Below are positions 1-46,411 of a DNA stretch of 46,411 nucleotides, one piece after another (the stretch's first letter is position 1; every line of letters begins with the position of its first letter). A program made the position numbers and the translations under genes. The DNA lies in assembly GCA_030749725.1 (NCBI GenBank), contig JASMJM010000139.1:1-46411 (forward strand), read 5' to 3'. The stretch is from Pseudomonadales bacterium (GTDB lineage Bacteria; Pseudomonadota; Gammaproteobacteria; Pseudomonadales; Azotimanducaceae). The notes below the pieces were generated by a model. It was not told the DNA's origin. It saw only the letters and a program-made list of their open reading frames with translations, and searched no databases.

Positions 1-195
1 GACCTGCACTGGGTGCAGATGGAAGATGAATCCGGTACCAGCAAAGCTTTGCAGTGGAGAAAAAGCAACAATTTCGTCTTTCCCATCACCATGCTCTCGA
101 AGCGGCAGCAGTGGGGGCAGCCCATCGATGTGGCAGCACTCTACGCAAAGATCAAGAGTGAGGTCTCCCAGTTTCGGCAGGCTTTTGCAGAATAG
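1..195 (+). CDS. 3' end of an unidentified protein
   Basis: An open frame enters the window in frame 1 and stops with TAG at 193-195, leaving 64 residues of a C-terminus. The fragment is mostly hydrophilic with a short hydrophobic stretch (FVFPITML) and a helical end rich in K, E and Q. I do not recognise the family. The neighbouring gene on the minus strand is convergent and ends about 75 bases downstream, so the two are not in one operon. The true start lies outside the window. Confidence 0.5.
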   Translation, partial: DLHWVQMEDESGTSKALQWRKSNNFVFPITMLSKRQQWGQPIDVAALYAKIKSEVSQFRQAFAE

Positions 196-270
196 ATACG
201 CCGCAAACGGCAGGTAGACGGCGACGTTATTTCTCGACTGTGCTGAGGGCGGACCATGTAATACCGGACG

Positions 271-1380
271 TCACGACAGTAACGCGTCCAGCTTGGCCAT
301 CACCCGGTCCCCAAACGCGTCGGTTGTCAGAATCTCGACCGATCTTTGCGCCGAGCTGAGGTCCGCCGTGGAGTAGCCATCTTCGAAAACTCCCTGCATC
401 GATTGCCAGACTGCAGCAGCTTCCTCAGTCATGTTGAAACTCATCTCCAGCATCATGGCCACAGATCCGATCATGGAGTAGGGATTGGCGATATTCTGCC
501 CGGCTATATCGGGGGCGGATCCGTGTGAAGGTTCGTAGTAGGCTTTTTCCGGTCCGATGCAGGCGGAGGGCATCAGGCCGAGAGAACCCAGAATGCCCCC
601 GCCCTGGTCGCTCAGGATGTCGCCAAACATATTCTCCATCACCATCACGTCGAACTGCCCCGGATTCAGGCACAGAGCGGTCGCGGCGGCGTCCACTAGC
701 AGATGAATCACGGTCACTTGCGGATAGTCCTGCTGAACTTCCTGCAGCACTTCATTCCAGAAGACGCTGGAGATCAGTACGTTACTCTTGTGGATGTTGT
801 GCAGCACCTTCTTTCGTTTCTGAGCCTGTTCAAATGCCACCTGCAGGATGGCACGGATCTGATCTTCGTCATACTCGAGCGTCTCCTTCACGTAGCGTAA
901 GCCGTCTTTGTTTGTCCCTCTCTCCTTGGCACCGAAGTAAAGCCCGCCCACCAACTCCCGAATCAAGAGAATGTCGATACCGTCCTTGATGATCTCCGGC
1001 TTCAGGGGTGAGAAGTGGGCCATATCCCGGGAAAGAAGAATGGGGCGGAAATTGGCATAGGTGTTATAGCGAGCGCGCAGCGGCAGGATGGCACCCCGTT
1101 CCGGTTGCTCCGCGACCGGGATCTTCTGTGCTTCCTCATAACTTAAGCCGACCGGGCCCTTCAGGATCGCATCCGCTTCGTCACAGATCGCTTTGGTTTC
1201 GTCAGGGAAGGCTTTGCCTGTATCGAAATATGCTCCGGCGCCGAACTTGGCCGGCATCAGCGTGAATCGTACATCGCGGTGTTGGCTGAGCAGATCGAAC
1301 ACCCGAACAGCCTGTTGCATGATCTCCGGGCCGATCGCATCCCCTTCCAAAACAGCTATCTTGTAACCATTGCTCTGCAT
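271..1380 (-). CDS. leuB: 3-isopropylmalate dehydrogenase-type (LeuB-like) dehydrogenase, divergent
   Basis: This 369-residue protein has the usual length of an isocitrate/isopropylmalate dehydrogenase. LeuB oxidatively decarboxylates 3-isopropylmalate with NAD in cytosolic leucine synthesis. Visible hallmarks are the N-terminal GDAIGPEI loop, a YANFRP arginine region, RELVGGLYFG with the catalytic Tyr, a Lys in HKSNVL, and the metal-binding aspartates in VDAAATAL and in NMFGDILSD, followed by EPSHGSAPDIAG. Oddities are HKSNVL where LeuB normally has DKANVL, an unusual GPVGLSYEEA segment, and no leuA, leuC or leuD nearby. The start is supported by GGAG six bases upstream. It is firmly a beta-decarboxylating dehydrogenase, but the substrate is less certain and a paralogue acting on another 2-hydroxyacid is possible. 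Confidence 0.7.
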   Translation of the reverse strand: MQSNGYKIAVLEGDAIGPEIMQQAVRVFDLLSQHRDVRFTLMPAKFGAGAYFDTGKAFPDETKAICDEADAILKGPVGLSYEEAQKIPVAEQPERGAILPLRARYNTYANFRPILLSRDMAHFSPLKPEIIKDGIDILLIRELVGGLYFGAKERGTNKDGLRYVKETLEYDEDQIRAILQVAFEQAQKRKKVLHNIHKSNVLISSVFWNEVLQEVQQDYPQVTVIHLLVDAAATALCLNPGQFDVMVMENMFGDILSDQGGGILGSLGLMPSACIGPEKAYYEPSHGSAPDIAGQNIANPYSMIGSVAMMLEMSFNMTEEAAAVWQSMQGVFEDGYSTADLSSAQRSVEILTTDAFGDRVMAKLDALLS

Positions 1381-1462
1381 TCAATTCTCCACGTATCTCG
1401 GCTCGGTACATTGTAGCAACGTGAACTCGGCGTCGCGAGGTGGCGTTGTGTGGTCTTGAGGT

Positions 1463-1499
1463 TTGTGCAGTCTCAAGGTCTCGCGTTGTGCAGTCTCAA
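1463..1499. repeat. short tandem direct repeat
   Basis: The 14-mer TTGTGCAGTCTCAA occurs at 1463-1476 and again at 1486-1499, with a 23-base period. A weaker third unit precedes it near 1445. It lies in the 121-base gap between two minus-strand genes. No function is evident. Confidence 0.6.
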
Positions 1500-1501
1500 C
1501 A

Positions 1502-2704
1502 TCAATAGAGAAGAAAGGGTGCCCGTTCCTCTTGCCACTCCTTCTCTTCCCGGTTCAGACGTTCGTCAAGGTCCGCTACAGTGGCACTGGCGTCATCCAC
1601 CCACAAGCGCAGGTCGGGGCCACCATTGATCACGTCGATGGGTAGACGAGTCTCTTCGTACTCATAAGGGGGTGGTCGCCACAGAGGGTAGGCGGGATAT
1701 ACGCGTCGCAGTGCCTTCAAGAATAACGCGACCAGACGATAGGGTTTGAATATCTGGTGCCGGTAGTCCGGACCGTCCGTGTGGAATTGCACGGCTTCAC
1801 ACATGCTTCCTTGGTGCTTGTGGAACGTGGGTTCGAAATAGCAGGGACGTACATGCACGCCCTGCATCCAGTCCAGTGACAGTTGTCTCATGGCAGCGAC
1901 GATCTTATTGATCTCAATATCCGGAGCACCTATGCATTCCAACGGTGTTGTTGTGCCGCGTCCTTCCGACAGGGACGTACCCTCGATCAGCACCGTTCCG
2001 GGGAAACAGCGGGCCATATTCAGGCTGGACGCATTGGGGCTCGGGTTGACCCAGGGTCGATCAAAGATGGGCCAGCCGAACCCGGGGGCGGCATCCGGTG
2101 CGTAGTTCTCCAGTTTGATGACCTTCAGTTCCACAGACAATTTGTTCTTGTGAACGATCCAGCCGGCAAGTTCGCCGCTGGTGAGTCCGTACCTCATGGT
2201 CAGTTCATCACTGCCAACGAAGCTCTCCTGGCCAGCTAGAAGTCTCATGCCGTCGATGGGGCGTCCGGCAGGATTGGGACGGTCCAGCACCCAGATGGAT
2301 TTGCCGTTTTTGGCACAGGCCTCCAGAAAATACTTGAGTGTGCTGATGTAAGTATAGATTCTGCAACCCAGGTCCTGCAGGTCGAACAGCAGATGATCGA
2401 AGCTCGCCAACATCTCGTCGGTGGGGCGACGATGTTCACCATAGAGGCTGAACACCGGGATCTTGTGGACCGGATCGAGGTAATCTTCAGACTCAACCAT
2501 ATTGTCCTGCTTGTCGCCGCGCATGCCGTGTTGGGGTCCGAAGGACGCAACCGGTTTGAGTCGCTCAGAGCCCATCAAGGCATCCAGACTGGGCAGCATG
2601 GCGTCGGTTGTGGATGCGGGATTGCCCACCACTGCCAGCCGCTTACCGGCGAGTTCTCCCTGCAGGTTCGGATCGGACAACAGTCGATCGATGCCAAATT
2701 TCAT
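1502..2704 (-). CDS. DUF1343 / NamZ-type exo-beta-N-acetylmuramidase family protein
   Basis: This is a member of the DUF1343 family, whose characterised member NamZ removes terminal N-acetylmuramic acid from peptidoglycan fragments. Family signatures are GIDRLL at the N-terminus, a GNPAST segment, GPQHGMRGDKQ, an SLYGEHRRPT motif, LLFDLQDLGCRIYTY, VLDRPNPAGRP and SFVGSDELTMRYGLT. I place the start at 2704 because homology begins there, giving 400 residues without a signal peptide, so the protein is probably cytosolic. The frame stays open to an ATG at 2818 that has a better ribosome site (AAGG, 8 bases), so a 38-residue extension cannot be excluded. The LeuB-like gene follows 121 bases downstream on the same strand. 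A role in muropeptide recycling is inferred from the family. Confidence 0.82.
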   Translation of the reverse strand: MKFGIDRLLSDPNLQGELAGKRLAVVGNPASTTDAMLPSLDALMGSERLKPVASFGPQHGMRGDKQDNMVESEDYLDPVHKIPVFSLYGEHRRPTDEMLASFDHLLFDLQDLGCRIYTYISTLKYFLEACAKNGKSIWVLDRPNPAGRPIDGMRLLAGQESFVGSDELTMRYGLTSGELAGWIVHKNKLSVELKVIKLENYAPDAAPGFGWPIFDRPWVNPSPNASSLNMARCFPGTVLIEGTSLSEGRGTTTPLECIGAPDIEINKIVAAMRQLSLDWMQGVHVRPCYFEPTFHKHQGSMCEAVQFHTDGPDYRHQIFKPYRLVALFLKALRRVYPAYPLWRPPPYEYEETRLPIDVINGGPDLRLWVDDASATVADLDERLNREEKEWQEERAPFLLY

Positions 2705-2964
2705 GATGAGTTCAATATAGGACGCACGGGCACTGCTGGCAAGAAACTGTTGACACCAGGTCGCCCGCTGCGCATCTCTGCCGCGCCCTGTTTCGAGCGT
2801 CGTGTGCCGACATGACACTTACCTTCGTCTTCGATCAGGCGTGGCAAGCTCTGGCCTGAGATTTGTCTGGCATAGTGATTTCTTATTATGTAGCCTGTTT
2901 GGACTGATACAAATACCGGTCAGAGGGATCCGACTCTCCCAATGACCCCGAGGACTGGATAGCT

Positions 2965-4323
2965 ATGAGCCATTACGATTTTGATCTGTTCGTCATGGGT
3001 GTCGGCTCCGGTGGCGTTCGGGCCGCCAGGATGTCGGCTCACTACGGCGCCAGAGTGGCTACCGCCGAAGATCTCTACATGGGTGGGACCTGCGTCAACG
3101 TCGGCTGCGTGCCGAAGAAACTGTTCGTCTATGCTTCCCACTTTACCGAGGAGTATGAGCAAGCGCAGGGATTTGGCTGGCAGAAATCCAGTCCGGGTTT
3201 TGACTGGCAGGTTTTGAGAGACAACAAGGATGTCGAGATCGACCGTCTGAATGGGGTGTATCGTGGCATGCTGGAAAGTGCAGAGGTGACCCATTTTGAC
3301 GGCAGGGCCCGCATTGTGGATGCCCACACGATTTCCATCAATGAGCGCAGGGTCAGCACCGAGAAAATTCTCATAGCCACCGGTAGTTGGCCGTTTATCC
3401 CCGACTTTCCGGGCAGTGAATATGCCATCAGCTCCAATGAGGTGTTTCACCTTGAAGAGTTTCCAAAGCGTCCCGTGGTAGTCGGTGGTGGCTACATTGC
3501 AGTTGAATTCGCCGGAATATTCAAAGGGCTGGGTGCCGAAAGCCATCTCTTGTATAGGGGCCCGCTGTTCCTGCGCAAATTTGACGATGGTATCCGCTCG
3601 TTTGTTGCCGATGAACTCGACAAGAAGGGAATACACCTGCACTTCAATACCAACGTAACGGCAATCGAGAAGAACGCTAACGATACGCTAAAGGTGATAA
3701 CGGCTGAAGAAGGTGAGTTGGAGGCAGACCTTGTCATGTACGCTACAGGTCGAAATCCGGCCATCCACGACATCGGCCTGGAAACTGTCAAGGTGGACAC
3801 GCGTGCCGACGGCGCCATTATCGTGGATGACTTTTTTCAGACCAGTGAGCCGTCTATCTTTGCGTTGGGAGATGTGATTGGCCGGGTCCAATTGACACCG
3901 GTTGCGATTGCTGAAGCGATGGCCTTTGCCAAGACCCAGTTTCTCAATGAGCCAACTACAATGGACTATGACAACGTTGCCACAGCGGTGTTCTGCCAGC
4001 CGAATATCGGTACGGTCGGACTGACCGAGGCAGATGCCCGACAAAAGTACGATGCAATCGAGATCTACCAGTCGAGCTTCCGTCCGATGAAACATACGTT
4101 AAGTGGCAGTGATGAGCGGACCATGATGAAAATCATCGTGGATAAAGCAACCGACCTGGTGATTGGGGTCCACATGGTTGGACCCGAAGCCGGTGAGATC
4201 ATCCAGGGAATGAGCATTGCGATGAAAGCTGGAGCAACCAAAGCGATACTCGATTCGACCATCGGCATACACCCGACGACTGCGGAAGAGTTTGTCACCA
4301 TGAGGGAATTGAGCAGTAATTAG
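2965..4323 (+). CDS. gor: glutathione-disulfide reductase
   Basis: NADPH-dependent reduction of oxidised glutathione in the cytosol. The 452-residue protein has the complete class I flavoprotein disulfide reductase layout: an N-terminal FAD dinucleotide fold (GVGSGGVRAAR), the redox-active pair Cys43/Cys48 in GTCVNVGCVPKK, a second dinucleotide fold (GGGYIAVEFAG) followed by an Arg that suits NADPH, an ALGDV FAD segment, and the C-terminal His436-Glu441 pair in HPTTAEE. The start follows GAGGA at about 10 bases. The gene is monocistronic. Its TAG stop (4321-4323) coincides with the TTAG boundary of a dispersed repeat, so the element sits directly on the end of the gene. Confidence 0.95.
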   Translation: MSHYDFDLFVMGVGSGGVRAARMSAHYGARVATAEDLYMGGTCVNVGCVPKKLFVYASHFTEEYEQAQGFGWQKSSPGFDWQVLRDNKDVEIDRLNGVYRGMLESAEVTHFDGRARIVDAHTISINERRVSTEKILIATGSWPFIPDFPGSEYAISSNEVFHLEEFPKRPVVVGGGYIAVEFAGIFKGLGAESHLLYRGPLFLRKFDDGIRSFVADELDKKGIHLHFNTNVTAIEKNANDTLKVITAEEGELEADLVMYATGRNPAIHDIGLETVKVDTRADGAIIVDDFFQTSEPSIFALGDVIGRVQLTPVAIAEAMAFAKTQFLNEPTTMDYDNVATAVFCQPNIGTVGLTEADARQKYDAIEIYQSSFRPMKHTLSGSDERTMMKIIVDKATDLVIGVHMVGPEAGEIIQGMSIAMKAGATKAILDSTIGIHPTTAEEFVTMRELSSN

Positions 4324-4389
4324 TGCCCATCCGGATGGGCACCCGAAGCACGGACTATAAATACCTATTCCTGGATGGACACTAATTAG
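4320..4389. repeat. TTAG-bounded dispersed repeat, short copy (copy 1)
   Basis: A 70-base element bounded by TTAG at both ends (4320-4323 and 4386-4389). It contains the perfect 20-base palindrome GTGCCCATCCGGATGGGCAC and ends with TGGATGGACACTAATTAG. The internal CCCGAAGCACGGAC is shared with the 44.5 kb copy on the opposite strand. It supplies the stop codon of gor, and the palindrome could act as a transcript 3' end. Confidence 0.8.
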
Positions 4390-4514
4390 CTAGTGCCTGT
4401 CCTCAAACAGGCCAAATTCCACCAAGTAGGTCAACACAGAAAAACTGTTAGCTCGTGAATTGACAACTTAAGACAGACATCTGGCGCGCGTACTTCAAAC
4501 CTAAATGACACACG
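4386..4514. repeat. degenerate second copy of the dispersed repeat (copy 2)
   Basis: This starts at the TTAG that closes copy 1 with TAGTGCCTGTCC. It aligns throughout with the 5.8 kb copy: an AACACAGAAAAACTGTT-like segment, then AACTTAAGACAGACATC and GCGCGCGTACTTCAAA. The right end is decayed (CTAAATGACACAC). It fills the space up to the end of the metallophosphatase gene, so 4324-4528 holds nothing but repeats. Confidence 0.55.
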
Positions 4515-4528
4515 GCCAATACTGTCGG

Positions 4529-5701
4529 TTATGGAAGAGGATCGGCTACGGCTTGTCTGAAGTTGATCGGCGGATCTACTATGTCGCCTGTACCGCTGAG
4601 ATACGTAACGAGGTCGTTTAGCGGTGAAGGCGCAGGATCCAGTAAAGCCACCTTTTCATAATAGTCTAGGAGATTATCATTGCCCCGCGGTAGGGGTATT
4701 CTTTCACCGCGATGCAGCGTAAAGAACTTACCATCCTCTATCAACAGACATGCCATCCGCCCGCCATAGGCTCGTGACACTCCGACGTCGATAAAGATTG
4801 CCTTGCCGCCGAAGCGCGGTCGGACCGTGCCCTCGGTGGTGCTGTGCCCCATCACAACATGGTTGGCCCCAAGCCTTTTCAATTGTGCCAATAACACCGG
4901 CAGTTCTTCGTCCGCCCCATTGCGAGCAGTTCCGCGGTACCACAGGGGTCCCATGGGACTGTCCATCAGGCTGATTTCAGGGTAGATGACCGAACTCAGT
5001 TCCTTTCTGATCTGCTCGTTGATTTGGGTCAGAGTCATATCTCCCAATTCGGCACTGATGCCTCCGTGCAGGAACACGAGGTCGTTGATCTTAATTATCG
5101 TATTGTGATCCAGTACCCACTTACCGAACTCTCCAAGTCGACTCCAGGCATAACGATGTTCAACGTAACCGAGGGGGTATTTCTTGCGCCATGCGTCACG
5201 ATAGGCATCGTCGAATACCGATGCAGGATCGACTGGCAGCTTCGTTTTGAGTTTGTCGATAAAAACCTTGTAATAGCGATCGCGCAGCCGGACTGAATCG
5301 CGAGCGATGAGTGCTTTGTATTCACCAGGATGCACGTAACGAAGATCACCATAGATGTTCATCGCCTCGTGATTGCCAATCAGGAGGTGTACATAGCCGC
5401 CTTTCTTGTTCGCTTGGCCTGCCAGCTTGTGTAGGAATCTGATTATTTTCGCTGAGTCCGGACCGCGGTCGGGGATGTCGCCCGTCTGTACCAGGTGAGA
5501 CTCTTTTCCTATCCACTTACCGCGGCCGTCGATCAGATCAGCCATTTTAAGTACAGCCAGCAACTGATCGTAATCGCCGTGCACGTCCCCAATGGCAACT
5601 ATTCTTCTTACATCAGACCAGATGTCTTGGGCGGACCCGGTCCCAGACATCAGCGTCAGGAAACTGACAACGATCAGTCTGATAAAGATTCTGTTATGCA
5701 T
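4529..5701 (-). CDS. secreted calcineurin-like metallophosphatase (PPP / Shewanella-like type)
   Basis: A 390-residue phosphoesterase with the full PPP-type metal site: GDVHGDY, GDIPDRGPDS, GNHEAMN, an HGGIS histidine and a GHST histidine. These bind two metal ions for phosphate-ester hydrolysis. The N-terminus (MHNRIFIRLIVVSFLTLMSG then SAQ) is a signal peptide, so the protein is periplasmic or exported. The arrangement resembles the bacterial Shewanella-like phosphatases. The start at 5701 is chosen because GGGAG lies 7 bases upstream; an in-frame ATG at 5728 would add nine residues ahead of the signal peptide. The gene stands alone between two repeat clusters. The substrate (phosphoprotein or small phosphoester) cannot be told from the sequence. 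Confidence 0.85.
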   Translation of the reverse strand: MHNRIFIRLIVVSFLTLMSGTGSAQDIWSDVRRIVAIGDVHGDYDQLLAVLKMADLIDGRGKWIGKESHLVQTGDIPDRGPDSAKIIRFLHKLAGQANKKGGYVHLLIGNHEAMNIYGDLRYVHPGEYKALIARDSVRLRDRYYKVFIDKLKTKLPVDPASVFDDAYRDAWRKKYPLGYVEHRYAWSRLGEFGKWVLDHNTIIKINDLVFLHGGISAELGDMTLTQINEQIRKELSSVIYPEISLMDSPMGPLWYRGTARNGADEELPVLLAQLKRLGANHVVMGHSTTEGTVRPRFGGKAIFIDVGVSRAYGGRMACLLIEDGKFFTLHRGERIPLPRGNDNLLDYYEKVALLDPAPSPLNDLVTYLSGTGDIVDPPINFRQAVADPLP

Positions 5702-5805
5702 CCCGCTGCTCCCATGAACAGATTCCAAAAGATCCGGCTGCGTGTTCTATTCCAAAGGTGAATTTGATAAGGTCGCCAGTGATCTGTTCGCGGAACCGAT
5801 TCTAC

Positions 5806-5936
5806 CTAATTCGTGCCTGTCCATAAATGGGTTGCTGTGGACGGTGTCGAACATAGAAGAAAAGTTGGCAGAAAAATCAGTAACTTGAGACGGGTATCCG
5901 AAGCGCGGACCTTGAATCTGGATAGACACTAGTTAG
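5806..5936. repeat. TTAG-bounded dispersed repeat, full copy (copy 3)
   Basis: A 131-base element with imperfect terminal inverted repeats: the left end is CTAATTCGTGCCTGTCCA and the reverse complement of the right end is CTAACTAGTGTCTATCCA. It carries the family core AACTTGAGACGGGTATCCG followed by AAGCGCGGACCTTGAAT. The right end stops 9 bases before the symporter start codon, so it has displaced or now provides that gene's upstream region. Confidence 0.8.
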
Positions 5937-5945
5937 AACGGGGGA

Positions 5946-7625
5946 ATGCCGTTGGAGAAAATCACCGAATTACTCAACCTGCTGGATGGCTGGTTGGGGT
6001 CAGCACAGCCCTTCATACTGCTGGGTACGGGATTGTTTTTCACAATCTACCTCGGCTTTCCACAGATCAAGTACTTCAAGCATGCCTGGCGCTGTGTGCG
6101 GGGCAAATATGACAAACCAGAGCATGAAGGGGACACCTCCCACTTCCAAGCCTTAACGACCGCCCTTTCAGGCACGGTAGGCACAGGCAATATAGGCGGC
6201 GTCGCATTGGCCGTGTATCTCGGTGGGCCGGCAGCCCTTTTCTGGATGTGGATGACCGCGTTTTTCGGAATGACCACAAAGTTCGTGGAAGTCTCTCTGT
6301 CACACAAGTATCGGGTCAAGGACGAAGATGGTTTTATCGTCGGTGGCCCCATGTTCTTCATGGAAAGGCGCCTCAACATGAAGTGGCTGGCGGTCTTCTT
6401 CGCTGTAGCTACTGTGATCAGTTCCTTCGGCTCCGGCAATCTACCCCAGAGCAACAACATGGCCATCGGCATGGAGAGCACCTTCGGGATACCGCCTTGG
6501 GTGACGGGTGGGGTCCTTGCGATATTATTGGGTCTGGTCATCATAGGAGGTATCCGACGGATCGTGAAGGTCACCGAAAAGATCGTACCGATCATGGCCG
6601 TCATCTACCTGGTAGGCGCATTGGCAGTGATCGTCGCCAATCTGGACCAGGTTGGGCCCTCGTTCGTCAGTGTCTTTCGAGATGCATTTACCGGCTCCGC
6701 CGCAGCGGGAGGGTTCCTCGGTGCTACCTTTGCGTACGCCTTTGTCCAGGGAGTCAAACGAGGCCTGTTTTCAAACGAGGCCGGGCAGGGCTCAGCACCC
6801 ATTGCACACGCTGCAGCCCGTGCTGACGAGCCCATTTCAGAGGGCATGGTGTCCATTCTGGAACCCTTCATAGATACCATCGTAATCTGCACGGTGACTG
6901 GACTGGTGATCCTCTCATCAGGCGTCTGGACCGAAAAGTTTGAAAACAGCTTCCAGAAGTTCGATATGGAAATTATTGCCGGAAGCCACAGTGAAGAGGA
7001 TGCACAGCAGCGGCAACAACTGTTGCAGCATCTCAGCGATAGCGCCGACGATGATCCCATCAGGAAATTTGACGGGGCGATTCAGGTGCGCAACGGCATC
7101 GCTGTGAATCTTGATGAATTCACTGTAGTGCACAACCGCTCTGTTGCGGAGCAGGTCAGGTACCTTCGAGATGGCGAACCGTATAACGGTGAAATTCAAG
7201 TGATAGACGGCGAACTCGCCGACGACGCCATCAGCGTGAGGGGATATTCCCTGGTACATTCGGTGGAATTGACTACCAAGGCGTTCAATAGGGGTTTGCT
7301 GGGGGATTATGGTCAGTACATCGTATCCATTGGTCTCGTATTATTCGCGTTTTCCACGGCGGTGGCCTGGTCCTACTATGGCGACCGGGCCATCGTCTAT
7401 CTGTTTGGACTGAAACTGGTTATGCCCTATAGAGTGGTATACGTCTTTGGGTTTTTTATGGCGTCTATATCTGATACTTCCTTCATCTGGCTGATATCGT
7501 TCATTACTGTAGCATTGATGACTCTGCCGAACCTGTTTGGAATTTTGATGCTGCACAGGGAGATGAAGGAGACGGTAGCGGACTATTGGGGAAAATTCAG
7601 AATTGAGCACCCCGAGGGAGCGTGA
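5946..7625 (+). CDS. sodium:alanine (AGCS family) symporter with a hydrophilic insertion
   Basis: An inner-membrane amino acid:cation symporter of 559 residues. AGCS signatures include [69 protein letters not shown] and [13 protein letters not shown]. Roughly ten to eleven hydrophobic segments are visible. Residues about 325-437 form a soluble insertion rich in acidic residues, placed before the final helices; most AGCS proteins lack it and are about 450 residues long. The start codon lies 9 bases after the dispersed repeat and has only a G-run next to it, so the original ribosome site may be lost. An SDR gene follows after 30 bases. The substrate is probably alanine or glycine with sodium. 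Confidence 0.88.
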
Positions 7626-7655
7626 TGCTGCCCGCAAACCATCAGAGGTGAATAT

Positions 7656-8420
7656 ATGAATCTCGAAAATGCAGTTGCAATTGTGACCGGTTCCTCTTCC
7701 GGCGTTGGAGCCGCTACGGTGAAATTGTTAGCAACCAAAGGATGCAGGGTGGTCGTGAATTACTCACGCAGTGCTGCTGCCGCAGAAGATGTTGCCACCG
7801 AATGCGAAAAACTGGGTACCGAAGTCTTGCTCTGTCAGGCTGATGTATCGAAAGACGAAGACTGTCAGCGTCTGGTAGACGAGGCCATGAAGAAGTGGGG
7901 TAGGCTGGATGCACTCGTGAACAATGCAGGCACCACAAAATTCGTCTCTCACCGTGACCTCTCAGGACTGGATAAGGAGGACTTTCTGCAGATCTATGCC
8001 GTCAATGTGGTGGGTCCCTATCAGATGTCCAGGGCTGCTGAAAAACCACTGCGGCAATCGGGAGACGCCGCCATAGTCAATATAGCCTCGGTTGCAGGCA
8101 TCAAGGGTGTCGGAAGTTCCATCGCGTACGCCACATCCAAGGCTGGCTTGATCACCATGACGTACTCGTTAGCACGGGTATTGGGGCCTGAGATCAGGGT
8201 CAACACCATCTGCCCTGGCTTTATCCAGGGCAAGTGGCTGGAGGAAGGGATCGGGGCGGAAGGATACCAAATGGCCAAAAAGGCTACCGAGCAGAGGGCG
8301 CCGTTGGGCAAAACCTGCACGGCAGAATCCGTCGCGGAGTCGATCGATTTCTTTATTGCGGGTGCTTCCATTGTTACCGGCGAAACCTTAATACTCGATG
8401 GCGGCAACCATCTGAATTAA
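7656..8420 (+). CDS. short-chain dehydrogenase/reductase (FabG-like SDR)
   Basis: A cytosolic Rossmann-fold oxidoreductase of 254 residues. It shows the cofactor motif TGSSSGVG (residues 11-18), an NNAG motif, the catalytic Ser145-Tyr158-Lys162 set and a classical C-terminus (TGETLILDGGNHLN). The ribosome site AGAGGTG precedes the ATG. It lies 30 bases after the symporter and 3 bases before the M16 peptidase, so the three are probably one transcript. Its closest general resemblance is to 3-oxoacyl-ACP reductases and sugar or steroid dehydrogenases. The context does not reveal the substrate. Confidence 0.88.
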   Translation: MNLENAVAIVTGSSSGVGAATVKLLATKGCRVVVNYSRSAAAAEDVATECEKLGTEVLLCQADVSKDEDCQRLVDEAMKKWGRLDALVNNAGTTKFVSHRDLSGLDKEDFLQIYAVNVVGPYQMSRAAEKPLRQSGDAAIVNIASVAGIKGVGSSIAYATSKAGLITMTYSLARVLGPEIRVNTICPGFIQGKWLEEGIGAEGYQMAKKATEQRAPLGKTCTAESVAESIDFFIAGASIVTGETLILDGGNHLN

Positions 8421-8423
8421 CCC

Positions 8424-11363
8424 ATGCCCATGACATCTCAGCAGCAACAATCTCATCCAGCTTTCGAACTGCTGCGCAGCAGTCAGATAGAAACCCTGCA
8501 TCTGACCGTGTACGAATTCAAGCACCGTAAGACGGCTGCGCTACATTACCACCTGGCAGCGGACAATCCTGAGAATGCATTCCTGGTGGCCTTCCGGACA
8601 GTGCCGACAGACTCACGCGGGGTTGCCCATATTCTGGAGCATACAGTGCTGTGCGGGAGTGAGCGGTACCCGGTGCGTGATCCATTTTTTATGATGACAC
8701 GGCGTTCCCTCAATACCTTTATGAACGCGTTTACAAGCAACGACTGGACTGCTTATCCCTTTGCCACCCAGAACCGAAAAGACTATTTCAATCTGCTCGA
8801 CATATACCTGGATTCAGTGTTCTTTTCCCGACTCGACCCGCTGGACTTTGCTCAGGAGGGGCTTCGACTTGAATTCGAGACACTGAAGGACCCGACCAGT
8901 GAGCTGACCTATAAGGGCATCGTCTACAACGAGATGAAAGGTGATGCTAGTTCGTCAAGTTCGATTCTCTATGACACGTTCAAGAGATACCTGTTTCCCA
9001 CCACCACCTACCACCACAACAGCGGCGGTGACCCGGACCAGATTCCTCGGCTGAGCTACGCAGATCTGCAGACCTTCTACCGGACTCACTACCACCCCAG
9101 CAACGCCGTCTTCATGACGTTTGGCAATATTCCGGTCATGGATCTTCAGGAACAGTTTGAGAGCCGTGCTTTGGGCCGATTTGAGGCGTCCGATCAGGTA
9201 ATCGAGGTAGGCAATGAAAAGCGCTACTTTGCACCTATCAGGGTAGAAGAGTCCTACCCATTCAACTCAGAGCAGGACAGCACGGAGGAGAAGACTCATC
9301 TGGTCATCGGCTGGCTGCTGGGCGCCAACACCGACCTGGAAGAGATGTTGAAATCACACCTGCTTGCGGACGTGCTGCTTGATACCAGTGCTTCTCCCTT
9401 GAGACAGGCCCTCGAAACTACTGATCTGGGCACGGCGGTCTCTCCCCTTTGTGGTGTTGATCAATCCAATCACGAAATCAGTTTTATGTGCGGAATTGAA
9501 GGCAGCGAACCGACCCGGATTGTGCAACTGGAAGAGTTGGTGCTATCGACCTTGAATAGGCTTGCAGAAGAGGGAGTACCCTATGCAAGGGTCGAAGCCG
9601 TTTTACACCAACTGGAATTGCAGCAGCGTGAAATTGGTGGCGACGGCTACCCCTATGGGCTGCAATTGATCCTTTCTGGTTTGTCGGCGTCGATTCATCG
9701 GGGCGACCCCATTGCCTTGTTGGATCTCGATCCTGTTCTGGTCAGGTTGAGAGCGGCGATCGAGGATCCGGATTTCATCAAGTCCCTGATTAGAGAGCAG
9801 TTACTGGACAATCCCCATCGCGTTAGCTTGGTCCTCAAGCCGGATACCGAGATTAGCGGTCGCCGGGACAGAGCCGAAAAGCAAGCGCTCGCGCGGATCA
9901 AATCATCCCTGAACGGGGACGGTAAGCAGGAGATTGTCGATCTGGGTGTGCGCCTGAACGAAAGACAGAAGACGGTTGAAAACGCCGACATTCTCCCCAA
10001 GGTCGGACTGGCTGATGTTCAACCAGCGACGAGTATTCCTGTGCCGGTAGAGCACCGCCTGACCGGCGGTCAACTGGTAAGTTTCTACGGTCAGGCCACC
10101 AACGGCCTGGTCTACCAGCAGGTGGTGACCTCATTACCGGACCTGGCTGCTGATCTGCTTCAGCACTTGCCCCTGTATACCCATATTCTCACTGAAATAG
10201 GCTCCGGTAGTCGAGATTATCTGCAAACACAGCACCTTCAACACAGTATCACCGGGGGCTTCAGCGCATTCTCAACGTTTCGTGGCCAGATCGAGGACGT
10301 GCAGCAGGTGCAGGGCTTTATGACCCTGTCCAGCAAGGCGTTGGCCAGAAACCAGCATGGGATGAGTGATCTACTCCAGGAAACCCTGCAAACCGTTCGG
10401 TTTGATGAACCGGTGCGCGTCCGGGATCTGCTCTCGCAGGCCCTTGCCCGAAGGCAGGCCACCTTAACCAACAGCGGTTCGGTGCTGGCAATGACAGCTG
10501 CCGCCAGTGGCCTGTCACCGGTGGTCAATCTGAACCACAGGCTTTCCGGGCTGGCCGGTTTGTTACATCTCAAGCAGCTGGCTGATGACATAAAAGATGC
10601 TGAGAAGCTGGAGTCGCTCTGCGATAAGTTGAGGCAGATACACAGTCGTATCGTTGCGGCTCCGCACCAATTGCTGATCGTCGCTGACCAGGAAAGACAA
10701 GGAGAATTGCTGGACTACCTGGAGCACAATTGGGGGGGCATGTCCGCCAGCTCATTTGTGCCTTTTAGTTTGGAACCGATCCAGCAGCGGGTCAGCCAGA
10801 TCTGGACCACGAATACACAAGTGAACTTCTGTGCCAAGGCTTTTGTCACGGTCCCGGAAGGAGACCCGGATGCACCTGTATTTGCTGTCCTGGGCGGGGT
10901 CTTGCGCAACGGTTTCCTGCATGGCGCCATTCGTGAACAGGGCGGTGCCTATGGCGCCGGTGCCAGTCAGGACTCCAGCAATGCTGTCTTTCGTTTCTCT
11001 TCCTTCCGGGATCCAAACCTCAAGGAAACCCTTCATAACTTCGACCACGCCATCACCTGGTTACTGGAAACCAAGCTCACATTTGAGCAAGTGGAGGAAG
11101 CCATCCTGGGTGTTGTAAGCAGCATCGATGCGCCTGGGTCGCCGGCCGGAGAAGCACGACAGGCCTTCCACAATGGTCTCTTTGGCCGCACTCCAGAGCA
11201 CAGGAACCACTTGCGTTCCGGAATCCTCAAGGTACATGCTGATGATCTGAAGAGAGTCGTCGAGCAGTATCTGAAACCGGAATTGGCAAGCACTGCAGTA
11301 CTGACCAACGTACCCATGTCGGCTAGTCTGGATCACGATCAGTTTGAGGTCGTCAATCTTTAG
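8424..11363 (+). CDS. M16C zinc peptidase, PreP/presequence-protease-like
   Basis: A 979-residue insulinase-superfamily peptidase of the M16C clade, a single chain carrying four homologous domains that encloses and degrades unfolded peptides. The inverted zinc motif HILEH (His69, Glu72, His73) is intact, and a downstream Glu in VYNEMKGDASS supplies the third ligand. The length matches PreP, Cym1 and bacterial homologues. The late EQGGAYGAGA segment corresponds to the substrate-binding R/Y region of the C-terminal half. No signal peptide is visible, so it is probably cytosolic. It starts 3 bases after the SDR stop without a clear ribosome site, which suggests translational coupling; an ATG two codons later is an alternative start. 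Confidence 0.9.
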   Translation: MPMTSQQQQSHPAFELLRSSQIETLHLTVYEFKHRKTAALHYHLAADNPENAFLVAFRTVPTDSRGVAHILEHTVLCGSERYPVRDPFFMMTRRSLNTFMNAFTSNDWTAYPFATQNRKDYFNLLDIYLDSVFFSRLDPLDFAQEGLRLEFETLKDPTSELTYKGIVYNEMKGDASSSSSILYDTFKRYLFPTTTYHHNSGGDPDQIPRLSYADLQTFYRTHYHPSNAVFMTFGNIPVMDLQEQFESRALGRFEASDQVIEVGNEKRYFAPIRVEESYPFNSEQDSTEEKTHLVIGWLLGANTDLEEMLKSHLLADVLLDTSASPLRQALETTDLGTAVSPLCGVDQSNHEISFMCGIEGSEPTRIVQLEELVLSTLNRLAEEGVPYARVEAVLHQLELQQREIGGDGYPYGLQLILSGLSASIHRGDPIALLDLDPVLVRLRAAIEDPDFIKSLIREQLLDNPHRVSLVLKPDTEISGRRDRAEKQALARIKSSLNGDGKQEIVDLGVRLNERQKTVENADILPKVGLADVQPATSIPVPVEHRLTGGQLVSFYGQATNGLVYQQVVTSLPDLAADLLQHLPLYTHILTEIGSGSRDYLQTQHLQHSITGGFSAFSTFRGQIEDVQQVQGFMTLSSKALARNQHGMSDLLQETLQTVRFDEPVRVRDLLSQALARRQATLTNSGSVLAMTAAASGLSPVVNLNHRLSGLAGLLHLKQLADDIKDAEKLESLCDKLRQIHSRIVAAPHQLLIVADQERQGELLDYLEHNWGGMSASSFVPFSLEPIQQRVSQIWTTNTQVNFCAKAFVTVPEGDPDAPVFAVLGGVLRNGFLHGAIREQGGAYGAGASQDSSNAVFRFSSFRDPNLKETLHNFDHAITWLLETKLTFEQVEEAILGVVSSIDAPGSPAGEARQAFHNGLFGRTPEHRNHLRSGILKVHADDLKRVVEQYLKPELASTAVLTNVPMSASLDHDQFEVVNL

Positions 11364-11895
11364 TCGGTCTGCATTGGGCGACCGTTCCAGTTTTCTCACC
11401 CACAGGCGACCCGCTTCATTAACCCAATCAAATGAGTCTGTCGTTAACCATATTGAGACAACTGAGAATGGGCTAATCAGATCTGCATATTTCAGGCTCC
11501 GCTTGGGGTTTGTACATTCAGATTTTGAGATTGAACGGGTGGTCTAAACAGCTGTCATAGAGACTGAACGGGGCATTCGGAATCCGGGCTGGACATTGGC
11601 GGATCTGTCCAAAATTGGTCAGGCTGGCAAAAAAATGGGTGGGGACCTTGACAAAAGATCAATGCTTGGACATCCTGTCGCGGTCGAATTATTAGCTGGT
11701 TTTATACACGGTCGTATGGCTATATGTCCCATTCAGTTGGTTCCACTGGCTTCTTGGACAATCAAACTTGAGGACTTTACGGGGGAAGGAGAGAGACCTT
11801 TCATCAGAGTAGTGTGATTCGGTAGCATCGATTCACGGATTCAGCAATTCATCATGAGAACAACCAAAAGTTATAACTCTTCGGAAGGTATTAGT
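11364..11895. other. 532-base intergenic region before the TonB-system operon
   Basis: I see no convincing gene here. A 73-codon plus-strand frame (11596-11817) starts with TTG, lacks a ribosome site and resembles nothing I know. Part of 11471-11515 (ATATTTCAGGCTCCGCTTGG) faintly matches the dispersed repeat family and may be a decayed copy. A TTGACA hexamer at 11648 has no good -10 partner. The operon promoter is presumably in this region but I cannot fix it. Confidence 0.4.
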
Positions 11896-12678
11896 ATGAA
11901 AAAGTATCCAGTGAAACCGGTAATGATTGTGGCGATTGTTACGGCAATCTCCCTTACCGGATGGACTTCTGCGTCTGCCCAAACGTTGGACGAAGTTCTG
12001 GGCGTGAGAACCAATACAACGGCGGCAGGAAAGAAGTCGCAGACTAAGATCGACGAGTTGACGGATCAGACTCGGGACCTTTTGTCTCAGTATAAGCATG
12101 TCATGAAGATCGTGGATGGGCTAAAAGTATATAACCGTCAGCAGGAGCGTCTCATCAAACGGCAAGAGAAGGAGATCGCTGAGCTGAATGAATCCATCGA
12201 CAATGTGACGGTGATTGAAAGGCAGGTCGGTCCGCTTATGGCCCGGATGATAGACGGTCTGGAAAAGTTCATTGAACTGGATTCCCCTTTCCTGTTGAAG
12301 GAGAGAACTGAGCGTATTTCCTTTCTGAAGGATGGGTTGGAGCGGGCAGACGTGGCGGTATCGGAGAAATTCAGCAAAGTGCTGGAGGCCTATCAGATCG
12401 AGAACACGTTTGGATCAACCTTGGAGGCATACACCGATGTGATCGAACTCGATGGCAAGTCTCGACAGGTGGATATGCTGAAGTGGGGGCGGGTGTCGCT
12501 TGTATTCCAAACTCCGGATGGCGAGGTCACAGGGGTCTGGGACAACAAGATAAGGGACTGGGTGCCGCTGGGAGATGAATACCGGGCAGATGTGAGGAAC
12601 GGTTTGCGGATAGCACGCAAGACTATGACAGCCGATCTGGTTCGATTGCCGGTCAGGTCACCGGAGAGCAGCAAATGA
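11896..12678 (+). CDS. DUF3450 family protein of a TonB2-type system
   Basis: A 260-residue periplasmic protein with a signal peptide (MKKYPVKPVMIVAIVTAISL, cleavage near SASA-Q), then a long coiled coil (about residues 40-120) and a compact C-terminal half containing WGRVSLVFQTPDG and a VWDN/W-rich segment. DUF3450 proteins are characteristically encoded first in operons with a long ExbB (TtpC), ExbB, ExbD and TonB, exactly as here. The start at 11896 is chosen over an upstream ATG at 11854 because GGAAGG lies 7 bases before it and the signal peptide begins there. The stop overlaps the next gene by 4 bases (ATGA). The molecular role is unknown; a periplasmic partner of the TtpC N-terminal domain is a reasonable guess. 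Confidence 0.88.
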   Translation: MKKYPVKPVMIVAIVTAISLTGWTSASAQTLDEVLGVRTNTTAAGKKSQTKIDELTDQTRDLLSQYKHVMKIVDGLKVYNRQQERLIKRQEKEIAELNESIDNVTVIERQVGPLMARMIDGLEKFIELDSPFLLKERTERISFLKDGLERADVAVSEKFSKVLEAYQIENTFGSTLEAYTDVIELDGKSRQVDMLKWGRVSLVFQTPDGEVTGVWDNKIRDWVPLGDEYRADVRNGLRIARKTMTADLVRLPVRSPESSK

Positions 12679-14033
12679 AAAGAATATTCTCGGTTTTCTT
12701 GTTACTTGGCATGACCGGAACTGCGTTGGCTGCTGAGGAGATCCCCGCCAAGAATCTGGGGGAACTACTCGATCTGGTCCGCGAAGGCCAGGTCTTCGGT
12801 AGAGATACGAACGTACAGCGTGAGAAGGAGTTTCTTGCAGATAAGACACAACAGCAGCAGCGTCTGGCCAGAGCAAAACGGGACCAGAAGAGGGAAGAAG
12901 ACCGCAGCGAAAAGTTGGAGACCCAGTTTGAGAACAACGAAACCAAGATCGCCAACCTGCAGGAGATTCTTCAAAAGCGATTGGGATCTCTGCGCGAGCT
13001 GTTTGGAGTGCTGCAGCAGGTTAGCGGTGATACCCGTGGAATATTCGATGGATCGCTGATCAGTGCAGAATATCCAGGCAGAGGGGATTGGCTGGCTCAA
13101 TTTGCTGCGGAAATGGGCAGGAGTACCAAACTTGCCACCATCGACGAGATTGAGCGTCTCTGGTATGAATTGCAGCAGGAGATGACGGAATCAGGCAAGG
13201 TCACCAGATTCAACGCAACGATCATCAAACCCAACGGTGATGAAGTGCAGCAGGAGGTGGTCCGAGTCGGCACCTTCAACGTCATATCGGAAGGCAGTTA
13301 CCTGAAGTACGACATCGACAAGCAGGTCTTGGTTGAATTGCCGCGGCAGCCCGCTAATCGATTTGTGGCAACCACCGAAGCTCTCAACCAAGCAACCAGC
13401 GGGTTCACTCAGTTCGGCATGGACCCCACCAAGGGTCAGCTGTTATCACTGTTGATTCAGACGCCCACTTTGGAAGAAAGGATTCAGCAAGGCGGTAATG
13501 TCGGCTATGTCATCATCGCCTTGGCGATTGTTGCGCTGTTACTGTCCATGGAGCGTCTGATCACCCTTTATATAGTTGGCGGCAAGGTGAATGCACAGAT
13601 GAAGCAGAGTACACCGGATACCGGTAATCCTCTCGGCCGGGTGCTGATGGTGCACGACGCCAACAAAGATGTGGACACGGAAACGCTCAATCTCAGACTG
13701 GAAGAAGCGATTCTCAAGGAAACACCGAAACTCAATGCACGTATCGCGTTTATCAAGATCATCTCCATGGTGGCGCCGTTGCTTGGATTGTTGGGCACGG
13801 TGGTGGGGATGATTCTCACCTTCCAGGCGATCACCCTGTTCGGCACCGGTGATCCGAAGACCATGGCTGGGGGTATCTCGCAGGCCTTGATGACCACTGT
13901 CATGGGTTTGTGTGTCGCCATCCCTACCGTTTTGCTCCACGCGATCGTTCAGACGCGCAGCAATTCCATCATCCACGTACTGAATGAGCGGGCAGCGGGA
14001 TTGCTGGCCGAACAAGCCGAAGAGAAGGCGTAG
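12675..14033 (+). CDS. TtpC-like long MotA/TolQ/ExbB proton-channel protein
   Basis: A 452-residue protein in two parts. A signal peptide (MKRIFSVFLLLGMTGTALAA) and a periplasmic coiled coil (about residues 50-120) are followed by a globular domain, then a C-terminal ExbB/TolQ module with three membrane helices near residues 275-295, 355-385 and 400-425. The channel signature APLLGLLGTVVGMILTF is clear. Such fused proteins (TtpC) are extra components of the Vibrio TonB2 system, coupling proton flow to TonB. The gene overlaps DUF3450 by 4 bases and is followed within 5 bases by the ordinary ExbB, so translation is coupled. Confidence 0.88.
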   Translation: MKRIFSVFLLLGMTGTALAAEEIPAKNLGELLDLVREGQVFGRDTNVQREKEFLADKTQQQQRLARAKRDQKREEDRSEKLETQFENNETKIANLQEILQKRLGSLRELFGVLQQVSGDTRGIFDGSLISAEYPGRGDWLAQFAAEMGRSTKLATIDEIERLWYELQQEMTESGKVTRFNATIIKPNGDEVQQEVVRVGTFNVISEGSYLKYDIDKQVLVELPRQPANRFVATTEALNQATSGFTQFGMDPTKGQLLSLLIQTPTLEERIQQGGNVGYVIIALAIVALLLSMERLITLYIVGGKVNAQMKQSTPDTGNPLGRVLMVHDANKDVDTETLNLRLEEAILKETPKLNARIAFIKIISMVAPLLGLLGTVVGMILTFQAITLFGTGDPKTMAGGISQALMTTVMGLCVAIPTVLLHAIVQTRSNSIIHVLNERAAGLLAEQAEEKA

Positions 14034-14037
14034 ATCC

Positions 14038-14550
14038 ATGGAGATTCTGGTAGCGATCCAGACCTTTATGGAAGCCGGTGGTGATGTACTCTGGCTGATC
14101 GCTGCGGCGACGTTTGGAATGTGGTGTCTGATATTTGAACGATTCGTGTATGTTTACGGTGAGCAGAGACGAGTCGCCGGCATGGCGCTAACCAAGTGGA
14201 CGAGCAGAGGCGAGCGGCAATCCTGGAATGCTAAGATGATTCGCTTGAAAGTGATCAGCGAGGTAAACGGACGCCTGAATGCCAATATGACCCTCATCAA
14301 GACCTTCATTTCACTGCTCCCGCTACTCGGCTTATTGGGAACGGTGACCGGCATGGTACAGGTATTCGAAGCCATGACCTTCTCGGGTGGAAATGCCCGT
14401 TCCATGGCTGCAGGTGTGTCAGCGGCGACTATTCCGACCATGTCTGGCATGGTGGCCACGTTGTCCGGTGTCTTTGCCAACACCTGGTTAGTTGCTAAGA
14501 TTGCAGACGAGTCTGAATATATTGAAGTCTCGCTGACTATGGAATACTAA
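14038..14550 (+). CDS. exbB: ExbB-type proton channel subunit (TonB2 system)
   Basis: A 170-residue inner-membrane protein of the MotA/TolQ/ExbB family, at the short length typical of the TonB2-type ExbB. Helix 1 is near residues 15-33. The paired channel helices carry SLLPLLGLLGTVTGMVQVF and the glycine-rich AAGVSAATIPTMSGMVATLSG segment. With ExbD it forms the proton-driven motor energising TonB. The start at 14038 fits the membrane topology and has a GAGAAGG site upstream; a longer frame from 13984 overlaps the previous gene and is rejected. Confidence 0.92.
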   Translation: MEILVAIQTFMEAGGDVLWLIAAATFGMWCLIFERFVYVYGEQRRVAGMALTKWTSRGERQSWNAKMIRLKVISEVNGRLNANMTLIKTFISLLPLLGLLGTVTGMVQVFEAMTFSGGNARSMAAGVSAATIPTMSGMVATLSGVFANTWLVAKIADESEYIEVSLTMEY

Positions 14551-14608
14551 CCACGTCGGTCTACGTAGCTAATAGGTGTAAAGCAAAATATGACAAGCGA
14601 CTTATAAG

Positions 14609-15013
14609 ATGGCTCGCAGACAACAACAACAGGAGGAAGAGAAGGTAGCAGACCTGACGCCGATGCTGGATGTGGTGTTTATCATGCTGATCTTCTTTAT
14701 CGTCACAGCTACGTTCATCAAGGAGGCGGGGCTGGAGGTGAATCGACCGGATACCCAGACGGCCCAGTACAAGCAGTTTGTATCGTTACTGGTGGCGGTG
14801 GGTCCGGACAACGCGGTCTGGATCGACAAGAAGAAAGTTGATATTCGCAGTGTCCGACCGCTGATGGAGCAATTGCACTCGGAGAGTCCCAAGGGTGGTC
14901 TTGTTATTCAGGCGGACAGCAAATCCAAGACTGAAAAGGTCCTGGCTATCATGGACGCTGCTCGACAGGTGGGTATTACTCAGGTCGCCATTGCGGCGGA
15001 ACAACAACAATAA
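14609..15013 (+). CDS. exbD: ExbD-type biopolymer transport protein
   Basis: A 134-residue protein with one N-terminal membrane helix and a periplasmic domain. The motor signature DLTPMLDVVFIMLIFFIVTA contains the conserved Asp of the helix that carries protons. It begins MARRQQQQEEE and ends AEQQQ, with CAA-repeat tracts at both ends of the gene. No good ribosome site is visible before the ATG, although the gene is clearly conserved. It lies 58 bases after exbB and 16 bases before tonB. Confidence 0.92.
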   Translation: MARRQQQQEEEKVADLTPMLDVVFIMLIFFIVTATFIKEAGLEVNRPDTQTAQYKQFVSLLVAVGPDNAVWIDKKKVDIRSVRPLMEQLHSESPKGGLVIQADSKSKTEKVLAIMDAARQVGITQVAIAAEQQQ

Positions 15014-15029
15014 CAATAAGGACAAACTG

Positions 15030-15680
15030 ATGGTTATCAGATTTGGTTTTTCCCTGGGGGTGGGGATGTTCGTCACACTGCTCCTGTTCTACATCATGCA
15101 GGCACTGATCCAATCCGGAAGAAGTGTACTGAACGAAGGCGGTGTCACCACCATTGTTGATTTTGTGAGGTTAAAGCAGGATCAGATACTGGAAACCAAG
15201 AAACGTAAACCCAAAAAACCCCCACCCCCGGACGAACCCCCTCCCGAAATCAGGCCCCAACTGACAGCCGTAGCAATAGACAAAGCCGCATTCTCCATGT
15301 CCCAAGTGGATCTGAGCGTATCGATCGATGTCAGCGGCGGCGGTTTTGGTATCAGTGACGGCGAGTATCTTCCCATCGTCAAAGTTCAGCCTATCTATCC
15401 GCGACGCGCCCTATCCAGGGGAATGGCAGGCTGGGTGATCGTCGAGTTTACCGTCACTGCCCAGGGGACCGTCAGCGAGCCGTTTGTGGTGGAGAATTGT
15501 GCCATGGTCGCCAATCTGCGCAATCCGGGGGAGTGTAGCGACCATCCCAGCAGCGTCTTCGATAGTGCTGCACTGAAGGCGGCACTCAAATTCAAGTACA
15601 AACCCAAAGTGATCGATGGCGTACCCGTCGATACTGTCGGCGTACTGAACAAGATTACATTCGAGTTGGCAGACGATTAG
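15030..15680 (+). CDS. tonB: TonB energy transducer (short, TonB2-type)
   Basis: A 216-residue TonB. One N-terminal membrane anchor (GFSLGVGMFVTLLLFYIM) is followed by a basic-then-proline stretch (KKPPPPDEPPPEIRP) and the conserved C-terminal domain with YPRRALSRGMAGWVIVEFTV and a final FKYKPKVIDG segment. The proline linker is much shorter than in E. coli TonB, as in TonB2 proteins. The C-terminal domain also holds a Cys pair (NCAM and GECS). The start at 15030 follows AAGGA at 7 bases; a frame from 14895 overlaps exbD and is rejected. It spans the periplasm to energise outer-membrane receptors, none of which is encoded in this window. Confidence 0.93.
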   Translation: MVIRFGFSLGVGMFVTLLLFYIMQALIQSGRSVLNEGGVTTIVDFVRLKQDQILETKKRKPKKPPPPDEPPPEIRPQLTAVAIDKAAFSMSQVDLSVSIDVSGGGFGISDGEYLPIVKVQPIYPRRALSRGMAGWVIVEFTVTAQGTVSEPFVVENCAMVANLRNPGECSDHPSSVFDSAALKAALKFKYKPKVIDGVPVDTVGVLNKITFELADD

Positions 15681-15692
15681 GAGGATGGCAGC

Positions 15693-17015
15693 ATGAAGAC
15701 ATTGGCGGCAGCGATTGCCTTGCTGATCTTGCCATTGATGCTCGATTCGATGGGTCATTATACGACGGGCGCCGCTTATGCAGCACAGGAGTCGGGCAAA
15801 AAGGCTTCCAAACAGAAAACCCGCAAGGTCCCTGCCATGCGGGAGAAGACCTACAAGACCCTCTCCGAAGCAAACGTCTTGATCGAGGAAGGATCACCTG
15901 CAGAAGCAATCGTGATGCTGGACAAAATGCACAGGAGAAGAGGGCTCAACAGATACGAAGTGGCTCAGATATGGAGCGCGCTGGCATACGCTTATTATGC
16001 CCTGGATGATGTCCCCAAAACCATCGAAGCCTACAAGCAGGTGCTGGCTCAGGGAAAGGAAGGCATACCCGAGGCGATGGAAATCAGTGCGCTGCGAGCC
16101 ATCTTTCAACTCTATTATTCCGAGGCGAACTACCCGACGGCACTCATCTATATCGACCGATGGCTTGCCCTCAAGGAGATACCGGATCCAGCCACGATCT
16201 ATATGAAAGCCATCTGTTACTACCAGATGAACGAGTTCCGCAATTCCCTGATCTATGCCCTGCAAACAGAGGAGATTGCCATAGCCCAGGCGAAGACCGT
16301 CAAGGAGAGTTGGCTCTATATGCAGGTGGTCGTTTACAGCGAGTTAGAGGACTGGCGTGGTGTAATCCCCGTGTTGGAAAAGCTGATTGTCTCCTTTCCC
16401 AGCAGGCAATACTGGCTGCAACTGGCAGCGATGTACAGTGAGCTTGAAGAGGAAAACAACGCCCTCGGTGCATACTATGCGGCCCATCTGCAGGGGATGC
16501 TCATCAGAGAGTCGGAAGTGGTCATGCTGTCTCAGCGACTACTGAATGCCGAAGTTCCGTTCGAAGCTGCTGTCGTGATGGAGAGGGGCATGGACGACGG
16601 CGTTGTGGAAAGGACTGAGAAGAATCTACGCACGTTGGGGCAGGCCTGGACCATGGCTCAGGAGACGGAAAAGGCCATAGAAACCTGGCGACAGGCCTCC
16701 GAATATGCAGAAGACGGCCAGATCTTCTATCGATTGGCCAACGCGTTGGCAAACGAGGATAGACATGCGGACGCCGTTAAGGCCTACCAGGATGCTTTGG
16801 ACAGGGGAGATCTCAAAAAGCCCTCTGAAGTCAGTTTACTGTTGGGCATTTCGCAGATGCAGCTTGGCCGGTGGGACCAGGCTGTAGACTCCTTCAGAGA
16901 TGCCTCAAAGGATAAGAAGAAAGCCAAACAGTGCCGACAGTATATTCGATACGTTAGAGGTGAAAAACGACGCGAGGCAGCGCTGAAAGAAATAGAGCGG
17001 GAGTTCTCCCTTTAG
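15693..17015 (+). CDS. TPR-repeat periplasmic protein of the TonB2 operon
   Basis: A 440-residue protein with a signal peptide (MKTLAAAIALLILPLMLDSM and onward to about AAYAA) followed by helical tetratricopeptide-type repeats. Examples are AQIWSALAYAYYALDDVPKT, YMKAICYYQMNEFRNSLIYA and a late LLLGISQMQLGRWDQAVDSF. A strong AGGAGG site lies 8 bases before the start. TPR proteins commonly close TtpC-ExbB-ExbD-TonB operons in Vibrio and related bacteria, and a scaffold role in the complex is inferred. The TAG stop (17013-17015) overlaps the rsgA stop on the other strand, leaving no room for a separate terminator. Confidence 0.88.
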   Translation: MKTLAAAIALLILPLMLDSMGHYTTGAAYAAQESGKKASKQKTRKVPAMREKTYKTLSEANVLIEEGSPAEAIVMLDKMHRRRGLNRYEVAQIWSALAYAYYALDDVPKTIEAYKQVLAQGKEGIPEAMEISALRAIFQLYYSEANYPTALIYIDRWLALKEIPDPATIYMKAICYYQMNEFRNSLIYALQTEEIAIAQAKTVKESWLYMQVVVYSELEDWRGVIPVLEKLIVSFPSRQYWLQLAAMYSELEEENNALGAYYAAHLQGMLIRESEVVMLSQRLLNAEVPFEAAVVMERGMDDGVVERTEKNLRTLGQAWTMAQETEKAIETWRQASEYAEDGQIFYRLANALANEDRHADAVKAYQDALDRGDLKKPSEVSLLLGISQMQLGRWDQAVDSFRDASKDKKKAKQCRQYIRYVRGEKRREAALKEIEREFSL

Positions 17016-18085
17016 GAGAGATCGCGCTTCGACGGTCGCCGTTTCATCATCTTACTGAACCGCTTTACCCGATTCTTTCTATCCAGCCTGGCTTGCACTT
17101 GCTGCTGCGCTGCCAGGTGTTTGAGTTCCCGTTGAAATCTCAGATAGCTCTTTAGTCGGTCCTGGTCGAGTGTCCCAGCTTCAATTGCATCTTTAACGGC
17201 GCATCCCGGCTCATTCTTGTGAGCACAATCTCCGTATCTGCAGCGTTCTGCTAAAGACTCAACGTCATCGAACGATTGTGACAGGCTGGATTCGTCAGCC
17301 CATACCTGTAGTTCGCGCATGCCTGGCGTATCGATAATCAGTCCACCGTCGGGCATGATGGCCATCTCCCTGAACGTGGTGGTGTGTCGACCCTTGTCGT
17401 CAGAACCGCGCACCTCGCTGGTCTCAAAACGTTCAAAACCCAGCAAGCTGTTTATGATTGTGGATTTGCCGACTCCTGACGACCCCAGTAGTGTCACGGT
17501 CACACCCTTGCCCAGATAGGAGCGAAGATTGTCTATCCCGTCGCCCGTCAACCCGCTGATGGGGTGGATATCCACCCCCATGGCAATGGTGGCCACCGCT
17601 TCCATCTTCTTGTCCAGATCATGGCAGAGATCGGACTTGCTCAATAGAACGACCGGTGTCGCACCACTGTCCCAAGCCAATAGCAGGTAGCGTTCGATGC
17701 GGTGCAGGTTGAAGTTGTCGTCCAGTCCACAGACGATGAATATCGTGTCGATGTTCGCCGCAAGAATCTGCTCATCGGTTTTGTCTCCCGCTTCTTTGCG
17801 GGAAAAACTGCTGCGGCGCGCAAGAAGTCTGTGCATGACGACCTTATGAGGCTCGTTGACCAATGGCTGTACCAGCACCCAGTCCCCGACGGCCGGAAGA
17901 TCTGCCCTGCTTTCTGCAGCATAGCGTAACTTCCCTGTTAGCGTGCCTAGAAGCTCGCCCTGTTCTGCGAGAAGTTGATAGCCTGTTGTATCCTGTCGTG
18001 CAACCCGCGCCGGGATCAGTTTTTCACCCACCGAGTCACATTGTTCCTGGAAGAAATCACTCCAACCCAATTCACTTAGATTCAT
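17012..18085 (-). CDS. rsgA: ribosome small subunit-dependent GTPase A
   Basis: RsgA is a circularly permuted GTPase that helps mature the 30S subunit. The 357 residues show an N-terminal OB-fold region, then the G motifs in permuted order: SKSD (149-152), the P-loop GSSGVGKST (201-209), a Thr-rich switch in RHTTTF and DTPG (252-255). A zinc knuckle follows with Cys282, Cys287, His289 and Cys295. The C-terminus is very basic (RKNRVKRFSKMMKRRPSKR), suiting rRNA contact. The start at 18085 is set by an AGGAAAG site 7 bases upstream; the longer frame from 18166 adds a Cys-rich tail with no homology. The gene converges stop-on-stop with the TPR gene. Confidence 0.93.
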   Translation of the reverse strand: MNLSELGWSDFFQEQCDSVGEKLIPARVARQDTTGYQLLAEQGELLGTLTGKLRYAAESRADLPAVGDWVLVQPLVNEPHKVVMHRLLARRSSFSRKEAGDKTDEQILAANIDTIFIVCGLDDNFNLHRIERYLLLAWDSGATPVVLLSKSDLCHDLDKKMEAVATIAMGVDIHPISGLTGDGIDNLRSYLGKGVTVTLLGSSGVGKSTIINSLLGFERFETSEVRGSDDKGRHTTTFREMAIMPDGGLIIDTPGMRELQVWADESSLSQSFDDVESLAERCRYGDCAHKNEPGCAVKDAIEAGTLDQDRLKSYLRFQRELKHLAAQQQVQARLDRKNRVKRFSKMMKRRPSKRDLS

Positions 18086-18460
18086 TGCTTTAACTTTCCT
18101 GTCTTGAACGCAACTGATGATACGGCGCATCACATGGTTGCCGATGCATGCAAAGCACAGCGACATTACCGTTCACACCAGGGATTCTCACAGGCAAGTG
18201 GTTCGGGCCACGCTTGGTGGGCCACGCGTCAGGCCAGGGCAATCGGGACAGAGCGTTCAGGACACGGTCATGGGGACGCGGTGCACTTGACACACCGTCC
18301 CGGAGGACAACCGTTAGAGGGAAAGGGGTGGTCTCTCTAACTAGCGGCGAATCCGGGGCGTAACGGAATTATCGATGCTGACAATCATAATCACGCTCCT
18401 ATATTTGGTTGGTATTGAAATCGGGCGTACTTTACTCACCTGACCTATAGATGGCAAGCA
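18086..18460. other. 375-base intergenic region upstream of rsgA
   Basis: This lies between the end of tctA and the start of rsgA, both on the minus strand. I see no gene, RNA or strong promoter. CTAACTAG near 18336 and AGCACTAATT near 18460 vaguely resemble repeat-family ends, but the interior does not match well enough to call a copy. Confidence 0.35.
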
Positions 18461-19963
18461 CTAATTCCCTGACCTGATTCCTCGATAGAGCTTGCGCAGC
18501 AGCGGCGAGATGAGTGTCACCACAGTCAGACTCAGCAGAACCACGGTGGTGGGTCGCCCCAACAGAAATCCAAAGCTGCCATCACTCAGAATTATCGCAC
18601 GCCGAAGATTATCTTCCAGCATACCGCCCAGGATGAATCCCAACAGCAGGGGTGCCATGGGAAACTCCAACAATCTGAGGCCCACGGCGATGACGGCAAT
18701 AAACACCATCATCTGTATATCGAAGCTATTGAATGAAACCAGATAGACGCCGATAAGTGAGAAAAAGAGGATCGCGGGAACCAGGTACACCTTTGGCAGC
18801 ATCAGGATGCGGGCGATATAGGGGATAAGCGGTAGATTCAACACGAGCAGAATGAGATTGCCGAAATACATGGAGACGATCACCGCCCAGAATACCTGCG
18901 GTTCATCCACAAATAGCCTCGGGCCTGGCTGAATGCCGTAGGCAAGCAGCGCTCCCAGCAGGATGGCGGTGGTGCCGGAACCGGGAATGCCGAGGGTCAA
19001 TAGAGGAACGAAAGAGCCGGTACAGGCTGCGTTGTTGGCGGTTTCCGGGGCGGCCAGACCCTTGAGACTGCCCTTGCCGAATCGAAGCTGCTCGGCTGGC
19101 TTGGCCAGCACACGCTCCACACCATAGGCCAGGAAGGAAGCGATGGTGGCGCCGGCGCCAGGCAGAACGCCCACGAAAAATCCCAAGACGGAGGCGCGGC
19201 CCACCGTTGGGAGGACCTGTTTGATCTCCCTCTTATTCAGCTTAAGCCTGCTCATTCGTATCGACATGGGTCGCGCTCCGGCCCGTGTCGGCTGCAATAC
19301 CATCATCAACGCCTCTGCCAGAGCAAATGTCGCCATTGCCAACAGCAGGAAGCTTATACCGTCCATCAGATCCATGCGTCCGAAGGTAAACCGTTGCACA
19401 CCTGCCGACAGATCGGTGCCCACGGTGGACAACATGATGCCAAAACAGGCCATCAGAAGGGCCTTGAGATGGCCACCCGGTCTCGCAAAGGCGGCCACCA
19501 GCGACAAGCCCAGCAGCATCAGGGCAAAATAATCGGCGGATTGAAAGATCAGCGACAGATCTGCCAATATCGGGGCAGCTATTATCAGCATCAACGCCGC
19601 CAACGTGCCTCCCGCAAAGGACGCATAAGCAGCCAGGGCGAGTGCCTTGCCCGGTTCGCCGCTGCGCGCCAACGGATAGCCATCAAATGCGCTGGCAACA
19701 GTACCTGCGATGCCGGGTGCATTGATCAGGATGGAGGAGGTGGAACCTCCGAAAACGGCCCCATAATAAACCCCTGCAAGCAATATCATCCCTGCTGCCG
19801 GGTCGAAGCCGTAGGTGATGGGGATCATCAGGGCGATGGCGGAAATGGGTCCCAAACCCGGCAGCATGCCAATAAATGTACCGACCAGACAGCCCAGCAG
19901 TACCAGCAGCAAGTTCGCCGGTGTGGCGACCGTGTGCAGTCCCAGCAGGATCCCGTCTAGCAT
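18461..19963 (-). CDS. tctA: tripartite tricarboxylate transporter large permease (TctA family)
   Basis: The 500-residue inner-membrane permease of a TTT-family secondary transporter, with about ten to twelve hydrophobic segments. Family signatures are GTFIGMLPGLGPISAIALMIP near the N-terminus, YYGAVFGGSTSSILINAPG and the second-half repeat GFFVGVLPGAGATIASFLAYG, followed by LGIPGSGTTAILLGAL. It works with a small membrane subunit and a high-affinity periplasmic binding protein, encoded upstream in the order TctC-TctB-TctA. The gap to tctB is 46 bases. Known TTT substrates include citrate and other carboxylates; the substrate here is unknown. Confidence 0.95.
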   Translation of the reverse strand: MLDGILLGLHTVATPANLLLVLLGCLVGTFIGMLPGLGPISAIALMIPITYGFDPAAGMILLAGVYYGAVFGGSTSSILINAPGIAGTVASAFDGYPLARSGEPGKALALAAYASFAGGTLAALMLIIAAPILADLSLIFQSADYFALMLLGLSLVAAFARPGGHLKALLMACFGIMLSTVGTDLSAGVQRFTFGRMDLMDGISFLLLAMATFALAEALMMVLQPTRAGARPMSIRMSRLKLNKREIKQVLPTVGRASVLGFFVGVLPGAGATIASFLAYGVERVLAKPAEQLRFGKGSLKGLAAPETANNAACTGSFVPLLTLGIPGSGTTAILLGALLAYGIQPGPRLFVDEPQVFWAVIVSMYFGNLILLVLNLPLIPYIARILMLPKVYLVPAILFFSLIGVYLVSFNSFDIQMMVFIAVIAVGLRLLEFPMAPLLLGFILGGMLEDNLRRAIILSDGSFGFLLGRPTTVVLLSLTVVTLISPLLRKLYRGIRSGN

Positions 19964-20009
19964 GGCAGGATGCCTGCCGAGTACAGGCGCGAGGAGATGT
20001 CGCTACCCA

Positions 20010-20474
20010 TCAGTTCGCCATCATTGCGTGATAGAGCTCGCCGGGATCCAGATAGATCCCCAAACTACTGACCAGAATCCAGAATCCGACCACCAGCGGT
20101 AGCGTGGCAAGCGCCAGTCTGGTCGGGCGATGCTCCCCCAGGATCCAGTATGCAGCGGCCAGGAATGCGGTGGTAGCCAGCAGGAAACCGAGATATTCCA
20201 GAACCAGGCCATAGAGCGACATCAACCCCACCAGAAATAACGTGTCTCGCCACCGATAAGCTTTGATCTCTTCCCAGCCGCTGTCGACACTGGGCACAAT
20301 CAGCAGTAGCAGCGAGATGACGATACCTGCTGCTGCGACCAGCAGGGGCATCGTTCGAGCATTGAACACCTCCTGCTGGGACCAGAAGTCGAGTGGAATC
20401 TCAGCAGCCATCCAGGCATAGCCGGCAAATGTAAGCAGGAACAATATGGCGCCGATCGTGGATTTTGAAAACAT
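20010..20474 (-). CDS. tctB: tripartite tricarboxylate transporter small permease (TctB family)
   Basis: A 154-residue protein with four predicted membrane helices (about residues 7-25, 40-60, 78-95 and 100-145). TctB families are poorly conserved, but AGYAWMAAEIPLDFWSQQE near the N-terminus and the position between TctC and TctA make the call secure. It forms the small membrane subunit of the TTT system. It starts 39 bases after the end of tctC. Confidence 0.9.
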   Translation of the reverse strand: MFSKSTIGAILFLLTFAGYAWMAAEIPLDFWSQQEVFNARTMPLLVAAAGIVISLLLLIVPSVDSGWEEIKAYRWRDTLFLVGLMSLYGLVLEYLGFLLATTAFLAAAYWILGEHRPTRLALATLPLVVGFWILVSSLGIYLDPGELYHAMMAN

Positions 20475-20513
20475 TATGAATCAATTAGTTACACGTGTAA
20501 TGGAGAAATTAGA

Positions 20514-21485
20514 TTAACTTTTGAGGAAGCCAAGATCGCGCATCATCCGGCCGATGTCACGCTCTTGCTGTTCCAGGAATCGATAGAAATCCTGTCCTGA
20601 CTGGAACAGGACCACCCAACCATTACGCGCCCTCACCAACTCGAACTCCTCCGTCTGAATGAGCTGCGCAAGGATTTCGATACTGGTACGGATTCTCTCC
20701 GGGCTCATTCCGGGGGGCCCGAAGAAGCCTCGCCAATTGGCAAAGACCAGGTCGTAGCCGAGTTCCTTTAGAGTCGGGACGCTCTCTATCTCGGATAGCC
20801 TGGCGGGAGCAGTTGTGGCGATGACCTTCACCACCCCGGCACTTGCCAGATCGAGCGCTTCGCTGAGGCCGGTTGAGAGTAACTGGGTCTCTCCCGTCAG
20901 CAGCCCCGTCATTGCTCTGCCACCACCATCATAAGGGATGTAGCGCACCTGCCTCGGGTCTACGCCCGCCGCCTGGAGCGCTTTGGCGATCACCAGGTGA
21001 TCGGTACTGCCCCTGACGGAGCCGCCGGCCACTTTGATCTGTCTCGCGTCAGCCTTGAAGGCAGCGATGATCTGGCCCCAGGTACTGTAGGGTGAGTCCT
21101 TTCTCACCACAAAACAGCCGTAATCCGCGATCACGGATGCGATGGGGGTTAGGTCACGGAAAGATTGGGGAAATATCTTCTGCAGGGAACGCACAACGAT
21201 GGGAGTGGAATTCACCATCAGCGTGTCACCTTGACGGCTGGCTGTCTCGATCAGCTTGGCGATCGCGCGGCCGCCACCGCCACCGGAGAGATTCTCATAG
21301 GAGATGCTTGTCACCAGACCGGATTTGAGCAACGCCTCCCCGACGCCTCTGGCCGTGCCGTCCCAACCACCACCGGGGCCTGCAGGGATGAGGAAGTGTA
21401 TTCTGTCCAGATGGGGCGGCTCGTCGCAATGGCCGACACAGGACGGCAGCAACAACAGTAGCAGAGCCAGATACGCCTTGATCAT
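20514..21485 (-). CDS. tctC: TTT-system periplasmic substrate-binding protein (TctC/Bug family)
   Basis: A 323-residue binding protein. The signal peptide (MIKAYLALLLLLLPSC) ends near a Cys-containing segment that could be a weak lipobox or a normal cleavage site. Bug-family features include FLIPAGPGGGWDGTARGVGE at the ligand-binding loop, NLSGGGGGRAIAKL, and VAGGSVRGSTDHLV in the second lobe. These proteins capture carboxylates in the periplasm and hand them to TctBA. The start codon stands 5 bases from the boundary of a dispersed repeat, and no ribosome site is visible in the intervening bases. That is unusual for the first gene of a transport operon. Confidence 0.92.
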   Translation of the reverse strand: MIKAYLALLLLLLPSCVGHCDEPPHLDRIHFLIPAGPGGGWDGTARGVGEALLKSGLVTSISYENLSGGGGGRAIAKLIETASRQGDTLMVNSTPIVVRSLQKIFPQSFRDLTPIASVIADYGCFVVRKDSPYSTWGQIIAAFKADARQIKVAGGSVRGSTDHLVIAKALQAAGVDPRQVRYIPYDGGGRAMTGLLTGETQLLSTGLSEALDLASAGVVKVIATTAPARLSEIESVPTLKELGYDLVFANWRGFFGPPGMSPERIRTSIEILAQLIQTEEFELVRARNGWVVLFQSGQDFYRFLEQQERDIGRMMRDLGFLKS

Positions 21486-21490
21486 GCTGG

Positions 21491-21605
21491 ATAGTGCCTG
21501 GCCGGATAAGTCCGTGCTTGGGTTGCCGACCTCAAGCTATTGTCTGGACAGCAAACACTGTTACCCTGTCGCATTGCTTGCGCCCTCGGTATTCAGGAAA
21601 TTTAG
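21491..21605. repeat. dispersed repeat copy overlapping the end of the SMP-30 gene (copy 4)
   Basis: This aligns with the 44.5 kb copy in the same orientation. Shared blocks are GTCCGTGCTT, CTCAAGNTATTG, ACAGCAAACA and ACCCTGTCGCATTG, ending TTAG (21602-21605). The right arm is shortened. It encodes about the last 14 codons and the stop of the SMP-30 gene and lies directly before tctC. Confidence 0.75.
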
Positions 21606-22508
21606 CGGCAGACCGGGCCTGGGCCAATCCATGGCGACCAGACGGCCAGTGGATGAAAGGGTAATGTAAGCCGTTTGCAGATCGTTCCCGCCAAAACAGA
21701 TATTGGTAGTGAGTGGGTCGGGCATCTCGATCAACTCAACCTGCTTGCCGTCTGCCGAGTGCACGGCAATGCCCCCCGTGATGATGGTGGCCACGCAGAT
21801 ATTCCCGCCACTATCCACCGCCAGGGAATCAAACAGGTGGTAATCCGGGAGCTGCGGCATCATGCTCCCACCAGCATTGGCCTGATACTGCTCCCGTTTG
21901 ATCTCACCCGGTGCGGCGAGTTCGTAGGACCAAAGGCGCCCGGTTGGGGTTTCTGCCACGTACAGATTGTCCTCAAGCGGTGACAGACCGATTCCGTTAG
22001 GTGCTTCCAGTGGAAATATCATCTCGGTGATGGAATCGCCATCCGGTCGGGCATAGAAAACCCCGGTTCGATCGCGATCTCGCCGTCGGTTCTTTCCATG
22101 GTCGGTGAACCAGAACCCACCCGTCTTATCGAACACGATGTCGTTGGGGCCTTTGAGGGGAACCCCGTCGCAGTCCCGATAGAGCACTTCGACCTCACCA
22201 GTGTCGAGATCCACTCTTTCTATACGGCCACCACTGTAGTCATCGGGCTGCAGGCCGGGGAATATCAATCCATTGCGCCTGTGCCAGATAAATCCACCGT
22301 TATTGCATACATAGCACTTTCCGTCCGGCCCCATTGCGGCTCCGTTGGGACCACCCCCGAGTTCGGCAATGACGCTGATCGCGCCCGATGGTGATACGCG
22401 ACTGAGTGTTCCCCTGGCGATCTCCACCAGGATGACGCTACCGTCCTCCATCGCGATGGGGCCTTCAGGGAATTCCAGTTGGCCGGTAACTTCACGTATT
22501 TCAGCCAC
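21561..22508 (-). CDS. SMP-30/gluconolactonase/LRE family hydrolase
   Basis: A 315-residue six-bladed beta-propeller of the SMP-30 family, which hydrolyses sugar lactones or related esters with a bound divalent metal. Likely metal ligands are the Glu in LEFPEGP, the Asn in LKGPNDIVFD, the Asn in EAPNGIGLS and the Asp in FDSLAVDSGG. There is no signal peptide, so it is cytosolic. The last 14 residues or so (NTEGASNATG and just before) are encoded by a dispersed repeat, so the native C-terminus has been replaced or truncated. It lies just upstream of tctCBA on the same strand, which suggests use of an imported sugar acid or lactone; this is inference. Confidence 0.88.
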   Translation of the reverse strand: MAEIREVTGQLEFPEGPIAMEDGSVILVEIARGTLSRVSPSGAISVIAELGGGPNGAAMGPDGKCYVCNNGGFIWHRRNGLIFPGLQPDDYSGGRIERVDLDTGEVEVLYRDCDGVPLKGPNDIVFDKTGGFWFTDHGKNRRRDRDRTGVFYARPDGDSITEMIFPLEAPNGIGLSPLEDNLYVAETPTGRLWSYELAAPGEIKREQYQANAGGSMMPQLPDYHLFDSLAVDSGGNICVATIITGGIAVHSADGKQVELIEMPDPLTTNICFGGNDLQTAYITLSSTGRLVAMDWPRPGLPLNFLNTEGASNATG

Positions 22509-22550
22509 AATCTCGATCCTCGCAAACTACCGATAATGGAAGCCTGTTAT

Positions 22551-23402
22551 TTATTTTTGACTGCTACTGACGATACTGCGCAACTTCCTCAATAGGAGTG
22601 AATGGATTGACGTCAGCAATCGTTGCTGCCGACCCTCTGTAGATCGGCCAGCGCCTGCCTCGGGAACATCAGCCTGAAATTCCTTTAGCTTGTCTCGGTG
22701 AATGACAAATGTCCCTGCCAGAAAGTCGTGTAGACCTTTCTTATGCTGATTGAAAAGAAGTACAACCGCTTCGCTCCAGATCCAGATGTCCCACAAGTCG
22801 TCCAGCAGATCCCAGCTGGGTAGTTGCCGATGAAATGCATTGATCGCTGAGGACTGACTGGTTGCGGAGGATGAATTCAGAGACAGTCCCACCAGCAGTG
22901 TCGTCAGCATCAATACGGCCATTATCGAATCGACGCAATGCCGGCTGGCGGCACGGCGTAAACCGACAGTTGTGCCACTTTGGCTAATCACTTTGATTCC
23001 CACTGCCATCTTCCCCGGCGTCTGGCCCCAGATGGCTAAACAGGTAATGTTGTAGACAGGGAAAACCAACGGTAAAGGCAGCAGTACTAACAGGCTGTAG
23101 GGGGGAGGCAACAGAAAGCTCCACTTGAACCAGAAGCCTAATGGAACATAGACCAGCAGGACGTCCAACAACGTCGCGGCCAATCGATACCAGAAACCGG
23201 CGTAGATATCCTCTGTGCCAAATGTGAACTCCGGCACCGTGGCGGAGGGTTCTGCGGCTATCCCCTTCGTTCGGCTGTCTATCTCAGACTGAATCCACTC
23301 AAAGCGATGTGGATAAACTTCCCGATCTATGTGACCGGTAATATCCAACAGCGTCTCGAGAGAGTAGGACTTTAGAGCTTTCTGGTATTCCTTATCTTGC
23401 AT
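22551..23402 (-). CDS. RDD family membrane protein
   Basis: A 283-residue protein with a soluble N-terminus (about residues 1-70) followed by an RDD domain. The first helix carries GFWYRLAATLLDVLLVYV, and the conserved GQTPGKMAVGIKVI segment is followed by LRRAASRHCVDS in place of the third RDD element. Four hydrophobic segments are present. RDD proteins are poorly characterised inner-membrane proteins, some linked to ion exchange. It shares the minus strand with serC upstream (62 bases) and the SMP-30 gene downstream (42 bases), but no functional link is evident. Confidence 0.85.
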   Translation of the reverse strand: MQDKEYQKALKSYSLETLLDITGHIDREVYPHRFEWIQSEIDSRTKGIAAEPSATVPEFTFGTEDIYAGFWYRLAATLLDVLLVYVPLGFWFKWSFLLPPPYSLLVLLPLPLVFPVYNITCLAIWGQTPGKMAVGIKVISQSGTTVGLRRAASRHCVDSIMAVLMLTTLLVGLSLNSSSATSQSSAINAFHRQLPSWDLLDDLWDIWIWSEAVVLLFNQHKKGLHDFLAGTFVIHRDKLKEFQADVPEAGAGRSTEGRQQRLLTSIHSLLLRKLRSIVSSSQK

Positions 23403-23464
23403 CAGTCCGCCAGTGGGTCGCCCGGATTGGGTCGCCCGGATAGGGCTGTCAGCAATGCATCAAA

Positions 23465-24613
23465 CTAATCCGATCTGACCTCTGCATATGCCCAATCCAA
23501 CCAGGGCTGAAGGGCGTTTATGTCTGCAGTTTCAACCGTACTTCCTCCCCAGACTCGCAGGCCGGGAGGCGCATCTCGATAGCCGTTGATATCGTAGGCA
23601 ACCCCTTCATCCTCCAGCAGGCTGACCATCTGTTTGGTAATGCTGGCTCGCTCATTCTGCTCGTGCTCCGTGAACCACGGGTCGACGATCTTCAAACAGA
23701 TAGACGTACTGGAACGAATGGTTGCATCGGCGGCCAAAAAATCCACCCAGGGCGTCGCAGCTACCCACTGTTCCATGGAACCCAAGTTGTTCTGACTGCG
23801 CTGAATCAGCTCCTCCAGTCCCCCGATATCTTCGGCCCAGCGCAAACTGTCCAACTGATCTTGAACCGCCAGCATGGAGGGCGTATTGATGGTCGCCGCC
23901 TGGAAGATCGACTCGTTCAGTTTGCCTCCTTTGGTGATTCTGAATATCTTCGGCAGTGGCCAAGGCGGGGTATAGCTCTCCAGCCGTTCCACCGCTCGGG
24001 GTGAAAGGGCTAACATCCCATGTGCGGCTTCGCCGCCCAGAACCTTCTGCCAGGACCAGGTCGCTACATCCAGTTTGCTCCAGTCCACAGGCATGGCAAA
24101 CAGGGCCGACGTTGCATCACACAAGGCCAATCCTGCCCGGTCAGATGCTATCCACTCCCCATCCGGTACCTTTACACCCGAGGTGGTCCCGTTCCACGTA
24201 AACACGACATCCCTGTTCCAATCGGCTGCACCGAGATCCGGCAAGTTGCCATAGTCGGCCTGGAACGTTCGAACATCCTCCAGTGCAAGCTGATTCTTCA
24301 CATCGCTGAGCCAGCCCTCTCCGAAACTCTCCCACGCAAATATATCAACGCCTCTTGCACCCAGCAGCGACCACATAGCCATTTCAAATGCACCCGTGTC
24401 GGATGCGGGAACGATGCCCAGATGATACTCCGCAGGGATACCAAGAATCTTCCTGCTCAGGTCGATGACCTGTTGCAGACTTGCCTTGGGACCCTTGGCC
24501 CGATGTGATCGGCCGAGCCATTCGGTGGAGAGGCCATCGATCGACCATCCAGGTCTTTTCGATGTGGGGCCGGACGAAAAGTGAGGATTTTGAGGACGAA
24601 CGTCAGGTTTCAT
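23465..24613 (-). CDS. serC: phosphoserine aminotransferase, alphaproteobacterial/archaeal-like type
   Basis: A PLP enzyme of 382 residues that makes O-phosphoserine from 3-phosphohydroxypyruvate and glutamate. It has the [10 protein letters not shown]-like N-terminus (here [16 protein letters not shown]), [51 protein letters not shown] with the PLP-contacting Asp, and [14 protein letters not shown] with the Schiff-base Lys. This subclass differs from the 360-residue E. coli SerC and is best known from alphaproteobacteria and methanogens. The start at 24613 has AAGG upstream; the frame extends to 24673 without homology. No serA or serB is nearby. Confidence 0.9.
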
Positions 24614-24710
24614 TGCTTGCCTTAATGTCGTAGCTGAATAGTGCAATGTGAGGATTTCTGCATGGCCTGTCAAGTATGCAAGTCAAGTATCAAGTTAGTT
24701 TCAGTGACGG

Positions 24711-24716
24711 TATACT
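24711..24716 (+). promoter_or_regulatory. candidate -10 element for the small-protein/VOC transcript
   Basis: TATACT lies 22 bases before the ATG at 24739, between the divergent serC and VOC genes. No convincing -35 hexamer is present at 16-18 bases. The CAAGTAT/CAAGT direct repeats just upstream could bind an activator, but that is speculative. Confidence 0.35.
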
Positions 24717-24738
24717 CTTCATGCAGGAAACAGCGAAA

Positions 24739-24849
24739 ATGTCCGAAGACACAGATCAGTATTCGACTTGGGGATGCTTGATGGACAGCTTATCAACGTT
24801 CGAAAAACGCCGATCTGTATTCGACAGATTATTCTCGTCCGACACCTGA
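24739..24849 (+). CDS. candidate 36-residue small protein upstream of the VOC gene
   Basis: A 37-codon frame with a good ribosome site (AGGAA, 8 bases before the ATG) ending TGA at 24847-24849, just 3 bases before the VOC start codon. The product begins MSEDTDQYSTWGC and ends FDRLFSSDT. It is hydrophilic with no membrane segment and contains one Cys. The VOC gene itself lacks a ribosome site, which fits translational coupling to this frame. An ATG at 24721 would add six residues but lies too close to the likely transcription start. No family is recognised; the support is signals and arrangement only. Confidence 0.45.
   Translation: MSEDTDQYSTWGCLMDSLSTFEKRRSVFDRLFSSDT
24813..24829. repeat. 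short dyad (ATCTGT-N5-ACAGAT) before the VOC gene
   Basis: A perfect 6-base inverted repeat with a 5-base spacer. A related direct copy of its left half, GATCAGTATTCGAC, is at 24754-24767 and recurs as GATCTGTATTCGAC at 24812-24825. It lies inside the candidate small ORF. It could be an operator, but the overlap with coding sequence weakens that. Confidence 0.3.
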
Positions 24850-24852
24850 TTC

Positions 24853-25179
24853 ATGTCTGGTAAACCTCTGATTCGACTGGATCACATCAACCTTCCGGCT
24901 AACCGACCGGAGTGGTTGGCCGATTGGTATGCAGAACAATTCGGCTTCACTGCACACAAGGGATTTGTGTCAGGGCCGGGCACCCTGTTGGTGTTCGAAC
25001 AGGGCGAACCTTCCGATTACAGGGGTAACGTCCACTTTGGCTTCCGCTGCGAATCACGCCAACAGGTGCAGGAGTGGGCAACCCGATTCAACGAAGTGCT
25101 GGAAGAGGAGCGGACCTACAGTGGATTCAAAACGAAAGATCCCGAAGGCAATGTCTTTGAAGTGTATTGGGAGAAATAG
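24853..25179 (+). CDS. VOC (glyoxalase/bleomycin-resistance fold) family protein
   Basis: A 108-residue single-module VOC protein made of two beta-alpha-beta-beta-beta units. The first unit has LDHINLPANRPEWLADWYAE with a metal-ligand-type His. The second has NVHFGFRC and ends DPEGNVFEVYWEK with the typical C-terminal Glu. VOC proteins of this size act as dimers in isomerase, lyase or dioxygenase chemistry, or bind antibiotics; nothing here selects one. The start lacks a ribosome site and lies 3 bases after the candidate small ORF. The transporter gene begins 37 bases downstream. Confidence 0.82.
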   Translation: MSGKPLIRLDHINLPANRPEWLADWYAEQFGFTAHKGFVSGPGTLLVFEQGEPSDYRGNVHFGFRCESRQQVQEWATRFNEVLEEERTYSGFKTKDPEGNVFEVYWEK

Positions 25180-25216
25180 AACCTCCTTGTGCCGGAATTG
25201 AATCAGAAGCCCATCG

Positions 25217-26452
25217 ATGAAACTGAATCGGGAATATCAGATTGCAGCCCTGATGGGCTGTTCGGCTTTCTTTACGCTGGCCGGATACGAATTCATCAGG
25301 CCTCCGGCGGATGTGTTGTTCAAGACCGCCTATGGCGCCGACAATCTCCCGATGGTGATGGCAGTGATGCCCGTCGTGGTATTTGCCGGGGTGGCCGTGT
25401 ATGGTCGCATACTCTCCCTACTGGGCCCAAGACGGACACTGTTGGTCACCACGCTGGGCTCCGGTGCGGCCATTTTCCTCTGTTATCTTACCATCGTAGC
25501 GGGATCCAGGATAGCGACTGTGGTACTGTACCTCGTCAAGGAGTTTTACATCGTATTGCTGATCGAGCAATACTGGTCCTATATCAACAGTTCCATATCG
25601 CAGGACACTGCTAAAAAAGTCAATGGTCCCCTTACCGGAATATCCGGTCTCGGTGGTGCGTTGGGCGGGCTGCTGGCGGGTCGCATGGCGGAACCGCTTG
25701 GCGCCGAGACACTGCTGCTATTTGCCTCCTTGTTGGTGATTCCGGCAGCATTGATGTCGAACTTCACCTATCGGCTCCACGGTGAACCGGTAGTCCCGGC
25801 GAGAAAGTCCGAGGCGGATCATATGGGTCTGTTGCTGTTCCGGGAATCCAGAATCCTTCGCTACCTGCTGGCCATCGTACTTGCCACGCAAGTACTCTCT
25901 GCTGTCTTGTACCTGAAGTTTCAGGGACTTCTGTCGGACGAATTTGCCGGGCAAGTCGATCGGGAAGTCGCTTTCCAGGCGAATTTCAATGCCATGCTGA
26001 ATTTCACCGCGGTAGCTCTGCAATTTGTGGGTGCCCCGTTGCTCCTAACGTATCTGCCCCTCAGATGGGTCCACATCTTGATGCCGACTATTCATCTCAC
26101 CGCGATCATCGTGGCGATCATCGAACCGACGGTCTTCACCGTGGGTCTGGCGTTCTTCCTGTTCAAGGCATTCGACTATTCACTGTTTCGTGCTGCCAAG
26201 GAAATCCTCTATATTCCCCTGTCCTACGATATGCGCTATCGCGCCAAGGAGGTGATCGACGTGTTTGTGTACAGAACCGGCAAGGGTGCCACCTCGGTCG
26301 TCATTGCCGGGCTGCAACAACTCGGTGTAGCGATGGCCAACTACTATACCACGGTGGCCTTCATAGCTGCCGGACTATGGATGACGCTGATCTTTCCACT
26401 GACCAAAGATGCTCAACAGGGCTCGGAGAGTTTGGAGAGTAAGGTTGTCTGA
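25217..26452 (+). CDS. NTT (ATP/ADP translocase)-like major-facilitator transporter
   Basis: A 411-residue inner-membrane protein with about ten to twelve hydrophobic segments. The most telling part is DYSLFRAAKEILYIPLSYDM followed by RYRAKEVIDVFVYRTGKGAT. This strongly resembles the nucleotide transporter (NTT/TlcA) superfamily signature in which a conserved KE...LYIPL...KGK/AK-x-xID...R-x-GK pattern occurs. It is shorter than the roughly 500-residue ATP/ADP translocases of intracellular bacteria. Free-living bacteria carry related proteins of unknown substrate, so nucleotide exchange should not be assumed. It follows the VOC gene by 37 bases and is probably co-transcribed. Confidence 0.75.
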   Translation: MKLNREYQIAALMGCSAFFTLAGYEFIRPPADVLFKTAYGADNLPMVMAVMPVVVFAGVAVYGRILSLLGPRRTLLVTTLGSGAAIFLCYLTIVAGSRIATVVLYLVKEFYIVLLIEQYWSYINSSISQDTAKKVNGPLTGISGLGGALGGLLAGRMAEPLGAETLLLFASLLVIPAALMSNFTYRLHGEPVVPARKSEADHMGLLLFRESRILRYLLAIVLATQVLSAVLYLKFQGLLSDEFAGQVDREVAFQANFNAMLNFTAVALQFVGAPLLLTYLPLRWVHILMPTIHLTAIIVAIIEPTVFTVGLAFFLFKAFDYSLFRAAKEILYIPLSYDMRYRAKEVIDVFVYRTGKGATSVVIAGLQQLGVAMANYYTTVAFIAAGLWMTLIFPLTKDAQQGSESLESKVV

Positions 26453-26516
26453 TACATCTGTCGACAAGGCATAAGGGAACGCAGTCTGTTTCATCAAGGC
26501 AGGTCAGGCTGAATAA

Positions 26517-27032
26517 ATGGAATTTCGAATTGTTAACCATTTGGATGCCGTAGCATACCGGGAGATACATCTCGAAGCACTCCTTAACTCACCAGAATCA
26601 TTTGGTGGCAATTACCGAAAGGAGAAAAAGAGACCGTTGACGCAGATCGAAATGGGTTTGCGTCCCGATCCCAACAATTTCATTCTAGGCGCATTCGCTG
26701 ACGATGGCGATCTGGTGGGTGTGGTGGGATTTGGCAGGGAACGACACGTTGCCTTTGCCCAGCAAGGTGTGCTCTGGGGCATGTATGTCAAGCTGGCGTA
26801 CAGAAGGCAGGGAGTGGGCAGATTCCTGGTAGAGGAGTTGCTCGAGATGATTCAATCTCTTGAGGGGGTAGAGCAGATCCGTCTGACGGTTCTTGAAAAC
26901 AACCAGGCAGCCAAGCAGCTTTACGGGCAGTTCGGGTTCGTCTCCCAAGGCGTGGCCGAAAGAGCTTTCAAGTTGCAGAATAGATATTTCGATGAAGAGC
27001 AGATGATTCTGTATGTAAGCGGCAGCGACTAG
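26517..27032 (+). CDS. GNAT family N-acetyltransferase
   Basis: A 171-residue GCN5-related acyltransferase. The acetyl-CoA pyrophosphate loop is RRQGVGRFLVEELL (R/Q-x-x-G-x-G/A type), preceded by the strand GVLWGMYVKLAYR and followed by the LTVLENNQAAKQLYGQFGF signature of motif B. The acceptor substrate is unknown. It lies 64 bases after the transporter gene on the same strand and converges on the export operon 155 bases away. Acylation of an amine or protein N-terminus is the general family chemistry. Confidence 0.85.
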   Translation: MEFRIVNHLDAVAYREIHLEALLNSPESFGGNYRKEKKRPLTQIEMGLRPDPNNFILGAFADDGDLVGVVGFGRERHVAFAQQGVLWGMYVKLAYRRQGVGRFLVEELLEMIQSLEGVEQIRLTVLENNQAAKQLYGQFGFVSQGVAERAFKLQNRYFDEEQMILYVSGSD

Positions 27033-27187
27033 GAGGTCGTCCGGCAACAGACTGAGGGCGGGATGGTGGGATTCGCTCTTCTGGGCCGCATCCGGATCGG
27101 CATCCCTGCCTCCGACAGTCCTGGCAATAACCCCTCCTTCCTGAGCACGAGCTGATGAACTCGTTAGAAAAGCTATGCTGCCAGAAG

Positions 27188-29305
27188 CTACTTCCTGTTG
27201 TGCACAATCTTCTGCTGTCCGCGAGCCATGCCCAGAATGTGATCGGCGAACTTGAGCAATCTTCTGTTGTGCGTGATATAGACACAGCTGATTCCAAGGC
27301 TGTGTAGATTGGCCATGATCCGCTCAGCCGACTGATCGTCGAGATGTGCCGTACCCTCATCCAAATAAAGCAGCTTGGGTTTCTGATAAAGAGCCCTGGC
27401 AAGGAGAATCCTCTGCTGCTGCCCATTGGATAAGGCGCATCCCATCTCGCCGATAGGAGTGTCATAGCCCATTGGCATTCGAATGATGTCATCGTGGATC
27501 TCAGTGAGTTGAGCAACCCGTTCAATTCGATCGAAGTCAGCGAACATATCGCTAAAGCAGATGTTATCTCTGATGGAACCGGACATCAGCACATCTTCCT
27601 GCAGGACCGCGCCTATGTTAGCTCGGTAGGATCGAATTCCGTATACGTCAAGCGGGATCTTGTCGATCATCAGGCCACCTTGTGTAGGTGTCAGAAGGCC
27701 CAGTAGGATTTTGATCACCGTTGTCTTGCCAATTCCCGAGGGGCCGTATATGGCCGTAAACTCACCTGGCTCGAACTGCAACGATAGCTCCTTAAATAGC
27801 AGCGGGTCCGATTCTGAATAACTGAAAGAAGCTCGATCAAGCTGAATGTAACCTTCCAGTGGGATGGTAAAACCAGCCGGTTCTTCCAGTCCCTTCTCTT
27901 TATCCGTTAGCCCGATATCCGCTATTCTTTCCAGGTGCAGATCGAGCATCAGAAACTGGATAAGCTGATTGATGACGGACGTGAGGGAACTGTTGAAGTG
28001 GAGTCGGTAGGAGATAAACGCGTACAGCATGCCAACTGTCATGGCACCATCGAGCACTTCCTGAGCACCGACAAATACCACCAATACGTTTTCCACCCCT
28101 GAAATCAGACCGTTGAGGATCTCGTGCCCGATTGTCAAACGGCCGATGCTGATATTCGCGTTGATGGCATCGGCAAACCGGCTCTGCCAAAGGCTCTGCC
28201 GGTCACCTTCCCGGCTGAATACCTTAATGCTTTGCAGGGCTCGCACGGATTCCATTAAGTTTGAATCCTGTCTGGCAGCAGTGACGATACTCTCCTGAGT
28301 ACGGTGTCGAAAAGGTTGTAAGAGAACAGCTCTCAAAACTGCGAAGCTGGCAATGGAAACCAACACGATCGTGGAGAGCAGGGGTGAGTAGATTATGATC
28401 ATCACCAGGGTGGTAATAGCCATCAGACCATCCAGTATGACCGTTAGGGCACTGCTGCTGATGAAGTCTTGAATTGGTTTCATCGATCCAAACCGTGATA
28501 CCACATCACCCATATGCCTTTTCTGGAAGTAACCAACCGGCAGACGAATCAGATGACTAAACAGCGCAGTACCCATTGCATAATTGAGCTGACTGGCAAT
28601 AAACAGATGGGCAGAACCGCGTAGGGCTTTAGTCATGACGGTAATAACGGTCAGACCGGCAAACCCCACGCCCAGTAACACCAGCAAGTCCCGGTCCTGT
28701 TTGATTAAGACCTCATCCACCACGAGCTGTAGATAGAATGGACTCGCCAGGGCAAAGCACTGTATCAGCAGGGAGAGAACTAACAGCTGCGTGAAGGCGG
28801 GCAGCATGCCCTTCATGCCGCTACAGAAGTCGAGCAGGTGCAGACGTTGAGTGGTATTGCCGCGTTGGAATTGAGTTGTCGGCGTTATTTCCAGCGCTAT
28901 TCCCGTGAAGTGTTGGCCGATCTCTGCCAACCGGTAACGGCGGACACCCACGGCTGGATTGTGGACTACCACGTGACTGCGGCTAGCAGATCTCAGAGTG
29001 ACGTAGTGATTGAAATCCCAGTGAAGAATGGCGGGCAGGCGCATCTTCCTGAGCTCGTTGGGATCAACGCGCAATGCTCTACAGCTGAGTCCAAGGTCAG
29101 CGCCACTGCGCATCAGATTTCTGAGTGACGCCCCAGCCAGGGACACGCCAAAGCGCTGACGCAAAGCATGCAGATCCGTCCTGAAGCCATGGTGGCTCGC
29201 CACCATGGCGAGACAGGCCAGACCACATTCGGACGCCTCTCCCTGCAGGATAACCGGCATGCTGGCCGTGCCGGAGAAATTCAGAAATTCACTGAGTCGC
29301 CTCAT
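27188..29305 (-). CDS. C39 peptidase-containing ABC exporter (PCAT, CvaB/RaxB type)
   Basis: A 705-residue bifunctional exporter. An N-terminal C39 peptidase (about residues 15-135) cleaves double-glycine leaders, then a six-helix membrane domain (about 165-440) and an ABC ATPase export the peptide. The peptidase shows Cys27 (ASECGLACLAM) and His100 (HWDFNHYVTL), but the triad position normally Asp in HDPA is Asn116 (HNPAVG). The ATPase has GPSGIGKTT, the signature LSNGQQQRILLARAL (Asn where LSGGQ has Gly), LLYLDEGTAHLD typical of CvaB-like transporters, and an H-loop His in YITHNRR. It follows the adaptor gene by 14 bases. I found no precursor peptide in the flanking gaps. Confidence 0.92.
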   Translation of the reverse strand: MRRLSEFLNFSGTASMPVILQGEASECGLACLAMVASHHGFRTDLHALRQRFGVSLAGASLRNLMRSGADLGLSCRALRVDPNELRKMRLPAILHWDFNHYVTLRSASRSHVVVHNPAVGVRRYRLAEIGQHFTGIALEITPTTQFQRGNTTQRLHLLDFCSGMKGMLPAFTQLLVLSLLIQCFALASPFYLQLVVDEVLIKQDRDLLVLLGVGFAGLTVITVMTKALRGSAHLFIASQLNYAMGTALFSHLIRLPVGYFQKRHMGDVVSRFGSMKPIQDFISSSALTVILDGLMAITTLVMIIIYSPLLSTIVLVSIASFAVLRAVLLQPFRHRTQESIVTAARQDSNLMESVRALQSIKVFSREGDRQSLWQSRFADAINANISIGRLTIGHEILNGLISGVENVLVVFVGAQEVLDGAMTVGMLYAFISYRLHFNSSLTSVINQLIQFLMLDLHLERIADIGLTDKEKGLEEPAGFTIPLEGYIQLDRASFSYSESDPLLFKELSLQFEPGEFTAIYGPSGIGKTTVIKILLGLLTPTQGGLMIDKIPLDVYGIRSYRANIGAVLQEDVLMSGSIRDNICFSDMFADFDRIERVAQLTEIHDDIIRMPMGYDTPIGEMGCALSNGQQQRILLARALYQKPKLLYLDEGTAHLDDQSAERIMANLHSLGISCVYITHNRRLLKFADHILGMARGQQKIVHNRK

Positions 29306-29319
29306 AACAACGCGCCGGA

Positions 29320-30570
29320 TCAGGTTCTTCCTCTCAAGCTCAAAAGGGGCTCAAGCAGCCAGTGGAGGATGGAACGCTCTTCAAGGATGATGTCCGCTCT
29401 GAGTAACATGCCCGGCTGCAACGGCATCTCCTCGCCGAAGGCACGGATGGTTTGCTGGTTCAGTTTCAGGGTAGCGATATACACCGGTTCCTGAACCTGT
29501 ATCGGACCGCTGATTTCCCCTGGTACCAGAATGGCTTGGGAAAGACTGTCGATCCTGCCTTTGTGCACGCCAAAACGCTGATAGGGGAACGCGTCATAGA
29601 GCAAACGCACCTCCTGCGATGGTCGTACAAATCCTCTTGCCCGAGTGGGAATTAGCAGGCTGCCTTCCAGTTCGCTGTCAGATGGCAAAATAACCAGCTG
29701 TGGCACGCTGGCAATCGCTACCTGACCTCTCTTGGCCTGCAGAGCGGTAACTGTGCCGGCGACTGGAGCGTTGATCCGATAGTTTCGGCGTCCCGTCAGT
29801 TCCGTCCGTTGCTGCTGCAGGGCCGATCGGCGTATCTGTAGCTCCACCAATATGTTCTGGTTTGTATCCGGCAGTTGTGCAATTTGAAATCGGATCTCCG
29901 TGAGCCGATTGCGTGTCTGCATGATGTGCCGCTCGGATGTCTTTATCTTTTGTTTCTCTTCGAGGTAACGGGATCGGTATTGCAGCCAGTCCAGTTCTGG
30001 AAGATGTCCTCGGTCGTGCAGTTTGGATACAGCCCTGTATTGGAGCAGAAACAGCTCAAAACGGTTGATCTGCAGTTTTTTGAATGCGTTGAGTTGCGTT
30101 ACTTCGGCTGTCAGAGCGACAGTCAATGCTGCTAGTCGAGTCTGCTCGCGCTGCGCTGCGCCACCGCGTCGGGCGATCGCTGCATCAATCTCGCTGATCT
30201 GGCTGTCCAATTCAGTCAGCATGCCGGCGGCAATATCCTTACCATCCGTGCCGAGCTGTTCTACCAGCACGGTTAGCAGCGCTCCGCCTCTCGGCACCGA
30301 TTGCCCCTCACGGACGTGAACAGCTTCGATGATGCCCGCTCGGGTCGCGTATATCTTGGCCATGCCCCGCCTGGGTGACAGGTATCCTGTCACGGTTTCT
30401 TTGCGGGCATAGTTCCCGCCGGCTAGAAAAGTGGTGACGACAATGAAGATGACGATCAATAGCAGGGTCAGCAGGTAGTTCCGGAGCGGCTGAATCAGCA
30501 GCACCCGGCCAAGGCTCAACTGTCTGCTGGCGAGTGCCTCAGGTCGGAACAGCTGTTGATTGTCACCCAT
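29320..30570 (-). CDS. HlyD-family membrane-fusion adaptor of the peptide exporter
   Basis: A 416-residue adaptor linking the inner-membrane ABC exporter to an outer-membrane channel. It has one N-terminal helix (LLTLLLIVIFIVVTTFLAGG), a first lipoyl/barrel-sandwich half (GIIEAVHVREGQSVPRGGAL), a long coiled-coil hairpin (about residues 120-250) and a second half with INAPVAGTVTALQAKRGQVA. This layout matches CvaA/RaxA adaptors. The ATG at 30570 is preferred to an upstream TTG; it overlaps the end of the acyltransferase gene by 8 bases (ATGGGTGA), indicating coupling. No TolC gene is in the window. Confidence 0.9.
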   Translation of the reverse strand: MGDNQQLFRPEALASRQLSLGRVLLIQPLRNYLLTLLLIVIFIVVTTFLAGGNYARKETVTGYLSPRRGMAKIYATRAGIIEAVHVREGQSVPRGGALLTVLVEQLGTDGKDIAAGMLTELDSQISEIDAAIARRGGAAQREQTRLAALTVALTAEVTQLNAFKKLQINRFELFLLQYRAVSKLHDRGHLPELDWLQYRSRYLEEKQKIKTSERHIMQTRNRLTEIRFQIAQLPDTNQNILVELQIRRSALQQQRTELTGRRNYRINAPVAGTVTALQAKRGQVAIASVPQLVILPSDSELEGSLLIPTRARGFVRPSQEVRLLYDAFPYQRFGVHKGRIDSLSQAILVPGEISGPIQVQEPVYIATLKLNQQTIRAFGEEMPLQPGMLLRADIILEERSILHWLLEPLLSLRGRT

Positions 30571-31693
30571 CGGCAAGCATGGCAGGCAGCAAGTGCCAGT
30601 GATGCCATTGACCTGGAAATTGTCTGATCTGCCACTCTGCCTGAGTGACCAGATGTTGCGTAACCTGTTGCGCGGTGGCTTCCAGCGAGACGCTTCGAAG
30701 GGGAGGGGACCGATACACCGGGAAACTGTCGATTACGGGCGTACCATCGGTTGCATAGTGGAACATAATCGGCAGAATGTCCGCCTTTGCCAGTATCGCC
30801 AGTTCAGCAGGACCCCGCACCAATGCCATCTCGTGATCGAAAAAAGTGACTCGAGTGGTACTGCCCCATTGACTGGATAGATCGTAAAGGGCCACGACAA
30901 TATTTCCGCGACGAAGCTGTCGTACAGCTTGGATCGCCACATTTCGGTGTCTGCGCAACACCGTTACCGTCACTCCGGCGTTGCTGAATTTTTGAAAGGC
31001 CCGTTCCTCCTGAATGGTCCAACTGCGGTTTCGAAGAATAAACACCTCGCGCCGGGATGATGCGGACAGACACAGATGCAGCAATCCGTGCAGATAATCT
31101 CCCATGTGTATCGATGCGATCAGCACCCCACGATCGCAGTTCTGAATGTATCTGACCACCTGGCTCTTGTGCGGGAAGAGGGAAGTGAGGGCGTTGCTGC
31201 GCACGCGACTATAGCTGCTGTCCGCCATGCTCTGCCAGCAACGTCGGGACAGCTGGCGATACAACATCCAATCTGCACTGATCTGCTTTGCCTGCGCCGG
31301 CGATTCCCCCATGATTTTCTGGATCAGCCGGGCGAGGTGCTCCGTATTCCTGCGAAAAAAGACTGCGTTAAGGGACCTGCAGCAACGGCGACCCGGTCGT
31401 GATGCAACAGCACCGCTGGCGAGATTCGCTAACAGCCCGGATAAGTGACTGGCGCGGGGTCGGTCTGAGGCGGTTGGCTTGAGCATCATCGGCACGAGCT
31501 GATCGAGGGTTGGATATCTGCAGGAGGCGGTGTGGCGTGGTACGTTCTGCCTGCTGACAGTAAAGGTACACCTTGCTCTGGATTGCGTTCCGGTCGTATA
31601 GGAGGGTTCCTTCTCCACTGTGGGACATCTCTGTAATCTACTTGAGTATTCATTTTTGCTTTGCAGAATTTCGCTATACGAAGCTGAGAACAT
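30563..31693 (-). CDS. LpxL/HtrB-like acyltransferase at the head of the export operon
   Basis: The frame codes for 376 residues. From about residue 110 the sequence matches the lysophospholipid/lipid A acyltransferase (LpxL/HtrB) family: a GVLIASIHMGDYLHGLLHL block, VFILRNRS, VAIQAVRQLRRGNIVVALYD, RVTFFDHEMALVRGPAELAILAKADILPI and a C-terminal FPGQWHHWHLL. The usual H-x4-D/E catalytic box is altered: the His is followed by Met-Gly-Asp-Tyr-Leu, so the acid sits at +3 and the +5 position is Leu. The N-terminal 70-100 residues look unlike the family and the true start may be an ATG near 31489. It overlaps the adaptor, so it belongs to the exporter operon. Lipidation of an exported peptide or envelope lipid is inferred. 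Confidence 0.7.
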   Translation of the reverse strand: MFSASYSEILQSKNEYSSRLQRCPTVEKEPSYTTGTQSRARCTFTVSRQNVPRHTASCRYPTLDQLVPMMLKPTASDRPRASHLSGLLANLASGAVASRPGRRCCRSLNAVFFRRNTEHLARLIQKIMGESPAQAKQISADWMLYRQLSRRCWQSMADSSYSRVRSNALTSLFPHKSQVVRYIQNCDRGVLIASIHMGDYLHGLLHLCLSASSRREVFILRNRSWTIQEERAFQKFSNAGVTVTVLRRHRNVAIQAVRQLRRGNIVVALYDLSSQWGSTTRVTFFDHEMALVRGPAELAILAKADILPIMFHYATDGTPVIDSFPVYRSPPLRSVSLEATAQQVTQHLVTQAEWQIRQFPGQWHHWHLLPAMLADG

Positions 31694-32083
31694 GGGTATA
31701 TTGCCTCTGCCTGGCCCCCTGGAACCGATGCCATATCAGTGCAACAGACGGATACGGTGCAGGTGGTTGCCCCGAACTGGCACCGGGTGCTATCTTCTTT
31801 ATCGGAAGGAGATTCGGGCCGGATGACAAAGAGGAGCCGCGTGGCGATCCTGGTGGATGCCCTACCAGAGGCAAGGCGTTCTTGACATGGAAACATTGCC
31901 ATGGATAGTGGGTCGTATCTAGGGGAAGCCAACATCGATCAGAGCTCGCAACCGGGTTTGGCGATCTGCAGGACAGGGCTGCCCTCGGCACAGCGTTAGC
32001 GGATTTGACTGAAACGGAGTTCCGTTGGTGATGCCAGTTTTCATACAAGCACGATACTAAGTTGAAATCCGGGAGAGTCAGGC
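31694..32083. other. 390-base divergent intergenic region
   Basis: This lies between the acyltransferase (minus) and the RND adaptor (plus). Several frames are open, but none has both a ribosome site and recognisable content. A 43-codon plus frame from 31692 and a minus frame containing SVPGGQAE were examined as possible double-glycine precursors and are not convincing. A promoter for the RND pair lies at 31882-31909. Confidence 0.4.
31882..31909 (+). promoter_or_regulatory. candidate sigma-70 promoter for the RND pair
   Basis: A perfect TTGACA (31882-31887), a 16-base spacer and GATAGT (31904-31909, four of six consensus bases) point toward the RND adaptor, leaving a leader of about 165 bases. 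Confidence 0.45.
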
Positions 32084-33253
32084 GTGAGACCTTTTGTTCT
32101 ACCATCAGCCATCGTGATGGCTGGCTTCGGCCTTGCGGCGATTCTAATCGCCACGGGCCCCACGATTGAACCGCGTGCACCCCAGTCGCTGGCACCACTG
32201 GTACGGGTGCTGGACGTCTCGCCAAAATCGGTCCAACTAAGTACATTGACCCATGGTACGGTGGTGCCGCGAACGGAAAGTGAACTTGTTCCTGAAGTAT
32301 CCGGGCGAATTCTCGCCATGTCACCAGCCATGGTTTCCGGCGGATTCTTTTCTGAAGGTGACGTCCTTCTCCGTATCGATGCCCTCGATTATGAAGTGGC
32401 ATTGGAACAAGCCAAGGCCGGGCTCACTCGGTCTCAGAGTGATCTGGCTAATGCCCGCACGGCCCATCAGAGACAGCTCGATCTGGCGGAGAAGCAATCC
32501 ACCAGCGCAGCCCAGCGTGATGATGCGTTGAATCGGCTGCATATAGCGGAAGCCACCCTTCGAGAAGCCACGGCGAAATTATCCCGTGCCGAACGGGATC
32601 TCACTCGCACTCAGTTGATCGCCCCTTATGACGGTCGTGTGCGCAAGGAACGGGTTGACATCGGTCAGTTCGTCAATCGGGGCACCAGTGTGGCAACGAT
32701 TTACTCGACTGATATTGCTGAAGTGAGGCTTCCGATACACGATGAGGAACTGGCTTATTTGGACTTGTCTCTGGTAACCCCTTATACCGATATCAGGCAA
32801 CCGGTGAAGGTGACGCTGCGGGCCCGTTTTGCAGGGGCCAATCACGAGTGGCAAGGCGAAGTCGTTCGTACCGAAGGGGAATTGGATCCACGCACGCGCA
32901 TGATTAATGTTATTGCACAGGTCGCGTCGCCTTACGCCCAGTCCAATGATCGCCCACCTCTTTCCGTTGGTCTGTTTGTCGAGGCGGAAATTCACGGCAC
33001 GCAGGTAGATAACGTCGTCGTGTTGCCGCGCTCTGCGTTACGGGGTGAAAAGCGCGTCTTTGTCGTCGATAGCAGCAACCGATTGCAATTTCGTGATGTC
33101 GATGTGCTTAGAATCGTAGCCGACCAGGTCTATGTTCGAGGTGGGCTGAAGTCAGGCGAACTCGTTTGCATCTCATCGCTCGAGAATGCCCTTGATGGTA
33201 TGTCGGTGCGCCTGCAGGTCGCCACCGCAACGTCACAGGTTGCCCGCAAATGA
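32084..33253 (+). CDS. RND efflux periplasmic adaptor (MFP)
   Basis: A 389-residue membrane-fusion protein. It starts with GTG after a GGGAGAG site. The N-terminal signal or anchor helix (VMAGFGLAAILIATG) is followed by the lipoyl half VPEVSGRILAMSPAMVSGGFF, a coiled-coil hairpin (about residues 105-175), the second lipoyl half LIAPYDGRVRKERVDIGQFV, a beta-barrel domain and a membrane-proximal domain with VVVLPRSALRGEKRVFVVD. It links an RND pump to an outer-membrane channel. The stop overlaps the permease start (ATGA). No TolC-like gene or regulator is adjacent. The partner permease appears damaged, so the pair may be inactive. Confidence 0.92.
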   Translation: MRPFVLPSAIVMAGFGLAAILIATGPTIEPRAPQSLAPLVRVLDVSPKSVQLSTLTHGTVVPRTESELVPEVSGRILAMSPAMVSGGFFSEGDVLLRIDALDYEVALEQAKAGLTRSQSDLANARTAHQRQLDLAEKQSTSAAQRDDALNRLHIAEATLREATAKLSRAERDLTRTQLIAPYDGRVRKERVDIGQFVNRGTSVATIYSTDIAEVRLPIHDEELAYLDLSLVTPYTDIRQPVKVTLRARFAGANHEWQGEVVRTEGELDPRTRMINVIAQVASPYAQSNDRPPLSVGLFVEAEIHGTQVDNVVVLPRSALRGEKRVFVVDSSNRLQFRDVDVLRIVADQVYVRGGLKSGELVCISSLENALDGMSVRLQVATATSQVARK

Positions 33254-36186
33254 ATGGACCGATCGCCTGGTTTGCGAAGAACCACGTCGCCGCTAACCTG
33301 CTCCTGCTTCTCATTGTATTGGCCGGGCTGGTGGCCGTCCCTGGAATGCCGCAAAAGTCGTTCCCCGACATCGACGTCAACGTGATTACCGTAACGGTGC
33401 CGTACCTCGGTGCCGCTCCCGAGGAAGTTGAGCAAGGTGTGTGCATTCGCATAGAAGAAGAACTGGAAGGGATTGAAGGCGTCAAACAGATCCGCTCGAC
33501 GGCGAACGAGGGCCTTTGCTCTGTCCAGGTGGAATTATTTGATGACGCTGATGCATCACGGTCGTTGGATGACGTAAAGAACCGCATCGATGCCCTCGAT
33601 ACCTTTCCCGAAGAAACAGAAAAACCGATCATCACCCTGATTACCCGTCAACGTGCCGTGATGGATATTGCCATTACAGGACCAAGCGACGAGCGGACCC
33701 TTAAGTCCATTGGTCAGCAGGTACGGGATGACCTGGCAGCGTTACCTAACGTTACCCAGGTGGCCTTATCCAATACGCGCCCCTACGAGGTGTCAATCGA
33801 AGTATCGGAAGAATCATTGCGCCGCAACGGCTTGTCGTTCAGTCAGGTGGCACAGGCAGTTCGTGCCGAATCGTTGGATTTGCCCGGAGGCCCAATTAAA
33901 ACAAACGCTGGTGAAATCTTGTTGCGCACCAAGGGTCAAGCCTACTGGGGAGAGGAATTCGAAAATCTGGTGGTCACCACCAGAGATGATGGTACGCGTC
34001 TTTACCTTAGAGATGTGGCAAAGGTAGTCGATGGCTTTAAAGATACCGATCAGCTACTGCGCTTCGATGGTAAACCAGCGGCCATCCTTCGCGTATCACG
34101 GGTTGGCCAACAGGATATTCTCGATATTACAGCCGCTGTTGCTGAGTATCTGGCAACTGCCGGGAACAGCTTGCCGGAGGGCGTTGATCTTGCGGTCTGG
34201 AATGACAATTCAAAACTATTGCGTGATCGGCTGGACACGCTGCTCAACAGCGCGCGCCAGGGATTCCTGATGGTTCTCATTCTACTGGCAGTGTTCCTGA
34301 GGCCGCGCCTGGCGTTTTGGGTTAGCGTTGGCGTTCCCGTTGCGTTTCTCGGCGCACTGTTTCTGTCCGCGTGGCTGGGTATGTCCATCGATGGCATCTC
34401 TCTATTTGGATTCATCCTGGTGCTTGGCGTCCTGGTGGACGACGCGATTGTCGTGGGTGAGAACGTGTATTCCATCCAGCAAGGGCCGCACACGTTGCTT
34501 GCGGGGGCCATCCAGGGTACCCAGCAGGTTTCGGTACCGGTGATATTCGGCGTGCTGACGACGGTCGCCGCATTTATGCCCTTCCTATTCGCTCCGGGTA
34601 CAATGGGACAGATCTTCAGCGTCATCGCCATCGTGGTGGTGTGTTGTCTTGCCTTCTCGCTGATAGAGTCACAGTTAGTATTGCCGGCGCACCTTGGGCA
34701 CCGCAATGTTGAATCCGCAGCAGCCGAGATGGGACTGTTGATGATCCCGATCGGAGGGATTATTCTCATCGAGTTGGCGTGGGATATTCGCAGCTATGCC
34801 GCCCTCTGCATCGCCACGACCTCCGCTCTTTTTGCCTTGCACCTGGCCGGTGGCGCAGAGCCGATTGCTGGGTGCATCATTAATTTGCAGTCACGTTTCG
34901 CGGGTCGCCTGGAACGTCTCATCAATACCACCTTCCGTGATCTGGTTAGACAGGCCATCACCTATCGCTACATTACAGTTTCGTTGGCGTCAGTGGCATT
35001 GCTTTCGAGCATTGGCATAGTGGCAAGCGGTCGGCTGCCGTTTTCCTTCTTCCCGCCGCTGGCTTCCGACCAGGTCATTGCACAATTGACGATGCCGCTT
35101 GGAACCCCCGCATCAGTCACCAATCAGGCGGTGCTGCATCTTGAGAAGACAGCACGACAAGTCGCGGCAAGATTGGCCGCAGACACCCCGGGTGCCCCAC
35201 CAGTCACTCATATTCTCGCGGCGGTGGGCAATCATCCCAGTAGTTCATCCGGTGGCGGGCCCGGTCCAACCAGCGTGGCCGCATCGGGTGGCCATCTCGG
35301 TGAAGTGACCATGCAGCTGACACCGGGTCAGAGCAGGGATATTGAAACACGTGATGTGGGTAACATCTGGCGAGAAACATCCGGCCCCATTGCCGATGCC
35401 GTAGAACTGAAATTCAACACGTCATTATTTACCATCGGTAACGCGATCGATATACAACTTGAAGGCAACAATATTGACGATCTGCGAACCGTCGCCGCCA
35501 AGTTGCGTCAGAAGTTGGCCGAGTATCCAGGCGTCATTGATATTACCGATTCGTTTCGATCAGGTAAGCAGGAGTTGAAGCTTCGCATCCTGCCGTCCGG
35601 TGAAGCCTTGGGTCTCTCGTTAGGAAATTTGGCAAGGCAGGTTCGACAGGCATTCTACGGTGAGGAGGCACAGCGGATTCAACGTGGGCGTGACGATGTG
35701 CGGGTGATGGTCCGGTACACGGAAGAAGAGCGAAAGTCCCTTAGTTCCCTCAACAGCATGCGCATTCGTACCGCAGATGGCTCGGAAGTACCGTTCGTCA
35801 CCGTCGCTGAAGCCGACTTGGGTCGTGGTTTTTCCTCTATCAAACGTTCGGACCGACGTCGTGTGGTGAATGTCATCGCCGACGTGGACCGCACCCAGAC
35901 TACAGCAAATGAAGTCATCGCGAATCTTAGCGACGGTACCCTGCAGGAAATCATGCGTGAGTACCCGCGTATTGCCTACGGTCTCGAAGGCGAGCAACGG
36001 GAACAAGGGGAGGCAATGGCCAGCCTGGTTCCCATGGCGGTCTCGTTGGCCTTCGGTGTGCTCTTCGCCACGGTAGTGACCTTGCTGGTGGTACCTTCCG
36101 GCTATCTCATTCTGGAGGACCGGCGGACCAAGCGCATGGTCACTGCTACAACGGTTGAAGGCGAAGTTGCCGATCTCACAACCTAG
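33250..36186 (+). CDS. RND efflux permease with apparent loss of TM8-TM11
   Basis: A 978-residue HAE1/AcrB-like permease. The N-terminal half is complete: TM1, the periplasmic porter domain, and TM2-TM6 with the proton-relay Asp pair in LVLGVLVDDAIVVGENV. Near residues 485-545 there are two extra hydrophobic stretches (MGLLMIPIGGIILIELAW and YAALCIATTSALFALHL) not seen in AcrB. TM7 (ITVSLASVALLSSIGIVASG) and the second porter domain follow. At the C-terminus, EQREQGEAMASL joins directly to VPMAVSLAFGVLFATVVTLL, the start of TM12. In relatives about 110-115 residues holding TM8-TM11 separate these segments. The frame is preserved, but transport is unlikely. Start and stop overlap the adaptor by 4 bases. 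Confidence 0.9.
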   Translation: MNGPIAWFAKNHVAANLLLLLIVLAGLVAVPGMPQKSFPDIDVNVITVTVPYLGAAPEEVEQGVCIRIEEELEGIEGVKQIRSTANEGLCSVQVELFDDADASRSLDDVKNRIDALDTFPEETEKPIITLITRQRAVMDIAITGPSDERTLKSIGQQVRDDLAALPNVTQVALSNTRPYEVSIEVSEESLRRNGLSFSQVAQAVRAESLDLPGGPIKTNAGEILLRTKGQAYWGEEFENLVVTTRDDGTRLYLRDVAKVVDGFKDTDQLLRFDGKPAAILRVSRVGQQDILDITAAVAEYLATAGNSLPEGVDLAVWNDNSKLLRDRLDTLLNSARQGFLMVLILLAVFLRPRLAFWVSVGVPVAFLGALFLSAWLGMSIDGISLFGFILVLGVLVDDAIVVGENVYSIQQGPHTLLAGAIQGTQQVSVPVIFGVLTTVAAFMPFLFAPGTMGQIFSVIAIVVVCCLAFSLIESQLVLPAHLGHRNVESAAAEMGLLMIPIGGIILIELAWDIRSYAALCIATTSALFALHLAGGAEPIAGCIINLQSRFAGRLERLINTTFRDLVRQAITYRYITVSLASVALLSSIGIVASGRLPFSFFPPLASDQVIAQLTMPLGTPASVTNQAVLHLEKTARQVAARLAADTPGAPPVTHILAAVGNHPSSSSGGGPGPTSVAASGGHLGEVTMQLTPGQSRDIETRDVGNIWRETSGPIADAVELKFNTSLFTIGNAIDIQLEGNNIDDLRTVAAKLRQKLAEYPGVIDITDSFRSGKQELKLRILPSGEALGLSLGNLARQVRQAFYGEEAQRIQRGRDDVRVMVRYTEEERKSLSSLNSMRIRTADGSEVPFVTVAEADLGRGFSSIKRSDRRRVVNVIADVDRTQTTANEVIANLSDGTLQEIMREYPRIAYGLEGEQREQGEAMASLVPMAVSLAFGVLFATVVTLLVVPSGYLILEDRRTKRMVTATTVEGEVADLTT

Positions 36187-36189
36187 TCG

Positions 36190-36221
36190 TCAGCAGCGGG
36201 CGAAGTTCCCGACACTGCTGA
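36190..36221. terminator. candidate bidirectional hairpin between convergent genes
   Basis: TCAGCAG (36190-36196) pairs perfectly with CTGCTGA (36215-36221), with an inner GGG/CCC. It lies in the 46-base gap between the convergent RND permease and AEC carrier genes. There is no long T-run, so it may act as a weak or Rho-associated 3' structure. Confidence 0.4.
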
Positions 36222-36232
36222 TCGGAAAGGCC

Positions 36233-37171
36233 TCACCTCACATCGAGCAGGTAGAGAATCACACTCAACGTGATGATCGACGTGCCAGTGGAGATGACGA
36301 TGGCAGCGGCAGCGGGCGCGACCAGGGCGTTATACCGCTGCGCGAACAGATACACGTTTACACCCACCGGAGCCCCTGCCAGCAGCACAGCTGTAGCCGT
36401 CCAGATGGCATCTAGCTGGAACAGATGATGCGCCATGATCCAGACGAGGAGGGGATGCAGCAGGTTTTTTAGAGCTGCCAAGCTGCACGCTTCGGACAGG
36501 CTGCCTTGGACGCGATACTGGCTAAGGGATGCACCTACCGAGAACACTGCACAAGGCAGTGCCGCCCCGCCGAGGGATTTCGCCAACGTATCGATGGGGG
36601 CAGGGATGGCAATCTGCAGCAGGTTGAAAAAGAGCCCCAGCAGCAGACCGATGATGATTGGGTTCCTAGCCAGCACCAGGGCTGTCTGCCAAGGTAGGTG
36701 GCGTAGCTGGCCACCAGCGCCTGCGGCAGATTCGATCACCGCGGTGGTGGCAACGAACATCACCGCAGCCTGAGTCGCAACGATCATAAAAAGGGGCAGG
36801 GATGCGCGGTCGCCAAAGGTCGTCAGTACGAGAGGGATGCCCAATAGAACCACGTTGGAGTAAGAACCTGCCATCCCGTAGATACCAACAGCCTGCGTTT
36901 CTTGATGGAACACCATCCTGCCCAGCAGCATGGCAAAGGCAAAGAGAAACAATCCACTGACGTAATAGGAAGCCAGAAACTGCCAGGGCATTTCCTGAGG
37001 GAGCGTTGTGGTGGCAATGGTGCGAAACAGCATCACCGGTATGGCAAAATTGAAGACGAAGCCGGACAGTCCTTTGATCCCGGCCTCCTCAAACCACCTC
37101 AGTCGGGCCGCCACATAACCCATGACAACCAGACCGAAGACCGGCGTGATGATGTCAACGAGGATTCCCAT
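36233..37171 (-). CDS. AEC (auxin efflux carrier) family transporter
   Basis: A 312-residue inner-membrane carrier with ten hydrophobic segments split by a central loop. Family signs are ITPVFGLVVMGYVAARL at the N-terminus, FNFAIPVMLFRTIA in TM2, YGMAGSYSNVVLLGIPL in TM4 and the later LGGAALPCAVFSVGASL. Bacterial AEC proteins export or exchange small carboxylates such as malate or malonate. I choose the ATG at 37171; an upstream TTG at 37180 is possible and neither has a strong ribosome site. The gene is divergent from the small lipoprotein gene. Confidence 0.88.
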   Translation of the reverse strand: MGILVDIITPVFGLVVMGYVAARLRWFEEAGIKGLSGFVFNFAIPVMLFRTIATTTLPQEMPWQFLASYYVSGLFLFAFAMLLGRMVFHQETQAVGIYGMAGSYSNVVLLGIPLVLTTFGDRASLPLFMIVATQAAVMFVATTAVIESAAGAGGQLRHLPWQTALVLARNPIIIGLLLGLFFNLLQIAIPAPIDTLAKSLGGAALPCAVFSVGASLSQYRVQGSLSEACSLAALKNLLHPLLVWIMAHHLFQLDAIWTATAVLLAGAPVGVNVYLFAQRYNALVAPAAAAIVISTGTSIITLSVILYLLDVR

Positions 37172-37331
37172 GCTGATCAAGGATATAGAAGAGCAAATAC
37201 GAAGGATACTCGTACTTGGTGTGCACAGCGGAATTTCAGGTTGAGTCTATCGACTTCGAAAATAACGGTGGCGGCCGCGAACGGAAGACTCCAAGGAGCC
37301 GTGCTGGAGATCCCTCCACGTACATGGCCAA

Positions 37332-37340
37332 TGCTATAAT
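37332..37340 (+). promoter_or_regulatory. extended -10 promoter for the small lipoprotein gene
   Basis: TGCTATAAT is a perfect TATAAT (37335-37340) with the extended TGn motif, 33 bases before the ATG at 37374. No -35 hexamer is needed or obvious. The expected transcript leader is about 27 bases. Confidence 0.6.
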
Positions 37341-37373
37341 CGAACTCGAGCCCTGAATTCGGGTCGTGACTTA

Positions 37374-37943
37374 ATGCACAGTTGGCTTCATCTCTGCGGG
37401 CGGCGTACGCTGATGGTTTGCCTGGTTTCCTGCACTGCATGTCAGGGCCAGAATGTCGCCGTCAAACCGGCTGCGTCCGGGCTGCTGCAGCATATCGAGA
37501 TCAAAGGCAATCGCTCCTTCGCGAGCTACATCAACTGGGCAATTGAATTGCTTGAGGAAAAGGCACCGGATGATCTGGACTTTTTCCTGCGGCAGGGCGT
37601 CGCGCGGATCGAGCAGGCCCCGTCCAATTCCGGCATGTATTACGGCGAGTCACCGGCAATCCGTCTGACCGACACGACGACTTTTTATTCTCTTACCTGG
37701 TTGGCTGGGGTGCTGGTTCACAAAGCATGTCATCTGGCGCAGTTTCGTGAGATGCAGGCGGAACTCGACAACCCATTCTCTCGGAAGGTCAGAGATTTCA
37801 ACAGTGCCATCACCGAGTTAGCCTGCATCCAACACCAGGTGGCAGTTGCGCGAATGATCGGCGCGCCGCAAAAGGAAATCAGGCAACTGCTCTCGGCGGA
37901 TGGATCCCACGCCTATACCACACCGTCGGCACAGGATTGGTAG
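37374..37943 (+). CDS. small exported protein with a degenerate HExxH-like motif
   Basis: A 189-residue protein with an N-terminal export signal (RTLMVCLVSCTACQG); LVSC or CTAC could be a lipobox, so it may be a lipoprotein. The core contains WLAGVLVHKACHLAQFREM and, about 35 residues later, ITELACIQHQVAVARMIGAP. This is the layout of secreted zinc-peptidase-like proteins whose motif reads HEACH with a downstream Glu ligand, but here the catalytic Glu is replaced by Lys (HKACH). Zinc might still be bound by the two His and the Glu. Catalysis by the usual mechanism is not expected. It is transcribed alone from the extended -10 promoter. No named family is claimed. Confidence 0.6.
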   Translation: MHSWLHLCGRRTLMVCLVSCTACQGQNVAVKPAASGLLQHIEIKGNRSFASYINWAIELLEEKAPDDLDFFLRQGVARIEQAPSNSGMYYGESPAIRLTDTTTFYSLTWLAGVLVHKACHLAQFREMQAELDNPFSRKVRDFNSAITELACIQHQVAVARMIGAPQKEIRQLLSADGSHAYTTPSAQDW

Positions 37944-37986
37944 CTGCCGGGTGAGTTCGGCGAGACTATGCGCGACCAGTGACTAG

Positions 37987-37995
37987 TGGCATAAT
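37987..37995 (+). promoter_or_regulatory. candidate extended -10 element before the acyl-CoA dehydrogenase gene
   Basis: TGGCATAAT (TG-n plus CATAAT, five of six consensus bases) lies 69 bases before the ATG at 38065. No convincing -35 is present. Confidence 0.35.
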
Positions 37996-38064
37996 CCAGT
38001 AATCCAATTCGATCTGCCAGACGGCCTCATAGTGGTGGATTCACGTATCAGAAGGAGCGGTAAG

Positions 38065-39303
38065 ATGGCATTCGACCCCAACAGTGTGCTCACGGTTCAA
38101 CCCATACCGGGCCTCCCCGATGAAGTGAATCAGATTCGTCTCGACACTGCTGATATAGTCGCCAATAGAATCATCCCACTCGAGAACGCGTCATGGCGGG
38201 ATGAAAGCACGCGCAAGGCGTATCAAAGCATCGTCGCTGAGGTAAAAGAGCGCAAGCTATGGGCTCCCCACCTGCCGGTCGAGTATGGCGGCAATGATCT
38301 GGGATTTCTGTCCCATGCCTATATGAATGAAATCCTCGCCTGGTGTGGCATGGCCGCACCCATGTTCGGAGTGGTTGCGCCAAATTCCGGCAACCAGAAG
38401 GTGCTGGTGAAATACGCGACTCCGGAACAGAAGAAGAAGTGGCTGGAACCATTGGTTCGCGGTGAAACCCAGTCCTGTTACTCCATGACCGAACCGGACA
38501 ATGCCGGCTCCGATCCCCGCTCCATTAAAACCAGTGCGGTCAAGGATGGCGATCAGTGGGTGATCAACGGTCGAAAGTGGTTTACGTCCAATGGCATCAG
38601 AGCGGATTGGGCACTGGTGATGTGCCGTACCGAGGAAAGCGATGGAGCGGGAGGGGTGAACGAGAAGATGTCTCAGTTCATCGTGCCGACCGATACGCCG
38701 GGATTCGAGATAGTCCGCAGCGTACCCGTGTGGGGACGAGACGGCAGCCATTGTGAGATTATCTATAAGGACGTGCGGGTGCCGCTGGACAATATTATCG
38801 GCAGCGAGGGGCAGGGCCACGCTGCAGCACAGGAGAGATTGGGAGCAGGGCGTGTCTACCACTGCATGAACAGCATCGGCCACATGTGGCGAGCATTTGA
38901 TCTGATGGTGAAGAGAGCGATCGAAAGGGATGTCTACCAGGGGAAACTGGAGGACAAACAGTTTATCCAGGGATTTATCGCCGATTCCTACATGGATATT
39001 CAGGCCTCCAGGCTCATGACCATCCACTGTGCGGATCTGATGGAAAGGGGTGTTGATGCCCGTACCGAAATATCGGCCATAAAGGTTTTCGTGCCGCAGG
39101 CATATCACAGAGTCGTGGACAGAGCTATTCAGGTCTTCGGTGCCAAGGGTGTCAGCAGCGATACGCCGCTGGCCGGAATGTGGCTGGGCGCACGCACACT
39201 GCGTATCGCCGATGGACCCGATGAAGTTCACAAGATCCTCATCGCCAAGAATGTCCTCGATCGCTATCACGATGGCCTGTCCTGGGATTTCGGCGTTTGC
39301 TAA
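38065..39303 (+). CDS. acyl-CoA dehydrogenase (ACAD10/11-like)
   Basis: A 412-residue FAD flavoprotein that introduces an alpha,beta double bond into an acyl-CoA. FAD and substrate segments include CYSMTEPDNAGSDPRSIKT, WVINGRKWFTSNG, GAGRVYHCMNSIGHMWRAFD, and IQVFGAKGVSSDTPLAGMW, followed by RTLRIADGPDEVHKILIAK near the C-terminus. That last arrangement resembles the ACAD10/11-like group, which takes unusual acyl-CoAs. The start is set by AGAAGGAG 7 bases before the ATG. A frame from the GTG at 38032 would extend it without homology. The SDR gene follows after 24 bases, and the thiolase and CoA ligase beyond metA complete a catabolic set. Confidence 0.9.
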   Translation: MAFDPNSVLTVQPIPGLPDEVNQIRLDTADIVANRIIPLENASWRDESTRKAYQSIVAEVKERKLWAPHLPVEYGGNDLGFLSHAYMNEILAWCGMAAPMFGVVAPNSGNQKVLVKYATPEQKKKWLEPLVRGETQSCYSMTEPDNAGSDPRSIKTSAVKDGDQWVINGRKWFTSNGIRADWALVMCRTEESDGAGGVNEKMSQFIVPTDTPGFEIVRSVPVWGRDGSHCEIIYKDVRVPLDNIIGSEGQGHAAAQERLGAGRVYHCMNSIGHMWRAFDLMVKRAIERDVYQGKLEDKQFIQGFIADSYMDIQASRLMTIHCADLMERGVDARTEISAIKVFVPQAYHRVVDRAIQVFGAKGVSSDTPLAGMWLGARTLRIADGPDEVHKILIAKNVLDRYHDGLSWDFGVC

Positions 39304-39327
39304 CAAATATATAAGGGGGTATGTATC

Positions 39328-40146
39328 ATGAGTGCAGCGGTTAAGAAAGATGGAGTACTGGCTGGGCAAGTGGCAGTTGTCACCGGTGCCAGTCGTGGCA
39401 TAGGCGAGGCGATCGCCATCCGTTATGCCATGGAGGGTGCCAAGGTAGTCGTTACAGCGCGCACGGTGGAAGATGGTGATCACGTACTGCCGGGTAGCAT
39501 CAATTCCGTGGTGCAACGGATTCGCGATGCCGGCGGCGAAGCAAACGCCGTCAGGGCGGATCTGGCCCTTGGTGAGCACCGGGAAAACCTGATTAAGGAA
39601 ACTGAAGAAATCTATGGACCGGTTGATATTCTGGTAAATAACGCGGCCGTCACCTATTTTGTACCCGTCAAGGATTTCAGAGAGAAACACTACAATCTGA
39701 TGATGCAGGTACAGGTTTACGGACCGCTTCATCTTGCCCAGTTGGTGTTGCCGAATATGCGTGAGAAGAAGGCTGGCTGGATATTGAACATATCATCTCA
39801 CGCTGCCCTGCATCCGCCGCAGGGAGCGCCAGGGGGCGGCGGCACGGTCTATGGCATGTGCAAGGCAGCACTGGAGCGCTTCACTACCGGCCTTGCGTCG
39901 GAAGTGTATGCCGACAATATCGGCGTCAACGTAATCTCCCCCGGCCTGGTGGCCACACCGGGCGTGGTGTACCACAAGCTGATCAGCGATGACACTCCCA
40001 AAGAGGCGGTGACTCCGGTAGAGCATATGGCAGAGGCCTGTTTGCGACTGGTCTACGGTGATCCGAGCAAGATGACTGCAAAGATCACCTACGCTAAAGA
40101 CATGTTAGAAGAGTACAAACTGGAACCCGCTGATTTGATAGGGTGA
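39328..40146 (+). CDS. short-chain dehydrogenase/reductase of the acyl-CoA cluster
   Basis: A 272-residue SDR with TGASRGIG (residues 19-26), an NNAAV motif, and Ser156/157, Tyr175 and Lys179 as the catalytic set. The Ser-to-Tyr distance is lengthened by a Gly/Pro-rich loop (HPPQGAPGGGGT). The C-terminus (KITYAKDMLEEYKLEPADLI) lacks the usual GG-dG ending. A GGGGG ribosome site precedes the ATG. It probably oxidises a hydroxyacyl-CoA or alcohol intermediate for the adjacent dehydrogenase. It ends 46 bases before a perfect hairpin that separates it from metA. Confidence 0.88.
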   Translation: MSAAVKKDGVLAGQVAVVTGASRGIGEAIAIRYAMEGAKVVVTARTVEDGDHVLPGSINSVVQRIRDAGGEANAVRADLALGEHRENLIKETEEIYGPVDILVNNAAVTYFVPVKDFREKHYNLMMQVQVYGPLHLAQLVLPNMREKKAGWILNISSHAALHPPQGAPGGGGTVYGMCKAALERFTTGLASEVYADNIGVNVISPGLVATPGVVYHKLISDDTPKEAVTPVEHMAEACLRLVYGDPSKMTAKITYAKDMLEEYKLEPADLIG

Positions 40147-40191
40147 CAGAGCGCGTCTGACTCACGGCATCACCGCAGCTTGATTGTGGTA

Positions 40192-40255
40192 GGAAATAGG
40201 GGGACAGTTTACTTAATTCCCCGTGTGGAATTAAGTAAACTGTCCCCCTATTTCC
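40192..40255. repeat. perfect 29-bp REP-like hairpin at the end of metA
   Basis: The arms 40192-40220 and 40227-40255 are exact reverse complements, with a 6-base loop (CCGTGT). Each contains GGGGGACAGTTTACTTAATT or its complement. Sequences of the GGGGACAGTTTACTT kind are, from memory, common next to REP-associated tyrosine transposases in gammaproteobacteria. The right arm contains the metA stop codon (TAG, complement 40248-40250). It lies between convergent genes and could end both transcripts. Confidence 0.85.
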
Positions 40256-41183
40256 GTTTTATTACCCTGTCGATTTCGGACATATCATAGGGCGTTAATT
40301 GATAGACGTAGTAATTGAGCCAGTTGGAAAACAGTAGATTACCGTGACACTTCCACGTCACGATGGGATCTCTACTGGGATCATCGTCGGGGAAATAGTT
40401 CTCCGGGATAGCCGGATTAATTCCTGCTTTGAGATCCCTTTCATATTCATCCTTAAGGCACAGCGGCTCATATTCTGAATGTCCGCTGATGAATAATTGC
40501 CGACCATCTCTCTTAACAACTATGTTGGGTCCGGCGATCTCTGATTCGGAAATGATCTCCAGTTCTTTGCAGCGACGAATGTCTTCACTGCGCACCTCAC
40601 CATTGCGTGAATGGGGGCTATCGAATACATCGTCAAAACCTCTAACAATCGGCGACAGGGGATTGTTGAGGTAATGCGAGTAGACGCCGGAGATCTTCTT
40701 GTCACGCACAAACTTGGGAATACCATAGAGGTGATACAAGGCGGCGTGCACCGCCCAGCACAGATACATCACCGAGGTGACGTTGGTAACCGTCCAGTCC
40801 ATGATCTCTTTCATATCTTCCCAGAAGCTCACTTCAGTGAATTCAAGCAAGCCGAGTGGCGCCCCGGTTATGATCATGCCGTCAAATTTGGATTCCTTGA
40901 CATCCCGAAAATCCTTGTAGAATGTCTCCATGTGTTCGATTGGTGTGCTCTTCGACGGTTTGTCGTGAATGCGCATCAACTGGACATCAACCTGCAATGG
41001 TGTGTTGGACAACAGCCTTAACAGGTGGATCTCGGTTTCGATTTTCTTGGGCATCAAGTTCAAAAGCAGAATGCTCAGCGGTCGAATATCCTGATGCTTG
41101 GCCGAGCTATCCTGCATGATGAAGATATTTTCGTTCTGCAGAACTTCCACGGCAGGTAGATTATCGGGTATCTTGATCGGCAT
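40248..41183 (-). CDS. metA: homoserine O-succinyltransferase
   Basis: Activates homoserine in the first committed step of methionine synthesis. The 311-residue protein is colinear with E. coli MetA from the first residue (MPIKIPDNLPAVEVLQ). It has nucleophile Cys142 in MYLCWAVHAALY, His235 and Glu237 in SGHSEYEP, and the conserved HGNLLFSNWLNYYVYQLTP end. Residue 111 is Gly (TGAPLGLLEF), which in this family goes with succinyl-CoA rather than acetyl-CoA use. The frame extends to 41276 but homology starts at 41183. The stop codon lies inside the REP-like hairpin. The leader carries a SAM-II riboswitch and terminator. It sits inside an acyl-CoA catabolic cluster on the opposite strand. Confidence 0.95.
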   Translation of the reverse strand: MPIKIPDNLPAVEVLQNENIFIMQDSSAKHQDIRPLSILLLNLMPKKIETEIHLLRLLSNTPLQVDVQLMRIHDKPSKSTPIEHMETFYKDFRDVKESKFDGMIITGAPLGLLEFTEVSFWEDMKEIMDWTVTNVTSVMYLCWAVHAALYHLYGIPKFVRDKKISGVYSHYLNNPLSPIVRGFDDVFDSPHSRNGEVRSEDIRRCKELEIISESEIAGPNIVVKRDGRQLFISGHSEYEPLCLKDEYERDLKAGINPAIPENYFPDDDPSRDPIVTWKCHGNLLFSNWLNYYVYQLTPYDMSEIDRVIKRK

Positions 41184-41264
41184 CTCATTCTCTACAAGAA
41201 TTCGCCTGGACGACTCATTCCCATTTCCAAAAAAAACGGTTTCAAACAGTCCCAAAACAGGAAC

Positions 41265-41299
41265 AAAAAAACCCACTCAGCTATCGCTAAAGCAGGTTT
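41265..41299 (-). terminator. metA: riboswitch-controlled intrinsic terminator before metA
   Basis: Read on the minus strand, a stem with TTTAGC paired to GCTGAG around a GATA loop, extended by ACC/GGGT, is followed at once by seven T (complement 41265-41271). Its 5' strand overlaps CTTTAGC (complement 41286-41292), which can instead pair with the aptamer's GCTAAAG. Termination would occur about 80 bases before the metA start codon. Confidence 0.7.
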
Positions 41300-41353
41300 T
41301 ACTCTTTAGCTGTATTTCTTAAGCGCCCGCAAGCTGATATCAAATCGGCGCCT
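41300..41353 (-). ncRNA. SAM-II (SAM_alpha) riboswitch aptamer
   Basis: On the minus strand the leader reads AGGCGCC (41347-41353), then GATTTGATATCAGCTTGC, then GGCGCTT (41321-41327), AAGAAATACA and GCTAAAG (41304-41310). P1 is seven pairs (AGGCGCC with GGCGCUU, one G-U). The spacing and conserved elements follow the SAM-II pattern: P1, a GAUUU-containing loop ending UUGC, an A-rich linker, and a 3' AGCUAAA pseudoknot strand. Its position before metA agrees with SAM feedback on methionine synthesis. The match is from memory of the motif, with no covariance search. Confidence 0.75.
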
Positions 41354-41369
41354 TTTTAAAGAGAAGACT

Positions 41370-41398
41370 ATTCTAAATTAGAGTACTGATTGGGTCAA
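41370..41398 (-). promoter_or_regulatory. sigma-70 promoter of metA
   Basis: On the minus strand TTGACC (41393-41398, five of six) and TAGAAT (41370-41375, five of six) are separated by exactly 17 bases. Transcription would start near 41363, about ten bases before the riboswitch P1 stem. This supports the riboswitch being the transcript's 5' end. Confidence 0.75.
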
Positions 41399-41588
41399 CA
41401 CTACTGGAGATCACTACCGGAAGACGGCTGCCTCGACTAACGGTTTACCGAAGTTGTTAACGCTGCAACGATCATATAGGGCTCACCACCGATGTTGGGT
41501 GCTGCATTTGCGTGATTATTGACGGGTCAGATGTTCAATCGGGTTGGGTAGGATACAATAGCCAGACCCCATCAGCTCAGGAAATGTT

Positions 41589-42827
41589 ATGAAACTGAAC
41601 GCGTATATTGCAGGTGTCGGCATGACCCGATTCAGCAAACACCTGGATCGAGGGATGAAGTCTCTCGGTGCAGAGGCCATTGAGGGTGCATTGGTCGATG
41701 CCGGCATAGGTAAACAGGAGGTCCAAGCGGCCTGGATGGGTAACGCGGCTGCCGGCTTGATAACCGGTCAGGAGTGCATTCGTGGCCAGGTGATATTACG
41801 CGGTGCGGGCATCGGCATGATTCCCGTCGTGAATGTGGAGAACGCCTGTGCAAGTGCTTCAACGGCGCTCAACCAGGCTGCGGCCATGGTGACGGCAGGC
41901 CTTTACGATGTCGTGCTGGCCGTGGGCTGTGAAAAACTCTATCACGAGGATAAGCAACGCACGTTTGCTGCCTTCAGCGGTGCGGTTGATGTGGAAGGGT
42001 TGGTTGAAATCATGGCCAATCTCAAGAAGAGTGCTGAATCGAGCAGTTCGAAGACCGCCAGCTCCGGAGCCGGTAAGAACCGTTCCATGTTCATGGACAT
42101 CTATGCGTCTGCCGCGAGAAGCCATATGAAAGCCTACGGTACAACGGTTGAGCACTTCGCCGGTGTTTCCGCCAAGAATTCACGCCACGGCAGTCTGAAC
42201 GACCGGGCTCAGTTTCGCGACGCGATGACGGTTGAGGAGGTACTGGCTGCGCCCATGATAGCTGAACCCCTGACGCGACCCATGTGTTCACCCATCGGTG
42301 ACGGCGCCGCGGCAGTCGTCATCGTCAGTGCCGGAAAAGCCAAACAGTTGGGGCTGACAAATCCGGTCAAGATTGCGAGTAGTGTATTGCATTCAGGTTG
42401 GGATCAGAGCGCTGCGGACGACTATGCCAATGTCGGAGTCATGTGTGCCCAGGAAGCGTATGAGGAGGCGGCAGTCGGACCAGAGGAGTTGAGCGTGGTG
42501 GAGTTGCACGATGCCTCTGCGCCCGCTGAAATAATGGCCTATGAATCCCTCGGGCTATGCGGCAAGGGGGAGGGTGGTAAGTTAATCGCCGATGGCGTCA
42601 CCCAACTGGGGGGCAAGCTGCCGGTAAACACTTCCGGCGGTTTGCTGCGCAAGGGTCATCCAGTCGGTGCCACCGGTATCGCCCAGATCGTGGAGCTGGC
42701 GGAACAGCTGCAGGACCGAGCGGGAAAACGACAGGTAGACAGTGCCAAGGTGGCTCTGGCGCACAACGGTGGCGGCAGTCTCGGCACCGATGCGGCAGCC
42801 ATGTGTGTAACCATCCTGACCCGCTAG
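41589..42827 (+). CDS. thiolase family protein (SCP-x/lipid-transfer type)
   Basis: A 412-residue thiolase-fold enzyme that cleaves beta-ketoacyl-CoA with CoA. The nucleophile is Cys87 in VENACASAS. Active-site His residues are in VELHDASAPAE, of the SCP-x type, and in LLRKGHPVGATG; AHNGGGSLG lies near the C-terminus. SCP-x-like thiolases often act on branched or sterol side-chain substrates. A TACAAT hexamer (41554-41559) lies 30 bases before the start but lacks a good -35. The CoA ligase follows after 70 bases. With the dehydrogenase and SDR on the far side of metA it forms a beta-oxidation-like set. Confidence 0.9.
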   Translation: MKLNAYIAGVGMTRFSKHLDRGMKSLGAEAIEGALVDAGIGKQEVQAAWMGNAAAGLITGQECIRGQVILRGAGIGMIPVVNVENACASASTALNQAAAMVTAGLYDVVLAVGCEKLYHEDKQRTFAAFSGAVDVEGLVEIMANLKKSAESSSSKTASSGAGKNRSMFMDIYASAARSHMKAYGTTVEHFAGVSAKNSRHGSLNDRAQFRDAMTVEEVLAAPMIAEPLTRPMCSPIGDGAAAVVIVSAGKAKQLGLTNPVKIASSVLHSGWDQSAADDYANVGVMCAQEAYEEAAVGPEELSVVELHDASAPAEIMAYESLGLCGKGEGGKLIADGVTQLGGKLPVNTSGGLLRKGHPVGATGIAQIVELAEQLQDRAGKRQVDSAKVALAHNGGGSLGTDAAAMCVTILTR

Positions 42828-42897
42828 GGCGGAAATAGAGGCACACCTGGAAGCATAGATAAACTGTTAGCTTGATAGTCCATAGGAGGACTGCTGA

Positions 42898-44499
42898 ATG
42901 GCTGAGCGCAATAATCTCGTCGTTGCGGATTTCTTTCTGAGCAAAGCGGAATCCATGCCCGATCATCAGATCGTGATTTTTGAGAACGCCGGTGAGAGGG
43001 AAGACGAAACGCGCACCTATCAGCAGCTGTGGCTAAATGCCCAGCGTATTGCAGCAACGATGGTTGCGCGGGGTATGGCCTATGGTGATCGTTTCGCCAT
43101 CCTGATCCGCAACCATCCGGAATTCATCGAAACCCTGATCGCCGCTTCCCTGACGGGCTGTGTCTTTGTGCCGATCGATCCGCGTGTCAAGGGACGCAAA
43201 CTGGCCTACACTCTCAACAATTCCAACAGTAAAGGGGTGATGTGTGCGGACTACAGTGCAGCTGCGGTGCTTGCGATCAGAGATCAGGTCGCCGGTCTGG
43301 AGTGGATCTGGTTGATGGAAACAGGGGAGAGCGGGGCCGAAACCACGCTTGCCGATGTGCCTGGTGGCGAATCCATGGCATCCATCCTGGATGGTCCCCA
43401 GGTCAGCTTCGATAGTCGTCTTGAAGACCCCATGCACCCCGTGCAGATCATCTATACATCCGGCACGACTGGGGATCCTAAAGGGGTGATGATCGCCAAT
43501 ATGCGCCTTGGCGGCGGCACCATGGGAGGCCGTGCGTTGCGCTTTGAACCGGGGGATAAACCCTATACAGGACTGTCCCTCACCCATGGCAATGCCCAGT
43601 CCTTGACGTTCTTCCCGGCCATTGGCATGGACCTGCCCGTGGTAGTCAGCCGAAAATTCACCAAGTCGCGTCTGTGGGACATTACCCGTCAGTACGGTTG
43701 CACGGTATTCAATCTTCTGGGTGGCATGACGACTGCCATCTACAGTGAACCGCTCAAGGAGAACGATGCAGACAACCCGGTTCGTATGGTGTGTGCAGCG
43801 GGCATGCCAGCCAACATCTGGATCAAATTTGAGCAACGCTTCAATCTGAAGGTGCTGGAACTCTATGGTGCGGTGGATGGCTTCGGTCTTCTGGTTAATG
43901 CGCCCGGCGAGGGCCCGATTGGAAGCTTTGGCAGACCAGGACCTAACCTTGAAGTCAAGATCGTCGATGATGATGATAACGAGTGCCCCGCCGGCGAACG
44001 AGGGGAGTTGATCGGTCGCAGCAAGGGCTCGAAAGCGCGCATCGAATATTTTGGAAACAAGGAAGCGTCGCAGAAAAAAACCCGAGGCGGCTGGGTGCGT
44101 TCCGGTGATATCTGCCACATGGATGAAGATGGCTGGTTGTATTTTGACAATCGCAAGGGTGGCGGAATCCGTCACAACGGCGATTTTGTCAGTCCGGCCT
44201 TTGTCGAGCAGGTGATCGCTGAACACGATATGATCAACGATGTCTTTGTCTATGGCGTTCCTGCGGCATCGGGAGCACCTGGCGAGAAAGATGTGGTTGC
44301 CGCCATCGTACCCCGGCAAGCGGGTGAACTGGATACGGCCGCCATCTTCAATTACTGCCACAAGGAAATGGAAGCCAATTTTGTACCCAGCTATCTGCAG
44401 GTGGTGGCTGAAATCCCCAAGACAGCTTCAGAGAAACCCCAGGAGAGATTCTTACTGGAGGCGTTTTCCGTCGATGGGGAGGGAATCTACACCAGTTAG
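42898..44499 (+). CDS. AMP-dependent acyl-CoA synthetase (ANL superfamily)
   Basis: A 533-residue ligase that makes acyl-AMP and then acyl-CoA. It has the P-loop IIYTSGTTGDPKGVM, a YGAVDGFG segment where most family members have YGxTE, the GGWVRSGDICHMDEDGWLYF hinge region, and KTASEKPQERF with the C-terminal Lys. The Asp in place of Glu in the YGxTE motif, and GGGIRHNGD instead of the usual IRRxGEN, set it apart. An AGGAGG site lies 7 bases before the ATG. The TAG stop (44497-44499) is the boundary of a dispersed repeat. It probably activates the acid degraded by the neighbouring thiolase and dehydrogenase. Confidence 0.9.
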   Translation: MAERNNLVVADFFLSKAESMPDHQIVIFENAGEREDETRTYQQLWLNAQRIAATMVARGMAYGDRFAILIRNHPEFIETLIAASLTGCVFVPIDPRVKGRKLAYTLNNSNSKGVMCADYSAAAVLAIRDQVAGLEWIWLMETGESGAETTLADVPGGESMASILDGPQVSFDSRLEDPMHPVQIIYTSGTTGDPKGVMIANMRLGGGTMGGRALRFEPGDKPYTGLSLTHGNAQSLTFFPAIGMDLPVVVSRKFTKSRLWDITRQYGCTVFNLLGGMTTAIYSEPLKENDADNPVRMVCAAGMPANIWIKFEQRFNLKVLELYGAVDGFGLLVNAPGEGPIGSFGRPGPNLEVKIVDDDDNECPAGERGELIGRSKGSKARIEYFGNKEASQKKTRGGWVRSGDICHMDEDGWLYFDNRKGGGIRHNGDFVSPAFVEQVIAEHDMINDVFVYGVPAASGAPGEKDVVAAIVPRQAGELDTAAIFNYCHKEMEANFVPSYLQVVAEIPKTASEKPQERFLLEAFSVDGEGIYTS

Positions 44500-44639
44500 T
44501 ACCCATCCGTATTTAAGGTCCGTGCTTCGGGTGTCCATCCGAATGCGGCCCACTCAAGTTATTGTTTTTACAGCAAACATTTCTACCCTGTCGCATTGAT
44601 TTCGCCAAAAACACCTATTTCTGGATGGACACCAGTTAG
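44496..44639. repeat. TTAG-bounded dispersed repeat, full copy (copy 5)
   Basis: A 144-base element. The left end is TTAGTACCCATCC and the reverse complement of the right end is CTAACTGGTGTCCATCC. The interior has GGTCCGTGCTTCGGGTGTCC, CTCAAGTTATTG, ACAGCAAACA and ACCCTGTCGCATTG, matching copies 1, 3 and 4. It provides the stop codon of the acyl-CoA synthetase and shares its closing TTAG with copy 6. Confidence 0.85.
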
Positions 44640-44786
44640 TTCCTGTCCGGAAACTAAAGTTTCCGTTCCCCTGGGATAGGTCGTGGGTGTTCTTGTCCTA
44701 CTATAGTAGTCTCAAGTGGGCATCAGTCGGTTCGATTATGTGACCTCGACCGTGAAAACAGCTGTTTCCGGACAAGAACCAGTTAG
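44636..44786. repeat. TTAG-bounded inverted-repeat element, different interior (copy 6)
   Basis: A 151-base element. The left end is TAGTTCCTGTCCGGAAAC and the reverse complement of the right end is TGGTTCTTGTCCGGAAAC, 15 of 18 matching, followed by TTAG (44783-44786). The interior is unrelated to copy 5 apart from a CTCAAGTGGG-like block. It is inserted head to tail with copy 5. The gap 44500-44809 therefore contains only these two elements. Confidence 0.8.
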
Positions 44787-44809
44787 AACTGCCATGCTTC
44801 GCAGCCGCG

Positions 44810-46141
44810 TCAATCCACTTCGCGAATAGTCTCGGCTAACATCTCGAACAGCGTGGTAATCTCCTCTTCGGTGATAATGAGTGGTGGCGAGAAGACCATG
44901 GCGTCGCCGATATTGCGGACCCAGAAGCCCTTTTCATAGCACCGTTTCGCTATTTCAGTACCCCTCGCCATGGGTGCGTCCTGCCTAGGTGCCAATTCAA
45001 TTGCACCGATCAATCCCATACAGCGTACATCGATCACGTTGACTTCATCACGCAGTTTCATGGCGGCATCGGTCCAATGCTCGTTCAACTGTAGCGCTCT
45101 TTCGAACAGCCGCTCATCTTCATAGATATCCAGAGTCGCCATTCCGGCCGCGCAGGCAAGAGGGTGTCCGGAATAGGTGTAGCCGTGAAACAATTCAACT
45201 CCGGCGGGGGACTGATTCATAAACAGGTCATAAATCTGGTCGCTGACGAACACAGCCCCCATGGGTACGGTTGCGTTGGTAATCCCCTTTGCCGTGGTGA
45301 TTATGTCAGGCGTGACACCGAACCGCTCGGCGGCACAACTGGCCCCCAGTCTGCCGAAACCGGTAATCACTTCATCGAATATCAGCAGAATGCCGTGTTC
45401 AGTGCAGATCTCCCGCAACCTTTGCAGGTACCCTTGTGGTGGCAGGATTACCCCGCCCGCTCCCGCTACAGGTTCCACGATCACCGCCGCAATGGTTTCA
45501 GCGCCATGCAGTTGCACCAGTCCGGTAAGATCGTCTGCGAGGTGTGCGCCCCACTCAGGCAATCCCCTAGAGAAGGCGTTCTTGTCGATGTTCAAGGTGT
45601 GGGAGATATGATCAACTCCGGGCAGAAGCACGCCAAACTGACGACGATTGTTGACCAGGCCACCCACCGACACGCCACCAAAACCCATGCCGTGATACGC
45701 CTTCTCTCTCCCGACCAGCCGCTGCCTGCCGCCTGCACCATTTAGCTTGTGGTAGGCCAGTGCGATTTTCAGTGCTGTGTCCACCGCTTCCGAACCGGAA
45801 TTGGTGAAAAAGACGTGGTTGAGGGCATCGGGAAAGTGCTTGACCAGACGGTTGGCGAAATTGAATGCGGCGGGATGCCCGGCACTGAAGCTGTGGGCAA
45901 AATCGAGTGATTCGAGCTGTTTGGCGATAGCCTGATTGATATACTCCCGGTAGTGACCCGCATTTACGCACCACAGTCCGGCCGTCGCATCCATGACCTC
46001 ATTGCCGTTGGAGTCGGTGTAATACATCCCCCTGGCCTTGACGAAGAAGCGTGGCGACTGCTTGAAATTTCGGTTGGAAGAGAAGGGCATCCAGTAGGCA
46101 TCCAGGGACTCCGGTATCAGGTTGTGGTCGATATTCGTCAT
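44810..46141 (-). CDS. class III aminotransferase (omega-amino acid:pyruvate type)
   Basis: A 443-residue PLP-dependent transaminase, similar in layout to beta-alanine:pyruvate aminotransferases. It shows YWMPFSSNRNFKQSPRFFVK at the N-terminus, DATAGLWCVNAGHYREYI, FTNSGSEAVDTALKIALAYH for phosphate binding, KAYHGMGFGGVSVGG, IVEPVAGAGGVILPPQGYL, LIFDEVITGFGRLG with the pyridine-contacting Asp, and DIITTAKGITNATVPMG with the Schiff-base Lys. It moves amino groups between omega-amino acids or amines and pyruvate in the cytosol. A GGAA site lies upstream of the start. The HAD phosphatase gene precedes it by 63 bases on the same strand. Confidence 0.92.
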   Translation of the reverse strand: MTNIDHNLIPESLDAYWMPFSSNRNFKQSPRFFVKARGMYYTDSNGNEVMDATAGLWCVNAGHYREYINQAIAKQLESLDFAHSFSAGHPAAFNFANRLVKHFPDALNHVFFTNSGSEAVDTALKIALAYHKLNGAGGRQRLVGREKAYHGMGFGGVSVGGLVNNRRQFGVLLPGVDHISHTLNIDKNAFSRGLPEWGAHLADDLTGLVQLHGAETIAAVIVEPVAGAGGVILPPQGYLQRLREICTEHGILLIFDEVITGFGRLGASCAAERFGVTPDIITTAKGITNATVPMGAVFVSDQIYDLFMNQSPAGVELFHGYTYSGHPLACAAGMATLDIYEDERLFERALQLNEHWTDAAMKLRDEVNVIDVRCMGLIGAIELAPRQDAPMARGTEIAKRCYEKGFWVRNIGDAMVFSPPLIITEEEITTLFEMLAETIREVD

Positions 46142-46204
46142 AGTCGTATTTCCATCTGTTTAACGAGTTTTCTGCAGCCGAGCGAAGTACATTCGGCCAT
46201 CTAA

Positions 46205-46411
46205 CTAAAACAGCCGCAATAAATCCAATGGCCGATGTATCGTGCAGGAAGCTCCGGCCGTCACCAGCTCCCGTTCTGACCTGAATCCCCACAGTGCGCC
46301 TGCGGGATACATGCCGGCTGCCAACGCCGTCGCCATGTCCACCTCACTATCCCCCAGAAATATGATTTCGCGGGGAGCGAGTCTTAGATGGTCAGCCACC
46401 ATCAGTGCACC
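46205..46411 (-). CDS. C-terminal part of a HAD-family hydrolase (phosphoglycolate-phosphatase-like)
   Basis: The frame is open to the window edge; 68 residues of the C-terminus are present. The motif IIFLGDSEVDMATALAAGM is HAD motif IV with its two metal-binding Asp, and GALWGFRSERELVTAGA is typical of the phosphoglycolate phosphatase (Gph) group, with a final HRPLDLLRLF. The N-terminal part with the catalytic DxD motif lies outside the window. The substrate cannot be assigned. Confidence 0.82.
   Translation of the reverse strand, partial: GALMVADHLRLAPREIIFLGDSEVDMATALAAGMYPAGALWGFRSERELVTAGASCTIHRPLDLLRLF

Follow-up and report, generated by a model that had tools for sequence, protein, structure and literature searches.

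The window (the whole stretch of 46,411 nucleotides that was analysed) carries on its minus strand, from 41398 to 41265, a leader located between metA and a divergent thiolase-like gene (41589 onward). The elements of this leader and of the gene that follows it are collected in Table 1.

Table 1. Elements of the metA leader and its downstream gene (positions in the window).
Feature	Position	Strand	Details
Sigma-70-like promoter	41370..41398	-	TTGACC 41398-41393, 17-nt spacer, TAGAAT 41375-41370; 10/12 consensus matches
SAM-II aptamer	41304..41353	-	Rfam SAM_alpha match; model R1 of relatives; conserved strands
Aptamer P1	AGGCGCC 41353-41347 / GGCGCTT 41327-41321	-	7 pairs, one G-U
Aptamer conserved GATTT	41346-41342	-	sequence
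Aptamer loop strand CUUGC	41333-41329 (TTGC 41332-41329)	-	sequence; A-rich linker downstream
Aptamer 3' strand GCTAAAG	41310-41304	-	pseudoknot P2 strand
Antiterminator	GCUAAAG 41310-41304 / CUUUAGC 41292-41286	-	perfect 7-bp complement
Intrinsic terminator	41265..41300; arms 41300-41286 / 41281-41268	-	loop GAUA, one bulged U, T7 41271-41265
metA, homoserine O-acyltransferase (HTS family), 311 aa	40248..41183	-	Pfam HTS 437 bits

A sequence check recovered all the elements that the first-pass annotation had placed in this leader (promoter, P1, GATTT, TTGC, GCTAAAG, CTTTAGC and the seven-T tract), each where it had been placed. Promoter-like sites number two, against 0.8 expected per 500 bases, and transcription would start near 41363. 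The metA ATG at 41183 was picked by comparing relatives, and comparison with relatives also upholds metA as the target of the leader. In NCBIfam, a slightly longer frame of this gene scores just under the cut-offs of both MetA_succinyl (473.4 bits, cut-off 495) and MetA_acetyl (447.3 bits, cut-off 460.5).

The aptamer was assigned through Rfam and through a model built from relatives. SAM_alpha (RF00521) is the best of 4227 Rfam families over the stretch, with a full-length match of 29.8 bits (E 6.9e-5 for 501 bases, 1.2e-4 in the whole-genome search). The minus-strand SAM_alpha search proposed in the first-pass annotation yields the match, but with a score below the gathering score of 36, which is why Rfam at default settings gives no hit in the window. 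Model R1, derived from an alignment of 25 leaders of the family, order and class from which the window and L001 were left out, gives 74.9 bits (E 5.8e-19) for the window and 70.0 bits for L001. Applied to 80 named MetA loci it yields five strong matches, two of which (L032 and L035) share DNA with the training rows L010 and L015, while L033, L034 and L037 are non-training rows; the next best locus scores 12.7 bits. GAUUU, UUGC and GCUAAA, which the window shares with the RF00521 consensus, are invariant across the 25 aligned relatives. P1 is paired in 98.0% of their cells, and both partners change in three of its six pairs; P2 is paired in 96.8%, with four of its five pairs invariant and the fifth varying only through unpaired cells, which leaves P2 without covariation support. 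The exact P2 pairing in the window presumably follows the general SAM-II fold.

The genome of the window holds two SAM-II copies, the second (G000:C137:5774-5851, 33.1 bits) preceding a cystathionine gamma-synthase family gene (PRK05939, 686.6 bits, cut-off 555). Among 110 loci read from the family and the order, 105 fit the aptamer pattern, the window and L001 included; they come from 64 genomes and 15 genera. Five loci were dropped: judged by eye, L179 and L189 seem to be diverged copies, and the other three (L026, L184 and L188) resemble chance hits. Fifty-five of the fitting leaders precede metA, 43 precede relatives of the PLP enzyme of L001 and seven other genes. The SAM-II identity proposed earlier is thus supported by the Rfam ranking, by R1 and by the relatives, and the metA leader is confirmed as a genuine SAM-II element that carries a transcription platform, its binding of SAM being predicted from sequence; the finding is secure because of the comparative evidence.

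Concerning the expression platform, the terminator hairpin is predicted at -15.3 kcal/mol (z -4.14; none of 200 shuffles as stable) and the antiterminator alone at -7.2 kcal/mol (z -2.38; 3/200 shuffles as stable), the whole leader being not unusually stable (z -1.13; 34/200). A simple terminator scan does not list the hairpin of the window, whose stem carries the bulge. The 7-mer match of the window, taken alone, is within chance, since 4 of 50 shuffles (8%) of the short partner segment score at least as high. When the growing chain is folded, computed without pseudoknot P2 and without SAM, the antiterminator is complete once the 3' end reaches 41286, at -18.5 kcal/mol free versus -11.9 kcal/mol with GCUAAAG held; terminator pairs enter the optimal fold at 41273, and at the U-tract (41265) the terminator is ahead at equilibrium by about 7-9 kcal/mol (-26.2 to -28.7 versus -19.3 to -19.7). 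Since the terminator wins at equilibrium, the SAM-free state must rely on kinetics and, by this folding model, an antiterminator-based switch must decide during transcription, within about 20 nt.

The relatives yield most of the information on this platform. A simple fold filter finds a terminator after the aptamer in 94 of the 105 leaders and none in 11, L029 among them. A TTYRGY strand, i.e. the complement of GCUAAA with G-U allowed, lies at most 110 nt away in 87 of the 105, with two rows showing one A-C mismatch, and the antiterminator helix is reached by no more than 5% of 50 shuffles in 63/94 leaders and by more than 5% in 31/94, including the window. Because GCUAAA is nearly fixed by the aptamer, a covariation test must use its flanks, and it was run on 25 genus-by-gene groups, each represented by a single leader, with 200 redraws. 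Beyond the core, the helix continues for 2.22 further pairs on average, versus 1.38 (sd 0.20) with partners swapped between groups, with a mean p of 0.0002, which like the other covariation p values is a guide only because shuffling does not fully model relatedness. Excess pairing with the predicted partner amounts to +0.21 for both the base before and the base after GCUAAA, each the highest of 18 columns, the best other column giving +0.09 and +0.14, respectively. Columns +7, +8 and -3 lack a clear register-specific excess at the level of the 25 groups; column +7 appeared significant (3/2000 permutations) when all 87 leaders were counted ungrouped. An example of a compensated pair is found in L020, which precedes metK in a neighbouring family and combines GCUAAACAG with CUGUUUAGC, as its relatives likewise do. 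Hence, the predicted covariation of the two 7-mers holds for both core-flanking pairs in the expected register, and the trade-off between GCUAAAG/CUUUAGC and the terminator that had been put forward is supported by the 7-bp complement, the frequency of terminators and the covarying flanks.

SAM-II aptamers with core antiterminators also stand before metK in L020 and L191-L197 (family f27), and a related design before metN in L025, L198 and L204 (family f8); the metK and metN calls come from scans of the L020 and L025 proteins, the other loci being judged by similar protein starts.

On these data we give a probability of about 0.9 to the reading of the metA leader as a SAM-II OFF switch that acts by transcription attenuation, with predicted SAM binding, termination and kinetics. 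We infer, with good support, that the terminator forms in the SAM-bound state and the antiterminator in the SAM-free state. Polymerase leaving the promoter would make the aptamer first. With SAM bound, GCUAAAG would be held in P2, as in the known SAM-II fold, and CUUUAGC would be free to pair with 41281-41268, so that the hairpin and its U7 would end transcription. When SAM is scarce, CUUUAGC would be bound by GCUAAAG immediately after its synthesis, the terminator would be delayed and polymerase would reach metA. The same design appears to stand before the second methionine gene of the genome and to recur in many families of the class. There, the strand covered by the antiterminator is the ligand-binding one, which would set antitermination and SAM in competition for the same bases.

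A further segment at the likely 5' end of the transcript, CUCUUUA (41363-41357, minus strand), could pair, around the aptamer, with UAAAGAG (41308-41302) and, if transcription begins there, could compete with both switch states. By eye, it is absent from two relatives, L003 and L009.

The strong equilibrium preference for the terminator would also suit a constitutive attenuator that limits metA at any SAM level, with an aptamer that acts weakly or through RNA stability or the released leader RNA. The case of Sinorhizobium meliloti metA points the same way, as the terminator 3' of its SAM-II aptamer lacks a predicted SAM response, and short leader RNAs accumulate (PMC9373788). Such an attenuator would, however, not need an antiterminator strand conserved in register with flanks that covary with those of the aptamer, and we consider it improbable.

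Much less probable still is a translational switch in which SAM-bound P2 hides the ribosome-binding site. Direct occlusion is the SAM-II mechanism presented in a 2024 review (PMC10907184), and L029, where the fold filter finds no terminator, has GCUAAAGAGGAG just before its ATG. The metA start of the window, however, is about 120 nt past the aptamer with the terminator between, and the conserved distal strand CUUUAGC would be left without a role. The translational reading was thus rejected for the window on account of distance and terminator, and kept for L029. This SAM-II copy before a PLP gene (L029, 1501-1577 and downstream) is a translational-looking version that occurs beside transcriptional ones in the same family.

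The least credible alternative, chance matches or an unrelated leader hairpin, could appeal to the sub-gathering SAM_alpha score, to the 4/50 shuffles that reach the window 7-mer and to RF02424, which scores almost as well on the other strand (28.7 bits, gathering score 70), but it faces the R1 score of 74.9 bits, a metA or PLP context in 98/105 leaders and the pair counts of the relatives. RF02424 (Bp2_287, a Burkholderia sRNA candidate) matches, at full length and below gathering, the plus strand of the window (41266-41386) and also, among five leaders scanned, two other SAM-II leaders in antisense (L234 1478-1586 and L207 1479-1605, both plus strand). It hence seems to represent the opposite strand of this element, and was rejected as an antisense reading of a SAM-II leader; RF02424 itself may have been modelled on a SAM-II leader in the wrong orientation.

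Having retained transcription attenuation for the window, we compared the register of the antiterminator across taxa, register being where the strongest helix lies that joins the 3' region of the aptamer to the 5' side of the terminator. Of the 105 leaders in the family set, 94 have a terminator, and this helix covers core GCUAAA in 74 of them, another position in 16 and the extension beyond the core in none, with four weak cases. The order set, i.e. 23 newly returned loci from 43 matching genomes, 12 of them from family f27, has the core in 17, a weak helix in three and no terminator in three, the core being used in 4/6 families. The class set (46 loci from 118 matching genomes, of which 30 were returned and 16 are hand-picked lower-scoring ones) gives 27 core, five mixed, five weak and nine without terminator, with the core in 23/36 families. 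No extension helix occurs among the 23 order or the 46 class loci.

The distribution in other classes of the phylum differs: extension in 23 of 54 loci, core in one, mixed in two, weak in 15 and no terminator in 13; by family, extension in 6/17 and core in 1/17. The first 30 of these loci are the best-scoring ones, a choice that favours the GC-rich extension present in the Rfam model, and the remaining 24, lower-scoring, show fewer clear helices (three extension, one core, two mixed). Rows that do not fit the aptamer pattern, 9/54 in other classes and 1/46 in the class (L239), were classed individually from sequence, as was L253: L279, L281 and L253 as extension, L285 and L291 as weak, L239 as core, and L276, L286, L289, L290 and L293 as having no terminator. 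In L270 and L281, both from other classes, a core complement with two G-U pairs is present as well, which counts against a strict division between core and extension. From the sequences compared, it looks as if the gammaproteobacterial antiterminator usually covers the invariant ligand-binding strand, while other classes, where a helix is clear, mostly use the strand beyond it.

These results can be set against the known SAM-II systems. The Agrobacterium metA element (PMC1273637) resembles the window in P1, the pseudoknot strands, a near-consensus promoter just 5' of P1, a methionine gene and a putative terminator. Unlike alphaproteobacterial SAM-II, the window has no match to the GC-rich stretch that follows GCUAAA in Rfam, scores below gathering and has its antiterminator over the core. 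The S. meliloti metZ leader (L316, 80.7% identical to L255) likewise has a SAM-II aptamer followed by an intrinsic terminator, and SAM binding is predicted to cause termination (PMC9373788); it differs in its antiterminator candidate, GGCCGG/CCGGUC, which lies beyond the core (extension type), and no complement of core GCUAAA is seen in this leader. The compact metX-type SAM-II (PMC10907184) belongs to the same aptamer class and differs in being translational, with the ribosome-binding site inside the aptamer; of the 105 leaders, L029 looks like an example of this kind. The beta-proteobacterial metXZ element shares with the window a methionine gene and a proposed terminator/antiterminator, and is described as a different element with an unknown ligand (PMC4239095); we set it apart by this description.

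SAM-II looks common in the genomes searched. Five family loci have a 400-base stretch identical to one in named records, of which three carry the label Gammaproteobacteria (UBA4475, RS426 and MED698), one that of the OM182 clade, placed in Gammaproteobacteria by the NCBI taxonomy, and one only Proteobacteria; on this ground the class is taken here to be Gammaproteobacteria. SAM_alpha matches at E<=0.01 are found in 25 of 97 genomes (the own genome and relatives), 16 passing gathering, and in the family in 66/206 genomes, 39/206 above gathering, two of the 66 (loci L184 and L188) looking by eye like chance. The draws from order, class and phylum, which overlap, give matches in 43/390, 118/369 (E<=0.001) and 58/299 genomes, with 15/390, 30/369 and 49/299 above gathering, respectively; the class genomes were sampled evenly. 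As most of the class matches fall below the Rfam cut-off, standard annotation would miss most of them. None of 14 named control genomes has a SAM_alpha match, and a plasmid search with the leader DNA returned nothing. MetJ was found in 0/97 of the own genome and relatives, and in 4/369 class genomes, none of them in the SAM-II list, which are too few to test exclusion between MetJ and SAM-II.

Both aspects that the first-pass annotation had called notable turn out to have precedents. The presence of SAM-II in a gammaproteobacterium was overstated as a surprise, given the class matches above and a 2007 paper that reports it in alpha- and gamma-Proteobacteria and Bacteroidetes, with a frequent terminator link in alpha and beta (PMC2258182); Alpha-, Beta- and Gammaproteobacteria are likewise named in a paper of 2009 (PMC2704228). 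Most descriptions of SAM-II concern Alphaproteobacteria, and a survey published in 2014, covering about 200 genomes of proteobacteria, found it only in Rhizobiales and Rhodobacterales (PMC4239095). Terminator-type control is not new either, putative terminators having been ascribed to many SAM-II leaders in 2005 (PMC1273637). The more unusual feature, on which that annotation did not remark, is that the antiterminator uses the aptamer core itself. This register looks like the new part, and the leader of the window like a member of an apparent class-wide variant. A limited literature search found no description of a core-capturing antiterminator, which is weak evidence of absence.

It should be noted that some copies depart from the common layout. 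Five of 235 loci (L207, L225, L234, L239 and L305) have a second SAM-II-like aptamer whose start is 93-113 nt downstream of that of the first and which, in the sequences read, is placed between a terminator-like stretch and the gene; Rfam at E<=0.1 does not list these second copies, and tandem control by the paired aptamers is possible. Genus g32 (L021, L179 and L189) has aptamer-like copies, of which L179 and L189 deviate in the core letters (GCTAGA, or CAGC in place of TTGC), and the 195-aa frame downstream of L021 has no Pfam match; judging from sequence, decay or an altered ligand may be suggested. L121 and L186 are extra SAM-II copies with core antiterminators before proteins with twin-arginine-like starts, the L186 protein matching no Pfam family.

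The leader of the window is thus ordinary in kind, being built on a known sensor class. We lean, with some reserve, towards a widespread gammaproteobacterial SAM-II sub-design in which the antiterminator captures GCUAAA, read-through and SAM compete, and which would provide the main methionine control in many lineages without MetJ. If the core-capturing antiterminator is true, one aptamer class would have two switching strands in different bacterial classes. Whether an expression platform can evolve within a binding site could then be tested cleanly, and a panel of leaders would be at hand for kinetic work.
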